A DNA stretch of 64,000 nt from Methanothrix sp. (GTDB lineage Archaea; Halobacteriota; Methanosarcinia; Methanotrichales; Methanotrichaceae): NCBI GenBank assembly GCA_025361645.1, contig JANYKI010000126.1, forward strand, positions 1-64,000. The letters run 5' to 3'. Shown in pieces: positions 1-64,000 of this stretch; the stretch's first letter is position 1, and the number at the start of each line of letters is the position of its first letter. Made by a program: the position numbers and the translations under genes. The notes under the pieces are model-generated. The model saw nothing but the letters and a program-made list of their open reading frames with translations, was not told the DNA's origin and did no database searches.

Positions 1-9
1 GTCATTCGG

Positions 10-726
10 TTGAATGTGGTTACCTGGGAGCTGATTATGGAGAAGAAAGGTCGAGTCCTGGTTGTCCCTCAGATGGACCCCGACCTCATGCTATCCTGTC
101 GGCCCGATGATGCTCTGGGAACGCTGATGAAAGGTCGCGAGCAATTACTGGAGATAAGTTGTGCCAGCAGTCCCATCTCCAAAGATGAAGCGGTACGCAT
201 TCTAGGCAGTTCTCAAGCCAAGGTTGGTGATCTTGTGGAGGTGTATCGGGAAGTATTGGCCAGGTGTCCTGGTAATTATCATACTGCCGGCATGATTGTC
301 GATGTTGATCTGCAGGAGGTTGTTTATGCACTTAGCACGGGTGGCTCTCCTTTTCCCGGACTCCGGGATGTCCTGGCATGTCTGAAAAATCATGGGGCTG
401 ATGTCTATGTGGCCTCCGGGGACAGCATGAGAAGCCTTGCTTATCTCAAAGAATTAGGTATAGATTTGTCGCGAGTTTATCCTGTCTCTGGCCCAAAGCG
501 GAAAAAAGAGATAATAGTCGATCTGAAGAGCCAATATCGTCAAGTGGTAATGGTGGGCGACGGTCTAAATGACCTTTATGCCTTGAGGGCGGCGGACCTG
601 GGCATCTTGACCGTGCAGCAGGACACTCGTCCCACTTTGAAGCTTCGTGATGCTGCTGATAAGATAATAACAGATATAAAAGAACTGCCTAAAATACTGA
701 TGGATAACTGCCAGATTATTTTTTAG
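10..726 (+). CDS. HAD-superfamily hydrolase (phosphatase/P-type ATPase-like HAD fold)
   Basis: 238-aa ORF; C-terminal VMVGDGLNDLYALRAADLGI matches HAD motif III/IV; KxKK region upstream. Confidence 0.65.
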   Translation: MNVVTWELIMEKKGRVLVVPQMDPDLMLSCRPDDALGTLMKGREQLLEISCASSPISKDEAVRILGSSQAKVGDLVEVYREVLARCPGNYHTAGMIVDVDLQEVVYALSTGGSPFPGLRDVLACLKNHGADVYVASGDSMRSLAYLKELGIDLSRVYPVSGPKRKKEIIVDLKSQYRQVVMVGDGLNDLYALRAADLGILTVQQDTRPTLKLRDAADKIITDIKELPKILMDNCQIIF

Positions 727-930
727 ATTGGTGTGTATTCGGAATTCATAACCTTCGTTATCCTTCTAATTCGGGTGGCGGGTGAATTGATTTGGTGAAT
801 GGCAAATATTTGTACAATCGGACAATTCTGGGGAAAGTATATATACTTGGATAGTGCATTCTTACTTGTTAACATTTTAAATTTGCTTCGAAATAAGACC
901 ATACTAGAATATACTAGGAGTAGCGCACAA

Positions 931-1488
931 ATGTTCGAAGAGCTTTTAGAGATATACAAAACAAAGGCCGAAGAGATTGAGAAAAATAGAAAAGAAGCAC
1001 AAGCCATGCTTTTGCTGGTTTCAGCCATCGAAAAGATATCACTGGAGCTCGACTCCAAACAGAGCGATGTAGAGCTCTTAGGTAGGCTGATCGATCAGGT
1101 TGATCGCCTATCCAAAGAGGTATCTGATCTGAAGAGCCAGCTTCGCACCCGGCAGGGACGACCTGCGCCTATTCAGGAAACGAGCTCTGGAGAAGGAAAG
1201 GCCCTGGATAACCATGCGCGATCTCTCATAGATATCATGGAAGAGAGGCCGAGTAGGTACACAACCAGCGAGCTGGTGGACATGCTGGGCTTAAATAAGA
1301 CTACGGTAATAAGCGTGATGAAGCGCGCTCATGAACTCGACCCGAAACATGTCAAGATGACACAGGGAAAGAGGCGTAAACTTTACCTGTCTTATGTGTC
1401 TGAAGGTGAGGTGCAGACGACGGAAGAAGCGTCGCCTGGATCTGGCGAATCAGACCGGGTGAAGCTAGAGCTGATGGCCATGACCTAA
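931..1488 (+). CDS. Coiled-coil + C-terminal helix-turn-helix putative transcriptional regulator
   Basis: ORF track start is 799; ATG at 931 (MFEELLEIYKTKAEEIEKN) looks likelier. Coiled-coil N-term, HTH-like YTTSELVDMLGLNKTTVISVMKRAHEL. Confidence 0.5.
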   Translation: MFEELLEIYKTKAEEIEKNRKEAQAMLLLVSAIEKISLELDSKQSDVELLGRLIDQVDRLSKEVSDLKSQLRTRQGRPAPIQETSSGEGKALDNHARSLIDIMEERPSRYTTSELVDMLGLNKTTVISVMKRAHELDPKHVKMTQGKRRKLYLSYVSEGEVQTTEEASPGSGESDRVKLELMAMT

Positions 1489-1760
1489 AGTTTAGATAAG
1501 CCTGAAGACAATCCGTAAATTCATAATCTGTTAAAGGTCGAGCTATCTGTTGTTCTTCCGGCTGATCTGGCCCGTTGGCATTTTTTTTGCCTGCAGTGGG
1601 GGGCGATGGAGATAATGTATTCTATCATCATTTTATTTATATGTACAGTTCATTAACTCGTGCGACGGATCAGTTGACTTGGGCTTCGAAAATGCTCTGA
1701 CAACAAATGAAGCTTGACCGCAATATTGTTGGTTGTAAACAATCCTTAGATGCTCGATTA

Positions 1761-1792
1761 CCGAGAGTTTCGACGAGTAGTCGAAACATCGG
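1761..1792. terminator. Stem-loop CCGA-GA-GTTTCGAC-GAGTA-GTCGAAAC-A-TCGG
   Basis: Perfect 8-bp inner stem, 4-bp outer stem; lies just 3' of the minus-strand gene ending at 1799. Confidence 0.4.
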
Positions 1793-1798
1793 TACTAA

Positions 1799-2848
1799 TC
1801 ATGTCTTCTTCTGCTTTCTTCTATACATGTATCCGCCTAATGTTGCAATTATGATGAGAATGACAATTGCCGGCATGAGCAGAGACGTGGAGGCGGCCTT
1901 GACCACAACTGGGATCTTCATGCTCTCCGAGATCACGAAATCGCCATTAATATCAGTATATTTGATCTCGCTGTTTATGCCATAGTCCTTGGGTGTAGCG
2001 TCGGAATCGACGTCAAGCCGGAAGACGACGGTCTTCTCTTCTCCCGGAGCCAGCGTTCCGATGAATGCCTGATCATCGGTGGAGGAGAACGGCTTGAAGA
2101 TGGATAGCCTGGCGATAGCGTCTTTGACGGGGTCCTCTCCAATATTCTTGTATGTGGCAACGATTTGTGCCTTCTTGATACCGGCAGAGAGCGCGCCCGT
2201 TGCATTCACGATCAAAAAGTCCGCCTGCTTCTTGACGTTGATAATGATGGGTACGGTCTGATTGGCCTTCTGGTAGATATAGGATACCTGGTAATTTGCC
2301 AGAGTAGGCGAGGATCCGCTGGTAACAAGCTTGGAAGCCTGCACCCGGACATTGTCCTGATAGTCATAGGATAGGTTCAAACTGAGTGGATAAGTCCCAG
2401 CAGGGGCATGCTCACCTATCTTAACGGCGAATTTCAAAGGCGATTGGGTCTTATCACCCGATTTTAACGATTGAACAACCTGGTTACCTGACTTTATCTC
2501 GATCACTGGATTGTCAGAGAGGAGATATGCTGTGATTCCGAGGGCCGTCGGCTTCTTGTACTCTTCTTGCAGTTCGGCGCTGGCCAGAGCGAACTCCTTG
2601 GGATCCTGGGGAGTTAGATCTTCCTTGAATCCCAATATCCGTCCATAGTTAGTCAGATCCAGGTAAAGGGAAACGGTATCTCCACGCTCAAACTCATCCG
2701 TCCCGGAAACGCTGGCTGAGATATCCGGGCTGCCATACATGGTGTAATAGTTATCTCCGCCCAGCTCAAAAGGTATGTAGGTGTTTTGAGCCGATACTGC
2801 GGCAATCAATAGGCAAAAGCCAACCAGGGCCATTTTAATTCTCATCAA
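1799..2848 (-). CDS. Secreted/membrane-anchored S-layer-like (COG1361-type) protein
   Basis: N-terminal signal peptide (MALVGFCLLIAAVSAQ), beta-sandwich repeats, C-terminal TM helix followed by RRKQKK; operon with RND exporter. Confidence 0.6.
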   Translation of the reverse strand: MMRIKMALVGFCLLIAAVSAQNTYIPFELGGDNYYTMYGSPDISASVSGTDEFERGDTVSLYLDLTNYGRILGFKEDLTPQDPKEFALASAELQEEYKKPTALGITAYLLSDNPVIEIKSGNQVVQSLKSGDKTQSPLKFAVKIGEHAPAGTYPLSLNLSYDYQDNVRVQASKLVTSGSSPTLANYQVSYIYQKANQTVPIIINVKKQADFLIVNATGALSAGIKKAQIVATYKNIGEDPVKDAIARLSIFKPFSSTDDQAFIGTLAPGEEKTVVFRLDVDSDATPKDYGINSEIKYTDINGDFVISESMKIPVVVKAASTSLLMPAIVILIIIATLGGYMYRRKQKKT

Positions 2849-5167
2849 TCATCCTCCTCTTGCTATCAGCTTGAGGGCTTTCTTCATTTCGTATTTCGCA
2901 TTTTCCACCATAGAACGTCGAATCTCCATGCGGTACATTAGCACAACGAAGACCGTGAAGGTCGTGAGCAATGCGAATATTATTGCTAAAACTGTAACTG
3001 TCCCAAAATTATTGGTGATCAGGAAGGGCGAGTATATCAGGGCCGCAAATCCAAATACGGTGGTAAGGCCGGAGGCTATGAGTGCGGAACCTATACGCCT
3101 TGATGCAATCTTGAGCGCCTCCCGGGGCTGTCCTATTATGGCCAGCTCCTCGTAGAAGCGCTCCATCATCAATATTGCGTATTCAGATCCCACTCCCAGA
3201 ATGAGTGCGCCCAGGCATGCCGTTAGGGGCGTGTATTTCATGTCGGCCAGGTACATAACGCCGCCCATCCAGCCAATTACCACCAGCATGGGCAGTACTG
3301 GCAGCAGCGCTTTTATCAGGTCCCGGTAGATGAGCAGCAGCACGACAAAGATCAGCACCAATCCCAGCAGAGTCATCTCCGTTCTGCCTTGTGTCAATGC
3401 AGTGATGACGGTGGTCATCACTACAGCGTCGCCCGTTTGTCGCACAGACACTCCGGGAGGCGGCTGATGCCAGGCGATGTCTTTATCGATCTCTTTTATG
3501 AGCCGGTCGGTGCCCTCTGCGCCCATGTTGGTCAGCTCTTTGCCCACATTCAGCTTGATTAGGGCCGTGTCGTGACCATCAAGTTGCAAAACTCGCATCT
3601 GGGTGGGAAGGGAATCGATCAGCCTTCGGATCTCAGTTTGATCTTGTGGTATCTCGCCGCCATTGGCCCGTTTTACCAAGGAGGCTATGCTTTCGAAGCC
3701 ATATACCTGATCTCGGGAACTCTTTAGATATATGCAAAATTCATCCATCCAGCGCAGGGTATCGGGGTCGGTAATGTCATCGGCCTGAACGATGAGGTCT
3801 ACCGTATCCGTGCCTCCAAAGATGTCGCTCATATGTCTGAAGTCGATGAGTGGAGGCAAGTCCTGAGGTACATAATTCTTGAAGTCGGTATTCACCTGAA
3901 CTTGAGTATCTGCATAGATGCCTACCAGGGAGAGGAAGAGTGCGCAGGCGAGCACCAGATGCCATCTTTGAATGCAGATATCAGAGACCTTCTCAATGAT
4001 GCTTCCTATCATTGTATCTTTGGGCACATTGGCGATTGCATCCGCTTTCATCGTTGCTCTCTTGCCCAATCCCATCTTCTCCACAATGTATAGCAGAGTG
4101 ATGCCCACGAAAAGAGCGGACAGATAGCAAAGAAAGAGCCCGACCAGGCATAACAGTCCGAAATCTCTGGTCATGGGCACGGATGAGGTGAGGAGGGAGA
4201 CGAATCCCATGGCGGTTATGATCAAGGCTATCATGACCGGCATGGAGACATGGCTTACCGTTTGTATCACGGCTTTTGTAGGTGAGCCGCCTTTAAGGAA
4301 CTCCTCATCGATCCGGTTGTGAAATTGGATGGCATAGTCTATGCCAATACCGATCAGCACCGGGAAGGCGGACATGGATACCATGGTAAAAGGTATGTGC
4401 AAAAATCCCATAGCTCCGAAGGACCATATTATGCCCAGGAAGACGACGGGGATGGGGAGCAACGACCATTTCACATGATTAAAGGATATCAGCAAAGCCA
4501 CGATCATGAGCAGGCCGGCTAGAGCAAGAATGGGGCCGTTGCTCTTGGCCATCTCTCCGGTTATTGAATTCATAAGCGCCGGTTTGCCGGTGACGGTAAC
4601 GCCCACGTCCGGCGGAAACTCGGCCATCTTCACCTGGCCAAACGTCTCTAGGTAAATCTCACTCAGCTGGGATTCCTTCAAAGAAACCGGCAGCTCGATA
4701 GAGAGCATGGTGTGCTTTTTATCCGGCATCATAGCATTTACGGCAGGAAGATTTGCCGGATAAGAGAGAATTTCATCGATCCTCTCCTGGGTGGGAATTA
4801 TTCTGATACCGCTTTCGCTCTTCTCTGTATCTGCCACGATATCGGCGATGCTGGTCACTGCCAGAACATCCGGGGCTATGCGCATCTTTTGCGAGAGCTT
4901 ATCCATCGCCCTCAGAATCTCTGGTTTTGTGACATCCTCCGCCTCAATGAGCACGGCTATGGACTCGGTGGCAAACTTCTCCACATAAAGGTGGTCGAAA
5001 AGCTGGTAGAGTGGAGAATCTTTGCCCACCATGCTCTCCGTGGTCATACCTTGCATCTCAATTTGCTGGGCATAGTGCAGGGAGGCGAGAGTTAGAAGCA
5101 GTGCGGCCGCCATGATTATCATAGGATTATCTGCGATCCATTGGCCGAGCCTTTCTGTGCTTTTCAT
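2849..5167 (-). CDS. RND superfamily exporter (HAE3/MMPL-type)
   Basis: 772 aa, two repeats of 6-TM segments, GIGIDYAIQFHNR and GVGSEYAILMMERF motifs. Confidence 0.85.
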   Translation of the reverse strand: MKSTERLGQWIADNPMIIMAAALLLTLASLHYAQQIEMQGMTTESMVGKDSPLYQLFDHLYVEKFATESIAVLIEAEDVTKPEILRAMDKLSQKMRIAPDVLAVTSIADIVADTEKSESGIRIIPTQERIDEILSYPANLPAVNAMMPDKKHTMLSIELPVSLKESQLSEIYLETFGQVKMAEFPPDVGVTVTGKPALMNSITGEMAKSNGPILALAGLLMIVALLISFNHVKWSLLPIPVVFLGIIWSFGAMGFLHIPFTMVSMSAFPVLIGIGIDYAIQFHNRIDEEFLKGGSPTKAVIQTVSHVSMPVMIALIITAMGFVSLLTSSVPMTRDFGLLCLVGLFLCYLSALFVGITLLYIVEKMGLGKRATMKADAIANVPKDTMIGSIIEKVSDICIQRWHLVLACALFLSLVGIYADTQVQVNTDFKNYVPQDLPPLIDFRHMSDIFGGTDTVDLIVQADDITDPDTLRWMDEFCIYLKSSRDQVYGFESIASLVKRANGGEIPQDQTEIRRLIDSLPTQMRVLQLDGHDTALIKLNVGKELTNMGAEGTDRLIKEIDKDIAWHQPPPGVSVRQTGDAVVMTTVITALTQGRTEMTLLGLVLIFVVLLLIYRDLIKALLPVLPMLVVIGWMGGVMYLADMKYTPLTACLGALILGVGSEYAILMMERFYEELAIIGQPREALKIASRRIGSALIASGLTTVFGFAALIYSPFLITNNFGTVTVLAIIFALLTTFTVFVVLMYRMEIRRSMVENAKYEMKKALKLIARGG

Positions 5168-5254
5168 TCGCGGTCTACCTCAGTTTTGTTCGGAAATTAC
5201 CAAACGTTCGGAACCTGCAAAAAGTACTTAAAAGTTGTGGTCTTCTGGAAATGG

Positions 5255-5785
5255 ATGGATAGAGATGAGGCGGATATCTTGAAGAGATATATGGTTGACG
5301 CCTGCGTCAAAGTGGCCAACAGCTACGGTTGCTGCGATGCAGTGGGTGTTTTACGCGGCACACTGTTTCTGGCGGACAGGCCCGTTTCCATGGACGAACT
5401 GGTGGAAGATACCGGCTACAGCAAGTCCACAGTCAGCTCCAATATGAGCACTCTGGAACGAATGGGGTTGGTCAAGAGGGTGATCATCCCGGGCGACAAG
5501 AGATACCACTATATTCCAGTTAACGAACCTGATTCCCTCAAGAAGGAAATGATAATCAACATGAGGCATGAGATGCAGGGAATCATAGTCGCCATGAACC
5601 GGACGGAAGTGGATCTCAGAGCCTGTGAGCATGTGTCAGAAACGGCATTGGAGAGGATTGGCAAAGCTAGACGCTTCTATATGCAAACTGACCTGCTCTT
5701 AGATCTGATATCCCGGTACAACACCGAGGAATTGATCGCATTGTTGCAACGGGGTTTTCAAGAGAAAAATATGGCCATTAAATGA
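5255..5785 (+). CDS. GbsR/MarR-family transcriptional regulator
   Basis: ORF from 5141; start MDRDEADILKRYMVD at 5255 likely. wHTH: MDELVEDTGYSKSTVSSNMSTLERMGLVKRVIIPGDKRYHY; divergent from RND operon. Confidence 0.7.
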   Translation: MDRDEADILKRYMVDACVKVANSYGCCDAVGVLRGTLFLADRPVSMDELVEDTGYSKSTVSSNMSTLERMGLVKRVIIPGDKRYHYIPVNEPDSLKKEMIINMRHEMQGIIVAMNRTEVDLRACEHVSETALERIGKARRFYMQTDLLLDLISRYNTEELIALLQRGFQEKNMAIK

Positions 5786-5920
5786 ATGAGAAAAACCAAT
5801 CGGATGAGACCTTCTCGACCATCATTACAGATGCATTAAAAATATCGGCTCCATGATCGTCCAATATATTGATTAAGAGTAACGATGTCTATCTGTTAGA
5901 AGCGCAGGCAGTGATAACCG

Positions 5921-8900
5921 TTGGGCGAAGAGAAGCTTGCAAGCAGCGATCCAGAAACGAAGATCGAGCAGATGCTGCGGAAAATAGCAGATATGCTGGA
6001 GAAGGGCGGCAATGCGGGGCAAATGTCGGTGTTGCTTAAAGGCCTAAAGGAGGACCTCGAAGATCTTTTGGCCTCTTTGCCGATGACAAAAGCGGTAGAG
6101 GCAGTTCCCACGGCCATTGTACTTACCGATCTCTTCGGAAATATTGAGTATGTAAACGCCAGCCTTTTGAAAAATTCCGGTTTTCGCGACATATCTGAGG
6201 CAAAAGGCCGGTCTGTATTCGATTTTACAAATGCAGAGGGTAAAGCCAAGCTGCAAGAAGAGGTCATACCCGCCCTTCATTTTGTTGGGCAGTGGCAGGG
6301 GGAGATTTTTTTAAAGAGGTCGGATGGCCAATCCTACATGGCGGAGATGATGTGTGCACTGGTCAAAGACGACTTTGGCAACCCCATCTATCTATTGGCC
6401 AACTTTTACAACATCACCGACAGAAAGCGAGCGGAAGAAGCACTGCTTCTGGACGATTCCCGGCTGGAGGCTCTGCAAAGGTTAAACCAGATGGATGAGG
6501 CCTCCATTAAAGAGATTGCCGCCTTCGCCCTGGAGGCCGGGGTCAAGCTAACCGGCTCTAAGCTCGGTTACCTGGCTTTTGTTGACGACGAAGAAAAGAC
6601 GCTCTTTATGCACTCCTGGTCCAAGAAGGCCATGCAGACGTGCGACATTGAACATAAAAAGATCGTCTATCCTCTGCAGGAAACGGGGCTTTGGGGTGAG
6701 GCTATTCGGCAGAGAAAAGCGGTGATAACCAATGATTATGCCTCCTGCCCCCAGAGAAGAGGCACCCCCGTAGGTCACGTCAATGTTGTCCGCCACATGA
6801 ATGTGCCCATCATGGACAAAGGCAAGATTGTCATTGTGGCGGGTCTCGGCAACAAGGAGGAGGAGTACGACGACTCCGATGTGCGCCAGCTCACGCTGCT
6901 CATGAGCGGCATGTGGAAGATCATCCAACGACGAAGTGCAGAGGAGACGCTGCACAGGCGCGATTTATTGCTGCAAGGGGCGGCCAAGGCCACTAACTAC
7001 CTTCTCACATCCGATCCCCGGGCCGTAAAGAGGGCTTTAGGCATTCTAGGTGAGGTGGGAGATGTAGATCGGGTCCATATTCTGGAGAACCGGGAATTGC
7101 AGAGCGAAGTGCGGCTGGAATGTCTTCCCATGCAATGGTTTCGAGAGCCTGCAAAGCCATTTTCCGGGGATTTGTCCTGGTTGGAGCATTTTCCAGACTG
7201 GCAGGATACGCTCTCTCGCAGCAATCCCATCCAGGGCATAACTTCAGAGCTCAGGGTTCCTGGTGCAACGGTACTGGTGGAATTAGATGTTCGCTCTTTT
7301 CTGCTCCTGCCCGTCTTCATCGAGGGTCGGTTTTTTGCGGTTATATGTTTTGAAGACTGTCATAATGAGCGGCGATGGATCGACAGCGAGATCGCTGTAC
7401 TTCAGGCGGCGGCGGGTAGCATCGGCGAAGCCATTTTGCGCAGAAGGACGGAAGAGGCCCTGAAAAAGACGCAGGAAGGGCTGGAAAAGAGGGTGTCGGA
7501 GAGGACGGCCTGGCTCCTCCGGGCAAATGCGGCGTTACAAGAGGAGACGGTCTTGCATAAAGAAACGGAAATCGAGCTTCGTTCTGCGCAGCAGGCGGCA
7601 GATACGGCTTGCCGGGCGAAGAGCGAGTTTTTGGCCAATATGAGCCACGAGATACGTACTCCCATGAATGCGGTTATTGGCCTTGCCGGACTCTTGCTGG
7701 AAACCTGCCTCACAGAAGAGCAGCGTGATTTCGTGGAGACCATTCACAGCAGTGGTGATGCGTTGCTTGCCATCATCAATGATATCCTGGATTTCTCCAA
7801 GATAGATGAAGGCAAGATGAAGCTGGAGCATTTGCCCTTCAATTTACGCGACAGCATCGAGTCCTCGCTGGATATGGTGGCGACAAAGGCAGCGGAGAAA
7901 GTACTGGATCTGACTTATGATATTGACGAGAGGATTGCCCCAACTATTCTAGGGGACTCGGTTCGGCTGCGCCAGGTCCTGGCCAACCTGCTCAGCAATG
8001 CGGTAAAATTTACGGAAAAAGGCAGCATAGCCATTCATGTCAAGCCTGGTGAAAATGCGGATGAAATCCACTTTTCGGTTTTCGATACGGGAATAGGCAT
8101 CAATCCTCTGGACATGAAAAAGCTCTTCCTCTCCTTCAGCCAGGTCGATGCTTCTACTTCCAGAAAATATGGGGGGACGGGCCTTGGCCTGGCCATAAGC
8201 AAGAGGCTGGTAGAGCTGATGGGCGGCAGGATCTGGGTGCAAAGCAAGCTACGCGAGGGCTCAACCTTCCACTTCCAGATTTTTGCCCAGCCATTTTCCG
8301 GAGAGGCTGTAAAGGTGCATATGGCCGGTAAGAAGATAATGGCTCTGCTCAGCAGCGAAGGCTGCTTGAAGGGACTGTTGGATTATGCCCACACCTCGGG
8401 GATGCAGATATATCCAGTGGTCTCGGCCTTTGAGGCGCGGGAAATGGTAGAGAGCCGTTTTGATGCCGCAATTTTGGATCTGGATGTTCCGGGGGCCGAA
8501 GAGCTGGCCGAGGAGATAGAAGAGCGTCTTCCTACCATCACCTTCGCCTCGCTCGGACAACATCGCAAAGGCAAAAAAACTCTAATCAAGCCTGCAACGC
8601 AAAGCAGTATTATCTTCGCCCTGCAGGAGGCTTTAATGCCCCCCAGTCATAAGAAGGTGCCTACCTGTAGCAGTGCGATGAAACACCCGGATCTGGACGT
8701 ATTGCTGGCAGAAGATAACCTTGTCAACCAGAAGGTTGCGCGTCTTATGCTAAAGAAGCTAGGCTACAGAGCCGATGTGGTCTCCAATGGCCGGGAGGTC
8801 TTACAGGCTATTTTAAAAAAGGCCTATGATGTGATCCTCATGGACGTGCAGATGCCGGAGATGGACGGCCTGGAGGCTACCCGTGCCATTTTGGATCTTA

Positions 8901-9082
8901 ATTTAAAAAAGAGGCCGAAGATTCTGGCCATGACCGCCTATGCGTTAGAAGGGGACAAAGAGAGATGTTTGCTTGCCGGCATGGACGGTTACATTTCCAA
9001 GCCGGTGCAGCTTGAGGAGCTGAGGTGCGTTCTCTATGGCCTGAAAAATATCCCTCTTGGTGCGCCGGCTAAGACCGCTTAA
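5921..9082 (+). CDS. PAS-GAF(s)-HisKA-HATPase-REC hybrid sensor histidine kinase
   Basis: 1053 aa (TTG start); [20 protein letters not shown]-box, DTGIGI, GGTGLGLAISKRLVELMGG, receiver VLLAEDNLVNQKVARLMLKKLG...ILMDVQMPEMDGLEATR. Confidence 0.85.
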   Translation: MGEEKLASSDPETKIEQMLRKIADMLEKGGNAGQMSVLLKGLKEDLEDLLASLPMTKAVEAVPTAIVLTDLFGNIEYVNASLLKNSGFRDISEAKGRSVFDFTNAEGKAKLQEEVIPALHFVGQWQGEIFLKRSDGQSYMAEMMCALVKDDFGNPIYLLANFYNITDRKRAEEALLLDDSRLEALQRLNQMDEASIKEIAAFALEAGVKLTGSKLGYLAFVDDEEKTLFMHSWSKKAMQTCDIEHKKIVYPLQETGLWGEAIRQRKAVITNDYASCPQRRGTPVGHVNVVRHMNVPIMDKGKIVIVAGLGNKEEEYDDSDVRQLTLLMSGMWKIIQRRSAEETLHRRDLLLQGAAKATNYLLTSDPRAVKRALGILGEVGDVDRVHILENRELQSEVRLECLPMQWFREPAKPFSGDLSWLEHFPDWQDTLSRSNPIQGITSELRVPGATVLVELDVRSFLLLPVFIEGRFFAVICFEDCHNERRWIDSEIAVLQAAAGSIGEAILRRRTEEALKKTQEGLEKRVSERTAWLLRANAALQEETVLHKETEIELRSAQQAADTACRAKSEFLANMSHEIRTPMNAVIGLAGLLLETCLTEEQRDFVETIHSSGDALLAIINDILDFSKIDEGKMKLEHLPFNLRDSIESSLDMVATKAAEKVLDLTYDIDERIAPTILGDSVRLRQVLANLLSNAVKFTEKGSIAIHVKPGENADEIHFSVFDTGIGINPLDMKKLFLSFSQVDASTSRKYGGTGLGLAISKRLVELMGGRIWVQSKLREGSTFHFQIFAQPFSGEAVKVHMAGKKIMALLSSEGCLKGLLDYAHTSGMQIYPVVSAFEAREMVESRFDAAILDLDVPGAEELAEEIEERLPTITFASLGQHRKGKKTLIKPATQSSIIFALQEALMPPSHKKVPTCSSAMKHPDLDVLLAEDNLVNQKVARLMLKKLGYRADVVSNGREVLQAILKKAYDVILMDVQMPEMDGLEATRAILDLNLKKRPKILAMTAYALEGDKERCLLAGMDGYISKPVQLEELRCVLYGLKNIPLGAPAKTA

Positions 9083-10106
9083 TAATCACATCCTCGAGAG
9101 GTCGCCTGGGGCTGGGACGCATGGGCTTTGCCATCCCCAGGCTGAAGATAAGCTGGGGGTGGCCGCGGTTGACCTGCATCTTCAGCTCCTCTCGCAAGTT
9201 TGCAAGGCCTATGGGCTGGCTGAAGAAGGATGCTCTTACATCGTAAAAGGTGGCCCGGAGCAGCAGATTTTCCAGGGCGAAGCCGCACATGGTCCAGGTC
9301 TGCTTATCATCTTGGTCGGTGGTAAGCACGGCAAGGGTGGAGCAGTCGTGGATGAGGCCCGAGTCCCGGTAGATGACCGGCCGGGAGAGGTCGAACTCCT
9401 TGAAGGCGGCGGGAAACCCCAAAGATACGACATCCGGCACTCCGAAGGTATAAAGGGGCATGCCGTCCGGCTCGGTCGTCCAGTTACCGCGCAGCCAGTC
9501 CCCCAGATTATGGCGAAATTCCTTTTTGGCCAGTTGAGTCTGATGGGCGCGGGAAACCAGATCTGCCATTTTCGCCTTGGCATCCTTATCGGGCAGGTAG
9601 CTGAGATAAAGGCCGGGGAGATTTATGTTCCTCTCAATCTCCTTTAAAATGAAAGGTTCGATTTCTGCATTTTCATATCTGTCTTTGGTGGTGTGCCTTC
9701 TTTGTATCTGGGGGAAGAGATCATCTTGCCCATCCACGGGGCGGGCGCCGGGCAAAAGCTGCACCTCGGCCACCAGATCGCTCTCTTGCCCGTCTGGGAA
9801 GTAGCTCACCTTCGGAGCAAAGCCGAAATGCGTTCCGGCGACGGCCAGGTTGGCGATGGCGCAGCCCACGCTCATGTAGAGGGTGCGGTTGCTGGGATCA
9901 ACAAAAGGCAAGGCCCGGCTTAAATCGGCGAAGACGGAAACGCTGTGGTCATTAATGGCATACTTCCAGGGCTGGCTGTTGGGGCCGGAGGGGGCCAAAA
10001 TTGCATAGCGCAAAAGGAACTTTAGCCTCTCCTCCATGGGACCATTCGCGGGGTAGTCGGCCTCCGATACATCCCATGCCTTATAGTTATTAGCGGTCAA
10101 TTGCAA
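9069..10106 (-). CDS. Nitroreductase-like (Acg family) FMN-binding protein
   Basis: 345 aa; YAILAPSGPNSQPWKYAI typical nitroreductase-fold N-terminus. Confidence 0.6.
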   Translation of the reverse strand: MQLTANNYKAWDVSEADYPANGPMEERLKFLLRYAILAPSGPNSQPWKYAINDHSVSVFADLSRALPFVDPSNRTLYMSVGCAIANLAVAGTHFGFAPKVSYFPDGQESDLVAEVQLLPGARPVDGQDDLFPQIQRRHTTKDRYENAEIEPFILKEIERNINLPGLYLSYLPDKDAKAKMADLVSRAHQTQLAKKEFRHNLGDWLRGNWTTEPDGMPLYTFGVPDVVSLGFPAAFKEFDLSRPVIYRDSGLIHDCSTLAVLTTDQDDKQTWTMCGFALENLLLRATFYDVRASFFSQPIGLANLREELKMQVNRGHPQLIFSLGMAKPMRPSPRRPLEDVIIKRS

Positions 10107-10185
10107 TTCCTCTTCAGAAAGATTCTAAGCCATTTAAGCCATTATTGGCATATATCTTTTTGCCAGGCATAAAATTCTTTTATTA

Positions 10186-11333
10186 ATGAAGCAGATCACA
10201 CATCAGCTATTTGGAGGTGGGCAAGAATTGAAAAGCACTGTCTATTTTGCGGGCGTCAGGGCGAGAAGCTTTCAAGATAACAAGCAAAACCGGATCGTGA
10301 GGCTCTTTGATGCCGCGGGTTTAGATGAAGTGGTACAAAAAGGCGATCTCACCGCCATCAAGATCCACTTCGGGGAAAAGGGAAACGATTCTTATGTAAA
10401 TCCGGTCTTGGTCCGGCCCATTGCAGAAAAGATCCGCTCTCTTGGCGCAAAGCCATTTCTTACTGATACCAATACCCTTTATGGAGGAAGTCGGGCCAAT
10501 GCCGTCGATCATCTGCAAACGGCTGCCGAGCACGGCTTTGGCCAGGCTGTGGCCGGAGCGCCGGCCATCATTGCCGACGGCCTGCAAGGCGACAATTTCC
10601 GGGAGGTTTCCATCGACAGGAAGCATTTTCGCATTGTCAAGATCGCAGCAGAGATCGCCTCTGCCAATAGCATGATCGTAGTATCCCATTTCAAGGCCCA
10701 CCTTCCTGCCGGCTTTGGGGGCGCCATAAAGATTCTGGGCATGGGCTGTGCTCCCGCTTTGGGCAAGGCGGAGCAACACAGTGCCAAGCCCATATCAACG
10801 CAGAGCTATGCAGCGGCTGCCGCTCCTGCATGGACGGCTGCCCGCAGCGAGCCATCACGGTGGGAAAAAAGATATCGGCAGTCGATTACAATCTATGCAC
10901 AGGCTGCGGCAAGTGCCTGCGCGTTTGCCCGACTCACGCCCTGGACTTCGACTGGTTTGTAGAGGTGCCGCCCTTCATGGAAAGGATGACGGAGTATGCC
11001 TTTGGTGCGATAAAGGGAAAGGAAAACCGGGTAGGGTTCTTCAACTTCCTGCTCAATATCACCCCGGACTGCGACTGCGTGCCCTGGAGCGATGCATCCT
11101 TCGTGCCGGACATCGGCATCCTGGCCTCGAAGGACCCGGTGGCCATAGATCAGGCCAGCTACGATCTGGTGAACCGGCAGATGGGCCTGGCAAACACGCT
11201 TTTGCAGAAGAATCATGCGCCGGGAAAGGACAAGTTCCTGGGCGTCTGGGAGAGCACTCTCGGAAATATCCAGTTGGACTACGGGGAAAAGATTGGTCTC
11301 GGAAACAAAGAGTACCGTCTGATTGAGATCTGA
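10186..11333 (+). pseudogene. DUF362 / 2x[4Fe-4S] ferredoxin-domain protein, frame-disrupted
   Basis: N-terminal DUF362 in ORF 10186..10962; C-terminal CSGCRSCMDGCP...CTGCGKCLRVCP in the frame of ORF 10830..11333. Reading joins if one base is added to the CCC run at 10789-10791 (AKP-HINAELCSGC). Confidence 0.65.
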
Positions 11334-11389
11334 AAACGGCAACATTGACTTGAATATAATTTATGTAAAAGAAATAAGAGGAAATCAGC

Positions 11390-11962
11390 ATGAAAGTTGT
11401 TGCATTTAACGGCAGTCCTCGCAAGGATGGCAATACCGCAACCCTGTTGGGCGTTGTTCTCAAGGAGCTGGAAGGCCAGGGCATAGAGACGGAACTGGTG
11501 CATCTGAAAGGGCCCCTTTCCGGCTGCATCGCCTGCTTCAAGTGCTTTGAGAAGAAAAATGGCAAGTGCGCCCTGGATAAGGATATCGTAAACGAATGCA
11601 TCGAGAAAATGAGTGGGGCGGACGGGATCATTATGGGCTCGCCCACCTACTTTGCCGATCTCACGCCCGAGCTGAAGGCCCTCATCGATCGGTCCGGATT
11701 TGTGGGAAAGGCCAATGGGGATATGTTCAAGCGCAAGGTGGGAGCGGCAGTGGTGGCCGTGCGCCGGGCGGGAGCCATTCACGTCTTCGACTCCATAAAT
11801 CACTTCTTCCTCATCAACCAGATGATAATAGCCGGCTCCAGCTACTGGAATATCGGCATGGGTCTGCACGAAAAGGATGTGGAAAAGGATGAGGAGGGAA
11901 TACAGATCATGAGAACTCTGGGGCAGAACATGGGCTGGCTGATGAAGAAGATCAAAGAGTAG
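11390..11962 (+). CDS. Iron-sulfur flavoprotein / NADPH-dependent FMN reductase family
   Basis: MKVVAFNGSPRKDGNTATLL flavodoxin-like N-term; CIACFKCFEKKNGKC compact cysteine motif. Confidence 0.8.
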   Translation: MKVVAFNGSPRKDGNTATLLGVVLKELEGQGIETELVHLKGPLSGCIACFKCFEKKNGKCALDKDIVNECIEKMSGADGIIMGSPTYFADLTPELKALIDRSGFVGKANGDMFKRKVGAAVVAVRRAGAIHVFDSINHFFLINQMIIAGSSYWNIGMGLHEKDVEKDEEGIQIMRTLGQNMGWLMKKIKE

Positions 11963-11970
11963 AGGGATTA

Positions 11971-12057
11971 ATGGGCGACCGTTGCAAGACCTGCAAAAAT
12001 TGGGTGCGAACCCAGGAAATTGTGCGGGATTTGCCCCGCGGGCTCGCAAAGCCTTAA
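11971..12057 (+). CDS. 28-aa CxxC mini-ORF (MGDRCKTCKNWVRTQEIVRDLPRGLAKP)
   Basis: Read by eye, below the ORF-track length cutoff; ATG 8 nt after the flavoprotein stop, preceded by GAGGG. Confidence 0.35.
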   Translation: MGDRCKTCKNWVRTQEIVRDLPRGLAKP

Positions 12058-12082
12058 GTTCCTCTGGATTTATTGAGAATGC

Positions 12083-12493
12083 ATGCCCCTGGATTATCAG
12101 ACATTAGTTGCATCAAACCTCATCTTGCAATTGATCCTCGCCGCAGCCCTAGGCTTTGCCGTCTTCCTGGCCAAAAAGAAGAATTTTCAGAAGCATTGCC
12201 TCGTCCTCCGCCTAGCGGTCACGGCCCAGATTCTGGCCGTCCTGGCGCTGATGTCTCCTGCCATGGTCGCGATCCTGGTGCCGGGCCGGACCAATGGCAT
12301 CTTTCAGGCCGAGGTCTTGCTGCACCACGGTCTGGGCCTGGCAGTGGTACTGCTCTGGATCTACATCAACCTGGTTTATCTGGGGCGTTTAAAGGCCCGG
12401 CTTGCTCTCAGGCGGGCCATGCAGGCGGCGGCTGGCCTTTGGGTGGCGTCCCTTTTCTTGGGATTTCACATCTATCTGAAGCTGTATTATTGA
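12083..12493 (+). CDS. Small integral membrane protein (DUF420-like?)
   Basis: 136 aa, about 4 predicted TM helices. Confidence 0.45.
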   Translation: MPLDYQTLVASNLILQLILAAALGFAVFLAKKKNFQKHCLVLRLAVTAQILAVLALMSPAMVAILVPGRTNGIFQAEVLLHHGLGLAVVLLWIYINLVYLGRLKARLALRRAMQAAAGLWVASLFLGFHIYLKLYY

Positions 12494-12584
12494 GCGATGG
12501 CCCGAATGGTATCATCAATCGTGCGCAGAGGGGAGACGCAAGGACTGGCTCAAAAAAAATCTCGCATCTCCCCGTCGCGTCGCC

Positions 12585-12902
12585 CTACTCCAGCCACTCG
12601 TAGCCGGGATATTTGATCTTATTGAAATTGCGGATTAGGTCTGCTGCATCCTTTCGGCTGAAGTTTGCTTCCATCATCCTCGTGCAGACAAAGCGCAGGG
12701 CAATTTTCTGCGTTTTAACCTCGGTGTTGTCATCTTGTTTCGAGGCCAGACCATAGGTCTCGAAGAGATGCTCCTTCTCGTTCATATGAGTGCTTTTGCC
12801 CCATTTTCCGAACATCTCCGCGGCGTGATCCAGAAGATTCTGATCAAACGTCTCGGGAAGCATGATGCCTTCGAACTGCTGCAAGAATTCGTCTTTTCTC
12901 AA
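12585..12902 (-). CDS. Conserved hypothetical protein
   Basis: 105-aa ORF with balanced composition; no domain recognised. Confidence 0.45.
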   Translation of the reverse strand: MRKDEFLQQFEGIMLPETFDQNLLDHAAEMFGKWGKSTHMNEKEHLFETYGLASKQDDNTEVKTQKIALRFVCTRMMEANFSRKDAADLIRNFNKIKYPGYEWLE

Positions 12903-13079
12903 AATGATCGACCCTATTCATAGAACCATTCGATGGGATTTATCTCTTTCCGGTAAATAGTGGCTGAAAATAATAGTAGTGGATGTAATCGAAGTCAACG
13001 ATATTAAATAAGCAACACTGCCACTAAAAATGTCATACGTTTAATATCTCATTATAAATTAAAAAATAAAAAAAATGAA

Positions 13080-14189
13080 TTAAATATATACAGCCGTTCC
13101 CGCTTCCACGTTAATTATCTTTAGGACCCCTCTTTGGAAATACATGCTCTTTGGGTAATTGAATTGACCATCGAATACCCTTACGTTGTGGTTTTGGTTG
13201 CCTATCACATTGAAGCTGAATTTCCCATCCGGAGCATCGCCGCCGGTTCCTTCCGTGCCGATTAAGACTTCATCCAGAAAGACCTGATAGCCCCTCATTC
13301 CCTGGGACTGAATGGTAACTGGAGTGTCTCCAGCCAAGCCTCCCGTTTGTGGTGGATAAGATGTGCCATATGTCTGATACTGGGTTGAAGTGCTGGTGGT
13401 GGTCTGGCCTAGGCCGCTCGTAGTGGTTTGACTGTAGCCGGCATTGGGTTGATTGTAGGCAGGCGGCATATTGGAGGAGGGCGGCATCTGGCCTGCCGCC
13501 GGGACCTGGCTAACCGGTGGTGCCTGGCTGATCACATCTACAATGATGGAGTTGCTGGGCTGGTTGCTCAGCACGAAGAGCAGGATGTGCCTGCCTACTT
13601 TTTCCGCCCTGAAGTTCAGGCTGTTGTAGCCGGAGTAGAAATTGACGCGCTTGCTGGTTATATTCAGAGCATCTGTCTGAACGATTTCATAGTAATCGGC
13701 CTGTCCGCCCGCCGGAGCAAAGGCGATGAACTGCATGCCGGTTCCTGCTGGAACGATGGCATACGCTGACCAATCCAGACCCTTCTGAATCCACAGCTCA
13801 TTGCCTCTTGCGGTGGCTATGGCCGACTGGTACTGGGTATAGGTGACATCCCGGCCGCTACCGAAGTAGATCCTGGAGGGCATCTTATGCGTGACATCGA
13901 ATTTCACCGGGGTAAAGCCGATCACGGGCACGCTGGTATTGATGTAGAACTCGGAGAGGAAGGAAGAAGCACTGCTGGTGTTCTCGAACTGTGGGCCAAA
14001 CCACGGGCCGCTCAATTCCGTGCCCATGCCGCCGATTCCGAACAGGCTGTTCACATAGTCTTCGTTAAAAGCGCCACCGGTCATGTCCATAGATTGCAGC
14101 ATGGAAAATCCCTGCGCTCCTATTGCACCTGCGGCTCCGACACCCAAGATCAGGGCCAGAATACATAAGCATAAACAATTAGATCTCAA
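13080..14189 (-). CDS. Secreted protein with Pro/Gln/Thr-rich linker and C-terminal PEGA-like domain
   Basis: Signal peptide; linker PPVSQVPAAGQMPPSSNMPPAYNQPN...TTTSTSTQYQ; C-term beta-rich VFLDEVLIGTEGTGGDAPDGKFSF. Confidence 0.5.
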   Translation of the reverse strand: MRSNCLCLCILALILGVGAAGAIGAQGFSMLQSMDMTGGAFNEDYVNSLFGIGGMGTELSGPWFGPQFENTSSASSFLSEFYINTSVPVIGFTPVKFDVTHKMPSRIYFGSGRDVTYTQYQSAIATARGNELWIQKGLDWSAYAIVPAGTGMQFIAFAPAGGQADYYEIVQTDALNITSKRVNFYSGYNSLNFRAEKVGRHILLFVLSNQPSNSIIVDVISQAPPVSQVPAAGQMPPSSNMPPAYNQPNAGYSQTTTSGLGQTTTSTSTQYQTYGTSYPPQTGGLAGDTPVTIQSQGMRGYQVFLDEVLIGTEGTGGDAPDGKFSFNVIGNQNHNVRVFDGQFNYPKSMYFQRGVLKIINVEAGTAVYI

Positions 14190-14273
14190 TTATTACACCT
14201 CATTGGCTGCTACTCTGTCAATGTAATATTTAGCTTTGAGTCTCTCCTGAGCCTCACCTGAACATCATGGAAA

Positions 14274-16127
14274 TCAGTAGGTTACCTCCAGGCTCCATTT
14301 GTTCAGCTTGCCTGTGTCTCTGCTTGCTAAATCCCTGATCCGAAGGATCCATTTGCCCTTCAAGGATTGACCGAGAAAGGCGACTAAAGAGGCCTTTGAT
14401 TGGGAATCATAACTCTTCAGCAGATCCTTCTTGCCTATGCCGGTGCGATTGTGCAGAATGGCTCTTTTGCCACCTGGTGAAGTGAGTTCTACTCTCAGGT
14501 TGGAGATGTTGTTGTGGCTTATATCAACTTCCACCACCAGTCTCTTCACCTTGCCATCCAAGTCGAGAGAAATAGCATTGACAAGGCCCGGAGGACTATT
14601 GTCGGGGATTATCTCACCGGATAGCGTTGATCCTTTGGCCACGTGATCGGTCTTTTCCTGCCCTATTACAAATGTTATGACACGGCCAGGTTCTCCGATA
14701 TTTGATATCATCAGGCCTGAGTCCGAGCCGTCCCATAAAACAGAGGTGGGTCTTGTGTTGTGGCTGAGAGCGATTCCCATCATCCGGCCGAAGAGATCCT
14801 TTTCGTCACCCATGCTGCGGTTGGTTTCCAGATCCAAGCTGCCGTCCGCCTGCAGGAGTCCACACTGGTAATGCTTGGTTGCTGATCCGCCCTGCCATTC
14901 ATTTGAGCCTAAAGTGTCGCAGTGATAAACGGCCAGGCCGCCGGCGGGAATGGAGGCGTCCAGATCTATCCCGGAGCGGTTCTCCACCAGGAAATACTCA
15001 TTTATCTTGCCTGTCTCATAAATCATGGCTGTGCCATAATCCCCATGATCTGCCTGATACTGGCCGGGCTGGTTAAGGCGAACTGTTTTATCGCACCATC
15101 CTACAAGGTTACGCAGGAAGACGCATACCGGCGCAGGAGTTCTTCCATCATCATTATGATTTCCGGCGCTCATGAGGCAGAAGTAGCCAAGGCCTGCACT
15201 CTTCTCGAAGTCACCGTCTCGATTGCCGTAATCGTAGAGGTCCGGCCAGCGGCAGATCATGTGACCGCTCTCATGGCAGAAGGTTCCAATGGAGAGGTCC
15301 TCCTTGCTTCTGCCCATGCTGGAAAGCATATAAAAATAGGTCTTCATATTTTTGTACTTGAGGTCTATGATATGGTTATGTGGCCACAGCTCTCCCAAAT
15401 ATTGGGTCTGGCCGGCGTAAAGAAAGCTCATGGCATCGACCATTCCCACTCCTCGCGAGTCGAACTGCTCCAGCGCGAGACCGCCTTTGACAGCCAGGTC
15501 GAGGGCCTCCTTGACGAGCAGATTTTCCGTATAGTATTGACGATTGCGGCTTAGGGTTATGGGCCCCACCACCACGTTGCTGTAGTCCAGCTTGCCGCTG
15601 GACATGAGACGGAAATACTCTCGCACAGAGCAGAAGTTGCCGTTCTCATGGTAGCCTTGGCCATTGAGCTGGGCGTCTACATCCTCCCGTGTGACGGTGC
15701 TTTTCACGTCACTGAACTGGACCAGCACCGTCAGGCCTTTGATCTCGCCCTCGCTCACCCGTCTTCCTTCTAAGAGTCCTTTTTCTGCTCCGAAGGTCCG
15801 AAGATTGAGGCTGGGCTTGAAGGCGGATGCAGGGGGGTCCATCTTGGCATATCTCGCCTCAAACTTGCGGTTTCTAACCTCTTCTGATTCTTTAAAGTGG
15901 CGGCGGACCCTTTCGGGCGGGCTAAGGGATGAATCCACTCCACTGGAGACGAACTCGCCCAAGATCAGGAAGGCATAGCAGTACAGTCCATGGTCCTGGT
16001 CGTAGACCACAGAATAACCGTCCGTATTCTCATATCGGGAATAGAACTCATCGCCGTAGACTCGAAGCTGCACTTCGGGCCCCTTCTCTTGGGGAAAGGT
16101 CAGAAACTCTCCAAATATCGAACTCAT
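14274..16127 (-). CDS. M6-family metalloprotease with C-terminal proprotein-convertase P domain
   Basis: FCHESGHMICRWPDLYD zinc motif; C-term LVVEVDISHNNISNLRVELTSPGGKRAILHNRTG...GKWILRIRDLASRDTGKLNKWSLEVTY. Confidence 0.8.
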   Translation of the reverse strand: MSSIFGEFLTFPQEKGPEVQLRVYGDEFYSRYENTDGYSVVYDQDHGLYCYAFLILGEFVSSGVDSSLSPPERVRRHFKESEEVRNRKFEARYAKMDPPASAFKPSLNLRTFGAEKGLLEGRRVSEGEIKGLTVLVQFSDVKSTVTREDVDAQLNGQGYHENGNFCSVREYFRLMSSGKLDYSNVVVGPITLSRNRQYYTENLLVKEALDLAVKGGLALEQFDSRGVGMVDAMSFLYAGQTQYLGELWPHNHIIDLKYKNMKTYFYMLSSMGRSKEDLSIGTFCHESGHMICRWPDLYDYGNRDGDFEKSAGLGYFCLMSAGNHNDDGRTPAPVCVFLRNLVGWCDKTVRLNQPGQYQADHGDYGTAMIYETGKINEYFLVENRSGIDLDASIPAGGLAVYHCDTLGSNEWQGGSATKHYQCGLLQADGSLDLETNRSMGDEKDLFGRMMGIALSHNTRPTSVLWDGSDSGLMISNIGEPGRVITFVIGQEKTDHVAKGSTLSGEIIPDNSPPGLVNAISLDLDGKVKRLVVEVDISHNNISNLRVELTSPGGKRAILHNRTGIGKKDLLKSYDSQSKASLVAFLGQSLKGKWILRIRDLASRDTGKLNKWSLEVTY

Positions 16128-16234
16128 GGCAGATCAACCTCGCGGATGCGCGCCGCAATGCGGCGTTCATGCCAACTTGTTATCAGATGACTATTTAATT
16201 ATTTTCTATACTAAAAAAGTTTTTTAAGGGCGGA

Positions 16235-17512
16235 TTACTTGCGCCCTATCCCTTTCTCCATGGCCTCTTTCGCCAGACGGATGGCACATAGCTCTGAGCA
16301 CATGGTGCAGGTATCCGTCTCCACGCCGCGCCGGTGGCGGATCAGCTTCGCCCGGGCCGGATTTATGGCTGCCTGAAACTGCCCTTCCCAGTTCAGCTCG
16401 GCGCGAGCGCGGGCCATCTGCAAATCCCAGGCCCGAGCCTTCTCCCGCACGCCGGGACGGGTGAGGTCCGCGGCGTGCGCAGCTACGCGGGTGACGTAGG
16501 TGCCCTCGATCACATCCTCAACGGTAGGCAGGTCCAGGTGTTCGGAGGGCGTGGTGGCGCAGAGAAAGTCGGCTCCCGCCATGCCCGCAATCACTCCGCC
16601 CATGGCGGCGGTGATGTGGTCGTAGCCGGGCGCAATGTCTGTGACCAGCGGGCCCAACAAATAGAGTGGCGCGCCGTCCGTCAAATGCTTCATGGCCTTG
16701 ACGCTGGTTTCGATCTCATCAGCTGGCACATGCCCCGGCCCCTCCACCATGGCCTGCACACCCGCGGCGCGCGCTCTCTTCACCAGCTCGCCCAGCATGA
16801 TGAATTCCATGTACTTGGCCCGGTCGGAGGCATCCTCAATGCAGCCAGGCCGAAGGCCATCGCCCAAAGAGAGAGTCAGATCATACTCTTTGGCCATCTC
16901 CAGAAGATAGTCGTACTCAGAGTAGTAGGGATTGTCCTCGCCCGTCTCGCTGATGTACTTCATAGTCAGAGAGCCGCCCCGGCTCACCACGCCCAGGACG
17001 CGCGGATCCAGGCGAAGTCGCTCCAGAGAATTCTTGTTCACGCCCACATGGACCGTTACGAAGTCCACGCCGTCTTTGGCATGCTTTTCCAGAGCGTTGA
17101 ACATGCCCTGGCTGGTCAGGTCCTTCTTGACGGCTGCATTGTAAATGGGCACCGAGCCCACGGGAACACTGACTGCGTCCAAAATCATGCGTCGCACTGC
17201 GTCCAGATCTCCGCCCGTGGACAGGTCCATCACTGCGTCTGCGCCCGCCGCCGCTGCCGCTAGCGCCTTTTCCACTTCGCTTTGCGGAGAGTCCAGGTTT
17301 TGTGAGGTGCCCACATTCACATTCACCTTGGTGGTGAGCAGCTCGCCCACTCCGGTGGGCTGCATTCGCTCACGGCGGATGTTTCTGGGTATGACCACTC
17401 TTCCCGCTGCCACCAGAGCGGCCAGCTTCGCCGGATCTATTCCCTCACGCTTGGCCACGGCCTCAATCGAACTGGGCACGCGCCCTCGGCTTGCCTCTTG
17501 CATCAACGTCAT
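16235..17512 (-). CDS. thiC: Phosphomethylpyrimidine synthase
   Basis: [23 protein letters not shown]-terminal [13 protein letters not shown]; start at 17512 ([10 protein letters not shown]) preferred over 17569. Confidence 0.92.
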
Positions 17513-17554
17513 TAATACCAACTGATATATTGTAAGAGCTAAGGTGTTTATCTC

Positions 17555-18193
17555 ATGGTTGAAGTGCATAAGGTTAGCGGTGCGGCATTCGATGGCAATG
17601 TCTACCTGATCCTGGACAAAAAACCCATTTTGGTAGATGCAGGCATGATGGCCGGCCCGACCCTAAAAAATATCAAGAAATTCATCGATCCAACACAAAT
17701 CGAGATGATCGTTCTCACTCACTGCCACCACGACCACTCCGGCGCGGCTCCGGTGCTCCAGGAAGCGACGGGTGCAAGGCTCCTCTTGAGCGAGAAAGAG
17801 GTAGGTGCGGTGGGCGACGACATGGCCTCTGTCGCCTATCTCTTCGGCCAGCAGGCCTCGGATTATAAGGTGGACGAGACCCTTAAGGAGGGCATGGTCC
17901 TGGATATTGGAGAATGGAAGCTGCAGGTTATGGAGACCCCTGGCCACTCCCTGGGCAGCCTCTGCCTCTATGAGAAGGATGCGAAGGTGCTCTTCTCCGG
18001 AGACACCGTCTTTCCGGACGGGAACATCGGCCGGACGGATATGTACGGAGGCGATACGCCGGAGCTGGTCAAATCCATCGAGCGGCTGACCACGTTGGAT
18101 GTACAAACCATGTATCCCGGCCACATGGAGATTACCTCTCGCGACGTCAACCGCCAGATACAGACGAGTCTGCGATTTGCCAAGAGCATTTAG
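17555..18193 (+). CDS. MBL-fold metallo-hydrolase
   Basis: [31 protein letters not shown] motifs. Confidence 0.85.
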
Positions 18194-18398
18194 AAAGAAG
18201 CGGAACGTGCTGGACAAGACCATCGGGATATCGTCAAGCTCTCTGATTTTTGCAGCAGTCGAGGTGGCTGTGGATGATGCGGAGCCAGACCAGGAGATCG
18301 CGAGCCAGAAGATCCATTTTGAAAAGCTCATCAAGATCCTGCGCTCCGGAGGCACCTGGTCAGGGCCTTCAGTCATGAAGAGCTAATGCAAATGTGAC

Positions 18399-18508
18399 AA
18401 AGCTGGCCAGGACATTTTCTGGCTCAAGGATGAAAGCTTGGAGACCGCGCGGGGGGGCAGTTCAGGTCGATTTATGAAGAGCTGGGAGAGAAACAAGCTG
18501 AATGCTGA
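18399..18508 (+). pseudogene. Remnant of type I R-M HsdM C-terminus
   Basis: KAGQDIFWLKDESLE in one frame then QFRSIYEELGEKQAEC-stop in another, separated by a G7 run (18451-18457); resembles the HsdM 'DI.WLKDESLED...QFR.I.E.L' tail. Confidence 0.45.
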
Positions 18509-18720
18509 GGCAAGAAACCTACCTTGATGGGTGGTTTAGGCGATAAATGAGCAGGGCGGCTTTGGGATCTTGTGGTGGGCGGTATCCAAGGACCTGGCAG
18601 ATGTTGCAGGAATCCTAAATAATGTTGCCGAAAGAGGGCAAGGCTAAGAGCTCAGGTGGCGGTTCTGGTGGAAATAACCAAAATAAGGCTGAGGACGGAC
18701 ATTGCAGAGGCAATTCGACC

Positions 18721-19452
18721 ATGAAAGTGGTTCTGCTAAGGGTGGGCATTGATTCTGGGTGTGGTGGTATTCAAGGACCGTTATTTCAAGACAGAACTTT
18801 TGAATTTATTCCAATACCTGATGATGGTCAAAGTACTATGGATGCAATTGAGACTCAAACATATGGGAATACAGAAGGCAAATATGGCCGCCCTCTTAAA
18901 GATTTTTTCCGTAGTAAATCGCGTCAATCAAGAATGGAAGACCGGCCTATTCATGTGGATCCAGAATTCAAGACATATACTTATGGTGATCCCGCCAAAC
19001 TAAAATCAGGCCTCAAGTTCCTTGAAGAAGGTGATATGTTGGTCTTCTACTGCGGATTAGAAGGATGGGACTTCAAATGTGACCCTGCTCTTTATTTAAT
19101 GGGATATTTCGAGGTCTTGAAAGCGGGATTAGCAGCAGATTTTGAACCAGACGTTATTGATCGTCTATTTAGCAAAAATTCTCATGTAATGCATAGAGAT
19201 CTATTCAAAGAACAAAAAGATCAGCTAGTTTTGGTTAAAGGTTCTAATAAGAGTCGTCTATTAAAAAAAGCTGTTTTGATTAGCACAATGGACCTGGATA
19301 AAGCTGGCAGACGAATTAAGATTCTGTCACCCGAGATGAGGGAGAAGTTTGGTAACTTCGATGGACATTTGGCCATCCAAAGAAGTCCTCCAAGAAAGGT
19401 TGAACCTGCATTCGTAGATATAGCTGCAAAGTTCGTGAGGTCACTCGATTAG
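18721..19452 (+). CDS. Nmad3-like (nucleotide-modification-associated domain) protein
   Basis: MKVVLLRVGIDSGCGGIQGPLF..RTFEFIPIPDD, LEEGDMLVFYCGLEGWD, recalled Nmad3-type motifs; start at 18721 preferred over 18622. Confidence 0.55.
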   Translation: MKVVLLRVGIDSGCGGIQGPLFQDRTFEFIPIPDDGQSTMDAIETQTYGNTEGKYGRPLKDFFRSKSRQSRMEDRPIHVDPEFKTYTYGDPAKLKSGLKFLEEGDMLVFYCGLEGWDFKCDPALYLMGYFEVLKAGLAADFEPDVIDRLFSKNSHVMHRDLFKEQKDQLVLVKGSNKSRLLKKAVLISTMDLDKAGRRIKILSPEMREKFGNFDGHLAIQRSPPRKVEPAFVDIAAKFVRSLD

Positions 19453-19470
19453 GACAAAGGCGATGATAAA

Positions 19471-20055
19471 ATGAATTACTATATTCTCAAGCAAGAGACT
19501 GATCCAACAAATTTCGTAGAGTTCTGGGCCAGAAGGTACAATGACAGATCCGAACCAACATATCGGAAATATATCAAACGACCCTTGACTCCCAAATCTG
19601 TTAGGAAACTTTTTGCTTGGAAGGCAATGCAGATAAATCGCAAGTCTATCGAAGCCGGAGAGCATCCGTTTGTAGAGACTGTAATTACCTGCCTGGATCA
19701 TTTTCTTAGCCCTCCATTGAATTCCCTAGAAGATGCGAACAACTTTCTTACGAATGAGCTAAAGGGCAAAGGTATGATATGGAAAATTTTCACCTTGCAC
19801 ATCATGCATCCCGACAGGTATCCAATCTTTGACCAAAACGTTTGCTGAGCAATGCATTATTTACAGAATGGTACAATTAAGGAGAGTCCCCGCAAAAATA
19901 GAGATAAGCAATCAAGTTACATCAATGAATATCTACCCTTCTATAATCACCATGAGTCTTACGAAGACCGAAAGCTCGACAAAGCTCTGTTCTCTTTTGG
20001 ACAATTCTTAAAGATCCCTCAGACATCACTTGAAGGCACTGGTAGAGTTGACTAA
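19471..20055 (+). pseudogene. Partner of Nmad3-like gene, possible OGG-fold/HhH-like protein, interrupted by in-frame TGA at 19846-19848
   Basis: ORFs 19471..19848 and 19852..20055 share one frame: ...HPDRYPIFDQNVC-TGA-AMHYLQNG...; the sequence stays coding-like across the stop. Confidence 0.6.
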
Positions 20056-20120
20056 GGCAAAGATCTAAAAACATACCGCGATCTAAAGAAGTACGAAGCT
20101 AATAGATGAGGGATATAAAC

Positions 20121-20552
20121 ATGGCAAATTCAGAGAGTTCGCCAAAATCACCCAATCAACTGGTCGGAAACATGGGTCTCTTCCATGTTTGCTATGAACT
20201 ATCAAAGAGAGGTTGGAATTGCCTGCCAACCAGCAGAAATGCCAAGGGAATTGATCTTGTCATTTATAGCCAGGATGCCCAGAAAATGCTCACCATCCAA
20301 GTTAAGTCATTGAGCCACAAGAATCCAGTTCCATTTGGTAAAACCCAAAATCTGATGGCAGAATTTTTGATCGTCTGTGTACTGCTAGAGAGTCCCGAAA
20401 TATATATCCTCAAAGCAAAAGAGGCTGAGGAAGCACTCCATCGAGGTGAGAAAGAAGGAAGGGTATCTTATTGGCTGCAACCTCCTTCCTATGAAGACCA
20501 TAAAGACAGCTGGAATAAAATCGGAAAAGGGTTCGATCTTAACAACCCATAG
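20121..20552 (+). CDS. PD-(D/E)XK nuclease-like small protein
   Basis: KGIDLVIYS...LTIQVKSL resembles the D...QxK catalytic signature; 143 aa. Confidence 0.45.
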   Translation: MANSESSPKSPNQLVGNMGLFHVCYELSKRGWNCLPTSRNAKGIDLVIYSQDAQKMLTIQVKSLSHKNPVPFGKTQNLMAEFLIVCVLLESPEIYILKAKEAEEALHRGEKEGRVSYWLQPPSYEDHKDSWNKIGKGFDLNNP

Positions 20553-20714
20553 ATTCTACGCGATCAAGCAGATGTATGGAATGATCGACTTCCTTCAAGA
20601 ACACGTCGGCCGGCTCACACAAAGCATCAGCAAGCGGCTTAAAGCCCGGCTGGAAGGAAAGTCAAAGAGGAAAGTGTGGCAAGAGATAACCGAAAGGGCC
20701 GTTAAGCTGAAACG

Positions 20715-21524
20715 TCATACTTCAGCAACCGCTTCGGCGACTCTCAACCTGGCCTGTTCATTTTTCATTTCAAAAATTCTATCGGCTTCCTGCTCTAATA
20801 GATTCTGAGATTCATTTGGATATTTAGAGAGATCGTAAACAACCGCAATCATTTCGACCTGTTGGTTCACTCTTCGCCAAAGCAGGGGGTCCAGTAGCTT
20901 TGAAGCAACATGCTGCCGTTTATCTGAAGTGCTGGAATTGGCATGGCTAATAATCTGTATCAACCTATTTTTATTAGAGGGGGACATATCGCTATGTATT
21001 GTTATTCCATCCAGCTTAATTGATCGGGGCTTGGTTAGTTTTAGCGCCCATCCGATGGCATCATCCCTTGGACGCTCGGAATAGTCATTGATGAGGGTGT
21101 CTAAGATAGTCCTTCGTACTGTCTGGGGAAATTTATCTTCGACCGCAGATATGGGTTTTGCCTCGAAAAATGTGGGTAGCCAGGAAATGCCTTGAATATA
21201 CTTAAGAATGCCATCTGGTGAATCTAGATAGCATAAATCAAGGCTTCCTCTTATCTGCTGGATATTATAGCGTTCATAATAATCCAATTTATAGGGCCAG
21301 TACTCAAAGTCCTCAATAACTCGTAATGAGCTAATCTGATTGAGCGTTTGCCCTCCATCGGTTATGCGCCCATCATCAGTGATGTACAGGGAAACCGGCG
21401 CACCCATCCAATCAAGATACGGAGTAGTTACCTTTATGGCATTTTTTCGGACCGAGGAACATCCTATACTACTGCAAATTGCCTCTTTTATTTTCGCGAA
21501 AAGAGCTTCCTGATCTTTATTCAT
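20715..21524 (-). CDS. DUF1828-domain protein
   Basis: TPYLDWMGAPVSLYITDDGRITDGGQTLNQ typical DUF1828 N-term; 269 aa. Confidence 0.65.
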   Translation of the reverse strand: MNKDQEALFAKIKEAICSSIGCSSVRKNAIKVTTPYLDWMGAPVSLYITDDGRITDGGQTLNQISSLRVIEDFEYWPYKLDYYERYNIQQIRGSLDLCYLDSPDGILKYIQGISWLPTFFEAKPISAVEDKFPQTVRRTILDTLINDYSERPRDDAIGWALKLTKPRSIKLDGITIHSDMSPSNKNRLIQIISHANSSTSDKRQHVASKLLDPLLWRRVNQQVEMIAVVYDLSKYPNESQNLLEQEADRIFEMKNEQARLRVAEAVAEV

Positions 21525-22122
21525 AAAACTCCTCTAATCCTTTCTGCACGGCCCTTTTTGATGGCATCTCAATTGCATTCTCTCTTCCATCATTAAAATA
21601 GTAGTGGTTTAAAAAGGCTTCCAAGAGCTCTGCAGAGTTCATGCCAGCCCGAAGGCTTGGAGGCACAGGTCGTCGTGTTCCTGGAGCACCGTTTATTCTA
21701 TGAAAAAAGTCGAGCTCATGGAAATGCGGATGGTCGTCGAGTTTTCTTCCGTCTGCATCTCTGAAGGATCCACTATGCGACTGGTGAGCCATTAGTAGAT
21801 AGTCAAAGCCATCTGGTTTTACGTAGATTTTGAATCCTTCATATTCACCATAATATCCTGAAATGTGGAGCTTATCCGCATAATGGCTAGGTAGGACGTC
21901 TGAAGACACTCGATGGGCGTCCAAGTTTACGGCGTCCTCATCGCTGCAATATGGACACGGCGTAAGCTCAAGCGGGCCGCCTTCAATCACTTTTGGGTTT
22001 TCTCCTAACCACGCTTCATATATTACAGGATCTAACCTAACTGATTCGTCCCTTCTCGCCGTGTATAATCCCTCGATTCAGCGAACAAGGGTCCCTTCAA
22101 TAAGAAATAGTTTGGGGTCCAA
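21517..22122 (-). pseudogene. Partner of the DUF1828 gene; longer ORF (TTG start about 22122) interrupted by TGA at complement(22078..22080), or a shorter GTG-start ORF 21517..21990
   Basis: Same frame reads LDPKLFLIEGTLVR-TGA-IEGLYTARRDESVRLDPVIYEAWLGENPKV before the annotated start at 21990; overlaps the DUF1828 start by 8 nt. Confidence 0.5.
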
Positions 22123-22357
22123 AACTCGAATCGCCCGCTATAAATTGACTCCTGTGAAAATGAAGCAAAACAATTTTTAATGGTGCCACTAAACCGCATC
22201 CATTCGATCTACAGCTTCTGGGCTTGAGGCTCGCAGCTCACTGTTGATAAGCCGGAGATGTCTCACTCCTTATCTGCCATCGAAAGTGCTTTCGCTCAAG
22301 CGCCAAAGCTCACAGTTTTATAGTCTTAAGACACATATAGCTCAGGTGAAATAGACT

Positions 22358-22471
22358 ATGTTGAAACTTATAAAGAAGATTATAAAAATAAAGCTATTCG
22401 TGATTGGTTTGCTGGCCCTCTGGCGGTTCCTGAAAAAGAGGCACCATTGCTGTCAAGATGAGAAAGAATAG
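22358..22471 (+). CDS. 37-aa K-rich single-TM small protein with HHCC motif (MLKLIKKIIKIKLFVIGLLALWRFLKKRHHCCQDEKE)
   Basis: Read by eye, below the ORF-track cutoff; ordered amphipathic/TM/HHCC/acidic-tail architecture. Confidence 0.45.
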   Translation: MLKLIKKIIKIKLFVIGLLALWRFLKKRHHCCQDEKE

Positions 22472-22794
22472 ATAACCATTTTGAGGCATGAGGGGAATTT
22501 ATGGAAATGGGCCTGTAAACTCTCTTATTCCCTGGAGAGGATCAGAATGATGTGGCCCGGAAAGAACCCAAAGCAACTTGGGGAGTAGCATGGAACTTCC
22601 GGGCCAAAGGAATATAGAACCACGCTGTTTATCAAGCTGTGGGATGGCTGCCCAGGGTCGGAAAATGGGAGGGAGGGCAAAGTCGATGATGAAACATGTA
22701 GGAGGGATAAAAGATGGTCTTGATCGACTTTTGCCCATGTGATCGTCGTCATTTAACGATATAAAGATGTGGTACAGATAAGATCGAGATCCTG

Positions 22795-23358
22795 CTATCC
22801 ACCATGCTGATCGGGTGAGAGCACCTGGCCCGCGAGGGGATGGTGCACTATCATAGCGCAAGCTATATCTTTCGTTTCCTGAATCCCAGTGAGGACTCTA
22901 AACGGAAAGGCTTTCTCTCTGGAGTTTTGTTCCTGTATTGCTAACTCAAGATTGGTGGCTCCAATGTGTCCATCAACAGGTCGCGAGAATTCTCCGAGCG
23001 TTGATTCAATGTAGTCTGCAATGACCTTGTTCATAGAGTCGGTGCCATTTTTGTCATCCAAAACAGCATACGCTAAAAAGGTCAATGCGATATATCGTTT
23101 TGATTCGATATTTACCCGGTACACTGGGTGCTGCCGATCGGTCTCGTCTTTCTCCAGTAAACCCAAAGAGGTTAGGGCCTTTAATGATGCTCTAACGGTT
23201 GGTGCTGATTCCTTGGTTAACATTTCCAAGTCAATTGGCCTATATTCTATATCAGGATCTGCAATAACTTGCTCAATCACTTTTATCAGGTTGGATTCTC
23301 CAAACAATCCGCCATATGGTAATTTTGGTTCTCGTTCTATGTTTTCATATCCATTCAT
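22795..23358 (-). CDS. Winged-helix HTH-type hypothetical regulator
   Basis: LEMLTKESAPTVRASLKALTSLGLLEKDETDRQHPVYRVN winged-helix-like. Confidence 0.5.
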   Translation of the reverse strand: MNGYENIEREPKLPYGGLFGESNLIKVIEQVIADPDIEYRPIDLEMLTKESAPTVRASLKALTSLGLLEKDETDRQHPVYRVNIESKRYIALTFLAYAVLDDKNGTDSMNKVIADYIESTLGEFSRPVDGHIGATNLELAIQEQNSREKAFPFRVLTGIQETKDIACAMIVHHPLAGQVLSPDQHGG

Positions 23359-23727
23359 TTTTTAACCTCTTTCAGGCGGTGGTTAGTATATTCCTATTAT
23401 GAAGATCCCACTTATCCAGACAATCCGAAAGATCCGCTTCTTGACCCTGTTTTGAGAGCCAGGCAAGAAACGCCGCCCCCGCAAGATACGGGTTGGGCTC
23501 TTCCAACTTCAACGGTCTTTTTGGATCAAGAGGTATCATTGGCTTTTGAGGGGAGCTTTCAATTTAAATGCTTAATGCCAGGGAACTTTTTCCGCGAAAT
23601 CCTTTTCATGATGGACGTAGTGGGATTAGAGGACTGAGTGAATAAGATGTAGCTAACATGCTGTTCAACTTTAATATGTTAGCACTTCATTGAGAATGCA
23701 ATCAAGACGAAACCGGAATCAATACCT

Positions 23728-24876
23728 ATGACCGACAAAACTGATCTGAAAGCCAGGGAATCAGAGGCCATAATCCAGACCTACGCCCGCCAGGATGTAG
23801 TCCTGGTGCGCGGCAGTAAAGCTCGTGTTTGGGACTCGGAGGGAAAGGAGTATCTGGACTTTGTGGCCGGCATCGCCGTGAACAACGTGGGCCACTGCCA
23901 CCCGACGGTAGTCGAGGCTGTAAAGAGGCAAGCTAAGACGCTCATTCACACCTCCAACCTCTACTACACGGAAAATCAGGTGCTTTTGGCGGAGGAGCTG
24001 AAGGCTCTTACCGGCATGAAGAGGGCCTACTTCTGCAACTCCGGGGCGGAGAGCGTGGAGGCGGCCTTGAAGCTGACGCGCCGCAGCACGGGCAAATCGA
24101 AGATCGTAGCCGCCGAGCGTGCCTTTCACGGTCGCACCCTGGGTGCTTTAGGCACCACCTACAAATCCATCTACCGCGCGCCTTTCCAGCCTTTGAACGA
24201 AGCGACATTCGTTCCCTTTAACGATGTGGAAGCCCTCAAAGCTGCTGTGACAGCTGAGACGGGCGCCGTCATCCTGGAGCCGGTGCAGGGAGAAGCCGGA
24301 GTCTATGTGGCCGATGCCGAATACCTGCGTGCCGCCCGCCAGATATGTGATGATAAGGGGGCGCTGCTTATCTTTGATGAGGTGCAGACCGGCTTTGGAC
24401 GTACGGGAAAGTGGTTTGGCAAAGATCACTTCGGTGTTATGCCGGACATCATCACCCTGGCCAAAGCCATGGCCGGAGGCCTGCCCATTGGTGCCATGCT
24501 GGCCGCAGGCCCAGCGGCGGAGGCCTTCCAGAAAGGCGACCACGGCTCCACCTTTGCCGGAGGCCCCCTCATCTGCGCCGCTGCTCTTGCCACCATTCAG
24601 GTCATAAAGGACGAGAAGCTGGTGCATAGGTCGGAGGAGATGGGCGCATACCTGAAGAGCCAGCTCGAAAAGCTCGCGCCCCGGGAGATACGCGGCCTGG
24701 GATTGATGGTGGGCCTGGATCTGGACACGGACTGCAAGGCACTGGTGGAAAAGGCTCTGCAAAAGGGAGTTCTGATCAACAGCACAGGCGAGCACACCCT
24801 GCGCTTCATACCGCCCCTGGTAGTCGGAAAAGAAGAGATCGATAAAGTGGTGAGCGTGATTGGAGAGTCACTCTGA
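23728..24876 (+). CDS. argD: Acetylornithine aminotransferase
   Basis: YLDFVAGIAVNNVGHCHP, FHGRTLGAL, LIFDEVQTGFGRTGKWF, STFAGGPL. Confidence 0.88.
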   Translation: MTDKTDLKARESEAIIQTYARQDVVLVRGSKARVWDSEGKEYLDFVAGIAVNNVGHCHPTVVEAVKRQAKTLIHTSNLYYTENQVLLAEELKALTGMKRAYFCNSGAESVEAALKLTRRSTGKSKIVAAERAFHGRTLGALGTTYKSIYRAPFQPLNEATFVPFNDVEALKAAVTAETGAVILEPVQGEAGVYVADAEYLRAARQICDDKGALLIFDEVQTGFGRTGKWFGKDHFGVMPDIITLAKAMAGGLPIGAMLAAGPAAEAFQKGDHGSTFAGGPLICAAALATIQVIKDEKLVHRSEEMGAYLKSQLEKLAPREIRGLGLMVGLDLDTDCKALVEKALQKGVLINSTGEHTLRFIPPLVVGKEEIDKVVSVIGESL

Positions 24877-25930
24877 TTCCTGGCGGAGGTCGAGGCTTCG
24901 GCCCGTCCTAAGTCAACTCAAGCCCTACGTGGCCGGCAAGGGTTTTGGCGAGATCTCCCGCAAATATGGCCTCGCGCAGGATGCGATTGTGAAGCTGGGC
25001 AGCAACGAGAATCCCTATGGCTCCAGCCCCGGCGTAGCCCAAGCTCTGGCCGGCATCTCCCCGGAGAGATACCCTGAGCCCGAGGAGCTGATTGCGGGCA
25101 TCGCCAGCTACACCGGCTTTCCCGAAGAGATGATCATAATAGGAGCGGGCATGGACGGGGTTATGGACACCCTGACCCGCCTCTTTTTGGAAAAGGGCGA
25201 TCGGACATTCATTCCCACTCCTACCTTCAGCTACTATGAGATACTGACCATCACCGCCGGAGCCACCCCCAACTTAGCGCCGCGCGGGCCGCATTTTGAG
25301 GTCGCTTGCGATGTGCCGCCCGACACAAAGATGGCCTTTCTCTGCTCACCCAACAATCCCACTGGCAATGTGACGAGCGAGGAGGAAGTTCGCGCTCTGC
25401 TGGAGAGCACGGAGGCTATTGTGTTTCTGGACGAGGCTTATGTGGAATTTGCCGACAAAAGCCTGGTCAGGCTGGTGGAGCAGTATGACAACCTGATCGT
25501 GGGCCGCACCCTGTCCAAAGCCTTCGGCCTGGCCGGCATGCGCCTGGGCTACGGCATAGCTCCACGCTGGATCGCCGATCAATACAAAAGAGCTGCGCCT
25601 CCCTTTTATGGCATCAGCTGCGCAACGGTTGCGGCAGGCGCTGCGGCTCTGGCCGATCTGCCCTTTATGCGAGGGTCAGTGGAAAAGATAATATCCGAAC
25701 GGCAGCGGCTGCAAAAGGAGATAAAAGCGCACCCTTCCCAGGCCAACTTCCTGTACCTGGAGACCGAGCCAGACTCCCGTGAATATGTGGAGAGATTTCT
25801 GGCCAGAGGCATCATCATTAGAGATTGCCGCTCCTTTTGGGGGGCAGGCGAGCATCATGCTCGGGTGACCGTGGGAACGCCGTTCGAAAATGACCGCTTC
25901 CTTTCCGCTTTCCAGGAAATATGCAAATAG
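24860..25930 (+). CDS. hisC: Histidinol-phosphate aminotransferase
   Basis: KLGSNENPYGSSP, SPNNPTGN, DEAYVEFAD, RTLSKAFGLAGMRLGYG; overlaps argD end. Confidence 0.88.
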   Translation: MESHSDSWRRSRLRPVLSQLKPYVAGKGFGEISRKYGLAQDAIVKLGSNENPYGSSPGVAQALAGISPERYPEPEELIAGIASYTGFPEEMIIIGAGMDGVMDTLTRLFLEKGDRTFIPTPTFSYYEILTITAGATPNLAPRGPHFEVACDVPPDTKMAFLCSPNNPTGNVTSEEEVRALLESTEAIVFLDEAYVEFADKSLVRLVEQYDNLIVGRTLSKAFGLAGMRLGYGIAPRWIADQYKRAAPPFYGISCATVAAGAAALADLPFMRGSVEKIISERQRLQKEIKAHPSQANFLYLETEPDSREYVERFLARGIIIRDCRSFWGAGEHHARVTVGTPFENDRFLSAFQEICK

Positions 25931-26424
25931 CACTGACCGGGACTCCCGGCACGGGAAAGACCACCATTGCCGGGCTTTTGCCCTACCGGGTCATCGATAT
26001 AAATGCCCTGGTGAAGGGGGGCATGAATTTCGGCATAGATGCAAAGAGGGGCTGTCTGGAAGCGGATATGGATGCTCTTGCCAACTATCTGGCAAGGCTG
26101 GACTCGGATGAGACCCTTATCCTGGAAGGCCATTTCGCCCATCACTTCGCAGACTGGGCCATAGTTTTGCGACTGGCTCCCTCCCTACTCAAGTCGCGGC
26201 TGGAGGCACGAGGCTATTCTGCCGAAAAAATAAAGGAAAATCTGGAGGCAGAAGCACTGGATGTCATTTTAGTCGAGGCGGTAGAGTTTTGCGATCGGGT
26301 TGATGAGATAGACACAACCGGAAAGAGTACCCCCGAGGTGTCAGAGCTGGTGGCGAGAATAATCCAGGGAAGGCTTAAGCTTCCTGCCGGTCAGGTGAAC
26401 TGGCTGGATGAATTTTTTAGCTGA
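25921..26424 (+). CDS. Adenylate kinase family (AK6/Fap7-like)
   Basis: MQIALTGTPGTGKTT P-loop, LILEGHFAHHF, DEIDTTGK; overlaps hisC end. Confidence 0.8.
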   Translation: MQIALTGTPGTGKTTIAGLLPYRVIDINALVKGGMNFGIDAKRGCLEADMDALANYLARLDSDETLILEGHFAHHFADWAIVLRLAPSLLKSRLEARGYSAEKIKENLEAEALDVILVEAVEFCDRVDEIDTTGKSTPEVSELVARIIQGRLKLPAGQVNWLDEFFS

Positions 26425-26443
26425 TTGAATGATTTCGAGATCT

Positions 26444-27703
26444 CTAGCCAGGGGCGGTACTGGTCTTCATCTGGGGGCGCAGCTCCACCGGGGGAAGCAT
26501 CATTTTATTTTGGTCGCATACCTCTAGGAGATGGCCGATGCGCCCGGCTGCCTTTTCCAGAAAGTTGAGGCAATAGGCATCAGCACAGGCAACGACCACC
26601 GCTCCCTTTGCCTCGCCGGCACATCTTATGGGCGCCGACATCCAGCTATGCTGTGAGCCCGCCTCACATTTATGGACACGAGGCAGGACTAGAAGAAGGC
26701 CTAATTCCATTCCATTGATAAATTCGATTAGCTCCTCCACAGATCCGTGCAGCGCCCGCAGCACCAGGCCGTTCTCTTCCTGGAGAAATACTCCGCCGAC
26801 CTGTACACCTCCCACGCCAGCGATGAGGTGGGCCAGGGCATCAGTCAGCTTCTTATCCATATCGACCGAAGAGGGCAAACAGGTCTGCATTATGCCGTCA
26901 ATGGCGGCAAGTTCCCGGTTTGCTTGCATTATTCCAATCTCCAGTTCTTTTCTTGCCGTTATGTCCAGGAGATTGCCAAGAATGGCTCTCTTGCCTTCGT
27001 ACTCAATGGGAACTGTCCTAAACTCAATCCAGCGACAGGTTCCGTCTTTGCGCTGCACCTTCGACTCATAAACGGGTATATCAGACAGCAAGTCACGCTG
27101 CAGGCGGCTCACGCACTGCATATCATCGGGCTTCACGAGCTGCCAGAAGGGCAGGCCAAGCAGGCTCTCTGCAGAGCAGCCGAATATCTCGCCCAGTTTT
27201 GGATTGACAAGCCGAAAAGCCCCATCCTGCAAAATGTAAATACCTGCCAGGGCGTTCTCCACAATATTTCTGTGGATTCTCTCCGATCGCTCGATCTGCC
27301 CACGCATTGCTCTTTCGTTACCCTTGAATCTGGCCTCTTGAATAAGGTTCTCGAAGACATAAGGGAGGCTCTTGAAGCTTTCCAGGCTCTTGACCACATA
27401 TTTGGTTGCCCTGTTTTCAAAGGCCACCACCGCCATCTCTGTCGTGCCGTGGCCGGAAACCATGACTACAGGAATGTCTGGATCAAGCTTTCTGATCCTT
27501 ACCAGAACATCCAGGCCCCCAATGCCGGGCAAGACCAGGTCCACGGATATCAGGTCATAGGCGGTGGCAGCGATCATCTTCAGCCCCTCTTCACCAGAGG
27601 CCGCAAAGTCTAAGAAGAATTCATCATGCCTTCTAAAGCCCATTTTAATCAGATCGGCATGCTCCGGATCATCTTCGATAATTAGTATGCGAAATCCTGC
27701 CAT
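26444..27703 (-). CDS. Response regulator receiver + PAS (+ putative GAF) protein
   Basis: MAGFRILIIEDDPEHADLIKMGF REC; PAS with PAC-like WIEFRTVPIEYEGKRAILGNLLDITARKELE; no kinase domain. Confidence 0.75.
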   Translation of the reverse strand: MAGFRILIIEDDPEHADLIKMGFRRHDEFFLDFAASGEEGLKMIAATAYDLISVDLVLPGIGGLDVLVRIRKLDPDIPVVMVSGHGTTEMAVVAFENRATKYVVKSLESFKSLPYVFENLIQEARFKGNERAMRGQIERSERIHRNIVENALAGIYILQDGAFRLVNPKLGEIFGCSAESLLGLPFWQLVKPDDMQCVSRLQRDLLSDIPVYESKVQRKDGTCRWIEFRTVPIEYEGKRAILGNLLDITARKELEIGIMQANRELAAIDGIMQTCLPSSVDMDKKLTDALAHLIAGVGGVQVGGVFLQEENGLVLRALHGSVEELIEFINGMELGLLLVLPRVHKCEAGSQHSWMSAPIRCAGEAKGAVVVACADAYCLNFLEKAAGRIGHLLEVCDQNKMMLPPVELRPQMKTSTAPG

Positions 27704-27789
27704 GAGAATCCTTCCCTGCTCAAAATAATGATAATAGATTTGCATATTTCAGTCTTTCTACCTATCGCCATAGATTTAATAGCCTGCAA

Positions 27790-29943
27790 ATGCATAAAGC
27801 AGAAAATATGAAACTATGCATAGCCCTCTTTCTCTTGCTTCTCGTCGCTTCCTGCCAGGCTAAGACACTGATTGTCGATCCGGGCGAATCAGGAGATGCT
27901 AAGACGCTTTTGGCCGCCATATTCCTGGCCGGCAATGGAGATACGATTCAAATCATGCCTGGAAATTATGCAGGAGCTATTGTGGATAAAAGCGTGAACA
28001 TCTCCGGCACAGGTACTGTAATTGTAGACGGATCATTAGCTGTAACTGCGCCCGGCTGCATGGTATCCGACATCACCATAAAGGCCAGAGGAAAAGATGC
28101 TGGCATAAGCCTTGCCTCCCCAAACAATCAACTCGTGCGCTGCACCGTAGCCGGCATCGCGACGGCCGTCAAAGTGACAGGTGAGAATAATTCTATAAGG
28201 GATTGTCGGATCGATTCGCCTCAGGGTGTCGAGATCTTCGGCGCGAAAAATGAGGTTCTACAGAGCACCATATCGGGCAGCACTGCCATTAGAATCAATG
28301 GCACCTGGGGGGGCATGATTTCCGGCTGCCAAATATCTGCTTTGCAAGGTGGGGTGCTGATAGAAGACTCCCGGGGAAATGCCGTTGTCAATAACACCTT
28401 TTCTGGAAACGGATTTGGAGTAGTGCTCACCAGATCCCATGGCAACGATGTTTCTTATAACAACCTGTCCCGTGGCTATGTGAGCGGTCTTGATGTTGTC
28501 GACTCTCGCAGCAGTAACCTGACAAAAAACTACATAACAGGCGGTAAAGTCGGCATAAGCCTGCGCGGATCGCAAAATTGCAACATCTCCGGCAACATCT
28601 GTGAGAAGAACGAGCGGGCTGGAATATTTGCGGAAGGAGCCGATCATAACCTCCTGGTGAGCAATAATCTTTCCGAGAACGGCAACGGCATCCTTCTTCA
28701 GGGCTCAATGGAAAACTCTCTTATCTCCAACCAGGCATACCGGAATGTCTATGGAATATCTTTGCGTGGCGGCACGAAAAATATGCTGAGGGAGAACGTC
28801 CTTTTGGAAAACTCTTACAACCTACGCGTTGATTCCGGCCAGGGACGATCAGGGTCATCAAATCATGATTTCTTTGTGCAGGATATAGACCAGAGCAATC
28901 TTCTGGACAATAAGCCGATCTGTTATCTGGTTGGAAAAGCCGATCTCATGGTGCCAACGGACTCGGGCTTTTTGGGGCTTGTATCTTGCAAAAACATTAG
29001 TGCCTCCAACTTAACCCTAAAAAACAGCAGCACGGGCGTGTTGCTGGTCAATTCCACCAACTGCAATATCCAAAACAGCAGCACCTCATGGGCGGAAACG
29101 GGTTTTCTCCTTCAAGACAGCCAAGCCTGCACCATATCTCGATGCCTGGCCGTGAACTGCAACACGGGCTTTCTGGTCGAGGCATCATCCGGGTGCCAGT
29201 TTGCCTACGACCGGGCCCGCAATTGTTCTGCCCAGGGCTTTCGCGCTGACAACGCACAGGCCCTGAGCCTATTGGGATGCGAAATACAGTTCTGCCAAAG
29301 CGGTATAGCTCTTCATGAATCCCGGCTATGCAGGATTCAAAACTGTAGTACCAGTAATAACCAGGGGGAAGGGGTGCTTCTCAGCAAATCCCCTAATTGC
29401 TCTATTATCGGAAATGCAGCATTTTCCAATGATCAAGGCATATCCCTTACGGGTAGCAACTCCTGTTTCCTACAAGCAAATAACGCCAGCGATAACAAGT
29501 TAGACGGCATATCTTTGCAGCAGCTATCAAATGTTAATGTTCAGAACAACATCGCCCTAAGAAATGGCCAGGGAATCTATGTCCAGTCCTCTCGCCGATT
29601 GAACCTCACTGGAAATATCCTGGGTGAGAATAGCCGATTTGGCCTGCGCATGAGCAGCTCTAAGGATTGCAACATCTCCGAGAATAACATCTATGATAAT
29701 CGGATCGTGGGTGCTAATTTAGTGGACTGCGCAAGACTTTTGCTCTATCACAACGTCTTCGAGAAAAATGGCATTCAGAATGCTGCGGATAACGGGCAAA
29801 ACCAGTGGGATGGCGGGCCTGGTGCCGGCGGCAACTACTGGAGCGACCATTCCGTCTATGGCAATCCTGCCGATGTGCCGCGCCAAATTCCTGGGGGCGG
29901 CGTTGATCATTATCCTTTCCAGGACTCGTGGGGGTGGCAATGA
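27790..29943 (+). CDS. Secreted right-handed parallel beta-helix protein (NosD-like)
   Basis: Signal peptide; many NxxSxNxxxxNxxGI repeats; 717 aa; C-term YWSDHSVYGNPADVPRQIPGGGVDHYPF. Confidence 0.8.
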   Translation: MHKAENMKLCIALFLLLLVASCQAKTLIVDPGESGDAKTLLAAIFLAGNGDTIQIMPGNYAGAIVDKSVNISGTGTVIVDGSLAVTAPGCMVSDITIKARGKDAGISLASPNNQLVRCTVAGIATAVKVTGENNSIRDCRIDSPQGVEIFGAKNEVLQSTISGSTAIRINGTWGGMISGCQISALQGGVLIEDSRGNAVVNNTFSGNGFGVVLTRSHGNDVSYNNLSRGYVSGLDVVDSRSSNLTKNYITGGKVGISLRGSQNCNISGNICEKNERAGIFAEGADHNLLVSNNLSENGNGILLQGSMENSLISNQAYRNVYGISLRGGTKNMLRENVLLENSYNLRVDSGQGRSGSSNHDFFVQDIDQSNLLDNKPICYLVGKADLMVPTDSGFLGLVSCKNISASNLTLKNSSTGVLLVNSTNCNIQNSSTSWAETGFLLQDSQACTISRCLAVNCNTGFLVEASSGCQFAYDRARNCSAQGFRADNAQALSLLGCEIQFCQSGIALHESRLCRIQNCSTSNNQGEGVLLSKSPNCSIIGNAAFSNDQGISLTGSNSCFLQANNASDNKLDGISLQQLSNVNVQNNIALRNGQGIYVQSSRRLNLTGNILGENSRFGLRMSSSKDCNISENNIYDNRIVGANLVDCARLLLYHNVFEKNGIQNAADNGQNQWDGGPGAGGNYWSDHSVYGNPADVPRQIPGGGVDHYPFQDSWGWQ

Positions 29944-30401
29944 TAGATCAAAAGGATCTTGATCTCCTCAAGATCGCCCAGGACGGAGTGCTTCTTACAT
30001 CGCGACCCTATCAGATCTTAGGAGATATGGTGGGCATATCCGAGCAGGAGGTTATAGTTCGCCTCTGTGCCCTGCAAGAGGCAGGCATAATTCGTCGCTT
30101 TGCCGCCACCATTGGTCACAGGGCTCTGGGAATTGTGGCCAATGCCATGATTGCCTGGAAGGCGGCACCCGAGGATGTGGAAAGGGCCGGCGTGCTATTT
30201 GCCTCCGTCGATGAGGTCACCCACTGTTACGAGAGGACGATCGCCGAGGACTGGCCTTATAATCTTTACACCATGGTACACTCAAAAAGCCGGGATGACT
30301 GCCTAAAGATAGCAGACCAGCTCTCGCAAAGATCAGGCATAAGTGATTACAGGGTGCTATTTAGCGATTTTGAGTACAAGAAGACCAGTGCCAGGATTTA
30401 G
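29940..30401 (+). CDS. Siroheme decarboxylase subunit (AhbA/AhbB, Lrp/AsnC-like)
   Basis: DLDLLKIAQDGVLLTSRPYQILGDMVGISEQEVIVRLCALQEAGIIRRFAATIGHRALG; next to sirC-hemA-hemB. Confidence 0.8.
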   Translation: MIDQKDLDLLKIAQDGVLLTSRPYQILGDMVGISEQEVIVRLCALQEAGIIRRFAATIGHRALGIVANAMIAWKAAPEDVERAGVLFASVDEVTHCYERTIAEDWPYNLYTMVHSKSRDDCLKIADQLSQRSGISDYRVLFSDFEYKKTSARI

Positions 30402-30412
30402 TTGAGGCGACA

Positions 30413-31120
30413 ATGGCCGAACAAAGAGATATCGAATCAAGAAGGCCGCAAATCCCCCTTTTTCTGGATCTCACCGCGCGGCTTGTGGTGATTTTTGGTG
30501 GTGGAGCGGTTGGCGAGCGCAAAGCCAGGCTGTTTTCCCAATATGGACCGGTGAGAGTTTTGTCCCGCGATTTCACCCCCGGCTTCCAGGATCTGGCGGC
30601 GGACCCGCAAAGGCAGATTGAGCTGGTGGTGTGCGATCTAACCTGCGATTTTGGCAATTATCTTCTGGGTGCATTCATCGCAATACCTGCCACCAGCGAC
30701 TCAAAATTAAATCGCGCCATCGAAATGGAGGCGCGCTCTCGGAAAATCCTCGTGAACAAAGTGGAGGGCGTTGGAGATGTGGTTGTTCCATCTATTCTGC
30801 AAAGGGGCTCTATTGCCATTGCCATCTCTACACAAAGCCCAGGCCTTACCAAGTACCTTCGCCTTCGCCTGGAAGAGGAGCTTACTGGGAACTACCAGGA
30901 CATGGCCCGGCTGCTCTCTCAGATAAGGGAGGAGAACAAAGAAATTGTGCCCATGCAGAAGGATCGCGCCCGCATAATCTGGGAGATACTATTGGACGAT
31001 GAGGTTTGGAGGCTTCTTTTAGTCTCCTATGAAAAGGCCTATATGAGAGCCCGCTCACATGTTTGCCTCGATGAGCGAGATAGCCTCGATGCTAGTGACA
31101 CACCGCAAGGCCTCCATTGA
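30413..31120 (+). CDS. Precorrin-2 dehydrogenase/sirohydrochlorin ferrochelatase-type protein
   Basis: LFLDLTARLVVIFGGGAVGERKARLF; STQSPGLTKYLRLRLEEEL. Confidence 0.85.
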   Translation: MAEQRDIESRRPQIPLFLDLTARLVVIFGGGAVGERKARLFSQYGPVRVLSRDFTPGFQDLAADPQRQIELVVCDLTCDFGNYLLGAFIAIPATSDSKLNRAIEMEARSRKILVNKVEGVGDVVVPSILQRGSIAIAISTQSPGLTKYLRLRLEEELTGNYQDMARLLSQIREENKEIVPMQKDRARIIWEILLDDEVWRLLLVSYEKAYMRARSHVCLDERDSLDASDTPQGLH

Positions 31121-32318
31121 TGAGATTGAGCGGGCCTGGCACGGAGATGTACAGACCCTTCTCAAATGGGTGGGCTCACTGGAGAGGGTGGAAGAGTGCG
31201 CTGTTCTCAAGACCTGCAATCGTGTCGAGATTTATGTCGTTAGTGCGCGCGGCGAGAAGGTGCTCTTCGACCTGGCCAAAAAGGCGCGCGTATCTTCTCG
31301 CATAATCGATTTTCATGATCATGATGAGTCTCTGCTTCACCTCCTGCGCCTGGCCTCGGGGCTTGAGTCCATGATCATTGGCGAGGACCAGATCCTGGGT
31401 CAGATGAAGGATCTGGTCTTGATGGCGGCCAAAGCGGGAACGACTGGTTGGATGCTGGACACGGCCTTCAAAAAAGCCATTGCAGTTGGAAAACGGGTAA
31501 GAAAAGAGACCAAAATTAACGAGAGGTCCGTATCAGTGGGATCTGCCGCGGTTGACCTGGCCGAAGAAATTCTGGGGGATTTAAAGGGATTGTCCGTTCT
31601 GGTAATTGGTGCCGGGGAGACGGGAGAGCTGATATCACGAGCGCTCTTGGCCCGGGATATCGGCTCGCTGGTGGTTACCAACAGGACCTACAGCTCAGCC
31701 CAGTGTCTGGCCGAGTGCTTGGGTGCGAAGGCCGTGCCATTTGAGGAGATGAAAGTTTTCCTTAAGACGGCCGATGTGGTTATCAGCGCCACCTCTGCAC
31801 CCCATTATATCCTGCTTAAAGAGGACATCGAGAAGGCCATGGCGGGAAGAGAGGATAAGCTGCTCATAATAGATATTGCTAATCCCAGAGACGTAGACGA
31901 GGCGGCGGCAGAGGTGGCCGGGGTAGAGCTGCATAACATTGACAGCCTGAAGAATATCAGCAGCGAGAACATGTTGCACAGGATGGCAGAGGCCAATCGG
32001 GTCGAGGCCATCATCGCTGAAGAGATGCAGCTACTAAAGGCCAAATATAAAAGAAAACAGGCAGAGGATCTGCTGGCCCGGCTATATTCCAAGGCCGAGG
32101 TCATCAAGGATCAAGAGGTAAAAAGGGCCATGAACAAGCTCTCTGCCAGGCATACTTTGGGCGAGATCGAGCAGAAGGTACTGCAGGACATGAGCCATTC
32201 CATTGTAAACAAGCTCTTCTCCGAGCCCACCAAGACTCTCAAGCGGGCGGCAGAGCTTGGGGACACAACGGTCCTTAATGCGGTCAGCGAGCTATTCCGG
32301 CTGGAGGAAAATATATGA
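31059..32318 (+). CDS. hemA: Glutamyl-tRNA reductase
   Basis: LKTCNRVEIYVV, ASGLESMIIGEDQILGQMK, KINERSVSVGSAAVDLA. Confidence 0.93.
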   Translation: MFASMSEIASMLVTHRKASIDEIERAWHGDVQTLLKWVGSLERVEECAVLKTCNRVEIYVVSARGEKVLFDLAKKARVSSRIIDFHDHDESLLHLLRLASGLESMIIGEDQILGQMKDLVLMAAKAGTTGWMLDTAFKKAIAVGKRVRKETKINERSVSVGSAAVDLAEEILGDLKGLSVLVIGAGETGELISRALLARDIGSLVVTNRTYSSAQCLAECLGAKAVPFEEMKVFLKTADVVISATSAPHYILLKEDIEKAMAGREDKLLIIDIANPRDVDEAAAEVAGVELHNIDSLKNISSENMLHRMAEANRVEAIIAEEMQLLKAKYKRKQAEDLLARLYSKAEVIKDQEVKRAMNKLSARHTLGEIEQKVLQDMSHSIVNKLFSEPTKTLKRAAELGDTTVLNAVSELFRLEENI

Positions 32319-33268
32319 GGAGAATGAGGCGGCTAAGAGCGCCGGGAATTCGCGAGATGGTCGCACAGACCCAGTTATCTCTCAGTGATTTGGTGCAGCC
32401 CATATTTGTGGATGAGAGGATATCCGTGCCAAGGGTAATTGAGGCCATGCCCGGCCAGTTCCGGCAGAGCCTGGAGAGTCTGCCGGCGGAGGCGCAAGCC
32501 CTGGAAGATTTAGGCGTGCCTGCCGTGCTTTTATTCGGTCTGCCGGCTATTAAGGATGAGACAGGCTCAGGTGCCTACGATCCGCATGGCATAATTCAGA
32601 AGGCGGTAGCCGCCATCAAAGAGACCACCAGCCTGATAGTAATAACCGATTTGTGCCTGTGTGAGTACACCAGCCACGGGCACTGCGGCCTCGTCCGGGG
32701 CGAGAAGATCCTCAATGATGAGACGTTGCCTTTGTTAGGAGAGGTGGCTGTGAGCCACGCTCTGGCGGGAGCGGATATAGTAGCTCCCAGCGGTATGATG
32801 GATCACATGGTGCAGGCCATACGCACCTCCCTGGACCTGGACGGATACACAGACACGCCCATCCTCTCCTATTCTGCCAAGTACGCATCCACCTTTTACG
32901 GGCCCTTTCGCGAGGCGGCGAAGTCCGGCTTTGCCTTTGGTGATCGCTTGGGGTACCAGATGAATCCCGCCAACTTTTCCGAGGCGCTCTGGGAGGTGCA
33001 ACAGGATATCGAAGAAGGTGCGGACATGGTCATGGTCAAGCCGGCCATGCCCTACCTCGATGTTCTGCGCGCCGTCAAGGACATGTTCGCGTTGCCTACT
33101 GCTGCTTATCAGGTCTCAGGCGAGTATTCCATGATTACAGCTGCGGCAGAGCGGGGCTGGCTGGATGAGAGGGCGGCCTTCCTGGAGGCTTTGACTTGCA
33201 TCAAGAGGGCGGGCGCAGATATGATCATCACCTACTGGGCTAAGGAGTATGCCAAGCTTTGCCTTTAG
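32315..33268 (+). CDS. hemB: Delta-aminolevulinic acid dehydratase (porphobilinogen synthase)
   Basis: DLCLCEYTSHGHCG, DIVAPSGMMD, YSAKYASTFYGPFREAAKS; 4-nt overlap with hemA. Confidence 0.93.
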   Translation: MRRMRRLRAPGIREMVAQTQLSLSDLVQPIFVDERISVPRVIEAMPGQFRQSLESLPAEAQALEDLGVPAVLLFGLPAIKDETGSGAYDPHGIIQKAVAAIKETTSLIVITDLCLCEYTSHGHCGLVRGEKILNDETLPLLGEVAVSHALAGADIVAPSGMMDHMVQAIRTSLDLDGYTDTPILSYSAKYASTFYGPFREAAKSGFAFGDRLGYQMNPANFSEALWEVQQDIEEGADMVMVKPAMPYLDVLRAVKDMFALPTAAYQVSGEYSMITAAAERGWLDERAAFLEALTCIKRAGADMIITYWAKEYAKLCL

Positions 33269-33290
33269 CTAGAGCCATCATACTCCATCA

Positions 33291-33326
33291 AAAGGGACGA
33301 GGAGAATATGGTACTCCAGCCCCTTT
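33291..33326. terminator. Candidate bidirectional terminator hairpin between convergent hemB and aglB
   Basis: AAAGGG-AC-GAGGAG-loop-CTCC-AGC-CCTTT imperfect inverted repeat in the short convergent gap. Confidence 0.35.
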
Positions 33327-33329
33327 AGC

Positions 33330-35546
33330 CTAAAAAGTCAGTTCAATGGTTCTGCCGTTTATTACGTCTTCCTCGCTCACGTCGAGATTTTTCTTCTTCA
33401 CGGCATCTTTATTTCCAGAGAATACCAAATATGGATTGATCGCATGGCACCCATTTTGGATTTCTGTGGAGTAAGGAACTCTAATCTCAAATGAATCACC
33501 GTTTGCTTTCGCCTCATTGACGTAAATGAAAGGCCTCCCTTGATTAGAGGTCATATTGAGCAGGGTGCCTACCTTCTGGCCCGGCCCTGCCCGAACTTTT
33601 ATCAATGCCCCGGGGACGTACTCAAAGATCTTAACCATGCTCTTGGCCGAGCTTTCTCCTAAAAATGTCTTTGATTCATGGATCAGCCGGAAGTGGCCAG
33701 TGCCCACGCCATCGGAGAGATAGAGCTTGCCCAAGGTCGTATTAAAGAGCCTTTCCTGTGGTATGGCTGCATATTGTGAGCCATAGTTTTCCATTCTCAT
33801 GTAGCTGCTCAGATCTTCATTGGCCCAGGTAGTGAGTGAGGAAAGTTTGCCGTAGGTCAGGCCATAATCAGCAATGATGTATCTAGATCCCCTCGCATCC
33901 AGCACGGCTGTGGCCTCTTCCTCGCTTTCCGATAGATAGAATTTGGCAGCATCCGCCACGCCCGCCTGGAAATTGTTGGCTACTACCGGGCGCTGTGCCA
34001 GATAGAGGATCCAGTTGCCATAGTCCCACCAGCTCATGACGCTGTACTCGGCAGTTTTCTGGGGTGTCTCAAAGAAGCTGGTTGTGTTGCTGTTTTCTTT
34101 CAGCCAGGCAAGCGACTCCTCCCAGTCGCCCGCCACCACTGAGGGAGAACTCATGGCAAAGGAGGCTGCATCCCAGGCGGTGGGCAGGACAAGAAGCAAA
34201 AATAAAACCGTAGCCAATAATCGGGAAGATCTTGCCGTCGGTGCCTTCCCACCCACCGTGTGCCTCTTATCGGCCATATCCAGTAAAAAGAAGAAGAGAA
34301 TGCTAATCAGCAGTCCCATGGAGATCGTAGAGATGTAGAGGAACCTGGACTGCCCTAATGTGAGAATGAGTGTGACCGCCATCCATAGCAAGAGCAGGAT
34401 CTGGCCCTGCCTCTTGGTACCAGTACTGCGACGGATGTAAATTAAGGACGCGGCCATCCCTCCCAGTGAAAAGAGAAGATTCAATCCCAGTAGAGAGAAG
34501 ACCACCTCTGAAAAGGTATCTGCATCATAGATGAGTGGCTCGGCCTCGCCGATCTTTCCAATCATCCCTCCTCCCCATATGTATTCTAACCCCGACTGAA
34601 TCATTGCACCCACACCGAAGAATCCGCCGGCAAGCTCAGAGAGCATGGCAAATAAGGCAGATATTATCAGGATGCTCAGAGGAAATGTCTTCCAGGATAT
34701 TTTCCTCTTGGCCGTGATGTAGGCGAGGGCGAACATGATGGAAAGGGCAATGATCATTGCTCCTATCCCATGGAAGGATGCAGAGAGCCAGGAAGTATTC
34801 CCAAACGGCAAAACAAGAATAAAAGCAATAGCAAAGGCGGTCAAGAGCATTTTCGTTGTCTCTTTAGATGATTTGCCCTCTTTGAGGTCCAATGTCATCT
34901 GGACGGCCGCGTAAAGCAGGAATATTGCCAGGTAGATATCTGCCCCTTGCCAAGTATATGCCAAGGCGGCCATGGCAACTCCTGACAGAAAGGCGTAGAG
35001 GTATCTCTTCAGACTCCTGTTGATGGCCATGATCATGAACAGGAGTGTGATGAGAGAAAGCAGGACCTCCAGACAGTGGTGATCCAGGGCGGCAAACATG
35101 GTATAGAGGAGATAATATGGTGCCAGGGCGGCCATGAAAGCGGCGAGAAGTGCAACTTTGTGATCGAAGAGTTCTCTGACTATGTAATAGACAACTATTA
35201 TGGCTATGATGCCTATGATCATAGGTACAAAGCTGGCCGCCATCTCGACTCCGGCTTTGCTATGCTGGCCAAAAGCCACACAGAAGGCGGCAGAGATCTG
35301 ATCGAAGAGAGGGGGCCAGGTTATCTCCAATCCTCGGGGATAATTCAGGTAAGAGTCGAACCAGAGCGTATTGGGAAAATGGTTTGCAGTAAACAAAATT
35401 CTGCGCATATGGTAATACTCATCATAACCCGGCAGAAGTATGCCATTTTCGGTTAATGAGTTTCTTCCTGCAAACAACCTCAACAAGAGGCCCAGGATTA
35501 AAACTGCAAAAAGCTCTGCCGGCTCGCTCCTCCTCCCTTGATCCAT
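33330..35546 (-). CDS. aglB: Archaeal oligosaccharyltransferase STT3/AglB
   Basis: Multi-TM; PGYDEYYHMRRI DxD-like motif, SWWDYGNWILYLAQRPVVANNFQ (WWDYG). Confidence 0.9.
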   Translation of the reverse strand: MDQGRRSEPAELFAVLILGLLLRLFAGRNSLTENGILLPGYDEYYHMRRILFTANHFPNTLWFDSYLNYPRGLEITWPPLFDQISAAFCVAFGQHSKAGVEMAASFVPMIIGIIAIIVVYYIVRELFDHKVALLAAFMAALAPYYLLYTMFAALDHHCLEVLLSLITLLFMIMAINRSLKRYLYAFLSGVAMAALAYTWQGADIYLAIFLLYAAVQMTLDLKEGKSSKETTKMLLTAFAIAFILVLPFGNTSWLSASFHGIGAMIIALSIMFALAYITAKRKISWKTFPLSILIISALFAMLSELAGGFFGVGAMIQSGLEYIWGGGMIGKIGEAEPLIYDADTFSEVVFSLLGLNLLFSLGGMAASLIYIRRSTGTKRQGQILLLLWMAVTLILTLGQSRFLYISTISMGLLISILFFFLLDMADKRHTVGGKAPTARSSRLLATVLFLLLVLPTAWDAASFAMSSPSVVAGDWEESLAWLKENSNTTSFFETPQKTAEYSVMSWWDYGNWILYLAQRPVVANNFQAGVADAAKFYLSESEEEATAVLDARGSRYIIADYGLTYGKLSSLTTWANEDLSSYMRMENYGSQYAAIPQERLFNTTLGKLYLSDGVGTGHFRLIHESKTFLGESSAKSMVKIFEYVPGALIKVRAGPGQKVGTLLNMTSNQGRPFIYVNEAKANGDSFEIRVPYSTEIQNGCHAINPYLVFSGNKDAVKKKNLDVSEEDVINGRTIELTF

Positions 35547-35591
35547 GGTTCTCGATGAAGAGATGGAATATATAAAAGTTTCACCTGATCT

Positions 35592-36092
35592 TCAATTTTC
35601 ATGATCTTCCTGCCATGCCAGATCGCTGGACCGATTATTGTCAATGTCCTGGCTATCAAAGATCACCAGTTCATAGATGACTTCATACTCTCTTACCTCG
35701 GTTCGAACTCCATAGCTCTCCTCCATCTCTTCAAATATTTCTTCCTCTATATCCAGGCCGTGTTCAATCTCAAAGCCTTCGATCTCTTCCAGGGAAAAGC
35801 CGTTGTCAGATGCAACATTCGCCTTGATCTCCTCTAAGATTTCCTGCGGCTCAATCGCTTCCAGGTGGATTATGAAACCATTGATCTTATCCTCGATAAA
35901 TTCGATGGTGAGCTGTAATTCCCAGGGATCATTTGCGATCGTCAATTCTCTTTTGCTCTTCAGATCATCAATCAGAGCCTTAGAGAGCTGGAGTTCTTCC
36001 GCCGCCTGATGCATGGCGGCAAAAAGTGGATCGTGGGCCTGAGCAATTTCCTCAATGATCTCCTTCCAGAGATCGTAGGTAAGGCTAAACAA
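35592..36092 (-). CDS. Acidic hypothetical protein
   Basis: 166-aa ORF, Glu/Ile rich; no domain recognised. Confidence 0.4.
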   Translation of the reverse strand: MFSLTYDLWKEIIEEIAQAHDPLFAAMHQAAEELQLSKALIDDLKSKRELTIANDPWELQLTIEFIEDKINGFIIHLEAIEPQEILEEIKANVASDNGFSLEEIEGFEIEHGLDIEEEIFEEMEESYGVRTEVREYEVIYELVIFDSQDIDNNRSSDLAWQEDHEN

Positions 36093-36094
36093 GT

Positions 36095-36634
36095 CTAAAG
36101 CTCCCAGGTATTCAACCTTTTGAGGTCGGATACGAAATCATTCATGAGATTTCTATTTCTCAAGACGGCGGCCGGATGATAGGTGACAAGAAAGCGATCC
36201 TGCAAGATCTGACCGCGCAAGATTGTGACGCCCTGCCGGCCTAAGACGGCCTGTGTAGCCGTGTTTCCCATCAGGCAGATGATTTTAGGATGGAGAAATT
36301 CTATTTGAGCCTGCAAATAGGGGCGACATTGATCGATCTCTGCTTTTTTCGGCTTTCTGTTTTGCGGGGGGCGGCATTTAATGACGCTGGTTATGAATAC
36401 CTTCGATCTCTCCAGGCCTGCTTGCACGAGAGCCGCATCCAGCAGTCTTCCTGCCCTGCCTACGAATGGCTCTCCCGTAAGGTCCTCCTCTTTGCCGGGC
36501 GCTTCTCCCACCAGCATGATGTCGGTGGGAGCGGGGCCGCTGCCCGGCACGGCGCGTTTTCTCCCTTCGGATAGAGGGCAAAGGTGGCATGTACAGATTT
36601 GCTGGTCAAGATGGCGAAGATCGACATGGTCCAT
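36095..36634 (-). CDS. Type-4 uracil-DNA glycosylase ([4Fe-4S])
   Basis: CTCHLCPLSEGRKRAVPGSGP, VGEAPGKEEDLTGEPFVGRAGRLLD, YHPAAVLRN; start MDHVDLRHL at 36634. Confidence 0.88.
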   Translation of the reverse strand: MDHVDLRHLDQQICTCHLCPLSEGRKRAVPGSGPAPTDIMLVGEAPGKEEDLTGEPFVGRAGRLLDAALVQAGLERSKVFITSVIKCRPPQNRKPKKAEIDQCRPYLQAQIEFLHPKIICLMGNTATQAVLGRQGVTILRGQILQDRFLVTYHPAAVLRNRNLMNDFVSDLKRLNTWEL

Positions 36635-36737
36635 GAAGATGACTTTTTCGTTTCCGTTATTGATAATCTTTTTCTTCACAAAATAACGAAAGGTTCTTAT
36701 TTGCTCAAAACCTGTAGCCAAATGAGGAGGGCACGAG

Positions 36738-36974
36738 ATGCAGTTTGCAGAGTGGACTTATCCCTTGAGGAAGTTTGACGACATCTATTATACCATTGAG
36801 AGGATCGTTTACGGCAAGGGTGAGCTGAAGGGCTTCACCACAGAAGACGTCTATAATAACCTGAGAGATAAACGCTTTTTCCAGGATGCTCAGGACCTGA
36901 ACCGATACCTACTGGATAACGGGGCGAAATATAAAATAAGAAAGATGGATGATGCCTGGGAGCGCTACTACTAA
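36738..36974 (+). CDS. Conserved small hypothetical protein
   Basis: 78-aa ORF MQFAEWTYPLRKFDDIYYTIERIVYG... Confidence 0.45.
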   Translation: MQFAEWTYPLRKFDDIYYTIERIVYGKGELKGFTTEDVYNNLRDKRFFQDAQDLNRYLLDNGAKYKIRKMDDAWERYY

Positions 36975-36989
36975 TTACCATGCCAGCAA

Positions 36990-38267
36990 CTAGCGCTTCA
37001 TCGAACCTTTTTCTGCAAAGTAGATATTTTTTTCATCAATTCCCAATTCCACGAATCTGCCGGTGGCCAGAATGCGATGGCTGTGTTTGAGCGGTGCCAC
37101 TCTTACGCCAGCGGATACCACTGATTCGGGTGGCAGAACGGCGTTCTCGCCGATAACGGCTATAAGGTTCTCTCCAATACCATTTTCTCCCCCCAAAATG
37201 CTATGCTCCTCGATGGTGGTGTGGCGGCCGACAATGGTACGGCGGATGCTCACCATGTGCTGGATATGGGCGAAGCTCATGATCATGCTCTCTTTGATTT
37301 CCACATCGCGGTCGATGAGGCTGGTATGGCCGATGTGAGAGTTCTCGATGGTCACGCCCTTTTCGATGTGGCAGTTTCTGCCGATGGAGACGTTGCCCAC
37401 AAGCTCTATATCGCCGGAGTCGAGGAAGGGCTCGATTCTGGCTAATGTGCTGGGATGAATCCATTGATTGGGCTTATAGTGGTACTTGCGGTCGAAATGA
37501 CGGACGGCTCCGGAGAGGCAGTCCATGGCCGCCTGGTGCAGTCGCTCCGGGGTGCCGATATCTATCCAGTAGCCTGTGATGGGGAAACCGTAAACAGGAT
37601 AGCCGTTCTCCGTTAAATAGGGGATCAGGTCGCCGCCGATGTCGCGGCCTTTATCTCCCATCCTGGCCAGAACCTCGCGAATCTGGGGCGAGAAGAGGTA
37701 GAAGGCGGTGTTAATCATGCGGCTGGGCTCGCTTCCCGCTTTCGGCTTTTCCACGAACCCCAAAATTCGCATATCATCGTCCACGCGGGCCACGCCGTAC
37801 TGGGAGACATTCTCCTCCGGTCCCAGCTCTTTGAGGGCCACGGTGAGCAGAGGCTTGTGCTTTCTATGAAACTCGACAAAGCTTGCCAGGTCGATGTCGA
37901 TGAGGTTGTCGCCCGAGACCACCAGCAGGTCATCGTCGATGTCGTAGTAGTTCATGCAATAGCGCAGGGAATCGGCGCTACCCGTGTCGTCATAGAGGGG
38001 CTGGTAGCTGAAGTCCTGGTGGTCGGTGATGCCCAGGCGCTTGAAGAAGCCTTCACCGGCTTTGAAGTAATTGCTCAGGTTGAGGGTGTTGCTGGCGCCC
38101 TTGCTGCCCAGGATGAATCGTCTGCAGCCTTGACTGGCTAAAACCCGGAAGAGATTGGCGATGATGGCAGTGTCGCATAGCTCCACCAGCGGCTTGGGCT
38201 GGTCTAAAGTAAGCGGATACAAACGGGTTCCTGAGCCGCCCACGGTGGCTAAGACCTGGGGAAACAT
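36990..38267 (-). CDS. NDP-sugar pyrophosphorylase (nucleotidyltransferase + left-handed beta-helix)
   Basis: GGSGTRLYPLTLDQPKPLVEL, DNLIDIDL, hexapeptide repeats HIEKGVTIENSHIG. Confidence 0.88.
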   Translation of the reverse strand: MFPQVLATVGGSGTRLYPLTLDQPKPLVELCDTAIIANLFRVLASQGCRRFILGSKGASNTLNLSNYFKAGEGFFKRLGITDHQDFSYQPLYDDTGSADSLRYCMNYYDIDDDLLVVSGDNLIDIDLASFVEFHRKHKPLLTVALKELGPEENVSQYGVARVDDDMRILGFVEKPKAGSEPSRMINTAFYLFSPQIREVLARMGDKGRDIGGDLIPYLTENGYPVYGFPITGYWIDIGTPERLHQAAMDCLSGAVRHFDRKYHYKPNQWIHPSTLARIEPFLDSGDIELVGNVSIGRNCHIEKGVTIENSHIGHTSLIDRDVEIKESMIMSFAHIQHMVSIRRTIVGRHTTIEEHSILGGENGIGENLIAVIGENAVLPPESVVSAGVRVAPLKHSHRILATGRFVELGIDEKNIYFAEKGSMKR

Positions 38268-38322
38268 GGCTGCCTGTTAGTAATCCACAAATATTAAGCC
38301 TGTCGCTTAGCCTTTTGTCTTC

Positions 38323-38384
38323 TTCGCGCCAATCAAGGCTTCGCGTGAGAATCAACCGGGTCCGTTTTCACGCGAAGGCGCGAA
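38323..38384. repeat. Nested inverted repeats built of CGCGAAG/CTTCGCG units
   Basis: CTTCGCGTGA (38339-38348) pairs with TCACGCGAAG (38368-38377); TTCGCGCC (38323-38330) pairs with GGCGCGAA (38377-38384). Confidence 0.6.
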
Positions 38385-38420
38385 GCCGCGAAGTCAAAAC
38401 ATTGGTTTATTTCGGCCTTG

Positions 38421-38513
38421 CTAGTAGCCGCGCATGATCCTCATGATGATGCGGGCGATCATGAAGGCGAGGACGAATACGATGACGTAGAAGGCTATGC
38501 TCATTATGTCCAT
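38421..38513 (-). CDS. 30-aa single-TM mini-ORF (MDIMSIAFYVIVFVLAFMIARIIMRIMRGY)
   Basis: Read by eye, below ORF-track cutoff; TTTAAA-containing leader upstream. Confidence 0.5.
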   Translation of the reverse strand: MDIMSIAFYVIVFVLAFMIARIIMRIMRGY

Positions 38514-38554
38514 GAAAACATGTTAGTCATTTCTGGTTTAAAGATTTGACTGAA
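38511..38554 (-). repeat. Copy A of 44-bp imperfect direct repeat (includes start codon and leader of 30-aa ORF)
   Basis: CATGAAAACATGTTAGTCATTTCTGGTTTAAAGATTTGACTGAA; last 32 bp identical to copy B, 3 mismatches overall. Confidence 0.9.
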
Positions 38555-38722
38555 AACGTAGCCCCGGTTTTCATTTATCCCTGAGATCAGCGGCCCAGGC
38601 GCCCGCGCGCGAGGGCGGAGGCGAGCGCGTCCGGCGGTGCCCGCGAGGGGCGCGGGATGCGCGCCCTCATGCAGTCGGCGATACTCAAATCAATTTCTCG
38701 CAATGATTCAAGAGATACTTAT

Positions 38723-39199
38723 TCATGGGGGTCCAAGCAAACGTTTTCCGTTGAAATGAATTATGTGGGTGGGTGATTTCGCGATCCACACTTCAGTCTC
38801 CCAATCTATATTTGATATATATTTTGATAATGTATCGCTGTCCTGAAAGGCTGTTACGAAAATCAGCCCAATTCCCGGAGACATAAATAGATCATTCAGC
38901 TCATTATGCCTTTTGACATCAATTATCCCCGAGCTTGTGACCGCTTCGATCAAGAATATCCAGTTTCTATTCGAATCATGAACGATAACATCAGGAATCT
39001 TGCTCTGTTCATCGAGCACTATGCCCAGCTTTGATTTAAGATAGCCAATCGCTTCTTCTTTTCGCATAGGCCCGGTATCGTTTGCATGGAGAATCAATCC
39101 GTCCGGAACATATCGCGCACAGAATCCTTCTACGATATCTTTAATCAACTCGCTGGAAGCACCTGGTGCCATTTTCAATGCTCTCCCTGAGTGGCACAC
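38723..39199 (-). CDS. Orphan BsuBI/PstI-type restriction endonuclease C-terminal domain
   Basis: IPDVIVHDSNRNWIFLIEAVTSSGIID..KRHNEL...GLIFVTAF.D..TLSKYISNIDWETEVWIAKSPTHIIHFNGKRLLGPP; 158 aa, no N-terminal domain, no methyltransferase nearby. Confidence 0.7.
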   Translation of the reverse strand: MCHSGRALKMAPGASSELIKDIVEGFCARYVPDGLILHANDTGPMRKEEAIGYLKSKLGIVLDEQSKIPDVIVHDSNRNWIFLIEAVTSSGIIDVKRHNELNDLFMSPGIGLIFVTAFQDSDTLSKYISNIDWETEVWIAKSPTHIIHFNGKRLLGPP

Positions 39200-39219
39200 G
39201 TCCCATATCTCGTTCTATT

Positions 39220-39263
39220 CATGAGAGCATTTTAGTCATTTCTGGTTTAAAGATTTGACTGAA
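39220..39263 (-). repeat. Copy B of 44-bp imperfect direct repeat
   Basis: CATGAGAGCATTTTAGTCATTTCTGGTTTAAAGATTTGACTGAA. Confidence 0.9.
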
Positions 39264-39283
39264 GCGGGCGTGTAATAATAATC

Positions 39284-39325
39284 GAGTCCTCTGTGAGTCC
39301 TCCGTGCGCTCTGTGTCTGCGGTGG
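39284..39325. repeat. Degenerate CTCTGTG-type short tandem repeat
   Basis: cctctgtgagtcctccgtgcgctctgtgtctgcggtgg. Confidence 0.45.
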
Positions 39326-39334
39326 TGGTAGTAT

Positions 39335-39367
39335 CGTCAGCCAATTGGTTATAACCAGTGGCTGACG
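39335..39367. repeat. 33-bp near-perfect inverted repeat
   Basis: CGTCAGCCA-AT-TGGTTATAACCA-G-TGGCTGACG. Confidence 0.75.
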
Positions 39368-39570
39368 ACGTTTCAACCACCGGGAAACCCCGTATGAATT
39401 ACGATCACCCGAAAATTATCATAGTCAACTGGAAAACCATAGTAACCAGAGGTTAGCCTCTGAAAATAGCGAAATGCCGAATAGTTGCTGTGAGCGGGGC
39501 GAAAGCCTTCGATTCTCCAAAAGATTGATCTTCCAGAACCGCCCCTACATCTGAGAAATAGGTGCGAAGC

Positions 39571-40740
39571 ATGATTCATAACGAGGCCATAGAAAAGGCG
39601 AAGGAGCACTTCGCCAAGCTGCTGGTGGAGCAGCTTTTGCGCGTTGAGCAGATAAAGGCAGGCGAGGACTGGGTTGACTACAGCAAACTTCACCCCCTCA
39701 TCATCGGCGTGGTGGGCGGCGACGGCATCGGCCCCTACATCACAGAGCAGGCCGTGCGAGTCCTTAGCTACGTGCTGGCCGATGAGATTGCCGGAGGATT
39801 GGTGGAGCTGCGGGACATTCCCGGCCTGGACATCGAGTCGCGGGTAAAGGTCATGAAGGCTCTGCCCGAGGACGTTCTGGCGGCGCTAAAAGAGTGCCAC
39901 GTGATCTTGAAGGGCCCCCTTACTACTCCCAAGAAGGGTGATCGGTGGCCCAACCTGGAGAGCGCCAATGTCTCCATGCGTCGCGAGCTGGACCTCTTCG
40001 CCAACGTCCGGCCGGTCAAGGTGCCGGAGAAGGGCATCGACTGGATCTTTTACAGGGAGAACACCGAGGGCGAGTACGTCCTGGGCAGCAAGGGCATCAA
40101 TGTAACCGATGATCTGGCCGTGGACTTCAAGGTCATAACCACACCAGGGGTGGAGAGGATTGTGCGCCTGGCCTTTGAGTATGCCAGGAAGAACGGCATT
40201 AAAAGGGTCTCGGCGGTCACCAAGGCCAATGTCATCAAAGCCACGGACGGCAAATTCCTGGAGACGGCAAAGCGTGTGGCTAAGGAATATCCGGACATCG
40301 CATTTGATGACTGGTTTGTGGATATCATGGCAGCCAAGCTGGTGGACGAGAAGCGCAGGAAGGACTTCAAGGTCATAGTGCTGCCCAACCTCTACGGAGA
40401 CATCCTCACCGACGAAGCAGCCGAGTTTCAGGGAGGCGTGGGCACAGCGGGAAGCGCCAACATCGGAAAGCGCTATGCCATGTTCGAGGCCATCCACGGC
40501 TCGGCTCCGCGCATGGTAGAGGAAGGCAGAGCTGCTTATGCCGATCCGGCCAGCATGATGCGCGCCTGTGTCATGCTGCTGCGCCACATCGGCTTTGTGA
40601 ATCAGGCGGCCAAATTGGAGAATGCACTGGACGTCTGCGGCCAGTTGGAGAGGAAGGTTGTCCTTACCGGGCGAGCCGATGGGGCAACAGGTGCACAGTT
40701 TGCTGATTATGTGATGCAGACCCTGGGGGCAAAGCTTTAG
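39571..40740 (+). CDS. Isocitrate/isopropylmalate dehydrogenase family protein
   Basis: VVGGDGIGPYI, LKGPLTTPKKG, YRENTEGEYVLGSKG, HGSAPRMVEEGRAAYADPASMM. Confidence 0.85.
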   Translation: MIHNEAIEKAKEHFAKLLVEQLLRVEQIKAGEDWVDYSKLHPLIIGVVGGDGIGPYITEQAVRVLSYVLADEIAGGLVELRDIPGLDIESRVKVMKALPEDVLAALKECHVILKGPLTTPKKGDRWPNLESANVSMRRELDLFANVRPVKVPEKGIDWIFYRENTEGEYVLGSKGINVTDDLAVDFKVITTPGVERIVRLAFEYARKNGIKRVSAVTKANVIKATDGKFLETAKRVAKEYPDIAFDDWFVDIMAAKLVDEKRRKDFKVIVLPNLYGDILTDEAAEFQGGVGTAGSANIGKRYAMFEAIHGSAPRMVEEGRAAYADPASMMRACVMLLRHIGFVNQAAKLENALDVCGQLERKVVLTGRADGATGAQFADYVMQTLGAKL

Positions 40741-40765
40741 CTAAAATAATCACATAATAGTATCT

Positions 40766-41644
40766 GTGGAAAATCTAGCTGAAGCATTATTGGGCCTGAG
40801 CCGGGAGGATCGCTCCCTGCTCAGTGCTATTGAGACCGGGATGAAGACTCACGAATGGGTCCCGTCCTACGTGATCTCAGAGCTGTCCGGCCGGCCGGTC
40901 CGCAAGGTGGAGTTTCGGCTGGGCCAACTTTTTGAAAAGAAATTGGTAGAGCGGGAGAGCATGCACTATCTCGGCTACCGCATTGACTTTGATGCCTATG
41001 ATCTTCTGGCACTCTCCGATTTAGTGAAACGAGGGAGCGTGAAAGCCTTTGGTGAGAGAATCGGGGTAGGCAAAGAGTCGGTGGTATTCGAAGCTCTGGG
41101 AGAGAATCGAGAGAATCACCTGGCCATCAAGTTCCACCGTCAGGGAAGGACCAGCTTCAAACATATTCGCCGCCTGCGCGATCATCTCACCGACCAGACC
41201 AAAGTGCCCTGGATTTATGCCGCCGCCTTGGCAGCTCGCCACGAGTTTGCCATCATGGAGAAGCTCTATCCAATCGTATCCATTCCCAGGCCCGTCGCAT
41301 GCAGTCGTCATGTTCTGGCCATGGAATTTGTAAGCGGCCCTGCCCTCAACCGCATCACGCTCTCCGACCCCGAGAACGGACTGAACATGATCTTAGGCGA
41401 GGTAGGAAAGGCCCGGAGGCTGGGCATCATTCACGCCGACCTTTCCGAATTTAACGTAATGGTGGACGAGTCCGGCCCCAAGATCATCGACTGGCCTCAG
41501 GCAGTAGAGGTCACCCATCCCCATGCCCAGGAGCTATTGGAGAGGGACCTGGTCAATGTCTTGCGCTTCTTCGAGCGAAAATACAGGATAGAAATGCCAC
41601 TGGATAGGGCGCTCTCGCGCGTCCGGGAGGCAGAGAACCATTGA
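40766..41644 (+). CDS. rio2: RIO2-type serine protein kinase
   Basis: N-term winged helix, GVGKESVVFEAL, LAIKFHRQGRTSFK, IIHADLSEFNVMV, IIDWPQAV. Confidence 0.9.
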   Translation: MENLAEALLGLSREDRSLLSAIETGMKTHEWVPSYVISELSGRPVRKVEFRLGQLFEKKLVERESMHYLGYRIDFDAYDLLALSDLVKRGSVKAFGERIGVGKESVVFEALGENRENHLAIKFHRQGRTSFKHIRRLRDHLTDQTKVPWIYAAALAARHEFAIMEKLYPIVSIPRPVACSRHVLAMEFVSGPALNRITLSDPENGLNMILGEVGKARRLGIIHADLSEFNVMVDESGPKIIDWPQAVEVTHPHAQELLERDLVNVLRFFERKYRIEMPLDRALSRVREAENH

Positions 41645-43629
41645 GCATATTTGGTGTGGACATCGCCAGCGGCTCGCCGTCCGGCAGAAGGGCGCCAAGC
41701 TACTCTCTGGTGATGCTGGATGGGGGAGACGTCGCGCTCTTTCACATGATCAGCCGGCATAAGCTGATCCGGCTCATCAGGGAGCGTCAGCCGGAGATCG
41801 TGGCCATGGACAACCTCCATGAGCTGGCCAGGGATAGAAGGGAGCTGATCAATATCCTGCGCCGGATGCCTCCCACCACCAGAATGGTGCAGGTGACGGG
41901 CGCCGCCCACCCGGAGTCTCTGGTCAAGCTGGCCCGCTACCACGGCATCACCTTCGACCGCACCAAACCGCTGCAAGAGGCGGAGGCCTGCGCCCGGCTG
42001 GCGGCCAAGGGCGTTGGGGCGGTTTTATCTGCTTTCCAGGAGCGGACCTGGATCAAGGTGAGCCGGAGGCGCTCTTTAGGCCGGGGCGGCTGGAGCCAGA
42101 ACCGCTACACTCGCAAGATTCATGGCGCAGTGATGAGCCTGGCGCGCGAGGTGGAGCGACAGCTTCGCGAAGCAGGGCTGCAGTACACTACCAGGGCCGT
42201 GGAGGGCCTGGGCGGCTATACCCGGGCCGAGTTTGTGGTGGAAGCGTCCCGCGAGAATGTGCATATCCGTCCCGGCTACTACAGCGATGCACAGCTCTTG
42301 GTGCAGAGCATGGAGCGGCCCGAGCTGCAGTACAAACCACTTTCAGAAGGGCGTGGATACATCATCGTAGGCCTGGACCCGGGAACGACAACGGGCATTG
42401 CCGCGCTGAACCTGTCCGGCGAGCTGGTGGACCTGATCAGCTCCCGGGGCTTGTCCTCCTCGGATGTGATTGAATGGATCGCGGCGCGGGGCAGATCGTT
42501 GGTAGTCGCCACCGATGTCTTTCCAACGCCGGGCAGCGTGGAGAAGGTCAAGCGCGCTTTTAATGCCGTTCTCTACTCTCCGGGCGGGGACATTCCTGCG
42601 GAAGAGAAGATCGCTCTGGGAAAGGAGTTTGGCTACAAGAACGATCATGAGCGCGATGCACTGGCGGCGGCCATGAGCGCATTTAAAAAATACAAAAATA
42701 AGTTCTTGCAGGTGGAAAAGAAATCTCCCTCCGAGATCGATCCCGACGAGGTGAAGGCCCTGGTGGTGCGGGGCTATTCCATTGAAAACGCCATCGCTGA
42801 ATTTGTGCATTCTTCAGTCTCCTCAGCCAGGCAAAAGGCACAGCCTGGGGCGGCGAAAGCCGTTCTTGATGTATCTCTCGATGTCTCTCTTGATGTCACT
42901 GCATTGCGCCAGCAAAACCAGCAGCTTGCCGAGCAGGTCAGGACGCTGCGTTCTTACCTGGATGAGCAGCGGGACGGGCTGGCGGAAAAAGAGGTCGCCC
43001 TGCGGGTAGTAAACGGCAAACTGGATCGCTTGCGAGACAAAACTGCTCGCGAGATCAAGCGGCAGCATGAGATCAAGATTCGAGACAAAGAGATCGAGCG
43101 CCTGCGATCGGTGCTGCGCTCGGAAAGAAAATACATCAAAAAACTGAAGAAGACTTTGGAGCGTCAGAAGAAGGCAGAGATAATTGAGGAGACACGCGGC
43201 CTGCAAAAGCTCAAGCCGCTACAGGCCTTTACCCGCGAGTCTATTTTGCGGGCTATGGAGCAATATTGCCTGGAAAAGGGGGATTGGCTTTTTCTGGAGG
43301 ATGCCAGCGGCGGCGGGAAGAGCACAGTTGAGCTTCTGCGGGAAAAGGAAATCACCGGAGTGGTGGCAGAGGGCGAGATGGCACCTGCCCTGCGTGAGCA
43401 CTTCCTGGAGCTATGCATCCCCGTCTTCTCCAGCAAAAATGTACCGGTGCAGATGATCAATAAAATGCCCTTCGTGCGACCGGAGGACGTGGCTGCGGCC
43501 AGCGTTGCCTGGGAAGAAGAGATGAAAGCACGTCTGGCGAGACTGCATGAGGAGCGGCTGGAGAGCCTTTTCCAGGAGTACCGGGTGGAGCGAAAGAAGG
43601 AGGAGAAGAGAAAGCAAAAGCTAATATAA
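41641..43629 (+). CDS. DUF460 family archaeal protein (RNase H-like + coiled coil)
   Basis: IIVGLDPGTTTGIAALNL, central coiled coil; 4-nt overlap with rio2. Confidence 0.75.
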   Translation: MSIFGVDIASGSPSGRRAPSYSLVMLDGGDVALFHMISRHKLIRLIRERQPEIVAMDNLHELARDRRELINILRRMPPTTRMVQVTGAAHPESLVKLARYHGITFDRTKPLQEAEACARLAAKGVGAVLSAFQERTWIKVSRRRSLGRGGWSQNRYTRKIHGAVMSLAREVERQLREAGLQYTTRAVEGLGGYTRAEFVVEASRENVHIRPGYYSDAQLLVQSMERPELQYKPLSEGRGYIIVGLDPGTTTGIAALNLSGELVDLISSRGLSSSDVIEWIAARGRSLVVATDVFPTPGSVEKVKRAFNAVLYSPGGDIPAEEKIALGKEFGYKNDHERDALAAAMSAFKKYKNKFLQVEKKSPSEIDPDEVKALVVRGYSIENAIAEFVHSSVSSARQKAQPGAAKAVLDVSLDVSLDVTALRQQNQQLAEQVRTLRSYLDEQRDGLAEKEVALRVVNGKLDRLRDKTAREIKRQHEIKIRDKEIERLRSVLRSERKYIKKLKKTLERQKKAEIIEETRGLQKLKPLQAFTRESILRAMEQYCLEKGDWLFLEDASGGGKSTVELLREKEITGVVAEGEMAPALREHFLELCIPVFSSKNVPVQMINKMPFVRPEDVAAASVAWEEEMKARLARLHEERLESLFQEYRVERKKEEKRKQKLI

Positions 43630-43739
43630 TGTGTAATCATTAACTAAGTAAATCCCGGCTTAAGATATTTTCATACTTCTTATGAACCGCGCATACTTTT
43701 TCCTACATATGCTTATTAGATAGGTTTCTGTCATACTCG

Positions 43740-45026
43740 TTGGTGGTAATGTTGCTCTCAGTCCGGTCACTACTATTATGCTTATTATTATCAGCTCTGC
43801 TGGTAGGCGCAGCTTCTGCGGAAGATGCCGCTATCAATGCCGCTGACAACGCCTGGGTGCTTATGAGTGCCGCTCTGGTCCTGATCATGATTCCCGGCGT
43901 GGGCCTCTTCTATGGCGGCATGGTCCGAAAGAAGAACGCCATCTCCACGATCATCTTCAGCTTTGCCGTGATGAGCATCATAAGCTTGCAATGGATCCTG
44001 TACGGCTACACCCTGGTCTTCGGAAAAGACATAGGCGGCCTCATCGGCGGCCTGGACTTCCTGGGCCTGGCGGGTGTTGGCATGGGCGTCAAAGAGGGCC
44101 TGACCATTCCCTCTCTCACCTTCATGATCTTTCAGGCCATGTTCGCCATCATCACCGTCTCCTTGATCACGGGCTCTTACGTGGAGAGGATCAAGTTCAG
44201 CTCTTTTCTTGTCTTCTCCTTAGCCTGGGCTACATTGGTCTACGATCCCGTGGCCCATTGGGTCTGGGGCGGGGGCTGGCTGCAACAGATGGGCGCCCTG
44301 GACTTTGCGGGCGGCATAGTGGTGCACATCACAGCAGGCGTTTCCGCCATGGCCGTGGCTATGGTCATCGGTGTTCGCAAGGGCTTTGGCACCGACCCCA
44401 TGGAGCCGCACAACATTCCCACCACAGTCATGGGCGCGGCCCTGCTCTGGTTCGGATGGTTCGGCTTTAATGCGGGCTCGGCTCTGGCGGCCAACGGCAT
44501 CGCCGCCAATGCCTTCGTCACCACCAACACCTCTGCCGCGGCTGCGGCCACCACCTGGATGCTCCTCTCCTGGCGGCATAGAGCGCCCTCGGCCTTAGGC
44601 ATTGTGACGGGCGCGGTGGCCGGGCTGGCGGCGATAACGCCCGCTGCCGGCTACGTGACGCCCCTGGCGGCGATCCCCATAGGCGTCGTGGCTGCCATCG
44701 CGGGCTATTATGCCATCATACTCGTCCGGGGCAGCGGCAGGGTGGACGACTCGCTGGACGTTTTAGCCTGTCACGGCATCGGCAGCACCTGGGGCGTCTT
44801 GGCGACGGGCATCTTTGCCACCATCGGCGCGTCGGGCCTGCTCTCCGGAAATGCTCATCAAGTGATGGTGCAGCTTTTGGCTATTGCCGTCACCTGGGGC
44901 TACTCCTTTGTCGTCACCTTCGGCCTGGCCAGGATCATTGACGCTGTCATGGGGCTACGCGTGCGGGATGATGAAGAATCGGTGGGATTGGACATCAGCC
45001 AGCACGGCGAAGGCGCTTACATGTGA
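43740..45026 (+). CDS. amt: Ammonium transporter
   Basis: LFYGGMVRKKN, DFAGGIVVHITAGVSA, NIPTTVMGAALLWFGWFGFNAGSAL. Confidence 0.95.
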   Translation: MVVMLLSVRSLLLCLLLSALLVGAASAEDAAINAADNAWVLMSAALVLIMIPGVGLFYGGMVRKKNAISTIIFSFAVMSIISLQWILYGYTLVFGKDIGGLIGGLDFLGLAGVGMGVKEGLTIPSLTFMIFQAMFAIITVSLITGSYVERIKFSSFLVFSLAWATLVYDPVAHWVWGGGWLQQMGALDFAGGIVVHITAGVSAMAVAMVIGVRKGFGTDPMEPHNIPTTVMGAALLWFGWFGFNAGSALAANGIAANAFVTTNTSAAAAATTWMLLSWRHRAPSALGIVTGAVAGLAAITPAAGYVTPLAAIPIGVVAAIAGYYAIILVRGSGRVDDSLDVLACHGIGSTWGVLATGIFATIGASGLLSGNAHQVMVQLLAIAVTWGYSFVVTFGLARIIDAVMGLRVRDDEESVGLDISQHGEGAYM

Positions 45027-45034
45027 AGTGGGGA

Positions 45035-45376
45035 ATGATGAAGAAAATTGAAGCCATAATTCGGCCCGAGAAGCTGCACCTGCTGCGAGAAAAGCTGGAC
45101 CTGAAGGGCTTTTCGGGAATGACGGTGACTGAGGTCAAGGGCCGGGGCCGGCAGAAGGGCATCACCTTGCAGTGGCGGGCCGGAGACTACCGGGTGGAGT
45201 TCCTGCAGAAGATAAAGCTGGAGATGGTGGTCGAGGACAAGGACATGGAGTCTGTCATTGACCTCATCTGCGAGTTTGCTCAGACGGGCGAAGCCGGAGA
45301 CGGCAAGATCTTCGTCTATCCGGTGGAGGACGTGGTGCGGGTGCGCACGAAAGAGCGGGGGTGCGGGGCGGTTTGA
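45035..45376 (+). CDS. glnK: P-II family nitrogen regulator
   Basis: MMKKIEAIIRPEKLHLLREKL, GRGRQKG, GDGKIFVYPVEDVVRVRT; downstream of amt. Confidence 0.92.
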   Translation: MMKKIEAIIRPEKLHLLREKLDLKGFSGMTVTEVKGRGRQKGITLQWRAGDYRVEFLQKIKLEMVVEDKDMESVIDLICEFAQTGEAGDGKIFVYPVEDVVRVRTKERGCGAV

Positions 45377-45473
45377 GGTCCTCCCTCTTTTAACTTTTTT
45401 TTTGTTCTCTCTCTTTTCCCCATTTATTCTCGACTGGACAACCTATATCAATTCTCATAGCCTCAAATAAGCC

Positions 45474-46412
45474 ATGCGCATAAGCGAGCAACAATATGGC
45501 GATCACATCGACCGATACAAAAATGTCCTCTACCTCTGCCACAGGAACGCCGATCCCGATGCCATAGGAAGCAGCTTTGCCCTGAGCCGGGCCTTCGGAG
45601 GCACAATCGGCGCTGTAGACGATTTGAGCCGCACGGGCGTTTCCCTGGCCGATGTTATTGGAGCCCACGTACTGATTAACCCCCCTGTGCAAGACTACGA
45701 TCTGGTGGTAGTAGTAGACACATCAGTAGGGACGCAACTGGGCGAACGGCTGCCGGACAACTATGCTCTGGTGGACCACCACCTGGATGAAGGACTGCTG
45801 GAAGACGCCCTATTCTACATACAAAAGCCCGCCAAGTCCACAGCCGAGATCGTCTGGACGATTCTAAAAGAAAACGACAAGAAGGCAGACCGAAACGCGG
45901 CCATGGGACTTCTGGCAGGCATGATTGCCGACACCGGCCGCTTCAAGCGTGCCACTCCTGGCGCTTTCCAGGCGGCAGCCGAGATCTTAGATGCCGGAGG
46001 CTTTGCTTATGAAGAGGCACAGGAGGCCCTTTCTGTGCCCGCAGATATCTCGCAAAGAATTGCCGTCCTAAAAGCCGCCTCTCGGGCCGAGGTCATGCGC
46101 CAGGGAGACTGGCTTGTTGTCTGCACAACTGTCAACTCCTTCGAGGGCTCCGCGGCCAATGCCCTGGTGGATTTAGGCGCAGACGTAGCCTTCGTGGCAG
46201 GACGGCATGGGGACACTGTCCGGGTCAGCGCCAGATGCAGCCGCGAGGCGGCCCGGAGGGGCTGCAACCTGGCAAAGCTCTTAGGAGAGGTGGGCAAAGC
46301 CTACGGGGGCGATGGCGGGGGGCACAGGTCGGCAGCCGCTCTGGAGGCAGCGGGCGAGCCGTCCGCTATCCTGGACGCATGTCGAAAAAAGGTGGCAGAA
46401 AGCCTGTCCTGA
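45474..46412 (+). CDS. DHH-family phosphoesterase (NrnA/RecJ-like)
   Basis: CHRNADPDAIGSSFAL, VDHH, ADTGRFK, GGDGGGHRSAA. Confidence 0.85.
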   Translation: MRISEQQYGDHIDRYKNVLYLCHRNADPDAIGSSFALSRAFGGTIGAVDDLSRTGVSLADVIGAHVLINPPVQDYDLVVVVDTSVGTQLGERLPDNYALVDHHLDEGLLEDALFYIQKPAKSTAEIVWTILKENDKKADRNAAMGLLAGMIADTGRFKRATPGAFQAAAEILDAGGFAYEEAQEALSVPADISQRIAVLKAASRAEVMRQGDWLVVCTTVNSFEGSAANALVDLGADVAFVAGRHGDTVRVSARCSREAARRGCNLAKLLGEVGKAYGGDGGGHRSAAALEAAGEPSAILDACRKKVAESLS

Positions 46413-46462
46413 AGGCCCGAGACCTCGGGTGCAGGCCAAAGTCCTGCGTTTCCTTTTCTCGG

Positions 46463-47683
46463 TCAGACCTTTCGTGCCCGAAGAGCTGCCTTCTTCAGAG
46501 CTTCAATGCCGGGCAACGGCTCGCCAGAGAGATAGGTGATGGACGCGCCGCCCCCCATGCTCACATGAGTGAACTTGGACTCCAGGCCCAGTTGCTCGAT
46601 AGCCGCCACGCTATGCCCTCCTCCTGCAATGGAATAGCCCGACTCGGTGGCCGCTTTCAAGAGCTCGGATGTGCCAAGCCGGAACTTCTCCTGCTCGAAG
46701 ACACCGGTCGGCCCATTGAGGACGGTAACCTTGGCCTCTTTCATATACTTAGAGTAGATGACAATGGTCTCCAGGCCAATGTCAGCGATGGGCAAATCGG
46801 TGGGGAGCTTGTCCACAGCAACTTCCACTCGCTCGCCATTCTGGTTCAAAGCTACATCCACAGGCAGTACGATCTTGCCCGGATAATCATGCAAAAGCTT
46901 TGCCGCAATAGGAATTTGGTCCAGATACTCCTGATCCTCCACGAACTTGCGATTGGCCTCGCCCACATTAATGCCTTTCGCCATCATGAAGACGGTGGCA
47001 ACGACTCCCGATGTCAGGATCTTATCGGCACCGCCGCGACTTAGAACGTTTTGCGTGACTTTGATGGAATCGTCCGCCTTCGTTCCACCTAAAGAGAAGA
47101 CGGTTGGATGCTCATTGCCCTTTAACCCCTTATCCAGTGCCGTGATCTCCTTGTCCATAAGAAGCCCGGCGTAGCTAGGCAGCACCTCCGTAAATCCCAC
47201 CACGGAGCAGTGAGAGCGATGGGAGACTGCAAAAGCGTCATTTATGAAAAGATCAAATAACGGCGCCAGCTTTCTCACCATGTGGCTTTTGGCATGATCG
47301 GTAGGGCTTCGGTTCATGTTCTCTTCGGCATAAAAGCGGGTATTTTCCAGAAGAAGAACCTCCCCCGGCACCAGAGATTTTATGGCTTGCCGGGCATGCG
47401 ATCCGAAGATATCATCAATGTAGGCGACATCGCGACGTAAGAGTCGCGTTGCCTGGCGGGCATGAGCCTCTAGCGTGGTATAATCTTTCTTTCCGGCCCG
47501 GCTCTGATGCGCCATGAGAACCACCCGGCAGTCCTCCAGAGCGCGCAGAGTGTCTAAATGACTTTTTATGCGCTTATCATCCAGGATATTTCCGCTGGGG
47601 TCCATGGGAGAGTTGAAGTCCACCCTTACCAGGACCCTTTTATGATCAAGCATGACGTCATCCATTATGAGATAATCCTTCAA
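46463..47683 (-). CDS. pgk: Phosphoglycerate kinase
   Basis: VLVRVDFNSPMD, LLLENTRFYAEE, NDAFAVSHRSHCSVVGF. Confidence 0.95.
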   Translation of the reverse strand: MKDYLIMDDVMLDHKRVLVRVDFNSPMDPSGNILDDKRIKSHLDTLRALEDCRVVLMAHQSRAGKKDYTTLEAHARQATRLLRRDVAYIDDIFGSHARQAIKSLVPGEVLLLENTRFYAEENMNRSPTDHAKSHMVRKLAPLFDLFINDAFAVSHRSHCSVVGFTEVLPSYAGLLMDKEITALDKGLKGNEHPTVFSLGGTKADDSIKVTQNVLSRGGADKILTSGVVATVFMMAKGINVGEANRKFVEDQEYLDQIPIAAKLLHDYPGKIVLPVDVALNQNGERVEVAVDKLPTDLPIADIGLETIVIYSKYMKEAKVTVLNGPTGVFEQEKFRLGTSELLKAATESGYSIAGGGHSVAAIEQLGLESKFTHVSMGGGASITYLSGEPLPGIEALKKAALRARKV

Positions 47684-47742
47684 CTTGGTTCCTCCCGATG
47701 TGGTTAGGGGGTTGACGCAAGGAATATATAGTCATTGCTAAT

Positions 47743-49476
47743 TTGAGCGGGCGAGAGAATCTGTTAAAATTATCATCTACCGAGGCGAGGGTCATGGCGA
47801 AAGAGCCGCATCTTCCCGTAATTGAGGCCCGCGAGCTTCTAACCAGGATCGAGAATGGCGATCCGCTCATCTACGATCACGTGGCCATAGTCGGTGACAT
47901 AGACATCACCAGGCTGGATCTGCCTCTCATTCACTGTGAGCGCCCTGCTAAAGAGACGCAGACGGCAGTGGTCGTGGCCTCTAAGATTCAGATCAGGAAC
48001 TCTGAGTTTCAGGGAAACGTGAACTTCGCTCATGCCCTGTTGCGAGAAGCCCTGGATCTATGCGGCTGCACCTTTTTGCAGGAGGCGCGCTTTAAAGGTG
48101 CATCTTTCTCGGGTGGAGCAGGATTTGAATCCTGCAGCTTTAAGAGATATGCCACCTTCCGAGATGCAAATTTCTTTGGTTCAGCTCGATTCCAGGGGAC
48201 ACATTTTTCCGCCATAGCCAACTTCGGCAATGCCGTCTTCGATTGCCCGGCCCACTTCGGCTCGGCTCGCTTCAGCAAGCTGTGCACCAACTTTGGAGAG
48301 GCAAGCTTTCTGGATGAAGCCGACTTCACACAGGCCAAATTTGCCGGGACTGCCAACTTCCGGCAGACGTCTTTTGGAAGATCGGTCAGCTTCTGGAAGA
48401 CGATCTTTCTTGCCGATGCTAATTTTCAGGGTGCCAAATTCATGGGCTATGCCAGCTTTCAGAGCGCTGCACTATCCGGAAACGCCGATTTTCGCGGAGC
48501 GAACTTCAATGAAGAGCTCAATATGGAGTTTGCCTCCTTTCAAGGCAATGCCATTTTTTTAGGTTCATACCTGGCGAAAGAAGCTAACTTCTTTCGGGCC
48601 GAGTTCTTGGATGTCAACTTCACAGGATCTCATTTCCAGGGAAAGGCATCCTTCCAGGGATCTTGCTTTCAAGAGGATGCAATCTTCGAGCAGGCGGTCT
48701 TTGCAGGAGATGTCCAATTTTCGGATGTCTCTTTTTTAGAGGAAGCCGACTTTCGAAGCGTTCAGTTCTGCAAAGAAGCATTCTTCCGGGGGACAGAGTT
48801 TACAGGAACGGCAAATTTCTCAGGCTCAAATTTTCAAAAGAACCTGGATTTAGCAAATGCAAAAATCCAGGTCATGCGTCTCTTTGATGCGGTGTTTGCC
48901 GGGCAGATCGATCTGCATAACGCAAATTTCGCCCGCCTGGAGGTCAGATGGCCCACACTATGCCAACATCTGGCCTACGACGGCGCAGCATACCTTTCTT
49001 TGGCCAAGAATTTCAGAAACCAGGAGTGGTTCGAAGATGCAGACGACTGCTACTACCATTATCGGCGCATGAGTCAGTCCGGCAAGACCCTGGTCTTTCG
49101 GGAAAAAATGTTGATCAAGATCAACTGGTCCAAACTCCTGGACGCCGTGGCCTGGATCTCATGCGGCTACGGCGTACGGCCCAGGAATACAGTATTTTTG
49201 AGTTGCTTTCTGATCATACTCTTTGCTCTTCTCTTCTGGATGGGAGACGGCATTGTGGTGGAGCCGCTAAATGGTGCCGGCTCCAGCATCGCCCCCCAAG
49301 AATCTCTCAACTTCCTGGACAATATCTACTTCAGCGCCATGGTCTTCACAGCCAAGACGCAAGTAAAATGGTTCCCGGTAGGCGTCTTCCGTTATTTGGC
49401 TACAGTGGAGGCGGTTTTAGGCTGGCTGCTTTTGGCCCTCTTCCTGGTAACCTTAGGCAGAACCATGATCCGTTAA
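47743..49476 (+). CDS. Pentapeptide-repeat protein with C-terminal 2-TM ion-channel-like domain
   Basis: Tandem A(N/S)FxxA/GAxF repeats over ~350 aa; C-term FLSCFLIILFALLF...LNFLDNIYFSAMVFTAKTQVKWFPVGVFRYLATVEAVLGWLLLALFLVTLGRTMIR. Confidence 0.75.
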   Translation: MSGRENLLKLSSTEARVMAKEPHLPVIEARELLTRIENGDPLIYDHVAIVGDIDITRLDLPLIHCERPAKETQTAVVVASKIQIRNSEFQGNVNFAHALLREALDLCGCTFLQEARFKGASFSGGAGFESCSFKRYATFRDANFFGSARFQGTHFSAIANFGNAVFDCPAHFGSARFSKLCTNFGEASFLDEADFTQAKFAGTANFRQTSFGRSVSFWKTIFLADANFQGAKFMGYASFQSAALSGNADFRGANFNEELNMEFASFQGNAIFLGSYLAKEANFFRAEFLDVNFTGSHFQGKASFQGSCFQEDAIFEQAVFAGDVQFSDVSFLEEADFRSVQFCKEAFFRGTEFTGTANFSGSNFQKNLDLANAKIQVMRLFDAVFAGQIDLHNANFARLEVRWPTLCQHLAYDGAAYLSLAKNFRNQEWFEDADDCYYHYRRMSQSGKTLVFREKMLIKINWSKLLDAVAWISCGYGVRPRNTVFLSCFLIILFALLFWMGDGIVVEPLNGAGSSIAPQESLNFLDNIYFSAMVFTAKTQVKWFPVGVFRYLATVEAVLGWLLLALFLVTLGRTMIR

Positions 49477-49585
49477 CTGAAAGCCAAATAGAAAGATCCT
49501 TTATGAACTGGTCATTATTTTGCTCGTGTTTAATGCAATATGACCTTTTAGGAGCACGGCTGCGGCAGATCTCCTGTAAAACGAT

Positions 49586-49999
49586 TTACTCCTCGTAGAT
49601 ATACTTCAATATCAGATCCTTCTTATCTCCAATTAGCTCTTTTTCGCGGTCAAGGATCTCCTTTACCAAAGGAACAATAGGCATTTTACCATCCCAATTC
49701 CGTTTCAATATATCTACGGATCCAGCTTCCGTCATCACACGGTCAGCGACAAAAGCGCAGAGAAAGACATCGTCAATGTAACCGATAGGACCATATTTAT
49801 CCTCAGGGATGGCGTCTGAAGGGAGAATAAAGTATGCTATTGCGGCAATAATTAGTTGAGATGGCTGTTTGGGAAGATGGGAATCATCCAATAGCCGCAC
49901 CATCAGCCTGTAAAATGCCGGTGCCTCACAGACGATCTCACTGAACTTTCCTTCATAACCAGACACGGCTTCTTCCAGCATGCTATCAAATCTCTTCAT
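49586..49999 (-). CDS. DUF1232 (YkvA-like) protein
   Basis: LIIAAIAYFILPSDAIPEDKYGPIGYIDDVFLCAFV. Confidence 0.8.
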   Translation of the reverse strand: MKRFDSMLEEAVSGYEGKFSEIVCEAPAFYRLMVRLLDDSHLPKQPSQLIIAAIAYFILPSDAIPEDKYGPIGYIDDVFLCAFVADRVMTEAGSVDILKRNWDGKMPIVPLVKEILDREKELIGDKKDLILKYIYEE

Positions 50000-50247
50000 A
50001 GTCGTTATATCCTTTCATGGTTGGTGATATGCTTAAGCTGCGGCTTGATTTTCTTTAATCTCGAAGACAAGACTGGCGGACAGGGATATAAAGGCTAGTT
50101 TTGTAAAGGAATTCCCTTTCGCCTAACGAAAAATCCTTGCGTACAAATCACGGCAAACGTCGAGAAAAGTCCTTATACTGGTTCGTTAGAGCACCTTGAA
50201 GGAATATCGTATTAGAATAGCGTCATAGATCATCCCAGAGTGATAAG

Positions 50248-53200
50248 ATGCAGAAGGCAAGTTTGATTATTATCATAACGGCAGCGCTCCTTTTTGCAGG
50301 CGTTGCCAACGGGGCGGATTTTGGAAAAGAGCGTCCTATAGCCATCTTGGTAGGCTCAGAGCAGATGCAGCCTGCCATAGATGGGCATATCGTAGCCTGG
50401 GCAGATAACAGGAGTGGAAACCTCGACATATTCATGAACGACCTGGAGACCGGCCTGGAGAAATGGGTTTGCATTAATCCTTTCTTCCAGATCAACCCTG
50501 CTGTATCCGGCGAGCGCATCGTCTGGCAGGACATGCGTGCCGGCAACGCGGATATCTACATGTACGATGTCGTCAATCGCACGGAGTCTGCTGTTACCAC
50601 CGCGCCCGGAAATCAGACCCAACCTGACATCAGCGGTGACCGTGTCGTCTGGTCAGATGATCGCGAAGGCGTATATAAGATACATCTCTATGATCTGAGC
50701 ACCAAGAAGGAGTTGACCCTTCCTTCAGATAAGGGTGAGCAGATCGAGCCCAAGGTCAATGGAGATAAAGTAGTCTGGATGGATAAGCGCTCTGGCGACT
50801 TTGATGTTTACCTGTACGATATTGCCAGCGGCAAAGAATCGCCCATATCCACAGGGCCAAATGATCAGTCATTTCCTTCTGTTTATGGGAACGTCGTAGC
50901 TTGGGCGGATAATCGTACGGGTGAGTCCGATATAGCATTTATGGATCTGGCAACTCAAAAGACGACCACGCTCACAAAACCTGGTATGCAGACCGATCCC
51001 AGAGTTTTTGGCAACTTTATTGCCTACCTTAATAACCGCACGGACATTAATCTCTATGATATCAAGACCGGCGCAGATTTCCCCTTGTCACCGGGAACCA
51101 TAAAGATGGAGCCTGCCGTTGGCGATCGTGGCGTAGTCTGGACGGAGTTTCGACAAGGTCCGAATGATCCGGATATCCGGATGTACGACTTCAAGATTTT
51201 AGCCGATGTATCCATAACTAGCGGGCCTTTCAACCATACCAATCCCTCCATCTCCGGGGACAACATCGTCTGGACGGATAACCGGAATGGATACTTCAAC
51301 GTTTATCTGTTCAACATCACAACTAACAAGGAACAAAACATTACCAATAGCGATTTTGACCACAGCAGTCCTGACACAAGCGGCGAAAATGTGATCTGGA
51401 CGGACAAGAGTCAAGGAAACCTCAACATCTTCCTTTATAACCTTAAGATGAAGAAGACCACAAAGGTGACCAATGGTTCATCCGACAACCGCTACGCAAT
51501 GATCGACGGAAATAATATCATCTGGATCGATAAACGCTCCGGCAGCGAGGAGATTTATCTCTACGACATCGCTAAAGGAAAGGAGAAGCAAATCACTACC
51601 GTAAAGTCTCTGAAACTTTCGCCGGTCATAAACGGAGACAACATCGTGTGGATCGATTCCCGTAGTGGTGAGGATAAATGGGATGTTTATCTCTACAACC
51701 TGACATCGGAAGAGGAGACCGCCATCTGTACTGATCCTAATAGGCAGGCTCAACCCTGGATCTGGGGCAATATCGTGGTCTGGGCCGACGGCAGAAATAA
51801 GAATTGGGACATTTACACCTACGACCTAGCCACAAAAAGAGAACGGGCCGTGACAATCAACCCCGCCAACCAGGGTTATCCGACGGTATACAAAAATTAT
51901 GTAGCCTGGCTGGATGTTAGAGGAGGTGATTCGGATATCTATCTCTATGATATGGATAAGAGTGTGGAAATACCGGTTGCCACACTTCCTATGCAGCAGA
52001 CGCCCAATGACGGCAAGGGCGATCCGTATCAGGTAAAGCCATACCTCTCTTCCAAGATCATATCCGACAACAAGATTGTATGGATGGATAACAGCAATGG
52101 CTTCTCTCAGATCAAGATGAGGTACATCAACTCCGATCCGCTGCTGCTGCTCGCTACCGATTTTCCCAGCACCAACGGCAGCCTCCTTGTATGGAGCGAC
52201 AATCGGAGGGGCAACTGGAATATCTTTGGCTTTGATTTCTTCACGCGGGCGGAAAAGCCCATCTCCCAGGGAGATTGGGATCAGCTCTATCCCAAAGCCT
52301 CAGGCGACAAAGTGGTCTGGACGGATTATAGAAATAAGGACGCAGACATCTATATGAAGAATATGACCACCGGCATCGAATCGATCATAGTGACGGGAAA
52401 AGGAGATCAGACCTGGCCTTCCATCTCTGGAGACAAGGTCGTCTGGATGGACAATTCCAGCGGCAACTGGGACGTTTACATGCAAGATCTGGTGAAAGGC
52501 GAGAGCGTTGCCGTCTACAAGGGAAATGGCCAGCAGATGTATCCTATCATCAGCGGCAATCTGGTGGTCTGGCAGGACAACCGAAACGGCGACTTTGATG
52601 TCTATGTCAAAGACCTAATGACCGGAAATGAGACCCGCCTTACGAAAGAAGGAGACCAGCTCTATCCCGACATATCTGGAAACACCATTGCCTGGGAGGA
52701 TGCCAAGAGCAAAGATATCGCCTATTACTTCTGGGACAAAAAGTGGGGCAAGACCTATCCGCGACCAGGAGAGCAGACAAATGCCGTGGTATCAGGCAAG
52801 TACATAGCTTATGTTGACGGCGCTGGTACAAACACATCCATTCGCAAGCTGGACCTCTCCAACTGGAAAGATGAGCTGGTCCAGGCAGGACCGGGCCAGG
52901 TCAAGCCCAGCATGGACGAGAAACTGGTCTGGCTCAACACCCATAACGGCAGGCCGAGGACTGTGCCCGTGACCGCGGGTCAGACGAGCATCATATGCAA
53001 AGCACCCGGGGACCAGAGCCATCCTGTAGTGGGCGGCAATGACCAGGTAGGATACTATGTGGCCTGGATGGATAACCGCACCGGAAATCCGGACATTTAC
53101 GTCTACAGCCTGGCTCAGGAGATCGAGCTTCCCATCGCAGCAGGCCCGTATGAAGATATGTATCCGGATATCTATGGAAGCATCATCGCCTGGATGTCCC

Positions 53201-53892
53201 GCAATCCCTTGAACCAGTATAAAATCGAGGACTACTGGTCTGTACGAACCTTTGACATATCCATAGTCAACTCCACGGAGCTAGTCTATGGTCTGGAGAA
53301 TGCTACACCCATTTCCCTTAGTGCAGACTACCTGACATACCTACGAAAGAATTACTTCGGCTGGATGGTCTATGTGAGACCGCTCTATGAGAAAGAAGTC
53401 ACCCCCGACTATCCGCCCAATGGCATCAATCCGCGGGCGGGAGGAGACTATGTTGTCTATCAGGACAATAAGTTGGGCAGCTGGGATATATGGATGTGGA
53501 CGCAGGGGAAGAGTCCTGTGGCACTGGCAAACGATGCCAGCGACCAGACGAATCCGGCTACGGACGGACATACAGTTGTCTGGCAGGACAATCGTAACGG
53601 CAATTGGGATATCTATGCCTACGACATGAACACCAGCAAGGAGATACAGATAACCAAGGGTCTGGCGGATGAGACAAATCCGGATGTCGAAAACGGTGTC
53701 ATTGTCTGGCAGGATAATAGAAATGGCAACTGGGACATTTATGCCTATGACATGAACGTCAAGAAGGAGAAAGTTATTTGTGCGGGCCCTGGGAACCAGA
53801 CTGAGCCACGCATAAGAACAGGCAGGATCGTCTGGACCGATGATCGCAGTGGGGACAAAGATATCTATCTTTACGAAAACTATATGCCGTAA
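50248..53892 (+). CDS. Secreted TolB-like beta-propeller repeat protein, 1214 aa
   Basis: Signal peptide; more than 20 ~45-aa repeats of form (V/I)VWxDxRxGxxDIYxYDL; no obvious C-terminal anchor. Confidence 0.85.
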   Translation: MQKASLIIIITAALLFAGVANGADFGKERPIAILVGSEQMQPAIDGHIVAWADNRSGNLDIFMNDLETGLEKWVCINPFFQINPAVSGERIVWQDMRAGNADIYMYDVVNRTESAVTTAPGNQTQPDISGDRVVWSDDREGVYKIHLYDLSTKKELTLPSDKGEQIEPKVNGDKVVWMDKRSGDFDVYLYDIASGKESPISTGPNDQSFPSVYGNVVAWADNRTGESDIAFMDLATQKTTTLTKPGMQTDPRVFGNFIAYLNNRTDINLYDIKTGADFPLSPGTIKMEPAVGDRGVVWTEFRQGPNDPDIRMYDFKILADVSITSGPFNHTNPSISGDNIVWTDNRNGYFNVYLFNITTNKEQNITNSDFDHSSPDTSGENVIWTDKSQGNLNIFLYNLKMKKTTKVTNGSSDNRYAMIDGNNIIWIDKRSGSEEIYLYDIAKGKEKQITTVKSLKLSPVINGDNIVWIDSRSGEDKWDVYLYNLTSEEETAICTDPNRQAQPWIWGNIVVWADGRNKNWDIYTYDLATKRERAVTINPANQGYPTVYKNYVAWLDVRGGDSDIYLYDMDKSVEIPVATLPMQQTPNDGKGDPYQVKPYLSSKIISDNKIVWMDNSNGFSQIKMRYINSDPLLLLATDFPSTNGSLLVWSDNRRGNWNIFGFDFFTRAEKPISQGDWDQLYPKASGDKVVWTDYRNKDADIYMKNMTTGIESIIVTGKGDQTWPSISGDKVVWMDNSSGNWDVYMQDLVKGESVAVYKGNGQQMYPIISGNLVVWQDNRNGDFDVYVKDLMTGNETRLTKEGDQLYPDISGNTIAWEDAKSKDIAYYFWDKKWGKTYPRPGEQTNAVVSGKYIAYVDGAGTNTSIRKLDLSNWKDELVQAGPGQVKPSMDEKLVWLNTHNGRPRTVPVTAGQTSIICKAPGDQSHPVVGGNDQVGYYVAWMDNRTGNPDIYVYSLAQEIELPIAAGPYEDMYPDIYGSIIAWMSRNPLNQYKIEDYWSVRTFDISIVNSTELVYGLENATPISLSADYLTYLRKNYFGWMVYVRPLYEKEVTPDYPPNGINPRAGGDYVVYQDNKLGSWDIWMWTQGKSPVALANDASDQTNPATDGHTVVWQDNRNGNWDIYAYDMNTSKEIQITKGLADETNPDVENGVIVWQDNRNGNWDIYAYDMNVKKEKVICAGPGNQTEPRIRTGRIVWTDDRSGDKDIYLYENYMP

Positions 53893-53980
53893 GAGGTAAA
53901 GGGGCAGGCCGCCTGCCTGCCCAAAAGTTTATTTATACTCACTGCATTAGCCTGGCACTTAAGAACATTTGGGGCAATTC

Positions 53981-54874
53981 ATGGAGCTGGAAAATCTTCG
54001 ATTTGGTACGGAACTGCTCAAGCGCGGTTTCGCAAAGATGCAGAAGGGCGGCGTCATCATGGACGTCACAACCCCCGAGCAGGCCGTTATCGCGGAAGAG
54101 GCGGGCGCTGTGGCCGTAATGGCCTTGCATGCCGTGCCTGCCGATATCCGAAAGATGGGTGGCGTAGCCAGAATGGCCCACCCAGAAATCATCGAGGCCA
54201 TCATCGAGGCGGTGACCATTCCCGTCATGGCCAAGGCCAGGATCGGCCACTTTGTGGAGGCCCAGATTTTAGAAGCACTGGGTGTGGATATGGTGGACGA
54301 ATCCGAGGTGCTCACCCCAGCGGATGAATTTCATATTGAGAAGACCAAATTCACCATTCCCTTCGTCTGCGGCGCTCGAAATCTGGGCGAAGCCTGCCGG
54401 CGCATCAAGGAAGGCGCGGCCATGATCCGGACCAAAGGCGAAGCTGGGACGGGAGACGTGAGCCAGGCAGTTTTGCACATGAGGATGATCCATGGCCAGA
54501 TCAGGAGCCTGAAGGGCATGGACGATCTGCAACTGATGAAGGTGGCACGGGAGATTGAGGCGGACCTGGATCTGGTCAGAGAGTGTGCCAGCATGCAGCG
54601 CCTGCCTGTGGTCAACTTTGCCGCGGGCGGCGTGGCCACACCGGCGGATGCCGCATTGATGATGCAGCTTGGAGCGGATGGGGTCTTCGTGGGCTCAGGC
54701 ATATTCAAGTCCGAAAATCCGCAGGCCATGGCGGGGGCCATCGTTGAAGCGGTGCACCATTACGATGATGCGGCACTTTTGGCCCGGGTATCCAAGGGTC
54801 TAGGCGCGGCCATGAAAGGAATGGATGCATCTACGATTCCCGAAGCGGAAGCTTTGCAGAATAGGGGCTGGTAA
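53981..54874 (+). CDS. pdxS: Pyridoxal 5'-phosphate synthase lyase subunit
   Basis: [72 protein letters not shown]. Confidence 0.96.
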
Positions 54875-55456
54875 GTGGCAAGGATTGGCGTACTAGCTTT
54901 GCAGGGAGACGTATCGGAGCATGTCCGGGCCCTGGAGAGGGCAGGGCAGGAAAAAGTCCAGGTAGTGGAGATCAGAAAGAGCGGCCAGATGGAAGCGTGC
55001 GGGGCGTTGGTGCTGCCGGGCGGAGAGAGCACAACCATTCGTCGCCAGTTAGAAAGCTTTGGTCTCACACAGGAGCTGAAGGCAGCGGCCTTAGGCGGCA
55101 AGCCCATCCTGGCCACCTGTGCCGGCCTGGTGCTGGTCTCCCAGGAGGTAGAGGGTGACAGCAAGGTTAGGCCTTTGGGCCTCATGGACATCAAGATCAG
55201 CCGCAATGCCTTCGGGCCGCAGAGGGAGTCCTTTGAGGCAGACCTGCAAATAAAAGGGCTGGACCAGCCTTACCATGCCGTTTTCATCCGCGCCCCGGCC
55301 ATAGCCCAGGTGGGCGACGGCGTAGAGGTGCTGGCGTGCGTAGGGGGTGCGGTGGTGGCGGCGCGCCAGAAGAATCTGCTGGCTTTAGCCTTTCATCCTG
55401 AACTGACGAAAGACCCAAGGATTCATCAAATATTCCTGAAGATGCTGGAGGCATGA
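54875..55456 (+). CDS. pdxT: Pyridoxal 5'-phosphate synthase glutaminase subunit
   Basis: IGVLALQGDVSEHVRAL, LPGGESTTI, ATCAGLVLVS, FHPEL. Confidence 0.95.
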   Translation: MARIGVLALQGDVSEHVRALERAGQEKVQVVEIRKSGQMEACGALVLPGGESTTIRRQLESFGLTQELKAAALGGKPILATCAGLVLVSQEVEGDSKVRPLGLMDIKISRNAFGPQRESFEADLQIKGLDQPYHAVFIRAPAIAQVGDGVEVLACVGGAVVAARQKNLLALAFHPELTKDPRIHQIFLKMLEA

Positions 55457-55457
55457 T

Positions 55458-55814
55458 ATGTTCTCGGAGAATGATTTGGTTGCCAGAAGCAAAGAGGATA
55501 TGACCCGTGAGATCGAGGAGCTGCTGGCCGATGCCAAGCGCCTGAAAGAGGAGCACGATGCTGCCTTACAAAAAGAGATGGAGCTTCGGGCCAAGTCGTT
55601 GGAGACCAGGGCGGCAGACGCCGCAGAGGCGGAGAGGCTCTGGCAAGAGGCGGAAGAGCTGCGGGACGGTGCCAAAGAGATGCTGCGCATTTCTATGGAA
55701 AATAGGCTGCGGGCAGCCGAGGTGCAGCACCGCATCGATATCCACGATCAGATCGAGTCCATAGACAATAGCGATGAGGTCTGGAGGAAGGCGGCAGGGG
55801 CGGGACGGAGCTAA
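55458..55814 (+). CDS. Coiled-coil hypothetical protein
   Basis: 118-aa Glu/Ala/Lys-rich helix; starts 1 nt after pdxT stop. Confidence 0.5.
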   Translation: MFSENDLVARSKEDMTREIEELLADAKRLKEEHDAALQKEMELRAKSLETRAADAAEAERLWQEAEELRDGAKEMLRISMENRLRAAEVQHRIDIHDQIESIDNSDEVWRKAAGAGRS

Positions 55815-55893
55815 TCCTCAATCTGGATGTGCCTGACGCAATAATAGTCACGTTGGGGGCAGTAGCAGATAAGGTCGTAGGTAGGACTGCTAT

Positions 55894-56073
55894 TCAAAAT
55901 TGATATATTTTGAAACTATCCAAGAACTCGCAGCACTTGTCCGGAATGGTCAGCTCAACAAGACCCGCAGCCAACGCGGGCTCAAGATAGCGCTCTACCC
56001 ACATGCTTCCGATCTTTGAGGCCAAGTCCCTTTCGTATTGCTCAAAGCACCGCACGAATCCAATGGGCGGCAT
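55894..56073 (-). pseudogene. C-terminal remnant of RecG-like/AlbA_2-type ATP-binding or Fic-like protein
   Basis: 59-aa ORF read by eye: ...MWVERYLEPALAAGLVELTIPDKCCEFLDSFKIYQF; matches recalled 'YLEPALEAGLIE(M/R)TIPDKP' tail. Confidence 0.4.
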
Positions 56074-56204
56074 TGAGGATCATCTGATTGGATAGAAATA
56101 TAAACACACACAAAACTATATACTGTAGCTCTTCGAATGCAATATGAAGACAACAATAACTCTTGAAAGTTCGATATTACAGCATTCAGAATCACGACCG
56201 TTGG

Positions 56205-59200
56205 ATGACAATGGCTGAAAAAATGACGCACTTGCAGAAATCCGAGAAAATGGCCAAGCGCCGGTCGCCAGAAAAGAGGCTTCCGACCGCTTCGACGAAT
56301 ACACCGCCGGAAAAAGCAACGTTTGTACGATCGGACCCGGCCCCGCTCCTGCTGGAGAAGGGCTTTCCAGTCGTCGGCATCGGCGCTTCCGCCGGGGGGC
56401 TGGCAGCCTTCGAGGCCTTCTTTTCCGGCATGCCTGCCGACATCGATCCCGGCATGGCCTTTGTCCTGGTGCAGCACCTGGCCCCGGACCACAAGAGCAT
56501 CCTCACCGACCTCATACGGCGCTACACCCGCATGCAGGTCTTCGAGGTCGAGGACGGAATGACTGTCCAGCAAAACTGCGCCTACATCATTCCGCCCAAT
56601 CGCGACATGGCCTCTGAACGGCGCCTTGCAACTGATGGAACCGGTTGCACCGCGCGGCCAGCGCCTGCCCATTGACTTCTTCTTCCGGTCCCTGGCCCAG
56701 GACCAGCACGAACGGGCCATCGGCATTGTGCTTTCGGGCACCGGCAGCGACGGAACCCTGGGAGTAAGGGCCATTAAAGGCGAAGGGGGCATGGTCATGG
56801 CCCAAAACCCAGAATCCACCGAGTACGACGGCATGCCGAGAAGCGCCATCGCCACCGGCCTGGTGGACTACGAGCTGCCGGCGGCCGATATGCCTGCCCA
56901 GCTCATGGCCTATGCGGCCCATGTCTTTGGCAAGACGCCAGGGGCCGCTGCCGCCCCGTTGCCCAAGGCCGAGAACGCATTTAAGAAGATCTTCATTTTG
57001 CTACGCGCAAAGACGGGTCACGACTTTTCCCAGTACAAGCCGAGCACCATCCACCGCCGCATCGAACGGCGCATGGCCGTCCACCAGATCGAAACAATGG
57101 ACGGATACGTCAAATATCTGCAGCAGACGCCGGCCGAAGTGGAAGCCCTCTTTCGCGACCTGTTGATTGGCGTGACCAGTTTCTTTCGCGATCCGGAGGC
57201 TTTCAAGGCGCTAGAGGATCAAGTCATCCCCAAGCTCTTTGCCGGCAAGCGCGCCGACACCGTGATCCGCGTCTGGTCGACGGGCTGCTCCACCGGTGAG
57301 GAAGCCTATTCCCTGGCTATCCTGCTCGCCGAACGAGCGGGGGCAATGAAGCAGAGTTTCAAGGTGCAGGTCTTTGCCACAGACATTGACAGCCTGGCCA
57401 TTACCACAGCCCGTGCCGGCCTCTATCCGGCCAGCATCGCCGCCGATATCTCACCGGAGCGTCTGGCACGCTTCTTTGCTGCGGAGCCAGACGGCAAAGC
57501 CTACCGCATCCACAAAGGCATCCGCGACATGCTGGTCTTTTCCGAGCAAGATTTGATAAAAGACCCGCCCTTCTCCAAGCTCGACCTGATCAGTTGCAGA
57601 AACCTCCTGATCTATATGGGCGGGGACCTGCAAAAGAAGCTCATCCCCCTCTTCCACTATGCTCTGAACCCGGAAGGTTTTCTCTTCCTGGGAAGCTCGG
57701 AGAGCGTGGGAGATTTTGGCAATCTTTTTGTCGTGCTGGACAGAAAGTTGAAACTGTATCAAAACAGGAAGGATATTCAAGGTGCACAGCGCCCAATCTT
57801 GGGCAGGTTTATGCCGCCCATGACGGCCATAGACGTGGCTCTCCCACGGTCGGCCGCAAAGACGGCCGGCGCCGGGAAACTTTCCTTGCGTGATTTGACC
57901 GAAAAAACGCTGCTACAGCAGGTCGCCCCGGCAGCCGCACTCGTCAACGAAAAGGGCGATATCCTCTACCTGCACGGCCGCACCGGTCTGTTCCTGGAGC
58001 CAACCCCAGGTGAGGCAGGAATCAACAACATCCTCAGAATGGCCCGCGAAGGACTACAGAGGGTTTTGACCACAGCCCTACATAAAGCCGCGTCGAGAAA
58101 AGAGATCGTACACCATTCGGGCCTGCGCGTTAAAACCAACGGCGACATGACTACGGTCAACCTGACCATTCGTCCCGTGGCGGCAGGCCCCGCCGCGACA
58201 CCTGAGTCGCCAATGTACCTGGTCATCCTGGAGGAAGCGATGCCCATCGACCCCAAACAGGCGCAGCAGGCCGCAGCGAGTGGGAACGGCCCCCATACGG
58301 ACGTCGACCTGCGCATCGCGACGCTCAAGCAGGAATTGCGGGCCAAGGAAGAGTACCTGCAGACCACCAATGAGGAAATGGAGACCTCCAAGGAGGAGCT
58401 GCAGTCAGTCAATGAGGAACTGGCCACGGTCAACGCCGAACTGCAAACCAAGGTGGCCGATCTGTCGCAAGCCAACAACGACATGAACAACCTGCTGGCC
58501 GGCACGGGCATCGGCACCATCTTTGTGGACCATCAGCTGAACATCATGCGTTTCACCCCCGCCACCACCCGCATCATGAACCTGATCACGAGCGACAAGG
58601 GGCGACCTGTGGGCCACATCGTCTCCAATCTGAAGGGCTATGATCGCCTGTTGAAGGACATCCTGGAAGTTCTGAACACCCTTATTCCCAAAGAGCTGGA
58701 AGTTCAGATCCTGACGGGCGCGTGGTACACGATGCACATCATGCCCTACCGCACGCTCGACAACGTGATCGAGGGCGCAGTGATCACCTTTGTGGACATC
58801 ACCGAGCGCAAAAAGATACAAGAGAAGTTTGAGAAAGCCAATGAGCTGCTCCGTCTGGCGGTGGTGGTACGCGATGCACACGATGCCATCACCGTGCAGG
58901 ACCTGGATGGCCGCATCATCGCCTGGAACCCGGGAGCCATGAGGATGTATGGTTGGAGTGAAGCTGAGGCGCTGGTGATGAACGTTCGCGATCGGCTCCC
59001 TGAGGGACTGCGAGAGAAAGAGTTGGCCAAGATGCATCAGCTAAGCCTGTCAGAAATTATGCAACCTTACCGCACCCAGCGAATCACCAAAGATGGTACG
59101 ATCGTGGAGATCTGGATGACTGCCACCGCCCTGGTGAATGAGGCGGGACTGATGTATGCAATTGCGACAACGGAACGGGTGACTGAATTCGGGATTGATA

Positions 59201-59235
59201 GAGTGAAGAGGGCCCACAATGAACCGCACGGATGA
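56205..59235 (+). pseudogene. CheB-CheR-PAS fusion protein, frameshifted near 56613
   Basis: CheB part (GIGASAGGLAAFEAFF, LVQHLAPDHKS) in ORF 56163..56675; continues as ALNGALQLMEPVAPRGQRLPIDFFFRSLA in ORF 56626..59235, which has CheR (FFRDPEAF, STGCSTGEEAYSLAIL) and PAS. Confidence 0.75.
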
Positions 59236-61057
59236 CAGACACGGTGACTATGCAAAACTGCGTCGGCAGGCCGAAGAGATAGTCCGGGAAAAAGGGATCT
59301 TGTCGCAGGAAAACCTGGGAAACCTCTCGCCCCAAGAAACCCGGCAGACTTTTCACGAACTTTACGTGCACCAGATTGAGCTGGAGATGCAAAACGAGGA
59401 GCTACGTCGCACGCAGGTGGAACTGGACAGGGCGCGAGCGCGTTACTTCGACCTATACGACCTGGCACCGGTCGGCTATTGCACATTAAGCGAAAAAGGG
59501 CTGATCCAGGAAGCCAACCTCACCGCCGCCGCCTTGCTTGGCGTGAGCCGCAACGCGCTGGTCAGGCAGCCCTTTACCAAGTTCATCCTCAAGGAAGACC
59601 AGGACATATACTACCACCGCCGCAAACAACTCTTTGAAACCGGCGCCCCACAGGCGTTCGAGCTAAGTATGGTGAAAAAGGACGGCGCTCAATTCTGGGC
59701 GCATCTGGAGGCTACCGCCGCAAAGGACGAAGGCGGAGCTCTTGTGTGCCGCGTCGTGCTGAGCGACAACCCCGAACGCAAGCGCGGGGAAGAGAGGCTG
59801 CAAAAATCCAATCAGGACCTGAAAATTGCCATTGAACAGTCCAATGAATCGGCCAAGCAGGCCCGGAAGGCCAACGCCGCCAAGAGCGAATTTTTGGCCA
59901 ATATGAGCCATGAGATTCGCACTCCCTTAAACGGAGTCATCGGCATGACGGGACTGCTTCTGGACATGGATTTGAATGCAGAGCAGCATGAATATGCACA
60001 AATTGCCCATATCAGCGGCGAGATGCTTCTCTCTATCATCAACGACATCCTGGACTTTTCCAAGATTGAAGCCCGCAAACTGGAGCTGGAGACGCTGAAC
60101 TTCGATCTGCGCACCATGCTGAAAAATACGGCAGATCTCCTGGCCCTCAGTGTCCAGGAGAAAGGGCTGGAGCTGGTCAGTCTGGTGGAGCCCGAGGTTC
60201 CTTCGCTCCTCTCTGGAGATCCGGGAAGGCTGCGCCAGATTCTAGTCAACCTGGGCGGCAATGCCGTGAAGTTTACAAAGAAGGGCGAGATAGCGATCCA
60301 TGTCAGCCTGGAGAGCGAAGACGAACGAACTGCCACAATTCGCTTCTCCATCAGCGATACCGGCATCGGCATCCCGGCAAATCTACAGGAGAATCTCTTC
60401 TCACCTTTCACTCAGGTGGACGGCTCGACAACGCGCCAATACGGCGGAACCGGTCTGGGGCTCGTCATCTCCAAACAGCTGGCGGAATTGATGGGCGGCA
60501 AGATCAGTTTGGAAAGCAAAGAGGGCATTGGCTCTACCTTCTGGTTCACAGCGGTGTTTGAGAAGCCTCCGGCCGGGTCCGGATCGGCAGATGAGAAGTT
60601 TGCCGAAATTGAGGGAAAAGGAGCGATGAAACGCTCTGCCGCAGGGACTACCATTTCTGAAAACAACAGGCCCAAGATACGTATCCTGGTGGCGGAAGAC
60701 AACCCCGTAAACCAGAAAGTAGCCCAGGCCATGCTGAAAAAGATGGGGCTTCAATCGGATGTGGTGGTCAATGGTCGGGAAGCCGTCAATACGCTGCAAA
60801 CCATTCCCTACGACCTGGTGCTCATGGACTGCCAGATGCCTGAGATGGACGGTTTTGAAGCCACTCGCCGCATCCGTAATGGAGCATCAGGAGTAATCAA
60901 CCCCGGCATTCCCATCATTGCCATGACCGCCTTTGCCATGCAAGGAGACAAAGAGAAGTGTATTCAGGCAGGGATGAGCGATTTCATTGCCAAACCCGTC
61001 CAGAAAAGAGAACTGGCAGAACTGCTTGCCAGGTGGCTGGCAATAACGATTGCCTAA
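59219..61057 (+). CDS. PAS-HisKA-HATPase-REC hybrid histidine kinase
   Basis: [69 protein letters not shown]...[19 protein letters not shown]. Confidence 0.88.
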
Positions 61058-61205
61058 TCGATAAGATAATCTACTGGCGTATTCAAGGGTAAACACGAGG
61101 AGAGAGACCCAACACATAATGAAAATTTAGTATTCCATACAAATATAAATTCAAAATCTCAAGTATGTTCTGGAGGGAACCAGAGGCACAATTATATATG
61201 GTTAG

Positions 61206-61437
61206 ATGCCATCAATATTTGCAGATGAACCGCAAATGACTCAACAATTTCAAAATATGATAGGAAATGCTCTGAAAATTCATGGAGAATAAGCACCTCG
61301 GGTGGAGATATCAGCCGTTGGCAAGGTAGATGATTGGATATTTTCCGTTCGGGACAACGGTATCTGGGTGGAATCTCTGCCGGGGAAAGGCTCCACATTC
61401 AATTTCACTCTGCCAATGGATGCGAAAAACGCCTGAG
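61206..61437 (+). pseudogene. Relict histidine-kinase ATPase domain with internal deletion and in-frame TAA
   Basis: Single-frame read: MPSIFADEPQMTQQFQNMIGNALKIHGE-TAA-APRVEISAVGKVDDWIFSVRDNGI|WVESLPGKGSTFNFTLPMDAKNA-stop; G1 box fused directly to C-terminal GKGSTF strand. Confidence 0.75.
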
Positions 61438-61467
61438 GGATCTTTGCAAAGGACAAAGAGAGACAAA

Positions 61468-61914
61468 ATGGAGATTCTACTGGTAGAAGATAACCCGGCT
61501 GATGCGCGTCTGACCGAGCTGGCGCTCCGAGACGGGAAAATTCGCATCAAACTTAGCATTGCCAAAGACGGAATGGAAGCGCTGGCCTTTTTGCGCAAAG
61601 AGGGGATTCATGCCCGGGCGAGGAGCCCCGACTTTATATTACTCGACCTTAATCTGCCCAAAAAAGACGGACGCGAGGTGCTTAGGGAGATTAAAAGTGA
61701 TGCGTTGATCAAACATATTCCCGTAGCGATCTTGACCACCTCAGATTCCGAGAGCGACATTTTGTACTCATACCGGATGCAAGCCAATTGCTATATGGTC
61801 AAACCGCTGGAGCTGGATAGGTTCGTAGAAATGATGAATTCCATAAAACGATTCTGGTTCGAGACAGCCAGATTGCCCCTGAGAGATGAGATACGTGAGC
61901 CGGAATGCCATTAA
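61468..61914 (+). CDS. Single-domain response regulator
   Basis: MEILLVEDNPADARLTELALRDG, FILLDLNLPKKDGREVL, PVAILTTS, MVKPLEL. Confidence 0.88.
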   Translation: MEILLVEDNPADARLTELALRDGKIRIKLSIAKDGMEALAFLRKEGIHARARSPDFILLDLNLPKKDGREVLREIKSDALIKHIPVAILTTSDSESDILYSYRMQANCYMVKPLELDRFVEMMNSIKRFWFETARLPLRDEIREPECH

Positions 61915-63040
61915 AATTCTTCTCATTGAAGATAATGAGGTAGATGCAAGGCTGATCAAGGAGTATTTACGGAACGCCTCCGGCACAGAGGGCGGCGTTT
62001 CCTCTGCAATGTTTGATTTGACTATAAAAAATAGTCTTTCTTCAGGGCTTGAATTCCTGACCACAAAGGATGTGGACGCCGTGCTCCTGGATTTGAATCT
62101 TCCCGACAGCGTTGGTTTGGAGACGTTCTACAAAATTCATAAAAAAATGCCCAAAATTCCCATACTGATATTGACCGGCCTAAGCGACCGAGAGCTGGCT
62201 GTGAAAGCGGTTCGGGAAGGCGCAGGGGACTATCTGGTGAAAGGAGAAGTGGACGACAGACTGCTTCGCCGTTCCATCAGCTACGCCATCGAGCGCAAAA
62301 AATCCGAGGAAGAGCTTCTCTTAGCCCAGAACAATCTGGAGAAGAAGGTTGTCGAGAGGACCATAGAATTGAAGGAGAGGTATGACGAGATTGAACAACT
62401 GGTCTATGCCATTTCTCATGACCTCATTTTGCCCCTGGTGACCATCAAGGGGTTTCTTGGCTATCTCAAGAAGGATATTGCATCCGGCGGCCGGCAGAGG
62501 ATTGAAATCGATCTGGGCCTGGTCGGGGATGCCGTGGAGAGAATGGAGGCTCTTTTGGTCAGGGCCCTGGATGTATCGAGCATAGGCAAGCTATCGAATA
62601 CCAGAGAACGGGTCCCCTATGGCGAGATTGTTCAGGAAGCTTTGAGTCTGGCAGCCGATAAGATCAGCTCCAGCGAAGCCAGGGTCACCGTAGCCAATGA
62701 TTTTCCCCTGGTGAACGTGGACAGGGCCAGGATCGTGGATGTCCTGGTGAATCTGATCGAGAATTGTATCCGGTATGCAGGTAATACTGGGCCGCTAAAG
62801 ATCGAAATAGGATATCAGGTCAAAGGGGACGAGACCGTATTTTTTGTCAAGGATGACGGCCAGGGCATAGATCCGGTAATGCAGAAAGATATATTCCGGT
62901 TATTTTATCGGGGCAGCGAGGCGGAAAATTCCCATGCAGGACTGGCTCTCTCCCGGAGGATTATCGAAGTTCATGGGGGAAGAATGTGGATAGAATCGGT
63001 TGTGGACAAAGGCTGCACTGTGTACTTCACAATTTCTTAG
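61886..63040 (+). CDS. REC-histidine kinase
   Basis: IKILLIEDNEVDARLIKEYLRN REC, VYAISHDLILPLVTIKGFLGYL H-box, DDGQGIDP, SHAGLALSRRIIEVHGGRMWIES. Confidence 0.85.
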   Translation: MRYVSRNAIKILLIEDNEVDARLIKEYLRNASGTEGGVSSAMFDLTIKNSLSSGLEFLTTKDVDAVLLDLNLPDSVGLETFYKIHKKMPKIPILILTGLSDRELAVKAVREGAGDYLVKGEVDDRLLRRSISYAIERKKSEEELLLAQNNLEKKVVERTIELKERYDEIEQLVYAISHDLILPLVTIKGFLGYLKKDIASGGRQRIEIDLGLVGDAVERMEALLVRALDVSSIGKLSNTRERVPYGEIVQEALSLAADKISSSEARVTVANDFPLVNVDRARIVDVLVNLIENCIRYAGNTGPLKIEIGYQVKGDETVFFVKDDGQGIDPVMQKDIFRLFYRGSEAENSHAGLALSRRIIEVHGGRMWIESVVDKGCTVYFTIS

Positions 63041-63071
63041 ATTTAGAATAAAAATATTTAAAGATCATAGC

Positions 63072-63836
63072 TCACTTTTCAAACTCTATGGTCTTCTCGG
63101 GCTTCCTTTCCATTCCCCCTTGCGCCTTTTGCAGATTGTTCTGGAAACTTTTGTTGGACGGACCCAAAGCTACGGCCTTCTCGAAGCAGTTTTGCGCCTC
63201 CTCGACAGAATTCAGCTCCATTAAAACCAATCCTTTGGTGTTCCAGGCATCAGCGTTCTTGGAATTGAGCTCGATCGCCTTGTCCAGGAGAGGAAGAGAC
63301 TCGTTGAAACTACCCTGCATAGCCATGATCCTACCTTGCCGATACCAGGCCATATCAAGTGACGGGTTTAAGGCTGCGGCCTGGCTGTAGGCCTCCAATG
63401 CCTCCTTAGATCGTTCCGTTTCCTCCAGGATCATGCCTTTATTAAACCAATAATTGGCATTTTTGGGGTTGATCTGCAAGGCCGTCTCCAGAGAATTTAA
63501 GGCCTCTTCATGCTGCCTCATGCCACCGGAAAGGACCAGGGCCCGGTCGTTGTAAGCCTCTGCATTGGAGCCGTCCAGGAGGATGAGCTGGTCAAAGCTG
63601 TCTACGGCTTCACTGTATCGTTTCATAATGCGGAGAATATTGGCTTTGAAGCTCCAGGCCCAGGTATCGCTGGAGTTCAGATCCAGGTATTCATCGATGT
63701 CCTGCAAGGCCAGGGAGTAGGATTTGTTGTTGTAATCGCTCTGGGTCTGAATAAGCCAATAATTGGCATCCTGGCTAACGGCAGGCGGAATGGTTACCAG
63801 GAAAAAGGCCAGTAGAAGGAGTGCTATGGACTTCAT
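63072..63836 (-). CDS. Secreted TPR-repeat protein
   Basis: Signal peptide; ~5 TPR units (NANYWFNKGMILEETERSKEALEAYSQAAALNPS). Confidence 0.8.
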   Translation of the reverse strand: MKSIALLLLAFFLVTIPPAVSQDANYWLIQTQSDYNNKSYSLALQDIDEYLDLNSSDTWAWSFKANILRIMKRYSEAVDSFDQLILLDGSNAEAYNDRALVLSGGMRQHEEALNSLETALQINPKNANYWFNKGMILEETERSKEALEAYSQAAALNPSLDMAWYRQGRIMAMQGSFNESLPLLDKAIELNSKNADAWNTKGLVLMELNSVEEAQNCFEKAVALGPSNKSFQNNLQKAQGGMERKPEKTIEFEK

Positions 63837-63928
63837 GCTTCCTAATGTATTCTTGGAAGTGGATATAGCTTGCGGTCAAATTTCGGTATTAGTATCCTAC
63901 CAATCTCAATAAAAAGAGTGAAGATCGC

Positions 63929-64000
63929 TTAGAGTACGACCTTCTCCGCCTCTTCGGCGCTATAGCCCAGATGAACCACGGCGCACAGCTTCTTGACCAG
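63929..64000 (-). CDS. Partial CDS, C-terminus only (...LVKKLCAVVHLGYSAEEAEKVVL)
   Basis: Open frame running off the window end; unidentifiable from fragment. Confidence 0.35.
   Translation of the reverse strand: MVKKLCAVVHLGYSAEEAEKVVL

Follow-up and report, generated by a model that had tools for sequence, protein, structure and literature searches.

Type II restriction enzymes of the BsuBI/PstI/SdaI type combine a wHTH specificity domain (PF17728) with a catalytic domain (PF06616), and most of the full-length members compared here are 309–323 aa in length. A different kind of event, promoter capture, occurs when a promoterless gene becomes attached to a promoter of its host; literature searches covering promoter capture and the leaderless transcripts of Methanothrix yielded nothing that bears directly on the arrangement described here. 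Solitary, probably truncated restriction endonuclease genes constitute a known class (Ershova et al. 2012; PMC3488263). In this study, we analysed a 64-kb window, corresponding to contig C115 in the 2.43-Mb assembly of a methane-producing archaeon (Methanothrix, hereafter G000; completeness of 97%), and examined a lone PstI-type catalytic domain that lies next to a duplicated promoter. We consider it probable that a promoterless standalone nuclease gene entered beside a microprotein gene, that the promoter of the latter was duplicated, and that the copy now drives the nuclease.

Results

A 55-bp direct repeat and its setting

The locus lies between a nucleotidyl transferase gene (36990–38267, minus strand) and an isocitrate/isopropylmalate dehydrogenase-like gene (icd-like; 39562–40740, plus strand). 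The first-pass annotation had described a 44-bp promoter-like duplication in this interval, and that duplication is real: the core copies at 38511–38554 and 39220–39263 share 41 of 44 bases with a 32-bp exact stretch, both contain TTTAAA, and each extends to a minus-strand ATG (at 38513 and 39222, respectively). The full extent of the repeat is greater, with 48 of 55 positions identical between 38500–38554 and 39209–39263. By bit score it ranks among the top three direct repeats in these 64 kb, and all other 55-bp ungapped stretches of the window score below 30/55 against it. With up to three mismatches allowed, a search of all 2.43 Mb of the genome returned the 32-bp core at these two places and nowhere else (a reversed-pattern control gave zero occurrences), and a dispersed repeat was therefore rejected as the identity of the 44-mer. 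The element that is dispersed is the adjoining sequence at 39272–39482, which lies outside the duplication, between the right copy and the icd-like gene, and has 39 matches in its own genome, its own copy counted. Related copies of this element are present in other Methanothrix genomes, one of them inverted beside the nuclease in the relative G021. A structured RNA of known type was also considered for the region and rejected, with no Rfam matches at E ≤ 1.

The left copy belongs to a conserved microprotein gene

The ATG of the left copy opens an ORF of 30 codons (38421–38513, minus strand; MDIMSIAFYVIVFVLAFMIARIIMRIMRGY) that is absent from the ORF list and encodes a membrane microprotein conserved in 28 relatives (pooled pN/pS of 0.35). 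Such a gene is too short for the usual ORF-length cut-offs. The proteins of the 28 relatives mostly follow the pattern MDI..IAFYVILFLIAFMIARIIMKIMRGY (consensus MDIMSIAFYVILFLIAFMIARIIMKIMRGY), with several invariant positions and a C-terminal RGY in all of them; no Pfam family matched the microprotein, the best hit being a mechanosensitive-channel TM helix at E = 0.077. The microprotein gene is arguably of more interest than the repeat and the nuclease.

The left copy (38500–38554, minus strand) contains a BRE-like CAAA, a TATA box TTTAAA at 38537–38542, the microprotein start codon and the ~5 codons at the head of the ORF. Relatives retain both this gene and its promoter; in most of them, the first T of the TATA-like box lies exactly 29 nt from the microprotein ATG although the sequence of the leader varies. 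The core promoter motif across relatives is TCAAATCTATAAACC or TCAAATCTTTAAACC, and its spacing lies within the ~26–30 nt from the start that is expected of an archaeal core promoter. In archaeal promoters, a TATA-to-ATG spacing of 29 nt predicts a leaderless transcript. The microprotein gene is thus apparently transcribed without a leader, and the left copy is, by its motif and conserved spacing, the native core promoter of this gene. A sigma-70 promoter scan of the region gave only background level, the model being of the bacterial type and irrelevant for an archaeon. Because the left ATG opens a conserved 30-aa gene, only the right copy is extra, and the description of the two copies as bracketing the nuclease no longer holds. 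Both copies have the box as TTTAAA, as do the relatives G021, G008 and G001, most other relatives having TATAAA, and the right copy is therefore of local origin.

The right copy and the nuclease leader

The right, derived copy (39209–39263, minus strand; TATA box TTTAAA at 39246–39251) retains the exact 29-nt spacing from TATA to ATG. Past the ATG, several codons of the microprotein can still be made out before the sequence joins the leader of the nuclease (39173–39204, minus strand). This leader is homologous to that of a standalone nuclease gene in the relative G019 and carries a degenerate Shine-Dalgarno sequence, CAGGGAGAGC, in place of the AGGAGGTG of G019. From its motif and spacing, we infer that the right copy is an active promoter from which nuclease transcription would start near 39222, giving a leader of ~50 nt. 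By inspection of the sequence, a possible leader ORF of 15 codons (39175–39222, minus strand) starts at the duplicated start codon, which is GTG in G021, and stops 2 nt upstream of the ATG of the nuclease; it may couple its translation to that of the nuclease.

The persistence of similarity past the ATG bears on how the repeat arose. A whole microprotein gene could first have been duplicated in tandem, with the nuclease later replacing the second ORF after codon ~5, and the ~4–5 microprotein codons within the right copy (48/55 identical; the G021 copy retains GTGGATAGAACGAG) are in line with such a course. However, tandem microprotein genes were found in no relative and two events are required, and we regard this history as possible but not probable.

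The nuclease is a standalone catalytic domain

The gene behind the right copy (38723–39172, minus strand) encodes a single-domain BsuBI/PstI-type nuclease of the PD-(D/E)XK kind, which matches the PF06616 catalytic domain over profile positions 7–154 of 154 (E = 4.1e-45) and residues 170–320 of SdaI (2ixs; E = 2e-35). A fold search from an AlphaFold model also returned SdaI 2ixs (E = 2e-8); this model was built on four sequences and is of low confidence (pLDDT 59), and the predicted fold only backs what the sequence had already given. The likely start is the ATG at 39172, giving 149 aa rather than the 158-aa GTG form given previously; the protein then begins where the catalytic domain begins in its full-length relatives. 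Every column that is invariant in an alignment of 13 family members (PD...E...) is retained. The preferred reading takes the nuclease to be catalytically active.

The wHTH specificity domain is absent from the nuclease and from the genome, in a search in which the controls (G258 and an Acinetobacter plasmid) were positive. For a cognate N6-adenine methyltransferase, only a marginal match (E = 4.5e-4) was detected in G000, against 1e-70 to 1e-100 for the controls, and other Eco57I-type genes are present elsewhere in the genome. In an Anaerolineaceae MAG (L052, 2877–5456), a methyltransferase-wHTH protein shares its reading frame with a PstI-type catalytic domain. Only one in-frame TAA, placed exactly in the linker between the domains, separates the two, as in a fused restriction-modification protein that is split or interrupted by a stop. 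The nearest relatives of the window nuclease were found in Methanothrix MAGs, and a search for a viral source found no relative of it in IMG/VR contigs.

The dN/dS of the nuclease is 0.27 between G000 and G021 (Fisher p about 0.002–0.003), a comparison that covers evolution in the present locus, and 0.20 between G000 and G019 (p 1e-12), with an overall range given as 0.19–0.27. These ratios indicate that the nuclease is under purifying selection, although neighbouring genes, at 0.08–0.11, are under stronger selection than the nuclease between G000 and G021. It could be argued that the ORF is neutral restriction-modification debris and the promoter copy functionless: the wHTH domain and the methyltransferase are missing, the surrounding repeat-rich intergenic region turns over rapidly, and truncated genes are common among solitary restriction genes (99/272 in PMC3488263). 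However, the ORF is intact in three species, selection and the retention of the family-invariant residues speak for its maintenance, and the version in G019 begins with a strong Shine-Dalgarno sequence; we therefore find this explanation very doubtful. The loss of the specificity domain and the methyltransferase argues against ordinary restriction, just as selection argues against debris, and on this evidence the nuclease is more than debris. It is most likely a domesticated enzyme that would have lost its site specificity along with the wHTH domain; that it acts as a structure-specific or defence nuclease would be a guess.

Between the nuclease gene and the left copy lies a further 168 bp (38555–38722) of unmatched sequence, present only in G000 and G021. 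A GC-rich island within it (GC of 84% at 38600–38679), located 3' of the nuclease gene at window positions 38585–38665, is common only to G000 and G021. Searches of plasmids and of the own genome with the GC-rich spacer gave no informative match. A 31-bp match of the spacer in G001:C75 was taken as chance, the surrounding sequence being unrelated on inspection.

A second locus for the standalone gene

In G019, a standalone gene 68% identical to the nuclease lies behind nadX and is preceded by the strong Shine-Dalgarno sequence noted above. Together with the evidence for selection, this version shows that the term fragment, applied to the ORF by the first-pass annotation, undersells it. The homology between the G000 and G019 genes begins in the leader (~39204) and ends with the stop codon, and the two loci differ; because homology is limited to this stretch, the transferable unit looks promoterless. 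Synonymous divergence between G000 and G019 is 1.0 for the nuclease, 0.96 for nadX and 0.75 for the transferase, values that would fit a gene long present in the genus and relocated later, and would equally fit transfer. The corresponding nadX-flanking site of relatives holds other cargo or is empty. The site 3' of nadX (L040, 2317–3178, in G019; L121 in G020) has a DUF2281 (antitoxin-like) gene, accompanied in G020 by a gene that resembles a PemK/MazF toxin by eye; in G019 the standalone nuclease takes this place.

The locus in relatives

Matches to PF06616 of any kind were found in 4 of the 61 genomes searched. At this site G021 likewise carries the nuclease, flanked by the two repeat copies, with 94% identity, and the event is therefore older than the split between G000 and G021. 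G008, which the gene tree places no farther away than G021, the three genomes forming a three-way split there, is the closest genome with a single copy, and it lacks the nuclease. Very little sequence separates its promoter from the icd leader, and for this reason the empty site of G008 may be a secondary deletion. No second promoter copy was found in the relatives lacking the nuclease among those sampled, all of which agree with the single-copy empty site that had been proposed as a check; the presence of both copies in nuclease-free relatives, which would have spoken against a link between the two, was not seen. The nuclease and the second copy are found together in both G000 and G021, and the placement of a nuclease gene behind a copied promoter is thus well supported.

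In G021, the left copy combines a microprotein leader of the G024/G007 type with a TATA region of the G000 type. This mosaic suggests short-tract recombination between species, and since the leader is of another species' type, the locus has recombined. G021 also has ~1.1 kb of extra sequence between the right copy and icd (L039, 1965–2971). An Exo_endo_phos-family gene lies there together with a fragment from the C-terminus of a Schlafen group 3 helicase, which gives this intergenic region the look of a hot spot where defence-type cargo is inserted.

As an alternative, the nuclease could have been cargo of a mobile element, since decayed, whose attachment or target site was duplicated to give the direct repeats. 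The geometry is exact, with the right copy, an insert at 38555–39208 and a left copy that makes the target gene whole again, and the further insert of G021, with its Exo_endo_phos gene and Schlafen-helicase fragment, points the same way. However, the insert is only 654 bp long, its only ORF of note is the nuclease, neither an integrase nor a transposase was found in it, its ends have no inverted pair, and no relative of the nuclease was found in viral contigs. Thus, the earlier proposal of an insertion with target duplication agrees with the geometry, whereas terminal inverted repeats and a transposase are wanting and 55 bp is unusually long for a target duplication. We consider a decayed element unlikely.

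Discussion

The preferred course of events starts from a nuclease coding sequence with its ribosome-binding leader and no promoter, which would have entered upstream of the apparently leaderless microprotein gene. The same event would have duplicated the core promoter of that gene together with its first ~5 codons, such that the left copy would still drive the microprotein and the right copy would now drive the nuclease. An insertion with a 55-bp duplication, a tandem duplication with replacement and an attachment-site duplication are all compatible with the geometry; our preference is for a break at which a rearrangement or an insertion would have taken place, and we infer that the repeat came from insertion and not from tandem duplication.

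A broader and more tentative proposal is that the lone catalytic domain is a domesticated, expressed cellular or antiviral nuclease of one Methanothrix lineage. It would move between loci without a promoter and be expressed either through the duplicated leaderless promoter and a coupled leader peptide, as in G000 and G021, or possibly by read-through behind nadX, as in G019. We hold this to be conceivable rather than likely.

The donor promoter, the copied promoter, relatives with a single copy and a second locus of the gene are all visible in this one case, and the way in which an acquired gene without a promoter gains expression becomes directly testable. The case also raises the question of whether a restriction catalytic domain freed from its partners is tolerated as inactive, as structure-specific or under tight control.

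Compared with the known BsuBI/PstI/SdaI enzymes, the window nuclease shares the full-length catalytic domain and its invariant residues, but it is 149 aa long against 309–323 aa for most of the full-length relatives compared, it has no wHTH domain, and no cognate methyltransferase, linked or distant, was found for it. A transposon with a target-site duplication would leave flanking direct repeats and a single-copy empty site, both of which are found here (although the emptiness of G008 may be a deletion), whereas the terminal inverted repeats and transposase of such an element were not seen in the insert. As in promoter capture, a promoterless gene has apparently come under a host promoter; here, however, the donor promoter was copied and not taken, and the donor microprotein gene is intact. 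Like the solitary class, as far as it is described in the portion of PMC3488263 used here, the window nuclease lacks a linked methyltransferase and is >20% shorter than its homologues, but it differs from that description in its purifying selection, its standalone form at two loci and its locally duplicated promoter. What is new beyond the known solitary class is a selected standalone domain together with a locally copied leaderless promoter.
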